Position numbers and translations under genes: made by a program. A model generated the notes under the pieces. It did no database searches, was not told where the DNA came from, and saw nothing but the letters and a program-made list of their open reading frames with translations. Shown here in pieces: positions 1-40,778 of a DNA stretch of 40,778 nucleotides; the first letter of the stretch is position 1; each line of letters starts with the position of its first letter. The DNA comes from a virus, in IMG/VR virus record IMGVR_UViG_3300023179_000224, positions 1 to 40,778 of that record, one strand, 5' to 3'.

Positions 1-178
1 TTGTATCATTTTTATTCCCCAATCTTTCAAATATCATGTCTAATAGAAGTTTAATTTGGTTTAGGTCTTGTATTACTTCTGCTCGATCGGGACCGCCGGG
101 TCTAGGTGTTGTGATATGTGATCCCATGATCCAGATCTGATGTGTGATAGCATTTAGATCCCAGTCCTTGCTGCTCAT
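1..178 (-). CDS. Hypothetical protein, 3' part cut off by the window edge
   Basis: An open frame starts with ATG at 178 and runs off the left edge with at least 59 codons and no stop. The translation begins MSSKDWDLNAITHQIWIMG and continues into a leucine/isoleucine-rich helical stretch. The start overlaps the stop of the upstream AbrB-like gene as ATGA (175-178), which is the usual translational-coupling arrangement in this operon and supports the reading frame. I do not recognise the family. Confidence 0.55.
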   Translation of the reverse strand, partial: MSSKDWDLNAITHQIWIMGSHITTPRPGGPDRAEVIQDLNQIKLLLDMIFERLGNKNDT

Positions 179-357
179 GGTGTTTCCTCCTTGGATAAAC
201 TCCAAGAACCATCTTTATTGTCAACCCATAACAAGGTATCACCGGTTTTCCAATTCATTTTAGACAATAATTCTTCTGGTAGTGGCAAAATAAGATCCCC
301 TGTATTATCGGGGTCTTCAATTATTTCTACTGTCCAGGACAGCGGTGTATTAGACAT
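175..357 (-). CDS. AbrB/MazE-like small protein
   Basis: This 60-residue protein has the pattern of a SpoVT-AbrB swapped-hairpin domain: an LPLPEELLSKMNWKTGDTLL segment at about residues 24-43 matches the usual 'lP.ell.klgwk.GD.l' core, followed by a short acidic turn and strand. Such domains usually bind DNA as dimers, as in MazE-type antitoxins and AbrB. No toxin gene is visible beside it, and similar orphan copies occur in T4-like phages, so a small transcription regulator is likelier than an antitoxin. It lies between the co-chaperonin and a coupled downstream gene. Confidence 0.6.
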   Translation of the reverse strand: MSNTPLSWTVEIIEDPDNTGDLILPLPEELLSKMNWKTGDTLLWVDNKDGSWSLSKEETP

Positions 358-359
358 TA

Positions 360-743
360 TTAATATTCCCTAGTTTTAAACTCAGCATGAACTGAAGTGG
401 ATATATTGTCATCATTCTGTGGTTCGTCATCTGAGACCATCATTATACCAGCACAATCAATTCGTCGAATAGTCATCGTTACTCCATCGATATCGATTTC
501 TGAGCCACGAGTCCAGCGTCCATGTTCAACTAATACCCATTGACCTGGTGTTATTTCCTTTTGTTCTGGGCCTACAGCATAGACCTTTCCCCATCTAGGT
601 CTTATGCCATCTGTTTTGGCATCATCGCCCAGTAAAATAATCCCACTGCTCAATGTACGACTTCCAAAATTCATGTCAGTAACTAATACATAGTCACGCA
701 AAGGTGTGATTTTTTTAATTTTATTAACGAATTTTATACTCAT
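360..743 (-). CDS. GroES-like co-chaperonin (T4 gp31 type)
   Basis: The 127-residue protein has the GroES layout. An early PLRDYVLV strand (about residues 14-21) is followed by a loop with SSGIILLGD, in which IIL stands where the GroEL-contacting IVL tripeptide sits in the mobile loop. Then come WGKVYAVGPE and a PGQWVLVEHG strand equivalent to 'vGDiVlf..yg'. In T4, gp31 replaces host GroES so that GroEL can fold the major capsid protein, and that role is inferred here. The acidic tail of about 25 residues is extra. The start overlaps the 740-949 gene by four bases. Confidence 0.8.
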   Translation of the reverse strand: MSIKFVNKIKKITPLRDYVLVTDMNFGSRTLSSGIILLGDDAKTDGIRPRWGKVYAVGPEQKEITPGQWVLVEHGRWTRGSEIDIDGVTMTIRRIDCAGIMMVSDDEPQNDDNISTSVHAEFKTREY

Positions 744-949
744 ATTTTCCTATTAGGTTGATTGTGATGTTGATATCTATCTTTCATTATTTCAGATTTG
801 GGTTTGGTTACTAATCCATTGGGTGCGATGTGATCACCTCGGGCATTAACTGCCATATTACCAACTGCTGCTACTTCTTCATTGAAAAGTCTCAGGTTGT
901 CCATATTAATTATTTGCCCTTGAGCAGTTTTATAAACGTTTTTAGACAT
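740..949 (-). CDS. Conserved small T4-like phage protein
   Basis: A 69-residue protein with an N-terminal 'YKTAQGQIINMDNLRLFNE' segment and the motif AVGNMAVNARGD (about residues 28-39). I recall short proteins with this VNARGD motif from T4-like myoviruses, but no function is known to me. The C-terminus is basic and low in complexity. The gene overlaps its neighbours by 4 and 8 bases, so it belongs to the operon running from MazG to the left edge. Confidence 0.65.
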   Translation of the reverse strand: MSKNVYKTAQGQIINMDNLRLFNEEVAAVGNMAVNARGDHIAPNGLVTKPKSEIMKDRYQHHNQPNRKI

Positions 950-1496
950 GTTTTTCCTCTATTGTATTTTCAGTATCTGGTTTTAAAAATTCAGTGATAT
1001 CCAATTCATAACTTATGCTGTTGATTCGGTGAACGCCAATTAAATACAGTACAAAAGATGCTACACTGCTACCTCTACCAACTCCCCAAAGTATTTGATT
1101 TTTGTGCATGGTGTCTACGAAATACTTTAAAAATCTCAGCAAGTTAAACAGGTCGCGTTCTTGATAAAGTATCAATTCATCAGCCACTCTCTGCAACTCA
1201 ACTTCGTTTTTGCATTTACCCAGTACCCATTGAGCAATATCAAAATCTCTATATTCCTGAGGCATTTTCCAATTTGATTGATTATGGATATCAAAGTCTT
1301 TAAGAGTCGTTATAGAGGAATATGGCTTATATTGCACTAGCAATGGCATATCTGCAAAAACAGATGCTACGCTGAGATTATATTGTTCTGCGTCGTCTAT
1401 TAGAAATTTAGATATGTCTAAATCTGGATTTTTGTATAATAATCCACATAATTCATCTGTATCACAATGTGCTTGTCCAAACTTATCGTATTTCAC
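942..1496 (-). CDS. DNA polymerase III alpha (DnaE)-like fragment protein
   Basis: This 184-residue protein carries WGVGRGSSVASFVLYLIGVH followed by a 'YELDITEFLKP' end. The pattern matches the C-family polymerase segment 'GRGS.agSlvay.lgIt..dPl.y.LlFERFLnP' where the palm of DnaE begins. The protein stops before the MPDID-type catalytic aspartates, so it cannot be a polymerase by itself. The N-terminal 120 residues are mostly helical with no PHP metal motif that I can see. Comparable short DnaE-like proteins occur in large phages. It could be a captured nucleotide- or clamp-interaction module. It overlaps the next gene by 8 bases and the previous one by 4. Confidence 0.6.
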   Translation of the reverse strand: MKYDKFGQAHCDTDELCGLLYKNPDLDISKFLIDDAEQYNLSVASVFADMPLLVQYKPYSSITTLKDFDIHNQSNWKMPQEYRDFDIAQWVLGKCKNEVELQRVADELILYQERDLFNLLRFLKYFVDTMHKNQILWGVGRGSSVASFVLYLIGVHRINSISYELDITEFLKPDTENTIEEKHV

Positions 1497-1732
1497 TTTA
1501 TGTCAATTATGTCTTTGAATTTGCTATTATTTTTAGCCAATAGATCTTCCAATTGTCGTGCCTGTCTTGCTGCTAGTTCAGATTGATAGTCCCCCAATAA
1601 CATTTGAATTTGATTAATCAGTTCCCAATTACCAAATCTATAAGATTGATTCAATCGATTGTTTAAGTCAATTACTTTACTATGAAGTTCTTCATCTTTG
1701 AGAACTGACAAATCCTGTGTTAGTGGATGCAT
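1493..1732 (-). CDS. Conserved small helical phage protein
   Basis: A 79-residue, probably all-helical protein with a heptad-like run from about residue 10 to 65 (LKDEELHSKVIDLNNRLNQS, then a short turn, then IQMLLGDYQSEL). It has no catalytic motif. Its start follows the MazG gene by 11 bases and its end overlaps the DnaE-like gene by 4, so it is co-transcribed with nucleotide-metabolism and chaperone genes. I recognise no function. Confidence 0.6.
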   Translation of the reverse strand: MHPLTQDLSVLKDEELHSKVIDLNNRLNQSYRFGNWELINQIQMLLGDYQSELAARQARQLEDLLAKNNSKFKDIIDIK

Positions 1733-1743
1733 TATATTAATCC

Positions 1744-2148
1744 TTACAAATCACCAGGGCGCCTATTTTCACTGTGAACTATTTCAAATTTGCCACCGGG
1801 ATATCTAGATTCCAACTTGTGAATGTTTTCTTGAATTACATCGTTGGGTTCGTATCCAAGTGCAATGCAAAAATTGATCCAATAAAAAAGTGCATCCCCT
1901 GCTTCCCTTTTTAAGTGATATCTGACATCTTCTGTCCATTCTTTACCTTGAAACTTCATCTTTTTCAAGATTTCCATGGCTTCACCTGATTCAGCCATTA
2001 AACCGGAAATAGCAGTGTCCAAACGACTTATATCACAACCCTGATTTTTTAACTCATTTAACCTTTTCAAATATAAATCGTGATCTTTGCTTGTGTCAGA
2101 AGTCAAAGTATCAACAAAATTAAGATAATTAGTTAAGTCAACCTTCAT
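1744..2148 (-). CDS. mazG: MazG-like nucleotide pyrophosphohydrolase
   Basis: The 134-residue protein shows the all-alpha NTP pyrophosphatase metal-binding pattern. ESGEAMEILKK (about residues 53-63) supplies the ExxE pair, and REAGDALFYW (about 81-90) supplies the ExxD pair. A typical tail EN.HKLESRYPGGKF follows. The family hydrolyses nucleoside triphosphates to monophosphates; phage MazG proteins are thought to act on dNTPs or (p)ppGpp pools, but the substrate cannot be told from sequence. It is the first gene of the leftmost operon, behind a TATAAT promoter at 2172-2177. Confidence 0.85.
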   Translation of the reverse strand: MKVDLTNYLNFVDTLTSDTSKDHDLYLKRLNELKNQGCDISRLDTAISGLMAESGEAMEILKKMKFQGKEWTEDVRYHLKREAGDALFYWINFCIALGYEPNDVIQENIHKLESRYPGGKFEIVHSENRRPGDL

Positions 2149-2171
2149 TTACCTATCTCCTATGATTCACT

Positions 2172-2200
2172 ATTATAAAATATGTCAACAGTGAATGCAA
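2172..2200 (-). promoter_or_regulatory. Sigma70-like promoter for the MazG operon
   Basis: On the minus strand TTGCAT (2195-2200) lies 17 bases from TATAAT (2172-2177). The -10 is perfect and the -35 matches weakly. The same TTGCAT-17-TATAAT layout occurs before the metallophosphoesterase gene. A TTGACA sits inside the spacer but too close to the -10 to act with it. The leader ends with AGGAG-like GGAGATAGGT before the ATG at 2148. Confidence 0.6.
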
Positions 2201-2217
2201 TTAATTTGGTGTTAATA

Positions 2218-3393
2218 TCAAGAGATTCTGTACCAAGTGCTGGAATAAGTGTTATAAAGGTATTGTGCACCACTGCTACTTGAACCTGAAGTCAACGCAC
2301 CTTTGAGTGTTTGCCCTCCAGTGGCAACATGAGTTAAAGAGGTAATGGTGTTACCAAAACCAATACGAATCAAATGTCCATTTCTAGGGCTAACTGGCAT
2401 GGTCAATGACAATGAAGCAATAGTTCCACTGGGATTTAAAATAATAGCACCAACATTGCTGTTTATAGTAACACTTTGACCAGTGGTGGGTGCCAAATAT
2501 TGGGTACCCACTGAGTCGCCGCTGCAAAAGTCACTGATTCCGGTTACGGTTAAATTGCCAACGTTTGCATTACCACTTACACTTAAACTGCTCAATGTTC
2601 CCAAAAGGGTTATATTACTTTGAATCGGGGTATTGATATTTCCATAAATTCCATTGATTGCTATCAAATTCCCAGCGGTTAGATTGCCAGAATAAGCAGC
2701 TGAAGTACCACTGGTGATCAAGCTATCTACTATCACATTATTGGCTCTGATATTGCCAACAACTTGACCACCAATATTACTGACGGTCATTGAAATCCCA
2801 GTGACTGTTGATCCACTGACCACAGTTTCTAAATTTAGATTGCCCTGTACAATATTGTTATTTCTATTAAGGTCCTGAATAGAAATAGTGGAACCACCAT
2901 CTACACTGCTTAACTCAAATATATAAGTTCCTGTTCTAGTAAATGTTATGGTTCTACTAGTGATATTGGCAATAGTTGAGTAATTTAAACTAACCGCTGT
3001 TGGCCAAGTAAAGGTATAATCAACCGACGTGACAACAATTTCTATTCTAATTCTAACTTGACTACCAGTGGTTGGCCAATTTGTAATAGCTGAAATACTT
3101 GTGCTGCCGCCCAGAGTAAATTTTTGATAGCTGCCATTGTTAAAGTCAACAATTTGTGCACCACTGACAGTTCCAAAATCAAAAAGCACTTCCCTAGTAC
3201 CTTTGAGTGTGACGTTGCTCAATGTGGAGTCGTTTACACCGATATTGGCTTGTAATGCTGTGATTTCCTGATAAGCATATTGGAAATTGGTTTTGATGTT
3301 TGCAAAATTGTTTCTAAATCCGCTGCTATCGTTATTTTGGCCCGCAATTGGGTACGAACCATCAATGCTGTTATAATTTATTTGTGAGGTCAT
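2218..3393 (-). CDS. Phage virion structural protein, probably tail fibre or appendage
   Basis: A 391-residue protein. The N-terminus has 'YPIAGQNNDSSGFRNNFANI' (about residues 14-33) followed by a short heptad-like helix; this start is one I know from structural proteins of T4-like cyanophages and pelagiphages. The rest is Ser/Thr/Asn/Gly-rich and beta-repetitive. The end has GHLIRIGFGN, a GGQTLKG turn and a final tryptophan-containing strand (WYRIS), as in many fibre or appendage proteins. The start is one base after the stop of the Ig-repeat gene, with AGGATAAC as ribosome site. A GATAAATA late box lies 36 bases upstream. Confidence 0.7.
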   Translation of the reverse strand: MTSQINYNSIDGSYPIAGQNNDSSGFRNNFANIKTNFQYAYQEITALQANIGVNDSTLSNVTLKGTREVLFDFGTVSGAQIVDFNNGSYQKFTLGGSTSISAITNWPTTGSQVRIRIEIVVTSVDYTFTWPTAVSLNYSTIANITSRTITFTRTGTYIFELSSVDGGSTISIQDLNRNNNIVQGNLNLETVVSGSTVTGISMTVSNIGGQVVGNIRANNVIVDSLITSGTSAAYSGNLTAGNLIAINGIYGNINTPIQSNITLLGTLSSLSVSGNANVGNLTVTGISDFCSGDSVGTQYLAPTTGQSVTINSNVGAIILNPSGTIASLSLTMPVSPRNGHLIRIGFGNTITSLTHVATGGQTLKGALTSGSSSSGAQYLYNTYSSTWYRIS

Positions 3394-3394
3394 G

Positions 3395-6022
3395 TTATCC
3401 TAGTATCCCATAATGGGGGTATATCAGATATTTATCCCCCTGACCCGGCACTGTATAAGGATCTCTATAGGTATGGGTAAATGAAATATTGCTGACATTA
3501 CCCAATGAATTGGCTGTTAAATTTGCAAAGGTATTACTAGCGATATTGGCCACAATTCCAAGAACAACATTTCCAGCTATTATGGTATCACCAACATGTA
3601 AATCATTAATAAATGTTGTAGTTGAGGATATAGAGGAGTACTGAACATTGGATAAATTATAAGTGGGTAAAGCAGTCAATGTCAAACTAGTTGCATTTGT
3701 AATACTGGCAACATTACCAATCACAACACCATTGGAAGCAAACTTTAATTGTTTTCCGGCAGAAAGTTCGGTGGTAAATGCAGTGCCGACCCCAGTTATA
3801 GTTGTACTACTGGTGTTGCCATTGATGGTTCCTGTGCCTGTGAAGGTGTTGACATTGCCCAACAAAATTCGGCTCTGAGTATTGGCACTTATTGTTCCAG
3901 TTCCAGTAACATAATTATTAGTTAAAAATATATTACTGCTGTATCTATAAATTGCAGATGCATAGGTGGTGGTTGCGTTTGCGGTCAGAGTAAAAACAGT
4001 TGCATTACTCACGGTATTGATAACCCCAATTGGAACATTGGAGACAAATATAGTTTTTCCCGGTAAGAAACCAAATTGCGTATCAAAATTAGTACCAGTT
4101 CCAACTACCACATTGCTATTGGAATAGGTTTTTATAACTCCATTGCCGTAAAAAGGATTTTTCTCATAGTTGTTACTTAAAACACTGTCCCAACCATAAC
4201 GCTCAATGGTAAAATCTATTAGATTGAAATTTGATATTGCTTTAGACACTTTATAGGCGATTTCTGCACTGCGACCCGGCAAGGCATAGCAAAGAACCAA
4301 AGCCCTTGTAAACCCTAAGACTCTGCCATCATCTTGCCTACTGGTCATCCAAGAGGGCAAAATACTTTGTGACTCATAGCCCACTGTAGAAGTCACTCTC
4401 TCAATCATGTTTGGAAAACTGTTAGGGTAAATGGTAGATATGTTCAATGAATTATTGGGCAGTTTAACTGACAGATTTGGACCTAGATTTTGGTCGTTTA
4501 CTTGTTGATCTATTATTTCCAAATAAACCACTTCGTATTCTGTATTGAAATTCGAATCCACTGCCTTGGCTGTTTTTACCCCACCAAATCTCAGGGTTTT
4601 CCAATAATGATTGAAAGCTAGAGAATTAAAATATACATCAGAAGATTTAGGACTTAATCCAGTCAAAAATAAACATTGTCTAGTAGTGTTTTTACCAAAC
4701 CAGGGATCACTTAGTCTATAGACATAATCAGGATTGATAATGTCTGTGTTATTAATGATATCGTCATAATATGAGCGTTGAGTTATACTGGGCAGTAACT
4801 GAATATAGAGATTCTCATAGGGGTCGTCTGTACGTTTAACAACATCAATGGTAAATGTTTTTTCGTCATAGACATAGCCATCAACATCGGTAGCTGTGGC
4901 AGTAAATGTAAAAGTCTGTAGATTTACGTTGTTGTTTAATTGGAAACTTACTCTGCCACTGATCAGTCCATTGGACAATAATATCAACCCATAGGGTAAA
5001 GTTCCAGAGTTGTTGTTGGCTAAGCTATAAGTAAGTGTTCTACCACTGGGGGTAGTGGCAGCAATATATAAATTACTTATAGCACCATTGTATAATGAAC
5101 CAAGGGCACTGTCAGTGGTCCAGTTAACTGTGTCTTCCACTTCACCAATAACAGTTATGGTAAAAACACGAGTCATAAAGTAAGTTGGTGCTGAGGTTTT
5201 AAAAACTTTTACTGTAAAAGTATGATTTATATTACTTTGACTGCCAGACGCAACTAAACCAGTTATCCATCCTGTGGTTGCATTCAATGAAAGACCTGTA
5301 GGCAATGCGCCCGACGTAATGGCAAATGATAAATTGGAATTATCCAAATCTATAGCATCAAATTTATATGTAAATTTGACATTTTGCCTAATAACTGCAA
5401 TAATTCCAGCGTCGTTGGTGATAATGGGGCTATGAGTTGTTACGTGATTTACTGTTACTGTATAAGGTTGCACCCCTGAATTTATTCCATCAGTAACTGA
5501 CACTGAAAACGAATAAGTAGTCGTCGATCCTGAGATTAATCCAAAATAACCCTGTAATAATCCGCTACTGGACAAAGTTATCCCTGGTGGTAGTGCGCCA
5601 GTTATGATTGAAAAACTAAGGCTGGCGTTGGGATCAGGAGCCACAGCAGTTAATTGTAAACTATAGATGCTACCATCATTGTAAGATCCCAAATTGCTGG
5701 TTGCAGGATAAATCACAGGTGCAACTGAATCCGAAACTCTAAGATTGAATGTTCTATCTGCTACTGTGCCGGTGGTGCTAGTGACTCTAACGGTAAAATA
5801 ATTAGAGGAAACTTTTAATCCGGTTTGTGCAGCGTTGTAGGGATAGCCACTGATAACTCCAGCACTGCTTAATGAAAGTCCCAGAGGTAATGCGCCGGAT
5901 ATCAAACTATATGATATCGAGCCCCCACTTAAATTGGTAGCTGCAAGTGTTAGAGTATAATAATCCCCCACCGAGATTATTCCCAAATCGCTGCTAGTGG
6001 TAATCCATAATGATACAGCCAT
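3395..6022 (-). CDS. Large virion protein with Ig-like (He_PIG) repeats
   Basis: The 875-residue protein opens with four cadherin/He_PIG-like repeats of about 95 residues, each with the signature GALP.GL.L...G.I.G (near residues 43, 143, 238 and 335) followed by an F.V.V.D strand. A unique region (about 395-600) contains aromatic motifs such as YRLSDPWFGKNTTRQ. The last 230 residues repeat segments of the type 'G.GT.F...L..G..I...G..IG.V..I....LTLT'. Such proteins are baseplate- or fibre-associated and are thought to bind surface glycans. Lack of a signal peptide, size, and a late-type promoter (CATAAATA at 6041-6048) fit a virion protein. Confidence 0.75.
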   Translation of the reverse strand: MAVSLWITTSSDLGIISVGDYYTLTLAATNLSGGSISYSLISGALPLGLSLSSAGVISGYPYNAAQTGLKVSSNYFTVRVTSTTGTVADRTFNLRVSDSVAPVIYPATSNLGSYNDGSIYSLQLTAVAPDPNASLSFSIITGALPPGITLSSSGLLQGYFGLISGSTTTYSFSVSVTDGINSGVQPYTVTVNHVTTHSPIITNDAGIIAVIRQNVKFTYKFDAIDLDNSNLSFAITSGALPTGLSLNATTGWITGLVASGSQSNINHTFTVKVFKTSAPTYFMTRVFTITVIGEVEDTVNWTTDSALGSLYNGAISNLYIAATTPSGRTLTYSLANNNSGTLPYGLILLSNGLISGRVSFQLNNNVNLQTFTFTATATDVDGYVYDEKTFTIDVVKRTDDPYENLYIQLLPSITQRSYYDDIINNTDIINPDYVYRLSDPWFGKNTTRQCLFLTGLSPKSSDVYFNSLAFNHYWKTLRFGGVKTAKAVDSNFNTEYEVVYLEIIDQQVNDQNLGPNLSVKLPNNSLNISTIYPNSFPNMIERVTSTVGYESQSILPSWMTSRQDDGRVLGFTRALVLCYALPGRSAEIAYKVSKAISNFNLIDFTIERYGWDSVLSNNYEKNPFYGNGVIKTYSNSNVVVGTGTNFDTQFGFLPGKTIFVSNVPIGVINTVSNATVFTLTANATTTYASAIYRYSSNIFLTNNYVTGTGTISANTQSRILLGNVNTFTGTGTINGNTSSTTITGVGTAFTTELSAGKQLKFASNGVVIGNVASITNATSLTLTALPTYNLSNVQYSSISSTTTFINDLHVGDTIIAGNVVLGIVANIASNTFANLTANSLGNVSNISFTHTYRDPYTVPGQGDKYLIYPHYGILG
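3429..3436 (-). promoter_or_regulatory. T4-late-like promoter box
   Basis: GATAAATA on the minus strand resembles the T4 late -10 box TATAAATA. It lies inside the end of the Ig-repeat gene and 36 bases before the structural gene starting at 3393, leaving room for a leader with a ribosome-binding site. It could also be chance codons (D-K-Y). Confidence 0.4.
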
Positions 6023-6040
6023 ATTTTGTCGTAAGTAACT

Positions 6041-6048
6041 TATTTATG
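6041..6048 (-). promoter_or_regulatory. T4-late-like promoter box
   Basis: CATAAATA on the minus strand, 18 bases before the start codon at 6022 and downstream of a hairpin terminator. It is one mismatch from TATAAATA. No clear -35 is present, as expected for gp55-type late promoters. Confidence 0.6.
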
Positions 6049-6076
6049 CTTTCTATAAACCAGAATCATAGGTGAT

Positions 6077-6099
6077 AAACCGCACATTATGTGCGGTTT
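6077..6099 (-). terminator. Hairpin terminator after the superoxide dismutase gene
   Basis: AAACCGCAC and GTGCGGTTT form a perfect 9-bp stem with a 5-base loop. On the minus strand it is followed by TTTATC; on the plus strand by CTTTT. It ends the IF-1/SOD transcript just before the next late promoter. Confidence 0.75.
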
Positions 6100-6102
6100 C
6101 TT

Positions 6103-6654
6103 TTAAAGACGTTGATTAATAATATCCCAATTTACTATGCGCCAAAAATTATCAAAATATTTGCTTTTATTAGCACCATAGTCACGATTGTAAGCATGTT
6201 CCCAAAAATCAATGATTAATGCAATGTCATATCTTTTTTCATGATTTCGTATTATTTTAATACTACCAGTTTTGGATAAGTAAATCCAACCAGACCCTTG
6301 AATTTTTAAAGCTTGCTCTTTGAACTCCTCTTTGAATTTCTTAAAGCTGTCAAACTTTTTATCAATCAATGCCGCACTACGGCCATAGGGTTGATTATTT
6401 GTTTTGGGTGGACGAAGTTGGGTAAAAAATATATTGTGAAGTAATGCACCGGCTTCATTAAAGCTGGCATCGCCCTCACCGTTGTTGTATCTATCTACAT
6501 AGCCACGAGCTAGTTCCCCATAATGATAGTCAACTAAGGCCTGACTCCAGACTGGCACAAACCCACCACGGCTACATGGTAATTTTTCCAAAGTCAGCTT
6601 TTGTTTGGCCTTGGATTCCAATAAATCTATTAATTCACGTAGGTCATCATTCAT
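6103..6654 (-). CDS. Fe/Mn superoxide dismutase family protein
   Basis: The protein has 183 residues from the ATG at 6654. All four metal ligands of the Fe/Mn-SOD family are in place: His44 (YHYGE), His73 (ALLHNIFF), Asp149 and His153 (DFWEHAY). Family landmarks GSGWIYL and FWRIVNWDIINQRL are present, and Tyr52 corresponds to the conserved gateway Tyr34. Three second-shell positions differ by eye from the bacterial enzyme: the His30 equivalent is Leu48, the position four before His73 is Gly as in Mn-type enzymes, and His138 sits where Mn-SOD has its glutamine. It would convert superoxide to O2 and H2O2 in the cytoplasm. A frame extension to 6708 is less likely because it overlaps IF-1 and a late box. 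Confidence 0.85.
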   Translation of the reverse strand: MNDDLRELIDLLESKAKQKLTLEKLPCSRGGFVPVWSQALVDYHYGELARGYVDRYNNGEGDASFNEAGALLHNIFFTQLRPPKTNNQPYGRSAALIDKKFDSFKKFKEEFKEQALKIQGSGWIYLSKTGSIKIIRNHEKRYDIALIIDFWEHAYNRDYGANKSKYFDNFWRIVNWDIINQRL

Positions 6655-6659
6655 GCATA

Positions 6660-6667
6660 TATTTATG
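6660..6667 (-). promoter_or_regulatory. T4-late-like promoter box abutting the SOD start
   Basis: CATAAATA on the minus strand ends exactly five bases before the ATG at 6654. With T4 geometry, transcription would begin at or next to the A of the start codon, giving a leaderless mRNA. No Shine-Dalgarno sequence is visible. Confidence 0.5.
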
Positions 6668-6682
6668 CATAGTGTTGTTGAT

Positions 6683-6898
6683 TTATTTTCTGTACATGAT
6701 TCTACCACGGCTCAGATCATAGGGGCTAAGTTCCATGACTACTGTGTCGCCCATGATGATCCTGATATCATGTTTTCTAAGTTTTCCACCAATATAAGCG
6801 GTTATTGTATGCTCGCTGTTCTCCAATTTAACTCTAAACATAGCGTTGCCCAAAACTTCGGTAACAACACCATTCATCTTCATACTTTCTTCTTTCAA
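6683..6898 (-). CDS. infA: Translation initiation factor IF-1
   Basis: The 71-residue protein aligns over its whole length with bacterial IF-1 (72 residues in E. coli): [10 protein letters not shown], then [26 protein letters not shown] and GRIMYR. This is the OB-fold that binds the ribosomal A site together with IF-2 and IF-3. The start is a TTG at 6898, with a strong AAGGAG six bases upstream; it gives the KEE tripeptide that matches the KED of normal IF-1, so I prefer it over the ATG at 6883. It lies in a late operon between a conserved phage gene and SOD. A phage copy may favour phage mRNAs or replace host IF-1. Confidence 0.9.
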
Positions 6899-6916
6899 AA
6901 ATTACTCCTTAAAAAT

Positions 6917-7315
6917 TTACCTACGCATGCTTGCAGCGTCTTTGGCTGCTTGTTTGTTAAACACTGGCTGCAAGCAACTTTTATGTATCACTGAAATTCC
7001 CAGTATTTCAGAGCCTGTGTAGACTTTACGTGGTTGCAATACTGCTACACCATTGTCTTTTCCTAGACTTTTGATGTTTTTGGTAGTATTTCGACCTTCG
7101 GGTATTCCCAGTGTATCAGATGTTGATAGAGTTGCAGCTGACAAGGCAGAGGATCTTTTCTTCTTCTCTGCGTTGACTCCATGCTTTTCCTTTAAAATTT
7201 TCCAGGATTGTGCTTGCTCCTCATATGCACGTTTAGCTTCTGCACTTTTAAATTTAACTTTGCCTTTTTTTCGTCCATTTAGACTAAGGCTGGGGTGAGC
7301 TAGATGAAATGCCAT
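6917..7315 (-). CDS. Conserved T4-like phage protein
   Basis: From the ATG at 7315 the protein has 132 residues. It starts MAFHLAHPSLSLNGRKKGK and ends with GISVIHKSCLQPVF..QAAKDAASMRR. The basic, Lys/Ala-rich start ('HLAHPSLS...KGK.KF.SAE..R') and the 'HKS...PVFN...A...A.MRR' end are a pair I recall from a widespread T4-like phage family of unknown function. The longer frame to 7354 would overlap the upstream gene. The start lies one base after the TAA of the 7317-7673 gene, so the two are coupled. Confidence 0.65.
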   Translation of the reverse strand: MAFHLAHPSLSLNGRKKGKVKFKSAEAKRAYEEQAQSWKILKEKHGVNAEKKKRSSALSAATLSTSDTLGIPEGRNTTKNIKSLGKDNGVAVLQPRKVYTGSEILGISVIHKSCLQPVFNKQAAKDAASMRR

Positions 7316-7316
7316 T

Positions 7317-7673
7317 TTAATCAGTAAGTTTGATAAGTTTCCAGTCTGGACCAAATATTGTGTGACCAGTGGGCAAAATAAAAACTCGATCAGGAAACCT
7401 GACTTTTAAGCCGGCTACAATTTCCTCCAGGTTTTTCCCCTGCACCAAAAATTCTTTGGTATTTTCATCGTACCAGTAAAAAATACCATTGTAACTTTCT
7501 TGATTGACTATATGACCCTGTTTAATTATTTGATTGGGCTCATTATGACTGGATTTATTTTCAGCATTGCGATGTTTAATCACTAAAAAGATAAACGTAG
7601 CAATATTCACTGCTAACATTACAGCAAATATCTCCAATATAAAATATAAAACTTCTGTCAAGAATTGCATCAT
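7317..7673 (-). CDS. Small membrane protein, unknown function
   Basis: This 118-residue protein has one clear N-terminal transmembrane helix (about residues 5-33, rich in Leu, Ile, Phe, Val and Ala) followed by a basic stop (KHRNAENK) and a cytoplasmic or periplasmic domain of about 80 residues with aromatic and glycine motifs (GIFYWYDE, GHTIFGPDW). I recognise no family. Two ATGs are possible, at 7673 and 7670; a GATAAATA box ends five bases before the second. It heads the operon that leads to IF-1 and SOD. Confidence 0.55.
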   Translation of the reverse strand: MMQFLTEVLYFILEIFAVMLAVNIATFIFLVIKHRNAENKSSHNEPNQIIKQGHIVNQESYNGIFYWYDENTKEFLVQGKNLEEIVAGLKVRFPDRVFILPTGHTIFGPDWKLIKLTD

Positions 7674-7675
7674 AA

Positions 7676-7683
7676 TATTTATC
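7676..7683 (-). promoter_or_regulatory. T4-late-like promoter box
   Basis: GATAAATA on the minus strand lies two bases before the first and five before the second ATG of the downstream membrane-protein gene. It probably drives the four-gene operon ending with SOD. No Shine-Dalgarno sequence fits between box and start. Confidence 0.5.
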
Positions 7684-7717
7684 TTTGGGTGTGGTTTAAA
7701 ATGTGATTAGTTGTCAA

Positions 7718-8569
7718 TCAAGTCCACAGACTATTCCTAATGCGAATTAAACGCATAAGCATTTCTGTATCTTCTTTTTCATACTGTGCTTCAATCTTGC
7801 TCATTAGTTTGATTATTTTTTGTTCTTCTTTTTTCTGTTCTTTGTTTTTTGTTCGTCCAAGAATTGCAAAAATAGAACCAGTGGGATGTTGAGCTTGCAT
7901 ACGAGCACAGAATTCACTCCAGCCACTGGCATCCATGGGATCAAGCCGATTTTGATAAACCTGAGTCCACCAAGTATACAATTCAATGATTTCCTTGGCG
8001 GCTATAGCTTGCTGGGTTGGTTTACAGTAATGTTTATCTGTTGGATAAACACCCATATCTTCATTCATCACTAATTCAGAAGCCCATTTCAGATATTCAA
8101 GTCCGGCTTCGGGGCATCGCCAACCGCGCCAATTCAACCAAGACTTGCGCCACCAAGGCACAATAAATTTAGATTTAGCCTTATCGCTCCACATGCAGTG
8201 ATGCCATGCTTGTTCTACTTCAACAAAATCCACAAGCTCGTTAAACAAACAAGGAAGAAAGCGGCTACCAACATCGCGCCACTCACCACGAGGAATATCT
8301 CGAGGATGAGCGGTAAGTGCGTGAGTGCGACTAACAAATCGGTTATTGATATAATACTTGACATCATAAATTTTCCTAATAGGCCATGTTACAAAGTCTT
8401 GTAGATATTGCAGACCTTCTTCAGCAATCCAAAAACGTAAATTGTGTTTCATTTGAGCGGTTGTTGTCCAGGAATCCCATTCTTCTGATGTGCCTGCACT
8501 GATTTTTTTTGTTCCACGAATCCAGTCAGCCAGTGGTGAACACGACCAGTATTTTGCATGTTGAGCCAT
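7718..8569 (-). CDS. Conserved large-phage hypothetical protein
   Basis: A 283-residue, tryptophan-rich protein. It begins MAQHAKYWSCSPLADWIRGT, a start ('YWSCS.fADWIRGT.K') that I recall from several large myoviruses. A central part has WHHCMWSDKAKSK and WWRKSWLNWRGWRCPEAG, and the last 60 residues form a charged helical tail. No catalytic motif is evident. An AAGGAA site precedes the ATG. It follows the 8572-8865 gene by two bases and is the last gene of a three-gene run starting at 9424. Confidence 0.65.
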   Translation of the reverse strand: MAQHAKYWSCSPLADWIRGTKKISAGTSEEWDSWTTTAQMKHNLRFWIAEEGLQYLQDFVTWPIRKIYDVKYYINNRFVSRTHALTAHPRDIPRGEWRDVGSRFLPCLFNELVDFVEVEQAWHHCMWSDKAKSKFIVPWWRKSWLNWRGWRCPEAGLEYLKWASELVMNEDMGVYPTDKHYCKPTQQAIAAKEIIELYTWWTQVYQNRLDPMDASGWSEFCARMQAQHPTGSIFAILGRTKNKEQKKEEQKIIKLMSKIEAQYEKEDTEMLMRLIRIRNSLWT

Positions 8570-8571
8570 AA

Positions 8572-8865
8572 TTATTCCTTTTTTTCTAAGTCTGAAATTG
8601 AAGTAAAAAATACCGACTTCATTTTTTCATCGTCCCAAGTTGCATAGCTGTTTTCCTGGCGGCATAATGCTAATGCATCGGCTTCAGGCAACACTCGATG
8701 GGACACAATTAGTTCGCCTAAATATTCTTGGCTAAATTCCTTGGCTTCGTTCATGGTTACAGTATCAAGTGCCCACAATTCTTTACCTTGTGGCACTTCC
8801 ACCATATAACGATTTCGAAAAGTGTTTACACATTCCACTAATACCCATTCTGATTTTTGTTCCAT
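8572..8865 (-). CDS. Conserved phage hypothetical protein
   Basis: A 97-residue protein starting MEQKSEWVLVECVNTFRNRY. I chose the ATG at 8865 because GGAG lies six bases upstream; the longer frame would need a TTG. The segment RYMVEVPQG...WALDTVTMNEAKEFSQ..LGE.IVSHRV is a pattern I associate with a small conserved family in large phages, found next to the tryptophan-rich gene that also follows it here. The function is unknown. Confidence 0.6.
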   Translation of the reverse strand: MEQKSEWVLVECVNTFRNRYMVEVPQGKELWALDTVTMNEAKEFSQEYLGELIVSHRVLPEADALALCRQENSYATWDDEKMKSVFFTSISDLEKKE

Positions 8866-8878
8866 TTTTAACTCCAAA

Positions 8879-9424
8879 TCAATCTTTTGTTACCACAATC
8901 CAACCCAATTTTTTTAAATCTTGGCTAATTTCATCAGTTACCACACCTTCCGCGACGAACCCACGATTCTCTACTATTGCAATTATTTGCTCTTGAGTCA
9001 TGTTATCCTGAAATATGAGGTCTTCTTCGCTCTGAATACCACTGCAATACCAATCAATGTAATCTCCCTGTTCGCGCATATCTGCAATAATACCACCAGC
9101 ATGCCGCCAAGAGCAACCCCAAGTTTGATCCTTGAGAATCTGCCAGACATCCAATTTTTGGAAATCATTATTGCATATAGCAGCATATAAATTCTGAGCA
9201 TATACCCTACTTTCTCTAGCTTTGGTCAAGATCCAGTCAGTGGTAAGTAAGTCATATTCTAAATTGTTTTCAGACCAGGCTGGATCGGCTTCTTGCTGTT
9301 TAATTCTTTCCATAATATCAACCTGAATTTGCATTATATCCACCAATTTATTGGGATTACTCTTGATCATTGAATTCAATTGAAAGCTACCGCGATCAGG
9401 GCTTTTTGATAATTTTTTAGACAT
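8879..9424 (-). CDS. Conserved phage hypothetical protein
   Basis: A 181-residue protein. The middle carries YAQNLYAAICNNDFQKLDVW and, after a short gap, WGCSWRHAGGIIADMR, GDYIDWYCSGI: a dense aromatic/Cys block that recurs in large-phage proteins of unknown function. The C-terminus (MTQEQIIAIVENRGFVAEG...LGWIVV) looks like a small alpha/beta end domain. The start at 9424 is only five bases from a perfect sigma70 -10 box, so its mRNA may be leaderless. It heads a three-gene unit ending at 7718. Confidence 0.6.
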   Translation of the reverse strand: MSKKLSKSPDRGSFQLNSMIKSNPNKLVDIMQIQVDIMERIKQQEADPAWSENNLEYDLLTTDWILTKARESRVYAQNLYAAICNNDFQKLDVWQILKDQTWGCSWRHAGGIIADMREQGDYIDWYCSGIQSEEDLIFQDNMTQEQIIAIVENRGFVAEGVVTDEISQDLKKLGWIVVTKD

Positions 9425-9429
9425 TGCTT

Positions 9430-9458
9430 ATTATAACAATTTTAGTTTTTAATGTCAA
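9430..9458 (-). promoter_or_regulatory. Consensus sigma70 promoter
   Basis: TTGACA (9453-9458) and TATAAT (9430-9435) on the minus strand are separated by 17 bases, a perfect consensus. The ATG of the downstream gene begins five bases after the -10. Confidence 0.85.
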
Positions 9459-9502
9459 CCAATCCCTACATATTTTAAGGAAATAATACAGGCTATTCAG
9501 AA

Positions 9503-9766
9503 TTAAAAAAAATAAGGTTCTTCAATAACAAACTCAGTCTGAACCAGTTTGTTATAAAATTTAAGTTGCAATACATTTTCCTCATTTTTATCGCCAGTGG
9601 CGATTATCAATTTCATAGGCTCGGTTACATAATGTACACTCAAACCGGCCCAGCTTATTCTTTCTGTTTTTGCAGGAACAATCTTAAACTCCCAACTAGT
9701 ATTGGCTAGCCAGTTAATATCCTCTGGGGATGGCTCCTGTACTTCCCAATATTTTTTGATATTCAT
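9503..9766 (-). CDS. Hypothetical protein
   Basis: An 87-residue protein with alternating hydrophobic strands (WEFKIVPAK, LSVHYVTEPMKLIIATGD, VLQLKFYNKLVQTEFVIEE), probably a small beta-rich fold. No known motif. It is a single gene with its own promoter (9793-9821), divergent from the large plus-strand structural gene. Downstream, 9425-9502 contains the promoter of the next gene. Confidence 0.5.
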   Translation of the reverse strand: MNIKKYWEVQEPSPEDINWLANTSWEFKIVPAKTERISWAGLSVHYVTEPMKLIIATGDKNEENVLQLKFYNKLVQTEFVIEEPYFF

Positions 9767-9792
9767 TGAGTTTTTTGGTTAAAATTTTCTAA

Positions 9793-9821
9793 ATTTTAAA
9801 TGAATTTTGATATTTTGTCAA
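9793..9821 (-). promoter_or_regulatory. Sigma70-like promoter
   Basis: TTGACA (9816-9821) and TAAAAT (9793-9798) on the minus strand, spacer 17. It drives the 87-residue gene and lies back-to-back with the plus-strand late box at 9847-9854. Confidence 0.7.
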
Positions 9822-9846
9822 TTCTAATGGGTCAAGTCGTAGCTGG

Positions 9847-9854
9847 CATAAATA
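9847..9854 (+). promoter_or_regulatory. T4-late-like promoter box
   Basis: CATAAATA, one mismatch from TATAAATA, lies 28 bases before the ATG at 9883. The leader contains AAGAGAGAC as ribosome-binding site. This fits late expression of the structural gene. Confidence 0.6.
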
Positions 9855-9882
9855 ATTGTATTAATCTTAATAAGAGAGACAT

Positions 9883-12513
9883 ATGGCTTATACACATCCC
9901 AATGATACCAATTTAAAAAATCTACACCATGCCATGGAATACGATGCCAACGGAAATCCATCTGTTAGAGTTGATTCCAGTTTTGTGATGAATTCTGCGG
10001 CACATGATCCAGTTAATAAACTACGTATCAGTTCGCCACAGGCATTGATTGATACTGACTTTGAGTATGGATTGCAACCAACCAAATGGGAGCAATTAGC
10101 TCTGGCTAATAACAGACCCACCGCGTTTTATGATCCAACATCCCCATTGACAGTAACGAACGTCAGTGGTGGGGGTACTAGAGTGGTCACTGTTACTACC
10201 TCAACTACTCCTTCAGTGGGTTCTATAGTGTTAATTCAGGATAGTTTGGATTATAATGCCAATGGTTGGTTTTATGTTGATTCTGTTAACTCTGGAGTTT
10301 CTTTCACTTATACAGCAGACGCGGTTGTGAGTGCTGGATCAAAATTTGATCCGACTAGAACTTATGTATTTACAGGAAGCTTGTTCAGTCAATCTGCAAT
10401 ACCACTAAGCGCCTCTTCGGGCGCAGCTTTTTCCACTGGATCTACAACAGTGACATGCACTACAACTGGGGCACATGGTTTATATCCTGGTAACCTAATT
10501 TATGTATTTGGTACTACTGCCTCATCTAATCCTCCCAATGGTGCTTGGACAGTATTGACAACCCCAACTGCCAACACCTTTACTTTTGTAGTTGCCAATG
10601 CTCCTGTGGGTGCAGTAACTGCCAGTGCGGGTTCTACCGCTACACTTTATGCAAGACCCAATGGTTCGGTTACTCATCGTGCATTTGATGGTGGTGTAAG
10701 TTTCACAGCAGGCTCGTTATCTCCGGGCGCTGCCTTTATTAGGCAAACACGTAGATATTTCAGATATCAAAGTGGTAAAGGTATTCAATTCTCCACTGGT
10801 ACTTCATTAAAACCCGCAATCTTTTTTAGCCAGTTAACTTCATCGGGTACCACAGTTACCGTAACTTGCAATGCTGCACATCAACTATCTGTGGGCACCA
10901 TGGTGCTAGTAGAAAATGCCAGCCCCTCTGCGTTTAACGGATTATTTTCTATTGTTTCTGTGCCTGCAGATAATATCTTTACATATACCGCACTAACTGC
11001 CCCAGCTTCAAGCCCAGCTACAGGTTTCCCAATTAGAGTGACACCGTATTCATGGTATGGGTCGTCAAATCGTGTTGGTATGTTTGATCTACAAAATGGC
11101 TTATTTTATGAGTATGATGGACAAACACTGTACACAGTTCGTCGTTCAAGCGTAAATCAAATTTCTGGTTCAGTTGCTGTTACCAATGGTTCTCAAACAA
11201 TAACCGGAACCAATACACAATTTGCAGATCAACTTACCCTCGGGGACTACATTGTAATACGTGGATCCAGCTACAAAGTATTGTCTATAACCAGCCAAAC
11301 ATCTATGTTGATTACACCTGAATATAAGGGTATAACTCTAGCTTCTGGAGTTATCATATCTAAAACAGTAGACACCAAGGTTGCACAATCCGCCTGGACT
11401 GACCCCTGTGATGGGACCGGTCGAAGTAAATATAATCTGAATCTTTCAAGAATGCAAATGATTTATATGGATTATAGTTGGTACGGTGCAGGGGTAGCCA
11501 GATTTGGATTCAGAGGTGCAGACGGCGGAGTGACCTATGTAAACTCATTTGTGCATAATAACCAACAGTACGAGGCTTACATGCGATCAGGGAATTTACC
11601 TGCCCATTATGAGTCTTCTGCAGAATTGCCCATAACCAAACTTACAGCAACTATTAATAGTAGTGACACTACTGGCGCGCTAATATCAGTGAGTGACACC
11701 AGTAAATTCCCCAGTTCTGGTATATTGAGAGTGACCAATGCTGGTGCAACTGGTTCTATAGAGTACATTAGTTATTCAGCTAAAACCAGTACCAGTTTGA
11801 CCATATTGGCCAGAGCTCAAACGGGTGGTTCAGCTTCAGCTCAGACTTTTACATTTAGTGCCACTGCGCCAATAGGAGTAGAATTAGCATCACCATCAGC
11901 CGCTGCTGCAATCAATCACTGGGGAAGTTCAGTTATTATGGATGGTAGATTTGATGATGATAAAAGCCTAATTTTCAATACTGGTATGTCTACAACTGTA
12001 TCAGTTAATCCTGGCGCTACGCAACCATTGATCAGTATTAGGTTGGCTCCCAGTGTTGATAGTGGATTTACTGGGGTTTTGGGCGCCAGAGAAATTATCA
12101 ATCGAATGCAACTTAAACTAGACTCTATGGGTTTGTTGGCCAATGGTCCATTTTTGGTCAAAGCAAGATTAAATGGTAAAGCCAGCGGTGGAACATTTAC
12201 GTCTGCTGGTGGATCATCATTGGCTCAGATTGCCATTCATACCTCAGGACAAACAATAACTGGTGGTGAGGACGCGGCGGGATTTTATTCAGATTCCAAT
12301 GGTACCAATCAAACTTTGACTACACTGGACCTATCCCAAGTTAGAGATCTTGGAACCAGCATATTGGGAGGAGGGACAAATAATAATGTACCAACATCCA
12401 GCGCTAATTTGTATCCAGATGGGCCCGACGTTTTAACAATAACTGTGCAAAATATTGGGGCAACTTCACAAACTGCATTAGCTAGGTTAAGTTGGACTGA
12501 AGCACAAGCTTAA
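9883..12513 (+). CDS. Large virion structural protein (tail or fibre associated)
   Basis: An 876-residue protein. The first 80 residues contain NPSVRVDSSFVMNS and DTDFEYGLQPTKWE, a start I know from structural proteins of T4-like phages. Two related beta repeats follow (about residues 175-250 and 310-380: 'vTvtC..aH.L..G....v......NG.w.v..v....FTy'). A middle domain has aromatic motifs (WYGSSNRVGMFDLQNGLFYE, MIYMDYSWYGAGVARFGF), and the C-terminal 250 residues are Gly/Ser/Thr-rich. It has no signal peptide and no enzyme motif. The late box and RBS upstream support expression with virion genes. Its stop overlaps the stop of the convergent 12510-12716 gene. Confidence 0.75.
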   Translation: MAYTHPNDTNLKNLHHAMEYDANGNPSVRVDSSFVMNSAAHDPVNKLRISSPQALIDTDFEYGLQPTKWEQLALANNRPTAFYDPTSPLTVTNVSGGGTRVVTVTTSTTPSVGSIVLIQDSLDYNANGWFYVDSVNSGVSFTYTADAVVSAGSKFDPTRTYVFTGSLFSQSAIPLSASSGAAFSTGSTTVTCTTTGAHGLYPGNLIYVFGTTASSNPPNGAWTVLTTPTANTFTFVVANAPVGAVTASAGSTATLYARPNGSVTHRAFDGGVSFTAGSLSPGAAFIRQTRRYFRYQSGKGIQFSTGTSLKPAIFFSQLTSSGTTVTVTCNAAHQLSVGTMVLVENASPSAFNGLFSIVSVPADNIFTYTALTAPASSPATGFPIRVTPYSWYGSSNRVGMFDLQNGLFYEYDGQTLYTVRRSSVNQISGSVAVTNGSQTITGTNTQFADQLTLGDYIVIRGSSYKVLSITSQTSMLITPEYKGITLASGVIISKTVDTKVAQSAWTDPCDGTGRSKYNLNLSRMQMIYMDYSWYGAGVARFGFRGADGGVTYVNSFVHNNQQYEAYMRSGNLPAHYESSAELPITKLTATINSSDTTGALISVSDTSKFPSSGILRVTNAGATGSIEYISYSAKTSTSLTILARAQTGGSASAQTFTFSATAPIGVELASPSAAAAINHWGSSVIMDGRFDDDKSLIFNTGMSTTVSVNPGATQPLISIRLAPSVDSGFTGVLGAREIINRMQLKLDSMGLLANGPFLVKARLNGKASGGTFTSAGGSSLAQIAIHTSGQTITGGEDAAGFYSDSNGTNQTLTTLDLSQVRDLGTSILGGGTNNNVPTSSANLYPDGPDVLTITVQNIGATSQTALARLSWTEAQA

Positions 12514-12716
12514 CCCCACTTTAACTCGAAAAGGCTAGAATAATCTCTAGCCTTTTCTGTATAAAAATCAAACCTAACACAGGGATGTTCATTATCATGG
12601 GTGTAAAACCAGTCAAAGTCTACACCTCGTTCTAATCCCAGAGCCCTGAGACTATATACCATAACAATAGCTTCGGTGGCACGTCGGTTATATAAATTAA
12701 TTGAGGTTACATCCAT
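12510..12716 (-). CDS. Small phage protein, tandem paralogue 3
   Basis: A 68-residue protein ending 'VRFDFYTEKARDYSSLFELKWG'. This end matches the F-x-F-x(n)-A-x-x-F-x-L-K-W ending of the two genes upstream, so the three form a tandem family. The front half (AIVMVYSLRALGLERGVDFD) looks like one helix plus a strand. The function is unknown. The stop TAA overlaps the stop of the convergent structural gene, and the start overlaps the preceding paralogue by 10 bases. Confidence 0.6.
   Translation of the reverse strand: MDVTSINLYNRRATEAIVMVYSLRALGLERGVDFDWFYTHDNEHPCVRFDFYTEKARDYSSLFELKWG
12529..12556 (+). terminator. Rho-independent terminator inside the convergent gene
   Basis: AAAAGGCTAGA and TCTAGCCTTTT form a perfect 11-bp stem with a 6-base loop (ATAATC), giving a TTTTCT end on the plus strand. 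It terminates the large structural gene but lies entirely inside the last codons of the minus-strand gene 12510-12716. Confidence 0.8.
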
Positions 12717-12886
12717 TTTAATGCAAATAAAACTGCATGTTGTTCCTTACGGAAGTTAAAAAGCCAATTATCATCGGGAAACATAGTGTTGATGGTAAAA
12801 TCATGTGTTGTGAATTCATCCATACACCAAATAATTGCATCATTGATGCTAACCTGTTTAGAAGAAACATAAACCTTATAAGTCAT
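12707..12886 (-). CDS. Small phage protein, tandem paralogue 2
   Basis: A 59-residue protein from the ATG at 12886, which overlaps the upstream stop as ATGA; an ATG at 12904 would add six residues. It has the family ending NFRKEQHAVLFALKWM and a preceding IIWCMDEFTTHDFT helix comparable to AIEWCWTSFGSGWG in the upstream gene. I see no motif for an enzyme. The fold is probably one helix against three strands. Confidence 0.55.
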   Translation of the reverse strand: MTYKVYVSSKQVSINDAIIWCMDEFTTHDFTINTMFPDDNWLFNFRKEQHAVLFALKWM

Positions 12887-13107
12887 TGAATCAAATTTTC
12901 CCATTTAAGTAAAAACCACTGAACGTGCTCCATTCGTCGAAATTTAAATTCTGCATCTATTAGTCCAATACGGTTTGGTTCAGACAATATTGCCTCTCCC
13001 CATCCAGACCCAAAGCTAGTCCAACACCACTCAATTGCGGATATTGCTTGATTATATTCTGTGTGACAATATACTATTATTTTTTCACTTGATGTCGAGA
13101 TTTTCAT
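12883..13107 (-). CDS. Small phage protein, tandem paralogue 1
   Basis: A 74-residue protein from the ATG at 13107 (the frame extends to 13179, but that would overlap the upstream gene by 95 bases). It has the AISAIEWCWTSFGSGWGEA helix-turn and the family ending FKFRRMEHVQWFLLKWE. Small proteins with an 'FRR.EHA..F.LKW' ending are frequent in T4-like phages, with unknown role. The start lies within the end of the 13085-13426 gene. Confidence 0.55.
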   Translation of the reverse strand: MKISTSSEKIIVYCHTEYNQAISAIEWCWTSFGSGWGEAILSEPNRIGLIDAEFKFRRMEHVQWFLLKWENLIQ

Positions 13108-13426
13108 GACTCTTTGATAATATATCCCAGACTTTGATAGTTTCCAAAATTTGAGATTCCAGTTTTCGATACTGATCACCCAGCTCTTTTAACTCATGCC
13201 AGTCACTTTCCAAGTCTGGGCGTATGTTTAAAATTGCTAATCTATTGGATATTTTATCCAAAGATTCTTTAAGACTTTGATTTCCAATCATAATGTCTGA
13301 TACATGAATTTTAGTATTAATGTCATTTGATAATTGTGTAATAGATAAATTGCTTTTGACATAGTCCTGTCTGTCCCATCCAATTGTCAATGATGGCAAA
13401 TTTGTAAAAGTATCTTTTGAACTCAT
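13085..13426 (-). CDS. Conserved phage coiled-coil protein
   Basis: A 113-residue protein. After a polar N-terminus there is a long helical part (about residues 48-105): SLKESLDKISNRLAIL, then DLESDWHELKELGDQYRKLE and ILETIKVWDIL. The 'ISNRLAIL.P...L...W.ELKELG..Y..LE' pattern is one I recall from T4-like phage proteins of unknown function, probably a coiled-coil dimer. The start overlaps the stop of the metallophosphoesterase gene by one base, so it is co-expressed with it. Confidence 0.6.
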   Translation of the reverse strand: MSSKDTFTNLPSLTIGWDRQDYVKSNLSITQLSNDINTKIHVSDIMIGNQSLKESLDKISNRLAILNIRPDLESDWHELKELGDQYRKLESQILETIKVWDILSKSHENLDIK

Positions 13427-14316
13427 TATTTTAAATTTCCAAAATTGTTATTGACATAGTCAACAGTTGGCATAGCATCCAAGTCTAATACAAATTCTGG
13501 ATTCCAACCAGTATTCCCCTCCCAACCCTCATAACCACGTGGGTTACAGGCAACCAAAGTATCACCTACATAATACCAATGTGCGTGATGTGTATGCCCG
13601 CAAGTCCACAATTTAATCTGAGGATGATTCAAAATAAAATCACTGAGGTCTGATGCATAAGCACTATTCATTATAGTTTTATCGGCATATTTTGTATGAA
13701 TACTCTTTTTTGTGGGACAGTGATGACCCACAACTACAATTTTCTCATTGGGCAGTCCAGCAATCACATCTTTGAAATAAGATACGGTTTCTTTGTGCCT
13801 AATAGCTGTAGTTATAGGTTTGAGCTTGGTGTAGCCTAGACTGTCGTCAACTACGACACTGTAATCATTCATTATATTTCGAATTGAATACAAAGTCAAG
13901 GGGTCACCCTGGTTTAAATCAGTCCATAATGTTGCCCCAACAAAGGTAACATCATTGATTTTCACAGTGTCACGCTCTAAAAAATGTAGATTAGGGAATT
14001 TTGCACATTCCTCGCGCAAATACTGCAAACTGGAGTTCCAAGCCCCATGATAAAACTCGTGATTTCCTGCAATGTAAATAACATTGTTGAAAGAATCACT
14101 GCAACGTTTTAGAAAATCTCGAAACCTTGCAGCAGCTTCTTGACGACGTCCCAATTTAAATATATTGTAAATTGTGCCGTGAGCGGGCGCAGGATGGTCG
14201 TGTAAATCCTTGGCGATCATTATGTCGCCGCTCAATATCAGAACATCACATCCGTTATTTTTGATGTCGACGTCTGAAAATTCCAAATGCAAATCTGATA
14301 CAAGTTTAATTTTCAT
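13426..14316 (-). CDS. Calcineurin-like metallophosphoesterase
   Basis: The 296-residue protein has the full set of two-metal phosphoesterase motifs in order: SDLHLEF near residue 7, SGDIM near 29, AGNHEFYHG near 83, VVGHHCP near 195 and CGHTHHAHWY near 238. This is the SbcD/Icc-type fold that cleaves phosphomonoesters, diesters or RNA/DNA ends. The substrate cannot be told from sequence. In phages such enzymes act in nucleic-acid repair or 2',3'-phosphate removal. It has its own TATAAT promoter and leads an operon of small phage genes. Confidence 0.85.
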   Translation of the reverse strand: MKIKLVSDLHLEFSDVDIKNNGCDVLILSGDIMIAKDLHDHPAPAHGTIYNIFKLGRRQEAAARFRDFLKRCSDSFNNVIYIAGNHEFYHGAWNSSLQYLREECAKFPNLHFLERDTVKINDVTFVGATLWTDLNQGDPLTLYSIRNIMNDYSVVVDDSLGYTKLKPITTAIRHKETVSYFKDVIAGLPNEKIVVVGHHCPTKKSIHTKYADKTIMNSAYASDLSDFILNHPQIKLWTCGHTHHAHWYYVGDTLVACNPRGYEGWEGNTGWNPEFVLDLDAMPTVDYVNNNFGNLK

Positions 14317-14343
14317 AGTGTTTGGTTAATAGTAAGTATCACT

Positions 14344-14372
14344 ATTATAACATAAATTTGATTTAAATGCAA
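14344..14372 (-). promoter_or_regulatory. Sigma70-like promoter with extended -10
   Basis: On the minus strand TTGCAT (14367-14372), spacer 17, TATAAT (14344-14349), with TG placed for an extended -10 (TGTTATAAT). It drives the metallophosphoesterase operon. Confidence 0.65.
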
Positions 14373-14386
14373 ATTTATTTAAAGAT

Positions 14387-14407
14387 AAAGGGGCATAAAG
14401 CCCCTTT
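14387..14407 (-). terminator. Hairpin terminator
   Basis: AAAGGGGC and GCCCCTTT form a perfect 8-bp stem around a 5-base loop. The minus-strand side is followed by ATCTTTAAAT and the plus side by ATTTTTT. It ends the 14430-14693 gene and separates it from the next promoter. Confidence 0.7.
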
Positions 14408-14429
14408 ATTTTTTACAGTGAATCGGCGA

Positions 14430-14693
14430 TTATAGACCAATGCTCAATGCACGATACCCTGCCGCAATTAGCTTACGGCTTGGTTTGCCCAAGCGATACT
14501 TGGTATTGGTTCGACCTTTGGTGTCAGTGTGTTGATTAGCATAGATAGCATAACCAGACTGACGTATATCGCTGACCGTAGCTCGTGGATTCTTAAGACT
14601 AAACCGTGCACGAATCTGCGCCTCAGTCAGTGACTCTCCGGCTTGTAGTGCAGCCAATAGTTTACCTTGTTTTGTAGTGGGTGCTTTAATCAT
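14430..14693 (-). CDS. Helix-turn-helix phage protein
   Basis: An 87-residue basic protein. TTKQGKLLAALQAGESLTEA, then QIRARFSLKNPRATVSDIRQ and SGYAIYANQHTD form a winged helix-turn-helix pattern (helix, turn, recognition helix, then an IYAN strand/wing). A basic tail TKYRLGKPSRKLIAAGYRAL follows. I recall similar HTH proteins in T4-like cyanophages. A DNA-binding regulator is likely but its targets are unknown. It is monocistronic, with its own promoter and terminator, and an AAAAAGG site before the ATG. Confidence 0.7.
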   Translation of the reverse strand: MIKAPTTKQGKLLAALQAGESLTEAQIRARFSLKNPRATVSDIRQSGYAIYANQHTDTKGRTNTKYRLGKPSRKLIAAGYRALSIGL

Positions 14694-14737
14694 TTTTTTT
14701 CCTTTTTAAAAACTGTGTTATTTGCACAGATATTGTT

Positions 14738-14766
14738 ATTATAACTATTGAACATTAATAAAACAA
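14738..14766 (-). promoter_or_regulatory. Sigma70-like promoter with 5' leader hairpin
   Basis: TTGTTT (14761-14766), spacer 17, TATAAT (14738-14743) on the minus strand. Near the expected 5' end of the RNA is CTGTG-7 bases-CACAG (14713-14729), a small stem-loop like those in other leaders here. Confidence 0.55.
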
Positions 14767-14775
14767 GAGAACTGG

Positions 14776-15057
14776 TTAAATTACTTTTATGTCAGTTACA
14801 CTGTCGATTCGAAAGCTTCGCCAACCAATTTTATCTGTAGACCACACACTGAGTACCTCTGGGCTTTTGATTCTGGATTTGGCTTCAACAGTTGAAGGTT
14901 GCGGTGGAAGTAAGTCTTGTTTTAAGGTGCAAGGCATAACACGAATTTCACCATTGACTTTGGTAAAACTGACCTCACAGATATTTTCTCTGAGAACTTC
15001 TTTTAACCATTGAGTTTTTTGTTCCAGTGTTTTATTTTTAAAATCATCATTGATCAT
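14776..15057 (-). CDS. DUF2693-like conserved phage protein
   Basis: A 93-residue protein. LRENICEVSFTKVNGEIRVM is followed by PCTL, then SPEVLSVWSTDKIGWRSFRI and a DSV end. The pattern 'L..g...V.FtK.dG..R.M.CTL......P.vl.VWd..k.gWRSFR.dsV' is that of DUF2693, a small family widespread in T4-like phages, of unknown function, with a probable SH3-like beta-barrel. The start lies one base after the stop of the upstream zinc-binding gene. Confidence 0.7.
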   Translation of the reverse strand: MINDDFKNKTLEQKTQWLKEVLRENICEVSFTKVNGEIRVMPCTLKQDLLPPQPSTVEAKSRIKSPEVLSVWSTDKIGWRSFRIDSVTDIKVI

Positions 15058-15058
15058 T

Positions 15059-15313
15059 TTATATCCTTTTAATTACTGTGAATAAATGTTTGTTCAAATC
15101 GCGTGGTTCCCAGTATATACCATTCTTTTGGCAATCTAATGCTCGAACCACACGGCAATATTCTGATTCATATTTACCTGTCACCAAGTCAATTTTATTG
15201 GCATTTTTTGATCGACATTTTAGAAAATCTGAACCCAGAAATATGGAAGTCAGGGTGTGTTTGCTATGTCTACAATCTTTGCAAAACACGGAATTGTCGG
15301 TGTTAGTGGTCAT
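15059..15313 (-). CDS. Small zinc-ribbon-like phage protein
   Basis: An 84-residue protein with CKDCRHSKHT (Cys11, Cys14), FLKCRS (Cys33) and YCRVVRALDCQKNGIYWEPR (Cys53, Cys61). This CxxC...C...C layout is a likely zinc site and the 'CRxxRxxDCgkxGxxWEPR' end is common in small phage proteins. The role may be nucleic-acid or protein binding, but no partner is known. It sits between DUF2693 and the 446-residue gene, with one-base gaps on both sides. Confidence 0.65.
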   Translation of the reverse strand: MTTNTDNSVFCKDCRHSKHTLTSIFLGSDFLKCRSKNANKIDLVTGKYESEYCRVVRALDCQKNGIYWEPRDLNKHLFTVIKRI

Positions 15314-15314
15314 A

Positions 15315-16655
15315 TTACAATATGCTTTCTTTGTCCCAAATAAAGTTAGTGTTGCCCAGTGTCATTTCAATATCAAAGAATTCATATCCCTTAAGGTTGT
15401 CGTCAACCACGATATCATTGACTGGCATATCAACTGAATTCTTATCTTGACCAATGCTTATATAATTACTATAGCGAGGGTAGATCTTTTCTTGGTTAGT
15501 GAAAATCAATGAATTAGTTTCTAGATCAAACTTGACTTTGATTGTGCTGATACTTTTAACACTTCCGTTGTTATTCAAAGTATAATAAGTAGGTGCTGTT
15601 GGTTTAGCCAAATACATCGTGTTACTTGCATCTCGAGCTAAAAGCATCTTATTATAGTATCCAATTTTTGGCCACGATGACAATTTAGGATGCGTGGGAA
15701 TAAGTTTGGATGTTATTTTGTTTACATCAATCTTGGAATTTGAAACCAAGAGTATGTCATTTCTATTATCAAATATATTTGCTAGCTCATTTTTACTAGA
15801 CATCATTGCTTTCTTGGCAAATTCTTCACTGTCCAGAGGTTTATCTGCCCTTTGTATCTGGTGAGAAATTTTGGGATTACCAAAACAAAAATAATCGTCA
15901 GAATCCAGTGATTTAAATATGTGAACAATCGTTTGTTTACTGGAGAACAGAGTTAAACTAACCGTTGTTGTGTATTGGCCACCTCGAATCATAGGGTTCG
16001 CGGTCAACAAATAATACTTTCCCATATACATCATGGGTTGATCATTGGTTTTAGATCTAACCAGCTCTACAATGTCACCGGGCTGGGCAGCACTGATGGG
16101 TAATTTAGAATTCAATTGGGATGTCTTTTTCAAAGCCAATTGATATGGTTCTGAATTTTCGTGTAAAAGTATGTTATTTGATCCCGAGCGTCCCCAAACA
16201 CACTTGCCCAAAATACGTCCTTTTTCAAGAATGCAATTACTGACCAGAGAAGCAAAATTGTCAGAGCTAATTTCTAAATCAAAGCCTCGTGGGTCAGTAA
16301 TACGCCAGCTTACATTACCAGAACCATTCCATCCGTACCTACGCACCGACTTGGCTATCTCAAAACCCTCTAGTGGCTCATTGTTAATAATTCGTGGATA
16401 CCAATTAGCAATAAAGATTTCAGTTATTTGAAATTTGGAATTTGGTCCAGTGGTCATAGTGATTTCGTCATCTTCGCTGATTTCGACCTTGGTACCAAAC
16501 CCATACGCCCAGTTATCCTGTGTTTGTTTTCGTTTTAAAAAGGCAGCGTCACGGGTATATGGAGATGCAAAACCCAGTAACCCGTCCTCGTTACCTGCAT
16601 CGGCTCGATGTCGCAACGTTACATAGAGTTTATTTGGAATTGAAGCTACAGTCAT
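15315..16655 (-). CDS. Conserved hypothetical protein next to DNA ligase
   Basis: A 446-residue protein. The N-terminus has KLYVTLRHRADAGNEDGLLG and FASPYTRDAAFLKRKQTQDN, then WAYG, followed by a beta-rich part with IANWYPRIINNEPLEGFEIA and RRYGWNGSGNVSWRITDPRG. The rest is mixed alpha/beta without enzyme motifs that I can identify. It starts 11 bases after the DNA ligase stop and is co-transcribed with it, so a role in DNA metabolism is possible but unproven. I recall similar starts in other large phages. Confidence 0.55.
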   Translation of the reverse strand: MTVASIPNKLYVTLRHRADAGNEDGLLGFASPYTRDAAFLKRKQTQDNWAYGFGTKVEISEDDEITMTTGPNSKFQITEIFIANWYPRIINNEPLEGFEIAKSVRRYGWNGSGNVSWRITDPRGFDLEISSDNFASLVSNCILEKGRILGKCVWGRSGSNNILLHENSEPYQLALKKTSQLNSKLPISAAQPGDIVELVRSKTNDQPMMYMGKYYLLTANPMIRGGQYTTTVSLTLFSSKQTIVHIFKSLDSDDYFCFGNPKISHQIQRADKPLDSEEFAKKAMMSSKNELANIFDNRNDILLVSNSKIDVNKITSKLIPTHPKLSSWPKIGYYNKMLLARDASNTMYLAKPTAPTYYTLNNNGSVKSISTIKVKFDLETNSLIFTNQEKIYPRYSNYISIGQDKNSVDMPVNDIVVDDNLKGYEFFDIEMTLGNTNFIWDKESIL

Positions 16656-16666
16656 AATTAATCCTA

Positions 16667-18088
16667 TTAAATTTTTTCTCCGGGGACAAACCCACGAAAA
16701 GTTTTAAAACGTGGGAACCTCATTGACCAAATCTCACCGGTTTGCGGTTTGGTCAAACCATCAGCACGAACTTCTGCAATCATACCCACAATGGGAGCAC
16801 CATCAGGCATCTCTGTGTACTCTACCCAGCGGCTTGATTCTTTCTTTTTCCAAATCACCGGTTTGCCAGTATGTTTAGCCCAGAGTTGAGCACGAAGTTT
16901 GATACTGTAGCCGCCGCCCACATGTACCCTTACCATTTTACCATCTACAACGCCTTGGCATACCAAAGCACCCAGGGTACCAACAAATTTGGAGTCAGGT
17001 TTGCCTTCTTCAACGTCAATGACAGTCAATGATTCTTCAATAAACGGTTTCATTTTTAGCCAATTCTTGCTACGTTTACATTCGTAGACAGCATCTGGAT
17101 CTTTGAGCATAATACCTTCTGCTTTAGAAGCCAGGGCCAACTTATTGATTTCCATCAAACGATCGCGTCCCGACATTGTGTCAAGGTCTACAATTTCATA
17201 GCCCAGAACATTGACATTGGGCATGGTTTCAGCATGCTTGGCATGCCACCTATGCAACATCGTCAAACGTTGAATTTGTTTAAACTTGCTCTTTCCCTCT
17301 TTAAATTCCTTTAAAGTCATCAGATCAAAAACATTGAGAATACTGTCATCTGCTTGAACATCGGTTTTTCGACGAGCCTGTTTCATGAGGTCCTGAAAGC
17401 TTTTGCTCATTACCTCAGCATCCAAAACCACAGCCTCTTCAAGGTTGCTGGCCAGTGCCGCCCTTGAAATCTGATCCCTGATAACTGTAAAGTTAAAAAT
17501 TTCCTGGCCATTGCGAGTAAATTGCTGCACTGAGCCATTGGGGAAAACAATGGTAATTACCCGCATACCGTCCAATTTGGTATCAATGATTTTTTTACCG
17601 TGCAGTTCTGATTCATCAACGTTGCCGTCTTCGTCAACACAATCTTTGGCAAGTTGACATTCAAAAACATTGATGGTATACTGAGGAAATAACTTTTTAC
17701 AAACTCGATTGATTGTGCTCTCAGAGAATCCAGCTTTCATATCCTTGAGCAAAATTCGGCGATACCAGCCGTTCCACTCAGCTGTTGTTGCCTGTTCCAT
17801 GAGATCATTTACTGCATTTCGAGCAGCATTGCCACTCAGTGTTCTATCAATCAATTTAGATGCCACAGCATTGAAATCAGCCCAGGCTAGTCCTGAACCG
17901 CCCTGCACCAATTTTTCTGGAATTTGTTTGACACCAAAAGTAATTCTGGTATCATAAGCCAAGCGTACTCCGGCGAAAAACTCATCATTGCCATTTTTAG
18001 CCTGAGTCTCAATAATGTTTTCTTTATTGATACGGCTATCATGTTTTTCCAAATCACTGATTACTCGAAAACCTGGGTCGTTTTTCAT
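16667..18088 (-). CDS. ATP-dependent DNA ligase (T4 gp30 type)
   Basis: The 473-residue protein has the nucleotidyltransferase motifs of ATP-dependent ligases: motif I KLDGMR with the adenylated lysine at about residue 171, VLDAEVMSK (motif III), EGIMLKDPD (motif IV) and KSKNWLKMKP-like KRSKNWLKMKP (motif V). An OB-fold region with GALVCQGVVDGKMVRVHVGG follows. An N-terminal helical DNA-binding region of about 140 residues gives the T4 ligase length (487). It seals nicks during phage replication. It is transcribed from a perfect sigma70 promoter (18115-18143), so early expression is likely. Confidence 0.92.
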   Translation of the reverse strand: MKNDPGFRVISDLEKHDSRINKENIIETQAKNGNDEFFAGVRLAYDTRITFGVKQIPEKLVQGGSGLAWADFNAVASKLIDRTLSGNAARNAVNDLMEQATTAEWNGWYRRILLKDMKAGFSESTINRVCKKLFPQYTINVFECQLAKDCVDEDGNVDESELHGKKIIDTKLDGMRVITIVFPNGSVQQFTRNGQEIFNFTVIRDQISRAALASNLEEAVVLDAEVMSKSFQDLMKQARRKTDVQADDSILNVFDLMTLKEFKEGKSKFKQIQRLTMLHRWHAKHAETMPNVNVLGYEIVDLDTMSGRDRLMEINKLALASKAEGIMLKDPDAVYECKRSKNWLKMKPFIEESLTVIDVEEGKPDSKFVGTLGALVCQGVVDGKMVRVHVGGGYSIKLRAQLWAKHTGKPVIWKKKESSRWVEYTEMPDGAPIVGMIAEVRADGLTKPQTGEIWSMRFPRFKTFRGFVPGEKI

Positions 18089-18114
18089 TAACTAATCCTT
18101 CATGTTGAACCCAT

Positions 18115-18143
18115 ATTATAGCAGATATCAGATTAATTGTCAA
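18115..18143 (-). promoter_or_regulatory. Consensus sigma70 promoter for DNA ligase
   Basis: TTGACA (18138-18143), spacer 17, TATAAT (18115-18120) on the minus strand. The leader has a short TTCA-ACA-TGAA stem-loop and an AAGGA site before the ATG at 18088. Confidence 0.88.
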
Positions 18144-18147
18144 ATAT

Positions 18148-18174
18148 GAAATAACCCGCTAGGCGGGTTATTTC
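18148..18174 (-). terminator. Rho-independent terminator after the OmpX-like gene
   Basis: GAAATAACCCGC and GCGGGTTATTTC make a perfect 12-bp stem with loop TAG. It lies between the stop of the beta-barrel gene and the -35 box of the ligase promoter, only four bases away. Confidence 0.8.
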
Positions 18175-18191
18175 ATACTGGTTAAAACAGT

Positions 18192-18641
18192 TTAGAACTT
18201 ATAGACCAAGCCAGCGGTAATGGTGTTACCATCAAATGCCTGAACACGGTCTTGGCCAAATTGTCGACGTAGATCAACCGTTAAATTAACCTTGTTTGCA
18301 ATTGGCATACTAGCACCAACACCCACTGTGAGGGCATAGCCAGTGTCGCCAATCTTGTTTTGCAGGTAAGCACCACCCACGTTGGTAGACATAGTTACCG
18401 GCCCAAACTTGGTAACATCATAGCTGCCAACAAGACTCCAACGATCTTGTTCATTGATCACAGCTACAGCTCGGCTAAACCCTGCGGTTGCTTTGAATTT
18501 ACCAAAACTTTCCCCCACAGTGACTCCATAGCTGGTTCGGCCGTCGCCCACATAGTCACGAGCGGCAGTTACCCCAACTTCAACTGCACTGGCAGTAATT
18601 GCAGAAAGGGCGATCATTGTTGCAATAGCGATTTTTTTCAT
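18192..18641 (-). CDS. OmpX/Ail-like outer-membrane beta-barrel
   Basis: A 149-residue protein with a signal peptide (MKKIAIATMIALSAITASA, cleavage after ASA at about 19). Eight amphipathic strands separated by turns follow, for example YGVTVGESFGKFKATAGFS and LVGSYDVTKFGPVTMSTNVG. The C-terminal AGLVYKF ends with the phenylalanine used by the BAM complex. Length and layout fit eight-stranded barrels such as OmpX, Ail and lambda Lom. A phage-encoded barrel could alter the host surface to block superinfection; that is inference. It is monocistronic with its own promoter and terminator. Confidence 0.75.
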   Translation of the reverse strand: MKKIAIATMIALSAITASAVEVGVTAARDYVGDGRTSYGVTVGESFGKFKATAGFSRAVAVINEQDRWSLVGSYDVTKFGPVTMSTNVGGAYLQNKIGDTGYALTVGVGASMPIANKVNLTVDLRRQFGQDRVQAFDGNTITAGLVYKF

Positions 18642-18680
18642 ATTTGTTTTTCCTTTGAAAATGACTTTATGTCATAGTAG

Positions 18681-18710
18681 ATTATAACATTACACTAAAC
18701 GTAATGTCAA
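18681..18710 (-). promoter_or_regulatory. Sigma70 promoter with two inverted repeats
   Basis: TTGACA (18705-18710) and TATAAT (18681-18686), spacer 18. CATTAC-7-GTAATG (18689-18707) lies across the spacer and the edge of the -35, a possible operator. ATGAC-ATAAA-GTCAT (18661-18675) forms a hairpin at the expected RNA 5' end. Confidence 0.8.
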
Positions 18711-18720
18711 TTAATTTTGA

Positions 18721-18748
18721 AAAAACGGCTAAATGAATAGCCGTTTTT
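18721..18748 (-). terminator. Rho-independent terminator
   Basis: AAAAACGGCTA and TAGCCGTTTTT form a perfect 11-bp stem with a 6-base loop and a T-rich end (TTTTTTC) on the minus strand. It ends the Ala/Lys-rich protein gene, ten bases before the -35 of the next promoter. Confidence 0.85.
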
Positions 18749-18759
18749 GATGCCAAAAA

Positions 18760-18996
18760 TCACTTCTTGGCTTCAGCTGCTGGAGCAGTCTTCTTGGCCG
18801 AAGCTTTATTATCAGCTTTATGATCAGCCTTCTTTTCATGAGCAGCTGGTGCGCTAGCAGCTGGTTTGGCAGCACTGGCCATAACTGCTGGTGCACTGGC
18901 TGCTGGTTTAGCAGCGCTGGCTGCGGCCTTTGGGGCTTCTGCGGCCATTGCGGTTGCCGCAAATACAGCGGCGATAGATGCAACGATTGATTTCAT
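18760..18996 (-). CDS. Exported Ala/Lys/Pro-rich low-complexity protein
   Basis: A 78-residue protein: a signal peptide (MKSIVASIAAVFAATAMA, likely cleavage after AMA) followed by a mature part made almost only of Ala, Lys, Pro, Ser and Glu. A direct repeat SAAKPAASAPA occurs twice (about residues 27-37 and 41-51), then a basic tail KKADHKADNKASAKK. Similar histone-H1-like or periplasmic Ala/Lys-rich peptides occur in Burkholderiales. It may coat or neutralise something in the periplasm; no function is known. It has its own promoter and terminator. Confidence 0.65.
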   Translation of the reverse strand: MKSIVASIAAVFAATAMAAEAPKAAASAAKPAASAPAVMASAAKPAASAPAAHEKKADHKADNKASAKKTAPAAEAKK

Positions 18997-19039
18997 TTTG
19001 AGTTCCTTTTAAAAAGATGATCTTAATTGATCATGCTAT

Positions 19040-19068
19040 ATTATATAGCTTGATTGAGCCAAGGTCAA
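19040..19068 (-). promoter_or_regulatory. Sigma70 promoter with 5' leader hairpin
   Basis: TTGACC (19063-19068), spacer 17, TATAAT (19040-19045) on the minus strand. TGATC-6-GATCA (19018-19033) forms a stem-loop near the expected 5' end of the RNA. The leader contains AAAAGGA before the ATG at 18996. Confidence 0.8.
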
Positions 19069-19074
19069 ATAAAA

Positions 19075-19092
19075 AGGCAACATTGGTTGCCT
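19075..19092 (-). terminator. Rho-independent terminator downstream of pstS
   Basis: AGGCAAC and GTTGCCT form a 7-bp stem around ATTG, followed on the minus strand by TTTTA. Between it and the pstS stop lies a GC-rich stretch of about 45 bases with no assigned role. Confidence 0.7.
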
Positions 19093-19139
19093 AGTACCGG
19101 TCACGGGTTCCGGCATCCACCCAATCTTTGTGGACGATT

Positions 19140-20135
19140 TTAAAATAATGACAGCTTTTTCCAATTATTTCGAATGTGATTTTTAACGGAGTCTGGTAAT
19201 ACCACGTAATCCAAGTCATCGGCAAACTGATTACCTTGAGTATATGCCCAATTAAAAAACTTCAATGCAGACTTAGTAGATGAAATATCATCGGGTTTTG
19301 CATAGATCAAGATAAATGTTGCCCCAGTTACTGGCCAAGTTTCCTTGCCAGCTTGATTGGTCAATATTTGAAAATAACTTTTATCCCAATCCACTCCTGC
19401 TGCGGCTGCACGAAACGCATCTTCTGTAGGGCTTACCCAGTTACCAGCAGCGTTTTGTATTTGAACATAATTCATTTTGTTCTGCTTGACATAAGCATAC
19501 TCAACGTAACCAATACTATTATTGATTTTGCCAACAAATGCAGCCACACCTTCATTACCTTTTCCACCAGCGCCAATAACCCAATTTACCGCAGTGCCTT
19601 CGCCAATTTTGGCCTTAAACTCCTGATTTACTTTGCTCAAATAATTGGTCCAAATAAAAGTGGTACCACTTCCATCTGCACGTCGAATAACGGTGATTGT
19701 TTCGTCAGGCAATGTTAAACTAGGATTTAATGCTTTGATCGCAGGGTCATTCCATTTTGATATTTTACCTAGATAAATTTCACCCAATAAGTAACCAGTA
19801 AGTCTCATTTTTCCTGTCTCAATTCCCTTGACATTGATCACAGGCACTACCCCTCCGATAACAGTGGGAAATTGAAACAAACCAGATTCTTTTAGCTTTT
19901 CGTCAGTTAAAGGCATGTCGGTGGCACCAAAAGTAACGGTTTTAGACTCTATTTGTTTGATGCCCGCACCCGATCCAACACTTTGATAATTGATTTTTAC
20001 CCCGGTGGCTTTGTTATACTCAGTTGCCCATTTAGAGTATAACGGAGCAGGAAATGTTGCCCCCGCTCCCACGATGTCTTGTGAGTGACAAGTTAAAGCA
20101 ACTGAAGCTAGTAATATCGCAAATAATTTTTTCAC
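19140..20135 (-). CDS. pstS: Phosphate ABC transporter substrate-binding protein PstS
   Basis: A 331-residue protein with a signal peptide (about residues 1-18) and the PstS core: GAGATFPAPLYSKW, SVGSGAGIKQIESKTVTFGA followed by TDMPL, and RRADGSGTTFIWTNYLS, which match the phosphate-contacting loops of E. coli PstS (GAGASFPAP, GSGGG, RADGSGTSF). It binds phosphate in the periplasm and hands it to the host PstCAB transporter; no pstC, pstA or pstB is present, so host partners are needed. Phages of cyanobacteria also carry pstS. The start is a GTG at 20135 with AAGGAG upstream. A PhoB-box-like direct repeat precedes it. Confidence 0.93.
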   Translation of the reverse strand: MKKLFAILLASVALTCHSQDIVGAGATFPAPLYSKWATEYNKATGVKINYQSVGSGAGIKQIESKTVTFGATDMPLTDEKLKESGLFQFPTVIGGVVPVINVKGIETGKMRLTGYLLGEIYLGKISKWNDPAIKALNPSLTLPDETITVIRRADGSGTTFIWTNYLSKVNQEFKAKIGEGTAVNWVIGAGGKGNEGVAAFVGKINNSIGYVEYAYVKQNKMNYVQIQNAAGNWVSPTEDAFRAAAAGVDWDKSYFQILTNQAGKETWPVTGATFILIYAKPDDISSTKSALKFFNWAYTQGNQFADDLDYVVLPDSVKNHIRNNWKKLSLF

Positions 20136-20179
20136 TGTATCTCCTTATATAAAATAGTGATACAGATATTTAAGCAAAC

Positions 20180-20201
20180 AAATATTACAAAAATATTACA
20201 A
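20180..20201 (-). promoter_or_regulatory. PhoB-box-like direct repeat upstream of pstS
   Basis: On the minus strand the sequence is TTGTAAT-ATTT-TTGTAAT-ATTT: two identical 11-base units. PhoB binds 11-base repeats of a CTGTCAT-like 7-mer plus four A/T bases. A TTAAAT -10-like hexamer (20168-20173) lies ten bases after the second 7-mer, the geometry of E. coli Pho promoters, where the Pho box replaces the -35. Confidence 0.7.
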
Positions 20202-20224
20202 TCTGCGACGAAAAAAGAGTCAAT

Positions 20225-20506
20225 TCATTTTGCTAAAATTTGATAGGTCTCACCAGAACCCAGTACACATGCTATCTTGTTATCAAATTCTATTAAAGTC
20301 CAAGTGCCAGTCTTATCATTGATCAGTAATCCAAAGTTATTGTTTGGGCTTTTTCCAATCCAAATTGGTTTTTCACGATAGTCTGAATCTGTCAATGCAG
20401 AAATTACTGATTCAGCTTTGTCACATAACACGGTTTTATTGGCTTTCATAGGTTCTGCAAGTGCAGAAATTGAAGCTAGTAAAAGCAAACTCAAAAAGAA
20501 TTTCAT
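20225..20506 (-). CDS. Small exported protein, unknown function
   Basis: A 93-residue protein with a clear signal peptide (MKFFLSLLLLASISALA, cleavage before EP). The mature part has two cysteines (CDKAESVI and IACVLGSGE) that could form a disulphide, and strands such as NFGLLINDKTGTWTLIEF. I recall similar small periplasmic proteins in bacteria but no function. It sits just upstream of the pstS promoter and starts next to a divergent inverted-repeat promoter region shared with the plus-strand lipoprotein gene. Confidence 0.6.
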   Translation of the reverse strand: MKFFLSLLLLASISALAEPMKANKTVLCDKAESVISALTDSDYREKPIWIGKSPNNNFGLLINDKTGTWTLIEFDNKIACVLGSGETYQILAK

Positions 20507-20525
20507 ATATTTCCAATATTTAATG

Positions 20526-20563
20526 TATTTAGTGTGATTGGGTTATTTCATAGTCACTAAATA
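20526..20563. promoter_or_regulatory. Divergent late-like promoter pair (inverted repeat)
   Basis: TATTTAGTG (20526-20534) and CACTAAATA (20555-20563) are a perfect 9-bp inverted repeat 20 bases apart. Read outward, each strand has CACTAAATA, close to the T4 late box. The plus-strand copy ends five bases before the ATG at 20569; the minus copy lies 19 bases before the ATG at 20506. Confidence 0.5.
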
Positions 20564-20568
20564 TCATT

Positions 20569-21378
20569 ATGAAAAATATTTTGTATACCCTGTTATTTCT
20601 AACGGCCTGCTCATCTCTGACACCTCCAGAACTGCCTATCAATGATGTTAGGGTAGAGTCTAAGCCAATAGTAACTAGAGAAACAGTTCAACTAGCCGAA
20701 CCAGTTCAAATGACTGCGGTTGCCGCAACAGCTGAGCCAGTTACTGTAAATATCAATCGTGACAATACCATTAGCAAACCAGCAAGCTTAAACTCTAACG
20801 CATTGCCTGTTACTCGGTATTATGTCGAAAGTACTAAAATAGTGGTTAATAAAACAGATAGCATATTGAATCAACTTAAACAGGCTTCCATGGCCTTTGT
20901 TGTGCCAGCCTCTGTTAATATTGATAGTCCGTTTATTATTCAATTAATGATTAATCCCAGCTTGACAGAATCTGAATTATCTCAGGGGTTAACCAAATCC
21001 GGGGTAAAGTCTTCTGATAAAATATCGATTTCTAAAATTGTCTTAGCCAGGGTGGTGTCCAGCGATTTTACAATAACTCCCATTACACCAGAATCTCAAG
21101 CTATATCAAATATAGAATCCACTGAATGGTTATGGGAAGTAACCCCCAAAAAAATAGGGATTCAAGATATAGAGCTCACTATTACTGCACTGGTGTCAGT
21201 GGATGGTGAAAAAAGTCAACGACATTTAAAAACATTTGAGAAGATAATCAATGTTGAAATAACCAATACACAAATTTTAAAGGAATTTATAAAAAATTAT
21301 TGGCAATGGTTGTGGACAGTATGTTTGACACCGTTATTGGCCTTGGCCTGGCGCAAGTATCAGAATAGGAAGTCATGA
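20569..21378 (+). CDS. Lipoprotein with C-terminal membrane helix (u-spanin-like topology)
   Basis: A 269-residue protein. The N-terminus MKNILYTLLFLTACSS has a lipobox LTAC with Cys14 followed by Ser-Ser, predicting an outer-membrane lipoprotein. Residues 85-235 form a beta-rich domain (FVVPASVNIDSPFIIQLMIN, STEWLWEVTPKKIGIQDIEL). The end has a tryptophan-rich membrane helix (WQWLWTVCLTPLLALAW) and a basic tail. Anchoring in both membranes is the topology of unimolecular spanins, which fuse the membranes at lysis, but known ones are about half this length and I think related domains exist in bacteria, so this stays a hypothesis. It is one of only two plus-strand genes. Confidence 0.65.
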   Translation: MKNILYTLLFLTACSSLTPPELPINDVRVESKPIVTRETVQLAEPVQMTAVAATAEPVTVNINRDNTISKPASLNSNALPVTRYYVESTKIVVNKTDSILNQLKQASMAFVVPASVNIDSPFIIQLMINPSLTESELSQGLTKSGVKSSDKISISKIVLARVVSSDFTITPITPESQAISNIESTEWLWEVTPKKIGIQDIELTITALVSVDGEKSQRHLKTFEKIINVEITNTQILKEFIKNYWQWLWTVCLTPLLALAWRKYQNRKS

Positions 21379-21380
21379 AA

Positions 21381-21400
21381 AAGGCAACCGGAGTTGCCTT
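21381..21400 (-). terminator. Rho-independent terminator between convergent genes
   Basis: AAGGCAAC and GTTGCCTT form a perfect 8-bp stem with a 4-base loop. On the minus strand it ends in TTTTTC, a good terminator for the 21421-21813 gene; on the plus strand only TTAATA follows the lipoprotein gene. Confidence 0.8.
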
Positions 21401-21420
21401 AATACTCAGTGAGTGAAGTA

Positions 21421-21813
21421 TCAGACCAGTGCGTCTGGGGTCTCAGCCAAAATTTGGCTAGCAGACCGTTGCCCGCGCACTCGAATCTTGTCCAGACTGG
21501 GGGTAGCTTTTTCCGACTTTTTAGTCGTTGCCTTGGGGGTCTTAGCCGCAGCCTTGACCTTGACCTTGACGGTTTTTTCGCCGTTGTATTTCAAGTCTGC
21601 TTCGTCAATTGCGGCTTGAAATTTGGGGTTTGCGTAGAGAGCGCTGGACTTGAGAAAGGTCACACAAGCAGGCTTGTCCATGGCCGATTTAAGCTCAATG
21701 AGCTCAATATTGGTATTGCCAGCTTTGGACAAAGCTTTGACACGAGTCATGTCATTGGCAAAACGAACTTTGGTCTCACCCTTGAAAGTAGATACACCTG
21801 TAACTTTAAACAT
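21421..21813 (-). CDS. Conserved T4-like phage protein with basic Ala/Lys linker
   Basis: A 130-residue protein. The first 85 residues form a small alpha/beta domain beginning MFKVTGVSTFKGETKVRFAN, with helix FLKSSALYANPKFQAAID. Then comes a basic low-complexity linker (VKVKAAAKTPKATTKKSEKA) and a short tail DKIRVRGQRSASQILAE. I recall the N-terminal domain from T4-like phages; its function is unknown. The basic linker suggests nucleic-acid contact. It is monocistronic with a consensus promoter, a 5' hairpin in its leader and a terminator. Confidence 0.6.
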   Translation of the reverse strand: MFKVTGVSTFKGETKVRFANDMTRVKALSKAGNTNIELIELKSAMDKPACVTFLKSSALYANPKFQAAIDEADLKYNGEKTVKVKVKAAAKTPKATTKKSEKATPSLDKIRVRGQRSASQILAETPDALV

Positions 21814-21850
21814 ATAAAAATCCTAGAAAAACAAGTTAATTGAAAAACCA

Positions 21851-21870
21851 TGCCAGACTCATTTCTGGCA
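21851..21870 (-). promoter_or_regulatory. 5' leader hairpin
   Basis: TGCCAGA-6 bases-TCTGGCA is a perfect 7-bp stem-loop located within a few bases of the RNA start expected from the promoter at 21878-21906, about 37 bases upstream of the ATG. Such 5'-terminal stems are known to protect mRNAs from RNase E/RppH. Confidence 0.6.
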
Positions 21871-21877
21871 TATTCAA

Positions 21878-21906
21878 ATTATAGCAGTCTTCGAAATAAA
21901 AGTCAA
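21878..21906 (-). promoter_or_regulatory. Sigma70 promoter
   Basis: TTGACT (21901-21906), spacer 17, TATAAT (21878-21883) on the minus strand, directly before the hairpin leader of the 21421-21813 gene. Confidence 0.85.
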
Positions 21907-21933
21907 CTATTTTTTGAATTCAGTGTCACCAAA

Positions 21934-22128
21934 TCAGTACTGTGGATAAGCACTTTTGACCAAACATTTGGTGTAACCACCATTTTGGGCTTCCACAATG
22001 GCACTGGCTTGAGTGGCACTCATTGCTTCCACTGTGGTGGTGAGATTCATGATATCACTTCGAGTCGAACCCAAAAAACTAGAGGTACGTGGTTCGACAA
22101 GAATATCGTAGGTAACTAGAAAACGCAT
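21934..22128 (-). CDS. Small phage protein, unknown function
   Basis: A 64-residue protein with an initial strand MRFLVTYDILVEP and a helix with EAMSATQASAIVEAQNGGYT, a layout like small ferredoxin-like phage proteins. It has no catalytic motif. The ATG follows TTTTTGGAG, so a ribosome site is present. A hairpin at 22147-22163 lies in the gap to the upstream gene. It probably depends on readthrough from the 22617-22645 promoter. Confidence 0.5.
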   Translation of the reverse strand: MRFLVTYDILVEPRTSSFLGSTRSDIMNLTTTVEAMSATQASAIVEAQNGGYTKCLVKSAYPQY

Positions 22129-22146
22129 ACAAAGACTCCAAAAATT

Positions 22147-22163
22147 GCTGAAAAGGGTTCAGC
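22147..22163 (-). terminator. Hairpin with T-rich end, possible attenuating terminator
   Basis: GCTGAA-5-TTCAGC followed on the minus strand by AATTTTTGG. It may partly terminate the 22170-22583 transcript before the 64-residue gene, whose ribosome site lies just inside the T run. Confidence 0.5.
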
Positions 22164-22169
22164 GCCCGT

Positions 22170-22583
22170 TTAAGAAACCAAATTATAGGGTTGATCCCAT
22201 TGACCAATATTGACATCCACGTAGAAGCCAACATCAAAATAATCAGTTTGGATATCACTATTATCGTGATTGCCCAAATTCATGGCAGCAAATACCTCAG
22301 AAAGAAATTTCAATGCACGACCACTGAATTGTTTGCCAAAATGGTAGGGGTTGACATTGATATAGCCAGACGTGCGTGGTGTAAAACCATTGGCTAGTCG
22401 ATGATGATTGGTGCTGCCAAGTTCATTGAAATTCTTAATAAAGTCAATTGGCCCGCTTTTGATATTGAGTACAAACGTTGAGTGATTTCGAACTCCCAGA
22501 CTGCCCTTGATGTTATACTTTTTCAAAACTGCTTTGACCGGCAGTGCACGATCTTTTTTCATTTCCTGTGAAAAGTACGCCAT
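22170..22583 (-). CDS. Conserved phage/bacterial hypothetical protein
   Basis: A 137-residue protein starting MAYFSQEMKKDRALPVKAVL. The pattern 'SQEMKK...P..KAVLKKY..KGs..VRNHSTfVlNikSG..DFI' and the end 'NHD.SDIQTDYFdvgfYvDvNiG.WdqPY' define a family I recall in both phages and bacteria, of unknown function. It has several His and Asp residues in conserved places (RNHST, NHDNSD, TDYFD) that could bind metal. It is transcribed from the TTGACG-17-TACAAT promoter. Confidence 0.65.
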   Translation of the reverse strand: MAYFSQEMKKDRALPVKAVLKKYNIKGSLGVRNHSTFVLNIKSGPIDFIKNFNELGSTNHHRLANGFTPRTSGYINVNPYHFGKQFSGRALKFLSEVFAAMNLGNHDNSDIQTDYFDVGFYVDVNIGQWDQPYNLVS

Positions 22584-22616
22584 TCTTTTGCCTTCTTAAA
22601 TAGTTTCAATACGTGT

Positions 22617-22645
22617 ATTGTAGCACTTTGACTAATGTTCGTCAA
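22617..22645 (-). promoter_or_regulatory. Sigma70-like promoter
   Basis: TTGACG (22640-22645), spacer 17, TACAAT (22617-22622) on the minus strand; one mismatch in each hexamer. CAATAC-AC-GTATTG spans the -10 and early leader as an inverted repeat. Confidence 0.75.
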
Positions 22646-22670
22646 CTATTTTTGTCTTAGAAAAATAACA

Positions 22671-22916
22671 TTAATAGCTGGCTGAAACTTGATCCAAGTC
22701 AAAATTGTAATCCAAAAATACCTTGGTTTTTTCCAAACTACCATCGCCGTGAGTGTCAATGTATCCCACTTCATAGCAAAATTGATTGCCATTGGTGAGG
22801 CCCAAAAACTTAGCACTCCTGAATTTATCCTTTTTGTACCCGGATATTTGTATGAGATGGGTAAGATTTATTGCATCAAAGGAACACAGTATTTTCAGTT
22901 TTTCAGCGGTAATCAT
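22671..22916 (-). CDS. Small phage protein, unknown function
   Basis: An 81-residue protein from the ATG at 22916 (MITAEKLKILCSFDAINLTH). A longer frame reaches 22952 but would run through the end of the upstream gene, whose TAA at 22918-22920 is one base from this ATG. It has beta strands (FLGLTNGNQFCYEVGYIDTH, KVFLDYNFDL) and no known motif. Confidence 0.5.
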   Translation of the reverse strand: MITAEKLKILCSFDAINLTHLIQISGYKKDKFRSAKFLGLTNGNQFCYEVGYIDTHGDGSLEKTKVFLDYNFDLDQVSASY

Positions 22917-22917
22917 G

Positions 22918-23097
22918 TTAAAATCCCAGATCACTAAGTCGAATTGCAACATCTTGTGCAGAAGACTCGGTATCTGTCCAACTGTAGACTTCGTTGTCGA
23001 TAATAACTGCCCAGCCCTCAGGCTGCTGTTCGATTTTCAATCGATTTGAGATAATGTCAACGCATGACAAAAAGTATAGATTTAAATCTAAAGACAT
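22918..23097 (-). CDS. Small phage protein (59 residues)
   Basis: An open frame from ATG at 23097 to TAA at 22918-22920 encodes MSLDLNLYFLSCVDIISNRL, then EQQPEGWAVIIDNEVYSWTD and a helix ESSAQDVAIRLSDLGF. The 'GWAVIIDNEVYSWTDTE..A' part looks like a strand-turn-strand plus helix. The one-base gap to the next ATG and coverage of an otherwise empty 180 bases support it as a real gene. A leader of 44 bases separates it from the 23142 gene. Function unknown. Confidence 0.6.
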   Translation of the reverse strand: MSLDLNLYFLSCVDIISNRLKIEQQPEGWAVIIDNEVYSWTDTESSAQDVAIRLSDLGF

Positions 23098-23141
23098 ACT
23101 GTTCTGCCTTTAAGAAATTACTAGTTAATGAAAATTAGTTT

Positions 23142-23393
23142 TTAGAGGACGTCAACCTGAACGTCAACATCGTGTTTTTTCATGTTGTGATCGTAGAACG
23201 ACAGCCGATGCACAATGCCACCGCAGTTATCACGAACCATCATTTGCAAGGTAGATTCAACTGCCCGTTGATGCCTAACTGTTGCAAAACGACTTGCAGT
23301 TTCACCGACAGTCATGTAGAAACCCACACCGTCGATGATGACACGAATTTTTTGAGAATTCTTGAAACCTTGAATCACTGCTTTTGTACGCAT
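23142..23393 (-). CDS. Conserved small phage protein
   Basis: An 83-residue basic protein: MRTKAVIQGFKNSQKIRVII, then GVGFYMTVGETASRFATVRH and a strand-rich end with HRLSFYDHNMKKHDVDV. It may have a small beta-barrel or OB-like fold, but the sequence gives no motif. It is the first gene after the consensus promoter at 23427-23455, whose leader carries the shared TTAGACAGTTAACTAA element. Confidence 0.55.
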   Translation of the reverse strand: MRTKAVIQGFKNSQKIRVIIDGVGFYMTVGETASRFATVRHQRAVESTLQMMVRDNCGGIVHRLSFYDHNMKKHDVDVQVDVL

Positions 23394-23426
23394 TTTCTAG
23401 CCCTTTAGTTAACTGTCTAAGTATGT

Positions 23427-23455
23427 ATTATATACCCAAAACTATTTATTGTCAA
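23427..23455 (-). promoter_or_regulatory. Early promoter, family with ATAAAT spacer
   Basis: TTGACA (23450-23455), a 17-base spacer beginning ATAAATAGTTTTGGG, TATAAT (23427-23432) on the minus strand. The leader has TTAGACAGTTAACTAA (23405-23420), also found before the 26423 gene and, in part, before the 29052 gene. Confidence 0.9.
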
Positions 23456-23463
23456 CCGATCTC

Positions 23464-24249
23464 CTATAGAGGATTATGGTATTCCCATAATGCCCTGAAC
23501 ACTGCATCTATGTCATTGTCATAAAAACCGCTGCTATTGATCGTATTGAACTCGACAACTTTCATTGTATCGTCTACTAATGCCGTGTCCATAACTACAC
23601 AAGGCATTGGCAACCAAATGTCTGCTAGCATCTGAGCTTCATTGATTACTGCGGCATCGAGTTCGCGTAGTTTTCTCAATTGCCCATGCGCCCGATACAT
23701 TGAGCCTGAAATAATTTTTCCACCAACAATAAACCATCGCCATTCTGCTTGAATTTTCACTGGTTTTGATAAAACAACTTCTGTTTCGGGCGCCATATAA
23801 TATGACCCGCCGCCCACAGCAGCCATCATAGACTTGAACCATGGTATAATTTCTCCCACTTCCATTACCACACCAGAGTATTGCTTTAAATCTTCGCTGG
23901 GCCTAGTAAAAAGTTCAGTTTTGGGATCCCAAGAACTAAGATAATCTACAGCTTGTTGTACTGACATAACAGTATCATTTAACATGTCACTGCGATTGTT
24001 GATAAAGTTTCGGTAGTTCAACTTAGTAACATCAAAGTGCAACCCTGTCCATTTCTTTTCTGCTGCTAAGTTTGTCAACAATGTAGAACCATAGGGAATA
24101 TAATCCAGCCCATTCAATGGCTCATCTGATGTAATCTCACGGTCGAACGGTATTACTCCCACAAATAAATGTGGGTATGGCTTGACTGCATCTGCTACAT
24201 TATGCAGTTGATCTTCGTTCATCAAATTGTGTTGTACTGCATATTTCAT
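23464..24249 (-). CDS. ATP-grasp (R2K clade / DUF4343-like) ligase
   Basis: A 261-residue protein. The C-terminal half has the ATP-grasp pattern of the R2K family: VKIQAEWRWFIVGGKIISGS with the RWFI...G.vi..s strand pair, and after a helix PMPCVVMDTALVDDTMKVVE followed by FNTINSSGFYDND, where the D, E and N residues fit the Mg-ATP site. Such enzymes join a carboxylate to an amine; R2K members in phages are predicted to modify proteins or peptides. The substrate is unknown. It is the last gene of a nine-gene coupled operon, and its start overlaps the preceding stop as ATGA. Confidence 0.7.
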   Translation of the reverse strand: MKYAVQHNLMNEDQLHNVADAVKPYPHLFVGVIPFDREITSDEPLNGLDYIPYGSTLLTNLAAEKKWTGLHFDVTKLNYRNFINNRSDMLNDTVMSVQQAVDYLSSWDPKTELFTRPSEDLKQYSGVVMEVGEIIPWFKSMMAAVGGGSYYMAPETEVVLSKPVKIQAEWRWFIVGGKIISGSMYRAHGQLRKLRELDAAVINEAQMLADIWLPMPCVVMDTALVDDTMKVVEFNTINSSGFYDNDIDAVFRALWEYHNPL

Positions 24250-24749
24250 ATTGATTTCTCTACGATATTATGGGCGCGTTCAGTTGCTCGAACTATCCAT
24301 AGCAATAATTTTGAATCGATGTCAAAATCAGGTGGAACTAATTTTGACACTTGTTCTAGAGTGAGTGGCTCATGCTTTAATCGACTACTCGCCAAAGCAT
24401 GACCTTCTGAAAAGCCTCGACGATACGTGTCACTGTCTGGTGAATTTTGCATAGTTACTCCTTCTGCTTTGGCGATGGCGGCGCGGGCTTTATTCCAAAT
24501 GCTACTCTTGATGTAATCTGGTGCATCTGCTTCCAGCAATGCTTTCAACGCCTCCAGCAGTTCCTGATTCACCGACTCCAGCTTCTCAATCCGGCGCAAT
24601 CTGTCTCCTGCCATCTTGTATTGCCAGTCGTGTGCTTCATGCAACCGGCGCAGTTCGGCGGCGGCTTGTAGGTCAGGACCAGCAACATTTTTGTAGTAAG
24701 CCTGCTCCAACGCATCAGCCAGCCGCAAGGCTTCTGGTAGTGTAGTCAT
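24246..24749 (-). CDS. Ead/Ea22-like phage protein
   Basis: A 167-residue protein from the ATG at 24749, which overlaps the upstream stop as ATGA. It has helical segments rich in Ala, Leu, Glu and Arg (LPEALRLADALEQAYYK, RLRRIEKLESVNQELLEALK) as in Ead/Ea22-type proteins of lambdoid phages. The C-terminal module RRGFSEGHALASS...LTLEQVSKL...DFD...LLLWIVRATERAHNI resembles a short 'E.fARAiErAHgI' module common in phage proteins. It is a mosaic of known phage modules with unknown function. The segment is richer in G+C than its neighbours. Confidence 0.6.
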   Translation of the reverse strand: MTTLPEALRLADALEQAYYKNVAGPDLQAAAELRRLHEAHDWQYKMAGDRLRRIEKLESVNQELLEALKALLEADAPDYIKSSIWNKARAAIAKAEGVTMQNSPDSDTYRRGFSEGHALASSRLKHEPLTLEQVSKLVPPDFDIDSKLLLWIVRATERAHNIVEKSI

Positions 24750-24997
24750 TTTTCGAATCCGAAGCGTTCTTTGATGTGTTCTATTCCCAGCAGTCTTCCG
24801 TTGACCCACCCTCTATTATAGTCACCGAATTCGTCAGGATGAGTCATGGCATACTCTGGTTTCATCAGAGTTTCGACACATTCCCGAACAATCAACTCGG
24901 CGAACTTTTCCTTGTCAAATTCAGCATACCGCCTACCATCGCGGTCAATATAAGTTGTCTCGCATTGTTCGGCAAGTTCTTTAATTCGTTCGTTCAT
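24746..24997 (-). CDS. Conserved phage protein, MNERI family (copy 1)
   Basis: An 83-residue protein: MNERIKELAEQCETTYIDRD, then DKEKFAELIVRECVETLMKP, and an end GIEHIKERFGFEK. The 'MNERI.ELA.Q....EKFAELIVREC...I...FG' layout is a widespread small phage family of unknown function. A paralogue lies at 25516-25731 in the same operon. It overlaps both neighbours by four bases. Confidence 0.65.
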   Translation of the reverse strand: MNERIKELAEQCETTYIDRDGRRYAEFDKEKFAELIVRECVETLMKPEYAMTHPDEFGDYNRGWVNGRLLGIEHIKERFGFEK

Positions 24998-25206
24998 CTT
25001 TCTTCATCCTCCTCTTGCGACATGTCATCACGGTAAGCATCTTCTTTTGCTGCTTCTACCAATGCATCCCACTCATCGACCTCTTGCTGGTCTATCATTT
25101 CTTGGTATGAAAGTGGAGTGGTCCTGCCGCGCTCTGCCCACGGCTTAAATTCTTCCCATGGAAGGGTATGGGCGTGTCTCGGACGTGCTAGTCTTCTACT
25201 GCTCAT
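24994..25206 (-). CDS. Small charged phage protein
   Basis: A 70-residue protein with a basic start (MSSRRLARPRHAHTLPWEEF) and an acidic end (DEWDALVEAAKEDAYRDDMS then EEDEER). There is no known motif and it is probably helical or partly disordered. It is coupled to both neighbours by ATGA overlaps. The charge asymmetry may serve protein-protein contact. Confidence 0.5.
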   Translation of the reverse strand: MSSRRLARPRHAHTLPWEEFKPWAERGRTTPLSYQEMIDQQEVDEWDALVEAAKEDAYRDDMSQEEDEER

Positions 25207-25304
25207 TCTTCAACTCCGTTATGATTAATTCCAAATAGTTGTTCAATCTGTTCTACAGGCTCGTTCAGTGAGTTTGGCAAGGCACGTTTACGAGTTCTTC
25301 TCAC
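25203..25304 (-). CDS. Tiny coupled ORF (33 residues, GTG start)
   Basis: A GTG at 25304 overlaps the upstream stop as GTGA, and the TGA at 25203-25205 overlaps the next ATG as ATGA. The product is basic at first (MRRTRKRALPNSLNEP) and then VEQIEQLFGINHNGVEE. The double overlap and the fact that it fills an otherwise empty gap of about 95 bases in a fully coupled operon support translation. No family is recognised. Confidence 0.55.
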   Translation of the reverse strand: MRRTRKRALPNSLNEPVEQIEQLFGINHNGVEE

Positions 25305-25519
25305 TGGGTGTATTCGTCGTGGATATTGTCAATGTCATCTTGGATATCTTCAATCAATGCCTTGATGTTTTTGATATAAATCTTACCCAGTTCCGAATTG
25401 CCAATTGCACTGTCAATTTTAGTACACGCCTTTTCCAGATCCCAAATACTTTGTTGTAAGTGAGAAATCTGCTCAATGTGGCGTCTGGACATTTTACTAG
25501 AAACAATCTGTGTCATCAT
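25301..25519 (-). CDS. Small helical phage protein
   Basis: A 72-residue, probably coiled-coil protein (HIEQISHLQQSIWDLEKACT, then KIYIKNIKALIEDIQDDIDN). The start at 25519 (a second ATG follows directly) overlaps the upstream stop as ATGA. No catalytic motif; function unknown. Confidence 0.55.
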   Translation of the reverse strand: MMTQIVSSKMSRRHIEQISHLQQSIWDLEKACTKIDSAIGNSELGKIYIKNIKALIEDIQDDIDNIHDEYTQ

Positions 25520-25731
25520 TTAACTCCGAAATTTTCTTGAATTAGTTTCGCAATTGCACTGGGTACTGGTTCCAAGGGATCATATGAATATGCAACTGCG
25601 GCACATTCCCTCACAATCAACTCGGCGAACTTTTCCAATGTATCTGTGGTCATATGAGATACCGTAAGTTTGAATAAGTCTGGGGATCGCATACCCGACT
25701 GTTTGGCAAGTTCTAGTATTCGTTCGTTCAT
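25516..25731 (-). CDS. Conserved phage protein, MNERI family (copy 2)
   Basis: A 71-residue paralogue of the 24746-24997 protein: MNERILELAKQSGMRSPDLF, then TLEKFAELIVRECAAVAYSY and an end with IAKLIQENFGVK. The shared start, central EKFAELIVREC and FG ending show duplication followed by divergence in the middle. Function unknown. The start follows the upstream stop by three bases. Confidence 0.6.
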   Translation of the reverse strand: MNERILELAKQSGMRSPDLFKLTVSHMTTDTLEKFAELIVRECAAVAYSYDPLEPVPSAIAKLIQENFGVK

Positions 25732-25734
25732 AAT

Positions 25735-25932
25735 TTACCTCTGAAAGAAATCCACAACACGCTGGGTTTGAGCATTGATTACTCTAGCCAGGATGTAGTG
25801 TTCTTTTAGTTGACCTTTGGCAAACAATCGTGCTTCATCAAGTTCTTCAAAGTAGACAACCTCGCCAACAAAGTTCGTGGAATCGTAATAGGTACCATCT
25901 GCATCCTGCAATTCAATGTAGTATTCGTTCAT
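25735..25932 (-). CDS. Small phage protein, unknown function
   Basis: A 65-residue acidic protein (MNEYYIELQDADGTYYDSTN, ELDEARLFAKGQLKEHYILA, then RVINAQTQRVVDFFQR). Its strand-helix-strand order suggests a small alpha/beta fold with an E-A-R helix as in several phage proteins that begin with a 'Y.IE.D' strand. It lies two bases after the 25935 gene in the same operon. Confidence 0.5.
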   Translation of the reverse strand: MNEYYIELQDADGTYYDSTNFVGEVVYFEELDEARLFAKGQLKEHYILARVINAQTQRVVDFFQR

Positions 25933-25934
25933 GA

Positions 25935-26423
25935 TTAGGCCGCCTTAGACAGATATTGATTAACTTGCTCACCAGTGACCATGTCACCGTTACGCATAGT
26001 ATAAACAACACGATAGTTACCACGCTCACCGCCCATGAGCATATCATACTCTTCGGTCTTACGTTCGACCTTGGAGTTCATATAGCCATACTCACCGTTC
26101 TCAACGGTACGGTTAGCGACCCAACGACCACCAATCCAGCGCAGTTCGAAGGGGGTCTCCCATTCAGCACAAGCCTTAGCGTCATTGTCAAGGATAGACC
26201 AGTCGATCACGTACTCCTCGAAACTCTCATTACGAGATTCGATCAGTGCCTTCAAGGTGTTGATGCCCAGATCCTTGATCTTCAGGGCCTGAGCGACCGA
26301 AAGGTCGGGGACAACATACGTATGACCGCCCTTGCACTTCCAGCGCTGAGGGCAAGTGCCCTGACCGTCCCAATCATGAGCACCGTAGTTTTCGCGAACT
26401 TGAGTAGTGATGACGATCTTCAT
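25935..26423 (-). CDS. Conserved phage/bacterial hypothetical protein
   Basis: A 162-residue protein. It opens with MKIVITTQVRENYGAHDWDG and then CPQRWKCKGGHTYVV, a start I recall from proteins in large phages and some bacteria. The middle has FELRWIGGRWVANRTVENGE and the end YRVVYTMRNGDMVTGEQVNQ. It may be beta-rich, but no function is known. Start choice: ATG at 26423, with a CGGAG ribosome site and the TTAGACAGTTAACTAA leader element upstream. It heads a nine-gene operon that ends with the ATP-grasp gene at 23464. Confidence 0.6.
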   Translation of the reverse strand: MKIVITTQVRENYGAHDWDGQGTCPQRWKCKGGHTYVVPDLSVAQALKIKDLGINTLKALIESRNESFEEYVIDWSILDNDAKACAEWETPFELRWIGGRWVANRTVENGEYGYMNSKVERKTEEYDMLMGGERGNYRVVYTMRNGDMVTGEQVNQYLSKAA

Positions 26424-26457
26424 ATGTTTGCTCCGTTAGTTAACTGTCTAAGTAGCT

Positions 26458-26486
26458 ATTATAGCTGATCTGCCATTTATTGTCAA
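26458..26486 (-). promoter_or_regulatory. Early promoter of the nine-gene coupled operon
   Basis: TTGACA (26481-26486), a 17-base spacer starting ATAAATGG, TATAAT (26458-26463) on the minus strand. The leader repeats TTAGACAGTTAACTAA ending in the CGGAG ribosome site. Confidence 0.9.
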
Positions 26487-26490
26487 AATT

Positions 26491-27126
26491 TCAACCCCAA
26501 GCCAGCCCAAAGTTTTGAGCGCACACTGGCCCATACCCGACTTTCACAGAACGATCGTCTTTCAATCCGTGATTGCAGAAGCTGCAACCACCAGTGAGAC
26601 GACCATAGCGGCCAGCAGTGGTAGCTGGATCATCTGCAAACTCTTTTACCAAATTACATACTTCTTGAGTAGCACTACGGGTAGCAAAGAACTCGCCAGT
26701 GACATCTACTCGGCCAAAAAACTTGTTATTACCAAATGGCCCACCGTCGGTAATGATAATCTGGCCTGCATACTTGCTATTGGCACCAGCGCGGCTGAAA
26801 ACCAAGTGCTGTCCTTGTGCGGTTTGCAATTTGACTTTGACGCAGCGCAGTTTCTTAGCAGCCAGATCAAACAAATCCTGAATCTTTTGAAAGTTGACTT
26901 GCACCTGAGAAACAGGGGCAGGTTGAGTGGCGCGTTGATGCAAAGTATCAACCCAAGACAACTGTTTGGTGGACAAGTTGCCGTAACGGTAAAAGTTCTG
27001 AATCAAACTGGAAGCAAAGTTGACATCGCTGTTACCCAACTTGCCTAGCACTGATTTCAGTGCTTCTACCTGAGTTTGTTGTGCCGAATTCAGTTGAACC
27101 GTTTTACGATTTTGAGTTGCAAACAT
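26491..27126 (-). CDS. DUF6011-like zinc-binding phage protein
   Basis: A 211-residue protein from the ATG at 27126 (AAGGAG upstream). The C-terminal part has GRYGRLTGGCSFCNHGLKDD and a RSVKVGYGPVCAQNFGL end; this CxxC...L.D.RS...GYGPvCA...GL pattern is that of DUF6011, a likely treble-clef zinc site found in many phages. The middle (VKLQTAQGQHLVFSRAGANS) resembles a beta domain that often precedes it. It may bind nucleic acid, but the role is unknown. Single gene between two promoters. Confidence 0.7.
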   Translation of the reverse strand: MFATQNRKTVQLNSAQQTQVEALKSVLGKLGNSDVNFASSLIQNFYRYGNLSTKQLSWVDTLHQRATQPAPVSQVQVNFQKIQDLFDLAAKKLRCVKVKLQTAQGQHLVFSRAGANSKYAGQIIITDGGPFGNNKFFGRVDVTGEFFATRSATQEVCNLVKEFADDPATTAGRYGRLTGGCSFCNHGLKDDRSVKVGYGPVCAQNFGLAWG

Positions 27127-27158
27127 AAACACTCCTTGTTTAAACCGTCTAAGTATCA

Positions 27159-27187
27159 ATTGTATACTGAAACCGATTTATTGTCAA
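27159..27187 (-). promoter_or_regulatory. Early promoter (ATAAAT family)
   Basis: TTGACA (27182-27187), a 17-base spacer starting ATAAATCGGTTT, TACAAT (27159-27164) on the minus strand. The leader has ACTTAGACGG and GTTTAAAC, a variant of the shared leader element. Confidence 0.85.
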
Positions 27188-27196
27188 ATTTTGAAT

Positions 27197-27364
27197 TTAC
27201 AGATCACTGAGAACATACGAACACATACGTCCATTGGGGTCAAGCAGATCGTAATACCCCCAGCGATGTCTGGACATCCAGCTCAGACATTCCTCGTTTG
27301 TCCCGGTAAAACGTACCTTTTTGATACCGACTTCGATGAATTTTTTCACAACTACTGAATACAT
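27197..27364 (-). CDS. Small phage protein, unknown function
   Basis: A 55-residue protein from the ATG at 27364 (MYSVVVKKFIEVGIKKVRFT). The frame is open up to 27418, but that start lies inside the -35 box, so it cannot be used by the main transcript. The part ECLSWMSRHRWGYYDLLDPN is aromatic-rich; no family is recognised. Possible start of a four-stranded fold. Confidence 0.5.
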   Translation of the reverse strand: MYSVVVKKFIEVGIKKVRFTGTNEECLSWMSRHRWGYYDLLDPNGRMCSYVLSDL

Positions 27365-27389
27365 TTGACGCCCATTAATCAATAAGAGT

Positions 27390-27418
27390 TTTGTATTACA
27401 AAAATGATTTATTGTCAA
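27390..27418 (-). promoter_or_regulatory. Early promoter with a stop codon in the -35 box
   Basis: TTGACA (27413-27418), a 17-base spacer starting ATAAATCATTTTTG, and TACAAA (27390-27395) as weak -10. The TGA inside TTGACA is the stop of the upstream gene 27415-27825. Confidence 0.75.
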
Positions 27419-27825
27419 CTATTTTTCTTGATCAACTCAATCAAAGCAATGGCAATGTCGTGATCTCCACGATCCAGCGCATCATGGGCAGCAGTGCGAA
27501 GACTGTCGAGGGTGTCAGTTTTCACAGTCCGCTGGATGTCAGGTTCTGGTTCGGCGGCTTGGTAGGGCAACACTAGGCCAGGAGCGCGCCGCACTTCATA
27601 ATGCACTCCATAGAGACGGAGAGTCTCTAGACTCTCCAGGAGGAGCCGGGTGTCAAGCAGGTGATCTCCGACTTCCACCACATGCGTACCACCCTGATCA
27701 ACCATGTCGTTGGCTTCTTCGACGCCCAACTCGGGGCACAAGTCCCGCAGGGTTTTTGTGACCTCTAACATTACGGCACGGTAATTGAAAGTCCAGTTTG
27801 ACGGGAATGTCAGTTGGTATTTCAT
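27415..27825 (-). CDS. Hypothetical early protein
   Basis: A 136-residue protein from the ATG at 27825, with AAAGGA as ribosome site. The longer frame (TTG at 27894) passes through the promoter and is rejected. It has alpha/beta segments (MKYQLTFPSNWTFNYRAVML, EEANDMVDQGGTHVVEVGDH, ETLRLYGVHYEVRR) and a helical C-terminus RTAAHDALDRGDHDIAIALI. It may be a small alpha/beta fold but shows no catalytic motif. Confidence 0.55.
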   Translation of the reverse strand: MKYQLTFPSNWTFNYRAVMLEVTKTLRDLCPELGVEEANDMVDQGGTHVVEVGDHLLDTRLLLESLETLRLYGVHYEVRRAPGLVLPYQAAEPEPDIQRTVKTDTLDSLRTAAHDALDRGDHDIAIALIELIKKNS

Positions 27826-27856
27826 TTGTTTGTCCTTTGTTTGTTGATATGAAATA

Positions 27857-27885
27857 ATTATATGCCCAAAATGATTTATTGTCAA
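27857..27885 (-). promoter_or_regulatory. Perfect early promoter with a stop codon in the -35 box
   Basis: TTGACA (27880-27885), spacer ATAAATCATTTTGGGCA (17), TATAAT (27857-27862) on the minus strand. The TGA of TTGACA terminates the 27882-28070 gene. Spacer identical to that at 28097-28125. Confidence 0.92.
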
Positions 27886-28070
27886 CCTTCCCAACCGAAT
27901 CGACGGGCATATGCTTCTGCATCACTGCGAAGACGATATTCACGGACTGTGTTAGTAACCCAGTAAGTTTCTTGACGGATAGTATCAAACTTTAATTCAC
28001 GAATCAAGACAATGAACTTTGGATACTCTTTGGTAGCCGGTCGAATATCTACTTTGATTTCGTTAGTCAT
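27882..28070 (-). CDS. Small phage protein, unknown function
   Basis: A 62-residue protein from the ATG at 28070, eight bases after GGAG. Sequence features: MTNEIKVDIRPATKEYPKFI, VLIRELKFDTIRQETYWVTN, then a helix SDAEAYARRFGWEG. Alternating strands then a helix fit a small phage DUF of the 'hydrophobic strand plus EAyArrfGW' kind. Its stop is within the next promoter. Confidence 0.55.
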   Translation of the reverse strand: MTNEIKVDIRPATKEYPKFIVLIRELKFDTIRQETYWVTNTVREYRLRSDAEAYARRFGWEG

Positions 28071-28096
28071 TTTGTACTCCTTCAATCAATAAGAGT

Positions 28097-28125
28097 ATTA
28101 TATGCCCAAAATGATTTATTGTCAA
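28097..28125 (-). promoter_or_regulatory. Perfect early promoter with a stop codon in the -35 box
   Basis: TTGACA (28120-28125), spacer ATAAATCATTTTGGGCA (17), TATAAT (28097-28102) on the minus strand. The TGA of TTGACA is the stop of the upstream gene 28122-28427. Confidence 0.92.
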
Positions 28126-28427
28126 TCTAGAAGCGTGTAACCTTTTATTTTAACGTTCTCTTCAAACTCTTGAAAGAATGATTCTCTGGCTGCTTTACCG
28201 TCTCCGTAGCAAGGCCAAGAGCGACCTGTCAAATGCTTTGCCAAAACTTCCATCATGCACTCACGATCCATTGTGTCATTGGGACTATCATACTCGATCA
28301 ATTGCTCGATTAGATCGTGCTCATCCTTCATCATCTCATTGAATTGATCCGCTGTTAGCTGGACCTTAGTATGGTCAGCAATGACTTCAATACAGCGAGA
28401 AGTTAAATCCCTGGACATGTTTTTCAT
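28122..28427 (-). CDS. Acidic helical early protein
   Basis: A 101-residue protein from the ATG at 28427; a GTG at 28439 is possible but the GGA site eight bases before the ATG fits better. It is acidic and helical (MKNMSRDLTSRCIEVIADHT, DQFNEMMKDEHDLIEQLIEY, FFQEFEENVKIKGYTLLD). No known motif. It ends with its TGA inside the next promoter's -35 box. Confidence 0.5.
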   Translation of the reverse strand: MKNMSRDLTSRCIEVIADHTKVQLTADQFNEMMKDEHDLIEQLIEYDSPNDTMDRECMMEVLAKHLTGRSWPCYGDGKAARESFFQEFEENVKIKGYTLLD

Positions 28428-28454
28428 GTTTGATTCCACTAAATTATTAAAATA

Positions 28455-28715
28455 TCACAGGTTTTCCAAGAATTGTTGCATTTCTGCAACATCCTTGAAC
28501 ACCTGGGAACCATGTCGATTGGTACGGACAATCATGAAGTTTCGGTTGTAGATTTCTACAGTAGCGTCTAGTGTACGTGAGCGACCAAATGTAACCGAGA
28601 GGTACTTGCGACCTTTCTGGTTGGTATGTTCACCCGACAAGACACCGTATGGGGCAGTAAAATTATTACCTTTAGCCCAAGTAAAAATCAGTTCTTGGAT
28701 TTGTTGACTGTTCAT
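28455..28715 (-). CDS. Small conserved-looking phage protein
   Basis: An 86-residue protein from the ATG at 28715, just behind the stop of the 28720 gene. It has a helix (MNSQQIQELIFTWAKGNNFT) followed by strands (GEHTNQKGRKYLSVTFGRSR, ATVEIYNRNFMIVRTN) and a C-terminal helix FKDVAEMQQFLENL. The layout is alpha-beta-beta-beta-alpha; no motif is recognised. It is coupled to the 28720-29052 gene. Confidence 0.55.
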   Translation of the reverse strand: MNSQQIQELIFTWAKGNNFTAPYGVLSGEHTNQKGRKYLSVTFGRSRTLDATVEIYNRNFMIVRTNRHGSQVFKDVAEMQQFLENL

Positions 28716-28719
28716 TGCA

Positions 28720-29052
28720 TTACCAGGCATTATAGATATACATGTAATCAACGTTGGGCACATTGCCTACTGGGCGGTAGACTTGCTGTTCCCCGTCCCA
28801 ACCATCCTGATCGTAGAGTTTGTCCTCGGGACCAATAGCAACAAAACGCACTTCCTTACCCGTGTGATGGGACTTAACGAAAAACTGAACGGGCATACCA
28901 AAGTACTCGCTTGCCAGCTTGAGGACCTTACGGTTCTTGTCAAACTCGCAAAGCTTCAGATCCACGGTCGGAATCTGAGCTTCCTCAGTACGGGCTTTGT
29001 AAGCAGCAGCTTCAGCTTTGCGATCACTAGCAGAACGGCGATAGAAGGACAT
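28720..29052 (-). CDS. Conserved phage protein
   Basis: A 110-residue protein: a basic helix (MSFYRRSASDRKAEAAAYKA), then LKLCEFDKNRKVLKLASEYF and GMPVQFFVKSHHTGKEVRFV, and an aromatic end with NVDYMYIYNAW. The first gene behind the early promoter at 29086-29114, with CGGAG in its leader. I recall phage proteins with a similar 'LKLASEYFGMP..F.V.SHHTG..v.F' segment, function unknown. Confidence 0.55.
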   Translation of the reverse strand: MSFYRRSASDRKAEAAAYKARTEEAQIPTVDLKLCEFDKNRKVLKLASEYFGMPVQFFVKSHHTGKEVRFVAIGPEDKLYDQDGWDGEQQVYRPVGNVPNVDYMYIYNAW

Positions 29053-29085
29053 TTATTTCTCCGTTAGTTAACTGTCTATGACAGT

Positions 29086-29114
29086 ATTATATGTCCAAAA
29101 CGATTATTTGTCAA
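29086..29114 (-). promoter_or_regulatory. Early promoter with hairpin leader
   Basis: TTGACA (29109-29114), a 17-base spacer ending GTTTTGGACA, TATAAT (29086-29091) on the minus strand. The leader has CTGTC-ATA-GACAG (29072-29084), a perfect 5-bp hairpin, overlapping the shared GACAGTTAACTAA element before the CGGAG site. Confidence 0.9.
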
Positions 29115-29159
29115 TCAAAATTATCACGGACTCTGAGTTTGTTGCTTTTGATTACATAA

Positions 29160-29837
29160 TTAATAATTTAATCTAAGAATTTCCCAGGTTTCCTGCCAGG
29201 AGGCAACCTTGTAGCTTTTTTCGGAAAATTTTGCAATTGTAAAATCATTGCCTCCAGGGAATATTTTATCACCAAAAAAGACAAAAGGTTTGACTTCGTC
29301 TGCAATTTGGGATTTGTCATTGCCACGAAGATAAAGGTCTATGCCAGTTTCACCACCCACAGTGGCTTCAATTTCAGGAAACGTCAAATTAATTAGATTG
29401 GCAAAATTATTACGTTCTCCAGTTCTAAGGTCATAGGCGTAATATTGTGCCCTTTGTTCTTGATTGGCTAAACGACCCAGCACACTAAAATTATACATGC
29501 CGATCCTGGATTCTATGTGATTTCCTGTACGTAGTTCGAATGGGCTGTGGTCAATAAGTTTTTGTAAAAATAGAATTTGTTCTGATGTCAATGTGAATTT
29601 ATTTTCTCTGACCAATATTCCTTTGACAAAGACTGCATTACCTGAGCAATTGTAAATGGCAGTTACGTTATTGCAAATATCTGGGCCCAGTTGTTCCAGG
29701 GTTTTTGCATAGTCGCTGCCAGTGGCCAAATAAACTGTTTTATCAACCATCCATTGGCTAAACCATTTAGAAAATTGTAGATCTATATGACATCTACTGT
29801 CAGTTAAAGTTCCATCAACATCAAATACAAAATTCAT
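29160..29837 (-). CDS. HAD-family phosphatase, phosphomannomutase-like
   Basis: A 225-residue protein with HAD motif I FDVDGT (Asp6 and Asp8), and a series that resembles eukaryotic-type phosphomannomutases (PMM): ESRIGMYNFSVLGR, GGETGIDLYLRGNDKSQI and FFGDKIFPGGNDFTIA, where PMM has 'ieFRnGMlNvSPiGR', 'GG.is.DvfP.GWDK' and 'FFGDkt.pGGND.eI'. It would isomerise or dephosphorylate a hexose phosphate, perhaps for glycan or nucleotide-sugar changes; the substrate is not certain. T4-like phages also carry PMM/HAD-type genes. No clear promoter directly before it. Confidence 0.7.
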   Translation of the reverse strand: MNFVFDVDGTLTDSRCHIDLQFSKWFSQWMVDKTVYLATGSDYAKTLEQLGPDICNNVTAIYNCSGNAVFVKGILVRENKFTLTSEQILFLQKLIDHSPFELRTGNHIESRIGMYNFSVLGRLANQEQRAQYYAYDLRTGERNNFANLINLTFPEIEATVGGETGIDLYLRGNDKSQIADEVKPFVFFGDKIFPGGNDFTIAKFSEKSYKVASWQETWEILRLNY

Positions 29838-29870
29838 TACAATTTTTAACGAATTATTACTGCTCAGAGA

Positions 29871-30014
29871 TCAAAGCCTATATTTGGCAAGTTCTGAGTT
29901 GGCCTCCTCAAAACTTTCCATCGAGTTTAGATCAATCTCAATGAGGTTTGCCACCATATCCTCAAGAGCTTGGGAGATCTGTTCAAATAAGTATTCGTTA
30001 TCGTTTGGATTCAT
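29871..30014 (-). CDS. Small acidic protein (47 residues)
   Basis: ATG at 30014 to TGA at 29871-29873. The start overlaps the stop of the upstream gene as TAATG. The product MNPNDNEYLFEQISQALEDM continues with ANLIEIDLNSMESFEEANSE and a short end. It is acidic and helical, with no known motif. The overlap and the otherwise empty 140 bases support it. Confidence 0.55.
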   Translation of the reverse strand: MNPNDNEYLFEQISQALEDMVANLIEIDLNSMESFEEANSELAKYRL

Positions 30015-30295
30015 TACATACTCCAATAGCGTTCGGTGCTGGGGTCGCAGCAGTAGGGAGTGTCAGTTTCGATCTGCACTTCTGTACCTGTCATAAGGTT
30101 TTTAACGGTCTTCATGGTGGGAAACCATTCGAATCGATAACCTTGCTTTGCAGGATACAGATCAAACAAGCTAGCTGCTTCTCGACGCATACCTGCGTCG
30201 TCCCGGTTTTCCAGAACATAAGTGTAAACCAAGCGTTCGCCAGTTTTTCGACGTCGATCAGCTTTATAAATTTTCATTTTATAATCTTGCTTCAT
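30014..30295 (-). CDS. Small basic early protein
   Basis: A 93-residue protein starting MKQDYKMKIYKADRRRKTGE (ATG at 30295; a second at 30277 is possible). AAAGG lies about eight bases upstream. It contains RLVYTYVLENRDDAGMRREA and GYRFEWFPTMKTVKNLMTGT, then a Cys-Cys (YCCDPS) near the end. The front looks like a strand-helix-strand fold of a small phage DUF; no function is recognised. Confidence 0.5.
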   Translation of the reverse strand: MKQDYKMKIYKADRRRKTGERLVYTYVLENRDDAGMRREAASLFDLYPAKQGYRFEWFPTMKTVKNLMTGTEVQIETDTPYCCDPSTERYWSM

Positions 30296-30328
30296 GGCAA
30301 TGGCCTTTGATTAACTGGTTAGATGCTG

Positions 30329-30357
30329 ATTATAGTATAAAATGCATTAGCAGTCAA
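30329..30357 (-). promoter_or_regulatory. Early promoter
   Basis: TTGACT (30352-30357), spacer 17, TATAAT (30329-30334) on the minus strand; TATAC directly precedes the -10. The leader has CAGTTAATCAAAGG, related to the shared CAGTTAACTAA element. Confidence 0.8.
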
Positions 30358-30388
30358 TAGGTAAATGTTGTTAAAATCACACAGAAAA

Positions 30389-31093
30389 TTAAATAGTGAT
30401 ACCTCGACTGGACAATAATTCTCTAGCATCAGCTAATTTTTCGTCGCGATCTGGGTCATTGGCCAGTGCATTGATTATTGATTCCACGGTGGTTATGTCA
30501 GAGGCGGTGGCGTTGGGGCCCAATAATATTTTGGCAACGTAGTCTGGATCTTTGCCCTGAGTCAATGGGGTATTGCTGTCTCTGACAATTAAACCGTCTC
30601 TAAAACTCCATTTTAAGCCCAGAAATTTGGCTATGCTGGCCAATACGATGTGCTTGTACTCGCCGCGGTAAGCACTGGGGAAAGCAGCCATGCTCCAAAG
30701 AGCAAATTCTACGTCTGGCATAAACATGAAATCGGTTTGTACATAACCTAGATCAGGATTGCCATTGATGGGAGTTCTAAAATGAACACTAACTCCAGTT
30801 TTCTTAACTAAGGCACTGGAATCATGAGCTTTAGCCCAGGCAGACAATTTGGCTACAATTTCTGATTTATCTACTAGATTTGCATCCACAGCTAAGTCTA
30901 AATCTCCACTGGTGTCCTTGCGTCCAGTACTGCCCAACATGCGATCCACCAATGGTAATCCTGTTATTTTTTCTAAAAACCTGACGGTAGGTATAACATC
31001 TGCACGGTTAATTCTACTGGTAGCCAATTCATTTTTCCAAATGTTGCCACCTTCTAATAAAACAGGGGTTGAAATAAATTCTTGAGCTCTCAT
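30389..31093 (-). CDS. Nucleotidyltransferase-fold protein with capsid-targeting-like leader
   Basis: A 234-residue protein. The start MRAQEFISTPVLLEGG matches the repeated leader of this cluster and contains LLE, a possible prohead-protease site. LGSTGRKDTSGDLDLAVD (about residues 53-70) is the nucleotidyltransferase 'GS...k....DlDl' site with Asp64 and Asp66; a third acidic residue may be in YVQTDFMFM (about residues 117-125). The rest is alpha/beta. Similar proteins occur in T4-like phages, with unknown substrate. A CTAAATA box lies exactly five bases before the ATG, so it may also be transcribed alone. It is the last gene of the long operon. Confidence 0.65.
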   Translation of the reverse strand: MRAQEFISTPVLLEGGNIWKNELATSRINRADVIPTVRFLEKITGLPLVDRMLGSTGRKDTSGDLDLAVDANLVDKSEIVAKLSAWAKAHDSSALVKKTGVSVHFRTPINGNPDLGYVQTDFMFMPDVEFALWSMAAFPSAYRGEYKHIVLASIAKFLGLKWSFRDGLIVRDSNTPLTQGKDPDYVAKILLGPNATASDITTVESIINALANDPDRDEKLADARELLSSRGITI

Positions 31094-31098
31094 ATATC

Positions 31099-31106
31099 TA
31101 TTTAGT
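31099..31106 (-). promoter_or_regulatory. Late-like box five bases before a start codon
   Basis: ACTAAATA on the minus strand (two mismatches from TATAAATA), partly overlapping the stop of the 31106 gene. The ATG at 31093 begins after exactly five bases, as with SOD and the plus-strand lipoprotein gene. Confidence 0.4.
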
Positions 31107-32335
31107 TAAGTAAAGTATGGATCAATGATTACCAGGGTTCCATCCCTGCGCTGCATTACATTTTCAGTATGCAGATCCCAGCCTAATCCATTTTTTAATC
31201 CAATGTGGTATAGTCTACACATTGTCTGATATAAGATACCATATTGTTTGTAAGTTGCCGAATCTGAGAATTTTTCTGTAACTAATCTGGGCATGTCAGA
31301 CATACTGGGATCAAGTTTCCAAGTTTCACTCATTTTTAGTTCTTTAACTACACTAGCCCAACTTGCACGAATCTTGGCTACATCACTTAATATCCAAACC
31401 ATTAATTGTTCAAAGCTGTTACTGTCAATGGGTTTCAATCTTTCCATGGCAATTTGCCTATAGGAAACACCATTGAGTACAAAAACCGTGTGGTGTTCTC
31501 CACCAATGTTTATAAATTTTGGCAAGTTAGGCAATTCTGAATGATGTTTGCAAAAGTTGTAAAAAGTTAAGAACCCACGATCAGCATCTAGTGCTCGACT
31601 TGGAATTGTTCTAGACGGCATTAAGATTTTAATTACCTTGTCTTCGTCCTTGGCCCAAACTGTTGAGTCACCACCTGACCCTATGTTTTCATATCCCAGT
31701 TCCCTGAGTTTCCTAAATATTTTTAAAGTATTACTGGATTCTTCAGTTTCGTCAAGCCTTCGATCGGGATCGTACAGTGGATGATCTTGATCATATTGCT
31801 GTTTTACTGGGATAACTAGCCCATGGCGGCGTCTTTGGTATTCCAGTTCATTTTTAATCTCTGTTCTTGGGTCTGAGATTAATGCTCGCCAAACTTTACC
31901 CAAATTGTGGTCGTTGGTCCATTGGCTTACTAAATTTTGATTGACTGGTAACCAAATTTCTATTTTTCTAACATATTTTCTAAATGGGCTGACTCCGCCT
32001 TTGATCAATGTTTCAAATCTATCTGTATCATGCCAAGCACTTCGGCGTTGAAATTCATCACGAGATGTTTCTGGGGGCTCACCTTTGAACCAGTCAGTGG
32101 GAGGTAAACGCCTACGACCAATTTCTTGACGTAATAATTTTTGATCTATACAAAAAATCACACCACTGTGACGCATATTTTTCAAATACCCCAATGCATA
32201 ATCATAACTACGTGTGGTGCTTACATTATTGCCATGACCAATGGAGTCTGATTGCCAAATTGACAATGCACTGGGAATAGAAGTAACATGATATAAGTTA
32301 TCATCTTGCCACTCGTGCAAATCATACAATCTCAT
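31106..32335 (-). CDS. Kinase-like protein with N-terminal ART-like domain
   Basis: A 409-residue protein with two parts. Residues about 10-150 begin LYHVTSIPSALSIWQSDSIG, then VSTTRSYDYALGYL and VIFCIDQKLL. This 'LYHvTs...A..I.......sTTRs......fviD...L' order resembles ADP-ribosyltransferase-fold (ART-like) domains in phage proteins. Residues about 215-409 look like a protein-kinase fold: a glycine loop IGSGGDSTVWAKDEDKVIKI, AMERL in the hinge, GWDLHTENVM with Asp387 and Asn392, and VIIDPYF with Asp405 as the metal-binding residue. The N-terminus MRLYDLHEW carries only a loose version of the leader. Both assignments are by eye; the ART part is tentative. Confidence 0.6.
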   Translation of the reverse strand: MRLYDLHEWQDDNLYHVTSIPSALSIWQSDSIGHGNNVSTTRSYDYALGYLKNMRHSGVIFCIDQKLLRQEIGRRRLPPTDWFKGEPPETSRDEFQRRSAWHDTDRFETLIKGGVSPFRKYVRKIEIWLPVNQNLVSQWTNDHNLGKVWRALISDPRTEIKNELEYQRRRHGLVIPVKQQYDQDHPLYDPDRRLDETEESSNTLKIFRKLRELGYENIGSGGDSTVWAKDEDKVIKILMPSRTIPSRALDADRGFLTFYNFCKHHSELPNLPKFINIGGEHHTVFVLNGVSYRQIAMERLKPIDSNSFEQLMVWILSDVAKIRASWASVVKELKMSETWKLDPSMSDMPRLVTEKFSDSATYKQYGILYQTMCRLYHIGLKNGLGWDLHTENVMQRRDGTLVIIDPYFT

Positions 32336-33054
32336 CCTAGATACCTCGCCATTAATCCAGTAATGGCCTTTACAGGATCATATACTGAAAAATTCTTAGT
32401 TTTAATCAAATTTATCAATTTTTGATTGCCAACCGTTATGGGGAATTCAAAATAATATTTCTCAAAGGCTCCACCTATGGACTGCCCACTTCGGCCAAAA
32501 TACACTGCACCCATTTTACCTAATATCTCATCGAGTGCTTTCTCGCCTAGACTACGGTTATCAATCAATAAATACCCAGTTACATCAACACCTGGAATCT
32601 TGGCAAGACTAAGCCAGTTTCGTTGCCCACCGGGAGTTTGATCTAAGCCTGCTAATAATACTCCGCCTAACCCCACGGGTGGCGGCAGCAATACCAATCC
32701 ATACAGTGCCTTGGCCAAGTTTTGGCCTCTATATTTTTCATGTGTGGTTATCGCATCCACTTTATATGCGTTTGCAATGGGAAAATTAGGATATGGCACT
32801 ATAACAAGCTTGGCAATTGCCGATTTGGTTCTCTTCGTAAACAATGGATCAATTATTCTTATAATTTTCCCATTGCTATAATAACTAGTCTCAATGATGT
32901 ATCTAAATCCACTGCCTCCAGGCAATGGTTTACTGTTGCCGGGTTCTAGTAAATACTTTACTTTTTCGTCGCCCATTGTCAGAAAATTTACACCACCTTT
33001 AAAATCGTCGTGTTTCAGCGTGTGAATTTCTGAGATTATTTCTGAATATTTCAT
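32332..33054 (-). CDS. GNAT-like acetyltransferase with leader motif
   Basis: A 240-residue protein starting MKYSEIISEIHTLKH (leader with ISE). The central part has ANAYKVDAITTHEKYRGQNL and then AKALYGLVLLP, the GNAT motif A (V.....hekyRGqnlakaLy) that binds the acetyl-CoA pyrophosphate. The remaining sequence includes GLDQTPGGQRNWLSLAKIPG. The acceptor is unknown. The start overlaps the gamma-glutamylcyclotransferase gene's stop by four bases. Confidence 0.65.
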   Translation of the reverse strand: MKYSEIISEIHTLKHDDFKGGVNFLTMGDEKVKYLLEPGNSKPLPGGSGFRYIIETSYYSNGKIIRIIDPLFTKRTKSAIAKLVIVPYPNFPIANAYKVDAITTHEKYRGQNLAKALYGLVLLPPPVGLGGVLLAGLDQTPGGQRNWLSLAKIPGVDVTGYLLIDNRSLGEKALDEILGKMGAVYFGRSGQSIGGAFEKYYFEFPITVGNQKLINLIKTKNFSVYDPVKAITGLMARYLG

Positions 33055-33515
33055 CTTGCTTGTTTGGTGTTACAACGGACTATAGCAGTATTTAGCTGAC
33101 TTACTGGTATACCAGCATGCCGATAACCCTGAGCAATTTGATTAATATAAGATTGGCTTGGTGAACTACTGTAATACTGTCTACGGCTGTCATTGGTCAT
33201 AATATATATCTGAGCATTATATTGACTTCCATTGGCAACCACTGACCTTGATATTCTTCTATAGTATGTTGGGTAACCCTCAACCTCATCTAATTCATCA
33301 AGCATATCCTGGTTTATTAACCACAATGCCCCATACATATGAGTTCTACTGGGTACTATATTAGCATGTAAAAGTAATTCTAAACTAAAATTATCTAATC
33401 TAGCCTTACCAATAAATTCTGCACGATCACCAATAGTTTCAGGATCGGTCAACATCCCATAGGCAAAATAATAAATCTGAGTTAAGTCTTCTGCTATAAA
33501 ATCACTGAGCATCAT
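33051..33515 (-). CDS. Gamma-glutamylcyclotransferase (GGCT/AIG2)-like protein
   Basis: A 154-residue protein. MMLSDFIAEDLTQIYYFAYG begins with the leader motif (FIAE, identical to the end of the T4 sequence) and then YYFAYGMLTDPE, the phosphate/glycine loop of the GGCT fold ('fvYGsL...'). Further on are YGALWLINQDMLDELDEVEG and YPTYYRR, the 'L...EG....Y.R' region that carries the catalytic glutamate. The fold cyclises gamma-glutamyl amines to 5-oxoproline. Its location beside an amidoligase, which could make such bonds, is suggestive. Stop overlaps the downstream start by four bases. Confidence 0.75.
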   Translation of the reverse strand: MMLSDFIAEDLTQIYYFAYGMLTDPETIGDRAEFIGKARLDNFSLELLLHANIVPSRTHMYGALWLINQDMLDELDEVEGYPTYYRRISRSVVANGSQYNAQIYIMTNDSRRQYYSSSPSQSYINQIAQGYRHAGIPVSQLNTAIVRCNTKQAR

Positions 33516-34080
33516 GGTTTTTCCAATCTTTGATTACAGGATATCCAAATACTGTTTCAGTGATGTAGTGGTCTGTGGTGAGACGTCGAGTATAAGTGTC
33601 AGCTGTTATCATTGTTAACTCGGAATCATTAAACAGGCGTTGTAGTGTTCTTTGATTTGTAACTGCATGTGCACCTAAACGTGATAGAATATGCCGCATT
33701 GCATCACTGGTTTCACTCCACCAACCATTTTTAAGCAATAACTTTGCAACTTGATTGATTACGTGCTGTTTGCTGAGTTTTTGACCGTCGTGACCAATTC
33801 CCTGTATTTTAAAGCCACTCCAGTTCTCACCTGGTCGTGGACGTCGATAAAAGACAGTGGCGTCAATATCGGGATCCTTATCCCAGTTATAGACTCTCCA
33901 GTCACTGGGGATGACGTCTTTAATAGAATTCACAAAACTTCCATTTTTTGTAATGCTGTATGCAGTTTGTACTAGGTCTATTAGATTGTCCCCTGCCTCG
34001 TACTTATCAGCCGTGGATAATAGCATGACCCATTTATTTTTTGGAATTATGAACTCATTAATCAGTGCATTGGCTTTCAT
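33502..34080 (-). CDS. Conserved phage protein with leader, possible acetyltransferase
   Basis: A 192-residue protein starting MKANALINEFIIPKN (leader with INE). Residues about 28-110 are AGDNLIDLVQTAYSITKNGS, DVIPSDWRVYNWDKDPDIDA and TVFYRRPRPGENWSGFKIQG, a pattern I recall from large-phage proteins sometimes annotated as GNAT-like. The end has ADTYTRRLTTDHYITETVFG. The fold is not clear from sequence alone, so the acetyltransferase reading is weak. It overlaps the GGCT gene by 14 bases. Confidence 0.6.
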   Translation of the reverse strand: MKANALINEFIIPKNKWVMLLSTADKYEAGDNLIDLVQTAYSITKNGSFVNSIKDVIPSDWRVYNWDKDPDIDATVFYRRPRPGENWSGFKIQGIGHDGQKLSKQHVINQVAKLLLKNGWWSETSDAMRHILSRLGAHAVTNQRTLQRLFNDSELTMITADTYTRRLTTDHYITETVFGYPVIKDWKNHDAQ

Positions 34081-34081
34081 A

Positions 34082-35773
34082 TTATGACGTTTTAGGAACT
34101 ACTTCAATTTCTTGCCCTTCGTGGTCGCGTAAAAATTCTGGACTTCTAGCTAAGATCCAGTTTCTGGCATAGGTGTTTGCTACCGCTTGATTTGGAGCAT
34201 TGAATTCATAAACTTGTTCACCACCCATTAAAAGTTTCCAACGAATGAGTGGCTGGCGCTCATTGCTTGTAACTTGTTCGGGCGCAGTGGGAACAGCGGC
34301 TAAAGGTTTTTTCGTAGGTCTCAACATATGTAGTAGAGCAAATTTCAGTGTTTCTCGATCCATTTCACCAGCTGCATGCATTGCAAAAAACCTAATAGGA
34401 TCTCCCTGGCTCTCTGGAGCCATTATCTTATATAACTTTTTTAAATATTCTTGACGATACTTTTTTGGATCACAAGCTGCGTCTAGGGCAACCACCATTC
34501 TTAGAACAGTATTTTCAATTATGTTAAAATTATCATCAAGCCAGTCACCACCAGGACTACGAAATTCAATATAACCCAACTGTGGATGAATGCTGGTATA
34601 TTTGTCACCAAGGTGTTTTGTTATAATTTGATTAGCCATGGTTTCTAATCCCTGGCTTATTTTAGACATATAAATGTCTAAGATGTCTAGGCTCAAATTG
34701 CCTTTGACCTGTTGTATCTTTAATAACGCAGATTTACAATATATATTACTGCTGCGTTGAAATTGATCTAATACGTACTCATCACCCAATAACAATGCCA
34801 ATTTAATAAAATCTACGTTATCAGTGTCGATGTTGCCAATTGAAATATTAATATGCAACCCGGTACTTTTATTGGTATATGCCCCAATTCTGCCAGCCCA
34901 GGCTCTAACTTTATGCAAGTCCTGTATCATTTGTTTCAATGATAGTGGGGGACTGACAAATTCTACTCCGCCGTCATCACTGTCCTCTGGGTCATCTAAA
35001 CTACCATCAGGTTCTACAGAATAGCAAGTAGTGGGTTTATTACGACCTTTGTGCGTCCATTTTTTCCCATCCCAAATATTATAAGATCCATGGTATGTAT
35101 TTGATGCTGCTACAGTGCTGTACCCCATGTAGTCCATGAACATTTTGGCCACCTCTTCTAAACCCAGGGTTCCCCTTTCTGGTTCCTCGTAGTGTGGCCA
35201 CAAAACATTGGCGATCCCATTGTCTACCACCGACCTCATCGACTCAATGTTATCATGCACCCAAACCTCTTCACTGAAATCTTCAATCTGGTCAATGTAG
35301 TCGTCTGGATGTCGGCTCGCCCAGTCTGTAATACGTTTAACGTATTCTGGATCTTTCAAAACGTCCTGAGTTCGATCATCTATCTCGCTGGGATCTACCT
35401 CTTGTTTATCAAGGAGGTAACGCCCTATTATTTCTTCTAAATGAGTTTTAATGTAATCATCAATTTGTTCTTCCTGCCAACTCTCAAACTCGCTAGTAAG
35501 TTCCCGTTCCATTCTACGTATTTCTGAGCCGGTATTATGTATACCATCATCAAAAAACCTAACAATATCATCTATACTGTCTGGACTTTCGTCATAGCTA
35601 TAATCTGGTTCTGGATCGTCTGGATCGTTGTTAGCTAGGCCGACGTTTGGCACATACATCTCAAATTCCATGCCTACGCGGGCAGGAATTGCCGCGGCGG
35701 CAACCTGTAATGACCTAGGATTCATTGCTATTTCATCTAGTTGTTTTTTAGGTTCGAATTCCTGGGCTCTCAT
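34082..35773 (-). CDS. Amidoligase-family protein (Amidoligase_2-like)
   Basis: A 563-residue protein starting MRAQEFEPKKQLDEIAMN (leader with LDE); I chose the ATG at 35773 over a GTG at 35779 because it gives the shared leader. Landmarks of the GCS/glutamine-synthetase-like amidoligase fold: GMEFEMYV (about residues 34-41), SVEPDGSLDD (252-261), VEFVSPPLSLKQM (270-282) and STGLHINIS (303-311), followed by LALLLGDEYV. Such enzymes use ATP to join a carboxylate to an amine. An acidic helical insert (about 60-210) splits the first motif from the rest. The substrate is unknown; peptide or cell-wall ligation is possible. Confidence 0.75.
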   Translation of the reverse strand: MRAQEFEPKKQLDEIAMNPRSLQVAAAAIPARVGMEFEMYVPNVGLANNDPDDPEPDYSYDESPDSIDDIVRFFDDGIHNTGSEIRRMERELTSEFESWQEEQIDDYIKTHLEEIIGRYLLDKQEVDPSEIDDRTQDVLKDPEYVKRITDWASRHPDDYIDQIEDFSEEVWVHDNIESMRSVVDNGIANVLWPHYEEPERGTLGLEEVAKMFMDYMGYSTVAASNTYHGSYNIWDGKKWTHKGRNKPTTCYSVEPDGSLDDPEDSDDGGVEFVSPPLSLKQMIQDLHKVRAWAGRIGAYTNKSTGLHINISIGNIDTDNVDFIKLALLLGDEYVLDQFQRSSNIYCKSALLKIQQVKGNLSLDILDIYMSKISQGLETMANQIITKHLGDKYTSIHPQLGYIEFRSPGGDWLDDNFNIIENTVLRMVVALDAACDPKKYRQEYLKKLYKIMAPESQGDPIRFFAMHAAGEMDRETLKFALLHMLRPTKKPLAAVPTAPEQVTSNERQPLIRWKLLMGGEQVYEFNAPNQAVANTYARNWILARSPEFLRDHEGQEIEVVPKTS

Positions 35774-35775
35774 AA

Positions 35776-37137
35776 TCACATTACAAATATTTTACCAACA
35801 CACGTACTCAGAACATTTTTGAACATTTGGGACAGTGTGGCAGCTAATCTATCGCTTTCCTCCTGTCTTGTTAAATCATCTACATAATCAGTATTTATAC
35901 GCATATGCTTTGAATAATTACCAAAAACTTTGCGACCATAACCCAAATATATAGGCAAGGGGTTCAATTTGATAGAACCATTTTTAATATATTGTGCGAA
36001 TAACTCATATATAAATTCGTATGGTCGTTTGATCAATCCTTTACGACTACTACGCTGTGTGCCTATAGCATTGAATAGGGCATTATATTCTGGTGTAAGG
36101 TCCCATTTAACATTTGCACCAGAATATAGGTCTTTGGCTAATTTTCCATAATGCTGAGATAATAAGGTGTTTATAGTCTTAAAGAAATATCGTTCAACTT
36201 GACTCCATGAATCATTACCTCTTCCACTACCACCCATACTTTCACGGTTAGTTGCTGCAATAGCATGACCTAATCTATGTGCCATTACCCAGGGAGTCAA
36301 TAATACTTTTGCATCACCGTAATTTCCCAAGTATATTATCGTTATTGCGTTCTTAGTATCAGCTAATACTTGAGTTGCAACTTCTTGGTAGTTTTTATCT
36401 TTAGCAAACATCTGTGCTAGTTGCTCAGGTGATTTTGCGCCACTTTCTCTATACTTATTTAAACCAGTCAAGTTACTGACGAATATTCTAAAGTCATAGG
36501 GTGTACGCTCAAAGAACTGTTCTACTTTCTGAATATGCGCGGAATGAGTTGCCAATGGACGATCTGCTCCCTTCAATGGTCCGTTCGTGTCAAAGTTACC
36601 AACAGGTTGATACTGCTTGAGTGCCATTTCATCAACAATGTCTTCCGATAAATCTTTCCCTAGCTCAGCCGCTGTCCAACTTTCGTAATAATCACCTGTG
36701 CTGTCAGAGATATAAGCACCACCGTTTTCATCCTCATTTTCTCCAATGTCAAGACCAATTTTGTGTAATGCCTTCTCAACTTGCCGCTGGGTTTTCAAAT
36801 CACCATTGTACCACATCTTTGCATAGTCGAATAGTGAATCATCGCCACCACCTCCGTCACCTGATACTATTGCATATTCATTTAATGATGCTTTAATGTC
36901 AGGTGCATTGTCTACAGTAATCGACCCCTCTCCATTGTTTGGGGAATATAGATAGAAATAACCACCAGCATGTTCACCGTCGGCATAGTATATTTTAGCA
37001 GCTTTACTCATTGCACCTGCCATACCACCGACAGTAATCTGTAGCTTTAATTTTCTTGCTTCACGTTTCCACTCACCAAGATTATAATATTTGGTGGAGT
37101 TTTCTTTTGATTCGTTTATAAATTCATGTGATTTCAT
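35776..37137 (-). CDS. Zincin-like protein with HRxxH motif and leader
   Basis: A 453-residue protein starting MKSHEFINESKENS (leader with INE). The C-terminal half has HIQKVEQFFERTPYDFRIFV, then TPWVMAHRLGHAIAA with His287 and His291, and RPYEFIYELFAQYIKNG downstream. In zincin metalloproteases the site is HExxH plus a later Glu; here the catalytic Glu is Arg288, so the enzyme may be inactive or use another base. I recall the same 'TPW..AHRlgHA' in other phage proteins, so it is not a random mutation. The N-terminal 170 residues form a separate domain with gly-rich acidic turns. Confidence 0.6.
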   Translation of the reverse strand: MKSHEFINESKENSTKYYNLGEWKREARKLKLQITVGGMAGAMSKAAKIYYADGEHAGGYFYLYSPNNGEGSITVDNAPDIKASLNEYAIVSGDGGGGDDSLFDYAKMWYNGDLKTQRQVEKALHKIGLDIGENEDENGGAYISDSTGDYYESWTAAELGKDLSEDIVDEMALKQYQPVGNFDTNGPLKGADRPLATHSAHIQKVEQFFERTPYDFRIFVSNLTGLNKYRESGAKSPEQLAQMFAKDKNYQEVATQVLADTKNAITIIYLGNYGDAKVLLTPWVMAHRLGHAIAATNRESMGGSGRGNDSWSQVERYFFKTINTLLSQHYGKLAKDLYSGANVKWDLTPEYNALFNAIGTQRSSRKGLIKRPYEFIYELFAQYIKNGSIKLNPLPIYLGYGRKVFGNYSKHMRINTDYVDDLTRQEESDRLAATLSQMFKNVLSTCVGKIFVM

Positions 37138-37146
37138 ATTTTAAAC

Positions 37147-38538
37147 CTAAAATAATGGACCAACAACATAATTGCCAACTTCATTGAAAACACCTTGCCT
37201 CAATTGTTTAATCATCTGTGGTGTTATGTATCTGCTACGATTTGCATTGCGGAAGAACATATTGACTTGAATGGGTTCATCACCATGCATATGTAACCAT
37301 TTCTTCATTCTGTTACGACCTTCGTGTGATGCTATCTTTGCGTCCTTACTAAAGTCACCTTCTTCCCATTCCTGTGGTTCTTCAATGATTAAGATCGGAT
37401 ATGCTATCTTGCCACCACGTTCCATATGATGGGCAACTTCTGAATTTTCTCCACTTGCTGTTAATGGTGCTGCTAATTTTAAAAACATTGATGGTCGCAT
37501 TTTAACTTTGAAACCAAAATAATCAATATCAACTCCCATGGGTGTTGCTCCCCATCCATGAGGGTCAAGCACTGCTTCATCTAGCTCAGGACTCCAGTAC
37601 ATATTCTTACCACCCTTGGTGATTGGATTGAAGCCAACACTACGATAAAACTTCATTAGCTTAGCTTGACTAACTTGACCTTTATCCCATGGGAATAAAG
37701 TAAGAGTGATTCCATCTTCACGTGCCAATGTTTGTAATTCTTGCATAGCACGACTACCAATACCTTGACGTAGCGGGTATGCTTGAAACCATTTTACTTC
37801 CACTGCACCACGTTTTGAAAAGCTTGGCTCTAGATCAAACATGGCTAGCTCTTGATTGTCACCTTCTCCCCATGCCATGACATGATTACGATTAAATACA
37901 TAGGGATACTTGGCATATACCTTTTTAATCCATTCTAGGGCTTTTGCTCTACCAGTGTCACCTAATTTAAGTACTGGTTGGTCTTCTTCACTTAACGATT
38001 GACCTTCATGATCACCTCGAATTGCTCTGTCAACATAATCATCAGTTACTGGTTGAATTAGGTCAACTTGAACACCTAGACTTTTTGCTAACTTAAGAAT
38101 GAGTTTTTTAACGCTTGGGTCTTTATAGATAGCAGACAGGCTCATTTGACCTTCACTGTAATCACCCCAGTCTTGCAATAAAGGAATAACACCGGGAAGT
38201 TTCTTTAGCTCTCTATACATTTTTTGCTGCAACTCAGGATCAGTAGCATCAGGAAACTGTGGATTCACACACACAAACTCAATCTCTTCGTACTGTGATG
38301 CTGTACCTTCACTTAACGCTTGTTCTTGAGCTTTTTGTAAGCGTGTTATCTCATCAGCTACCGCACACCAATACCGATACTCTAGAGTATTACTTTCATA
38401 ACTCTGAGCATGATCATTGGCACGTTCTCTTGGTGAATACTTTAACCCCTGATACTGATCAATCATACGCTGAGCAGTGCTTTGTACTTGATCAGAAGTA
38501 TATTGGGTGTTCTCAGAGATAAATTCCTGGGCTCTCAT
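37147..38538 (-). CDS. GNAT acetyltransferase-containing multidomain protein with leader
   Basis: A 463-residue protein from the ATG at 38538, which overlaps the upstream stop as ATGA. It starts MRAQEFISENTQYTSDQ (leader with ISE). A helical N-terminal region (to about 180) precedes a GNAT domain (about 230-315): WFQAYPLRQGIGSRAMQELQ carries motif A (RqGIGsRam), and LMKFYRSVGFNPI is the usual 'fY...GF'. The C-terminal domain (about 335-463) begins DYFGFKVKMRPSMFLKLAAP and has SHEGRNRM and ITPQMIKQLRQG, a module I recall from other phage proteins. Function of that part is unknown. Confidence 0.65.
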   Translation of the reverse strand: MRAQEFISENTQYTSDQVQSTAQRMIDQYQGLKYSPRERANDHAQSYESNTLEYRYWCAVADEITRLQKAQEQALSEGTASQYEEIEFVCVNPQFPDATDPELQQKMYRELKKLPGVIPLLQDWGDYSEGQMSLSAIYKDPSVKKLILKLAKSLGVQVDLIQPVTDDYVDRAIRGDHEGQSLSEEDQPVLKLGDTGRAKALEWIKKVYAKYPYVFNRNHVMAWGEGDNQELAMFDLEPSFSKRGAVEVKWFQAYPLRQGIGSRAMQELQTLAREDGITLTLFPWDKGQVSQAKLMKFYRSVGFNPITKGGKNMYWSPELDEAVLDPHGWGATPMGVDIDYFGFKVKMRPSMFLKLAAPLTASGENSEVAHHMERGGKIAYPILIIEEPQEWEEGDFSKDAKIASHEGRNRMKKWLHMHGDEPIQVNMFFRNANRSRYITPQMIKQLRQGVFNEVGNYVVGPLF

Positions 38539-39920
38539 GTTCTTTCTACTTTCCATTTAGAATTAGAATTAACACGATACACTAAAATATGTTTGCGTAT
38601 CCATGGGGCTAGACCGCTTGATCCTTGTCTATCAAATGTATTTTCTACTGAATACCTGAAAACCTCGTCTAAATCGTCTAGAGTCATAGTATCATAATTA
38701 CCAGTATCCTGTTCTTCCTTGGCTAACTGTCTGACCTCGTTGGGTGTTAAATTGATAGCACTGGTAGCGTCACGTTCAAACTTGTAGGCATAATCATTAA
38801 ACTCTAAATAATTACCCAACTCAGTATCTTCATACACACGATCCCAATCAATATCTCCGTCACTATCTATATATCCACGTTCTCTAGCTTCTTTACTTTG
38901 CCAGTTACGATATTCATCGTCATTTACTTCCCACTCACTAATAGTTTCCCATATATAGTCTTGTGCATACTCACGTATTTTTTCAATCAATGGCGCTAAT
39001 ATTTCGTCAGGCACAAACACAATGTAATTCAATATTTCAGGTTCTGCTTGTTTAAAAAACTCCAAAGTAGACGGGAATTTATCTATTAGAATGAATGGCA
39101 AACCCGCAGGAGTATCGGTCTCATCCATAAATTGATCACTTGGAAAATGTAGTTGATACTTTTCTCCAACATAAGTTGGGTTCTTGGGTAACAGTATATA
39201 AAGTGGTCCCTGACGATTATAACTGTCAAAGTAATTAGTTCCTCTAGTGGCTGCTGTACACCACTGAGTACCTTGTCCATAATAACAAGCAGCCTGTTCA
39301 TCCTGCGGAACTACTATTCTAACTGTGCTATCCTCAAACACTGTCTTAGCATTACCACGTGCAATATTTTCCTGTTCACCGCCATAAAATGATTCAACAT
39401 CGTAGTTATCAAGAATGGTATTTTCAAAATCACCCCAGGTCTTAAAATTATTGATATTTGCATGCTCGGGCCTAATTAATCTACGACGTTTACCCAAACT
39501 GTACGCAGACAACAAATCATTTCTGTTGAGGTCTTCAAACTTGGTTCTACCTCTATCGTTGGCCCACACACGAGCCAACCATTCAGAATATTCTTTGTTT
39601 AGTGTTGGGTCATGATATATTTCAATTTCTGCTAATATAGTGTCGATAATTTGAGGCTTTAATTGAGCGAGTACTTCGGCGGCATTGTCCGGACTAATGG
39701 TTATAAATTTTCCCAGGATATCGAGTTTAATCCCAGTTGACTTATGGTAATGCTGTGGATGCATAGACATGCTTAGTAATGTATGTATATTGTACAATGA
39801 ATCAGGTAAAGCGTGAGCAGGTGAATAACTCAATGCTTGTAGTAATTTATTGCCGTAATTTTTGGCAGTAATATCTCGACGATATTCAACTAAGAAAGTA
39901 ATAAATTCACGCGATCTCAT
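38535..39920 (-). CDS. Conserved phage 'GTQWCTA' domain protein with leader
   Basis: A 461-residue protein starting MRSREFITFLVEYRR (leader, with LVE). The centre (about residues 214-245) reads YGQGTQWCTAATRGTNYFDS followed by YN..GPLYILLPK and EKYQLHFPSDQFMDE. This GxGTxWCTA...N.F..Y...GPLYI motif is frequent in large-phage proteins; Trp220 and Cys221 are the core. I do not know its activity. The C-terminal part is acidic and helical. The start overlaps the stop of the repeat gene as ATGA, so it is coupled to it. Confidence 0.65.
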   Translation of the reverse strand: MRSREFITFLVEYRRDITAKNYGNKLLQALSYSPAHALPDSLYNIHTLLSMSMHPQHYHKSTGIKLDILGKFITISPDNAAEVLAQLKPQIIDTILAEIEIYHDPTLNKEYSEWLARVWANDRGRTKFEDLNRNDLLSAYSLGKRRRLIRPEHANINNFKTWGDFENTILDNYDVESFYGGEQENIARGNAKTVFEDSTVRIVVPQDEQAACYYGQGTQWCTAATRGTNYFDSYNRQGPLYILLPKNPTYVGEKYQLHFPSDQFMDETDTPAGLPFILIDKFPSTLEFFKQAEPEILNYIVFVPDEILAPLIEKIREYAQDYIWETISEWEVNDDEYRNWQSKEARERGYIDSDGDIDWDRVYEDTELGNYLEFNDYAYKFERDATSAINLTPNEVRQLAKEEQDTGNYDTMTLDDLDEVFRYSVENTFDRQGSSGLAPWIRKHILVYRVNSNSKWKVERT

Positions 39921-40750
39921 TGTATATTCAACTTTTGTTTGATTATTGGTTTTAATTTTTCTGGTACCTCACCAAATGCCCATATATCTTGTGTTACCGC
40001 AGCCAAACAAATTTTCTCAGTACGTAATTTTGGTGGTACATCCCGCAATGCCAGACCATCATTTTGTACTGCGGTTAAACAGATCTTTTCAGTGCGTAAT
40101 TTTGGTGGTACACTTTCCAATGCCCGGCCACTTTCAGTTACCGCAGCCAAACAAATTTCTTCAGTACGTAATTCCGGTGGCACATCACCCAATGCCAAAC
40201 CATTTTGAGTCACCGCAGCTAAGCACATCTTTTCGGTCCGTGAGTATCGTGGTATATGAAGCAATGCCATGCCATTTTGAGTCACCGCAGCTAAACAAAC
40301 CTTTTCGGTACGTAATACTGGTGGTACATCATACAATGCCTGGCCATCTTGAGACACCGCAGCTAAACACATCTTTTCAGTACGTAATTCTGGTGGTACC
40401 TCACTCAATGCCCAGCCATTTTCAGTTACCGCAGCTAAACACATCTTTTCAGTACGTAATTTTCGTGGCACATGATACAATGCCTTACCATTTTGAGACA
40501 CCGCAGTTAAACATATTTCTTCAGTACATAATTCTGGTGGCACATGATACAATGCCTTACCATTTTGAGTTACCGCAGTTAAACATATTTCCTCAGTACG
40601 TAATTCCTGTGGTACATATTCCAATGCTGCTCCATTTTGAGTTACCGCAGCTAAACATCTTTCATAGGTAAGCGCTTCAGGTGGAAATAGTCTTAGATCA
40701 GTGATCAAAGGCGGCATATATCTGGATAATACTGGATGACGAAATAACAT
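39917..40750 (-). CDS. DUF4116-like tandem-repeat protein
   Basis: A 277-residue protein consisting of ten head-to-tail 24-residue units (residues 26-265) of the form L-R-T-E-[EK]-[IM]-C-L-x-A-V-T-Q-N-G-x-A-L-x-x-V-P-P-[EK], framed by a 25-residue start and a basic tail LKPIIKQKLNIQ. The pattern is that of DUF4116 repeats, best known from Legionella effectors and giant-virus proteins, and forms helical pairs that probably make a solenoid for protein binding. It is the first gene seen in the 30389-40750 operon. The ATG at 40750 follows AAGAGAG very closely; an ATG at 40717 is an alternative. Confidence 0.75.
   Translation of the reverse strand: MLFRHPVLSRYMPPLITDLRLFPPEALTYERCLAAVTQNGAALEYVPQELRTEEICLTAVTQNGKALYHVPPELCTEEICLTAVSQNGKALYHVPRKLRTEKMCLAAVTENGWALSEVPPELRTEKMCLAAVSQDGQALYDVPPVLRTEKVCLAAVTQNGMALLHIPRYSRTEKMCLAAVTQNGLALGDVPPELRTEEICLAAVTESGRALESVPPKLRTEKICLTAVQNDGLALRDVPPKLRTEKICLAAVTQDIWAFGEVPEKLKPIIKQKLNIQ
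39956..40675 (-). repeat. Ten tandem 72-bp coding repeats
   Basis: Ten in-frame 72-bp units encode the 24-residue repeats of the DUF4116-like protein. Adjacent units differ mostly at third positions and at four or five surface positions (after VP, and the residue after NG), with CLAAV and RTE nearly fixed. The repetition favours unequal recombination, so the copy number may vary between relatives. Confidence 0.85.
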
Positions 40751-40778
40751 CTCTCTTGTTTTTTTTAATCCAAGGTCA

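Follow-up and report, generated by a model that had tools for sequence, protein, structure and literature searches.

Control of a phage pstS gene by the host has a known precedent in marine cyanophages. In P-SSM2 and its relatives, pstS is under the control of the host PhoBR system, and it has also been warned that Pho boxes predicted in silico in phages are unreliable and often not bound (PMC10976474). PhoB acts by recruiting region 4 of sigma70 (PMC4496699). The E. coli phoA promoter reads CTGTCAT-AAAG-TTGTCAC-N10-TATAGT, with ten bases between the tandem and the -10 hexamer, and the ten-base rule also holds for E. coli pstS at its promoter-proximal tandem. A T4-type late promoter is an 8-bp box, TATAAATA, that starts at -13 without a -35 element and is used with gp55, gp33, and gp45 (PMC2988020). 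Overlapping early and late promoters have been proposed in the phages RB49 and S-PM2 (PMC2984593). The promoter analyzed here might combine elements of several of these systems.

The window, which is the whole 40,778-base stretch of viral DNA that we analyzed, encodes a periplasmic phosphate-binding protein (Table 1). Profile searches confirmed the initial annotation of this gene as pstS (PBP_like_2 PF12849, E=7.2e-32; phrog_5385, E=1.5e-67). The motifs GAGATFP, GSGAG, and RADGSGT are nearly or fully invariant across 10 phage PstS sequences, as expected of a phosphate-binding protein. There is no pstCAB beside the phage gene, and an intrinsic terminator follows it. Therefore, pstS is a single-gene unit. 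Just upstream of it is a gene for a 93-aa secreted protein (20225-20506), which has a weak match to phrog_25396 and CTAAATA 25 nt before its start. On the other side, a small secreted protein rich in Ala, Lys, and Pro (18760-18996) has a near-perfect sigma70 promoter in front of it (TTGACC-17-TATAAT, 19068-19040). Elsewhere in the window, the C-terminal half of the protein encoded at 31106-32335 weakly resembles phrog_15752, a phage kinase family annotated as an inhibitor of host transcription, and relatives of this protein occur in many large phages.

Two identical 11-base repeats at PhoB geometry had been reported upstream of pstS. A repeat search found them as two 100% identical copies of TTGTAATATTT at 20180-20190 and 20191-20201 on the minus strand. 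Read on that strand, the order is TTGTAAT ATTT TTGTAAT ATTT (20201..20180), GTTTGC (20179..20174), and TTAAATA (20173..20167). This provides the two 7-bp direct half-sites with an 11-bp period that characterize a Pho box. The half-site TTGTAAT is identical to CTGTCAT at 5/7 positions, and its TGTAA variant is also found in some host pstS boxes. The pattern YTGTMAY-N4-YTGTMAY has one match in the 40,778 bases, compared with 0.03 expected, and was present in 3/100 dinucleotide shuffles. Looser matches with up to two mismatches were not in excess (11 versus 17 by chance). Because near matches are no commoner than chance, the tandem site is unique in the window. TTAAAT does lie ten bases past the second 7-mer, the same spacing as in E. 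coli phoA, and the T at 20173 that precedes TAAATA is what allows the hexamer to be read in the sigma70 register. However, it does not have the TANNNT form of a sigma70 -10 element at this distance, and a sigma70 promoter scan returned none for pstS.

Table 1. Positions of the pstS promoter elements and related features in the window
Feature	Position	Strand	Details and evidence
pstS, 331-aa periplasmic phosphate-binding protein	19140..20135	-	Signal peptide; GTG start at 20135; PF12849, phrog_5385
Intrinsic terminator, AGGCAACCAATGTTGCCT then TTTT	19075..19092	-	3' of pstS
Pho box half-site 1, TTGTAAT	20195..20201	-	Pattern match; column conservation across 31 aligned phage promoters
Pho box half-site 2, TTGTAAT	20184..20190	-	11 bp past half-site 1; tandem in 40/52 distinct phage pstS upstreams
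10-nt spacer, ATTTGTTTGC	20174..20183	-	Half-site 2 to TTAAATA; 3' end TGC, extended -10-like TG
TAAATA, T4-type late-promoter core	20167..20172	-	Invariant at same offset in 31 phage promoters; 0/88 host promoters
Shine-Dalgarno of pstS, AAGGAG	20141..20146	-	Sequence reading
Late-promoter-like element, CATAAATA	9847..9854	+	34 nt upstream of 876-aa virion structural gene
876-aa virion structural gene	9883-12513		phrog_5838, E=7e-231

We extended the analysis to PstS relatives from IMG/VR, 23 at first and then 80, whose upstream regions collapsed to 52 distinct sequences. Five phage-collection records that look like bacterial DNA were set aside (H1-H5, Campylobacter phage A11a/A18a and Salmonella contigs; PstS, 54-56%). 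A PhoB-type tandem was found in 40/52 distinct upstream regions (best score ≥15.8), and in shuffled upstream regions the best score reached 16.4 in 0.15% and 15 in 2.6% of trials. The tandem is kept while the flanking genes and sequences differ, which argues that the box is under selection. In 10 phage records of up to 167 kb, the strict pattern occurred once each in eight and was absent from the other two and from reversed controls. With at most one strict box per phage genome, the box is tied to pstS and not to a wider phage regulon. Such a regulon was considered and rejected, as every genome scanned was without a second strict box. In two of the pstS upstream regions (L196 and L197), four TTGTTNC-like repeats with 11-bp spacing stand where the Pho box usually is, and TTATAGAT lies downstream of them; these repeats are perhaps a diverged Pho box.

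The nearest cellular PstS proteins come from Comamonadaceae and other Burkholderiales (Rhodoferax, Curvibacter, Variovorax, and Limnohabitans; 64-70%), and PhoB was above the family cutoff in 4/4 near-host genomes tested. This suggests that the host is a freshwater Burkholderiales bacterium. The idea of a proteobacterial phage with a PhoB-type tandem on pstS is upheld by this link and by the conservation of the tandem across lineages. A good tandem was also present in 88/113 distinct Burkholderiales pstS upstream regions. Exactly ten bases past it, 82 of these 88 have TANNNT (TAGAGT, TAAAGT, TACAGT, and others), and none of the 88 has TAAATA within 40 bases of the tandem. In a second host set (30 genomes drawn from the phylum), TAAATA was again absent (0/18), and TANNNT was at offset 10 in only 9/18. 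Host half-sites are mostly TGTCA, whereas phage half-sites are mostly TGTAA.

Phage and host promoters share the tandem geometry but differ in what follows it: TANNNT in the hosts (82/88) versus TAAATA in the phages (38/40 with a Pho box). The TTAAAT hexamer proposed as the -10 element is present, but the conserved element in the relatives is TAAATA (20172..20167 in the window). In 31 promoters the offset of TAAATA from a 7-mer is 11; in the remainder it is 10 or a full 11-bp turn more (10+11). When the 31 were aligned, the six TAAATA columns were 100% conserved and the 11-base spacer columns were variable. TANNNT at offset 10 was found in just 1/40 phage promoters (G001), and TAAATA is there too, one turn further. 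If the 8-bp late box starts at -13, TAAATA covers -11 to -6, whereas the sigma70 hexamer covers -12 to -7, one base further upstream. Judged from this register, a late promoter would need just this one-base shift from host to phage if the start site stayed the same. In the same implied register, the window has the TAAATA core of the T4-type box, but its -13/-12 bases are CT and not TA.

The same element stands before virion genes of these phages. In the relatives, TAAATA occurs at about 7 to 27 times the genome rate within 18 to 45 nt upstream of genes. An antisense TAAATA control was elevated there as well, owing to the high AT content of upstream regions, yet it was 3 to 5 times lower in the larger genomes. 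Nine genes behind TAAATA were scanned and five could be assigned: two baseplate-wedge, one tail-fibre-like, and two virion structural. The enrichment applies only to NTAAATA in start-proximal positions and is clearest in larger genomes; the full T4 box is not enriched in the window (1 versus 3.9 expected). In front of early-type genes in the window, TTGACA-N17-TATAAT takes the place of TAAATA. Two further phage pstS genes (L023 and L160) have TAAATA 28 to 29 nt before the start and no Pho box, which is a late promoter alone. Upstream of genes in G001 and G007 (L105-L113, L132), there is a strong enrichment of an extended -10 motif, TTGTGCTATA, which represents a second promoter class in the lineage.

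A late promoter of this type needs a late sigma factor. Of 20 long pstS contigs, 13 encode a late sigma of the gp55 type (phrog_12791 or phrog_234), among them every contig >200 kb. No such sigma was found in the window's own 40-kb fragment. The nearest relative, a 107-kb contig (G231) with a structural gene 79% identical to that of the window, encodes gp55 (E=6e-88), and there is no pstS in its 107 kb. We infer from the relatives that the phage in the window has gp55. The gp33 profile (phrog_254), which may be weak, detected gp33 in 2/12 T4-like genomes, G018 (L175) and G024 (L208), and none in nine Pho-boxed genomes. The numbers are small, but in G018 and G024 pstS lacks the combined promoter of Pho box and TAAATA.

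In a maximum-likelihood tree of 103 PstS sequences, the phage proteins form three or more groups, with starred branches between them. Clade A, which includes the window, adjoins Comamonadaceae, clade B (17 sequences) adjoins other Burkholderiales, and the third group is a pair. The Pho box with TAAATA at offset 11 is found in both clade A and clade B. Phages captured pstS at least three times, and two of these captures have the Pho-late design. There are two explanations: the design had two origins, or phages exchange promoters, possibly apart from pstS.

We propose that this is a composite promoter, in which a host PhoB-type box is mounted on a phage late promoter that possibly doubles as a sigma70 promoter, and we give this reading a probability of about 70%. 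The composite architecture emerged by comparison and could not have been recognized in the window by itself. The analysis establishes the elements, with their fixed geometry, conservation, and recurrence, as well as gp55 in relatives and PhoB in near-host genomes; binding of PhoB, use of gp55, the timing, and the physiological benefit are what we infer from these. The host-type tandem would fill the -35 region, which is normally without an element in T4-type late promoters, and the -10 region would be the late element N-TAAATA, read by a gp55-like late sigma of the phage. When a Burkholderiales host is starved of phosphate, PhoB in its phosphorylated form would bind the box and increase transcription of the phage pstS. 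The exported PstS might then feed the PstCAB transporter of the host, which is proposed because no pstCAB adjoins the phage gene. Through the late element, pstS expression would be linked to replication and the late stage, when phosphate demand should peak. The element could also give late expression independently of PhoB, and the initial proposal that phosphate uptake is raised only in starved hosts is not supported. The most economical version has a dual-use -10 region, used by PhoB with sigma70 first and by the gp55 polymerase later, much like the overlapping promoters of RB49 and S-PM2.

The strongest competitor is a plain promoter for PhoB and host sigma70, with TTAAAT as a weak -10 element with an extended TG and TAAATA as an AT-rich coincidence of shared ancestry. 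We consider this distinctly unlikely. The ten-base spacing is exact and the known mechanism of PhoB uses sigma70 region 4, but the TANNNT that 82/88 hosts have at offset 10 is in only 1/40 phages. That one, G001, has TGCTATTAT at offset 10, but it also has TAAATA one turn further. Neither the T at -11 nor the A at -6 is needed by sigma70, yet both are invariant in 31 divergent phage promoters, and the design is present in two PstS capture events. Even so, there are traces of sigma70. Both T at -12 and an extended TG are typical of sigma70. Compared with other late-type promoters of the same phages, the base before TAAATA in pstS promoters is T, G, or C and never A (A in 0/38 versus 55/99), T is enriched (20/38 versus 3/99), and TG is more often at the extended -10 place (14/38 versus 9/99), although all of these comparisons are inflated by relatedness, the traits needing 8 to 9 changes on the tree. 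The absence of A and the enrichment of T and TG hint that sigma70 still matters at these promoters. This would fit either a dual-use -10 region, serving sigma70 with PhoB and then gp55, or a weakened late promoter dependent on PhoB.

A pure late promoter, with the tandem serving a phage regulator or another OmpR/PhoB-type host regulator, is highly improbable. The phage half-sites do prefer TGTAA to TGTCA, and L023 and L160 carry TAAATA without a Pho box. Against this, the geometry, the core TGT[AC]A[TC], and the pstS-exclusive placement all match host pstS Pho boxes, some of which also use TGTAA. The region is AT-rich and the repeat was picked by eye, but a chance tandem is rejected outright by its rarity and its conservation in 40 distinct phage promoters.

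A bolder form of the composite promoter would have host PhoB directly activate the gp55 polymerase, replacing the phage co-activator at the beta-flap. Sigma70 region 4 is absent from gp55, and gp33 is a mimic of region 4. Nothing like a C-terminal region 4 was evident by eye in long gp55 variants, and gp33 was not detectable in the Pho-boxed genomes by the profile used. We think that this direct activation is somewhat unlikely. If true, a late viral gene would be gated by the nutrient state of the host via a bacterial two-component regulator.

The composite promoter would extend PhoB control of phage pstS from marine cyanophages to large T4-like phages whose nearest cellular PstS proteins are from Burkholderiales, in at least two separate captures. 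The design would not be a copy of the host promoter: the host switch was apparently retained and the host -10 swapped for a phage late element. A host two-component regulator that drives a viral late polymerase is now testable, as is the way in which phages time nutrient genes. In the part of the literature covered, we did not find any T4-type late promoter described as carrying the box of a host regulator.

Compared with known systems, the promoter in the window resembles host Pho promoters (E. coli pstS and phoA, Comamonadaceae pstS) in that two 7-bp half-sites with an 11-bp period replace the -35 element and a -10-like hexamer follows after ten bases. However, TANNNT at offset 10 and mostly TGTCA half-sites in the hosts become TAAATA at offset 11 and mostly TGTAA in the phages. 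RB49 and S-PM2 likewise have sigma70-type and late-type elements on one gene, but no host transcription factor box is described there (PMC2984593). T4-type late promoters have the same TAAATA core, which lies at -11 to -6 if the register is as implied, and the same placement before virion genes, and relatives of the window encode gp55. They have TA at -13/-12 where the window has CT; Aeh1 late promoters are reported with a/gC there. They also have no upstream activator site, whereas one is predicted here, and gp33 was not detected in the Pho-boxed relatives. Cyanophage pstS is likewise a phage gene with a host Pho box, slaved to the phosphate sensor of the host, and the initial annotation saw the same logic in the window. 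At the level of the promoter, this is not supported. Cyanophages have a cyanobacterial CTTAAC-like box, a DUF680-pstS operon, and a sigma70-like extended -10 element, TGCTATATT, whereas the window has a proteobacterial-type box, a single-gene pstS, and the late-promoter core TAAATA.
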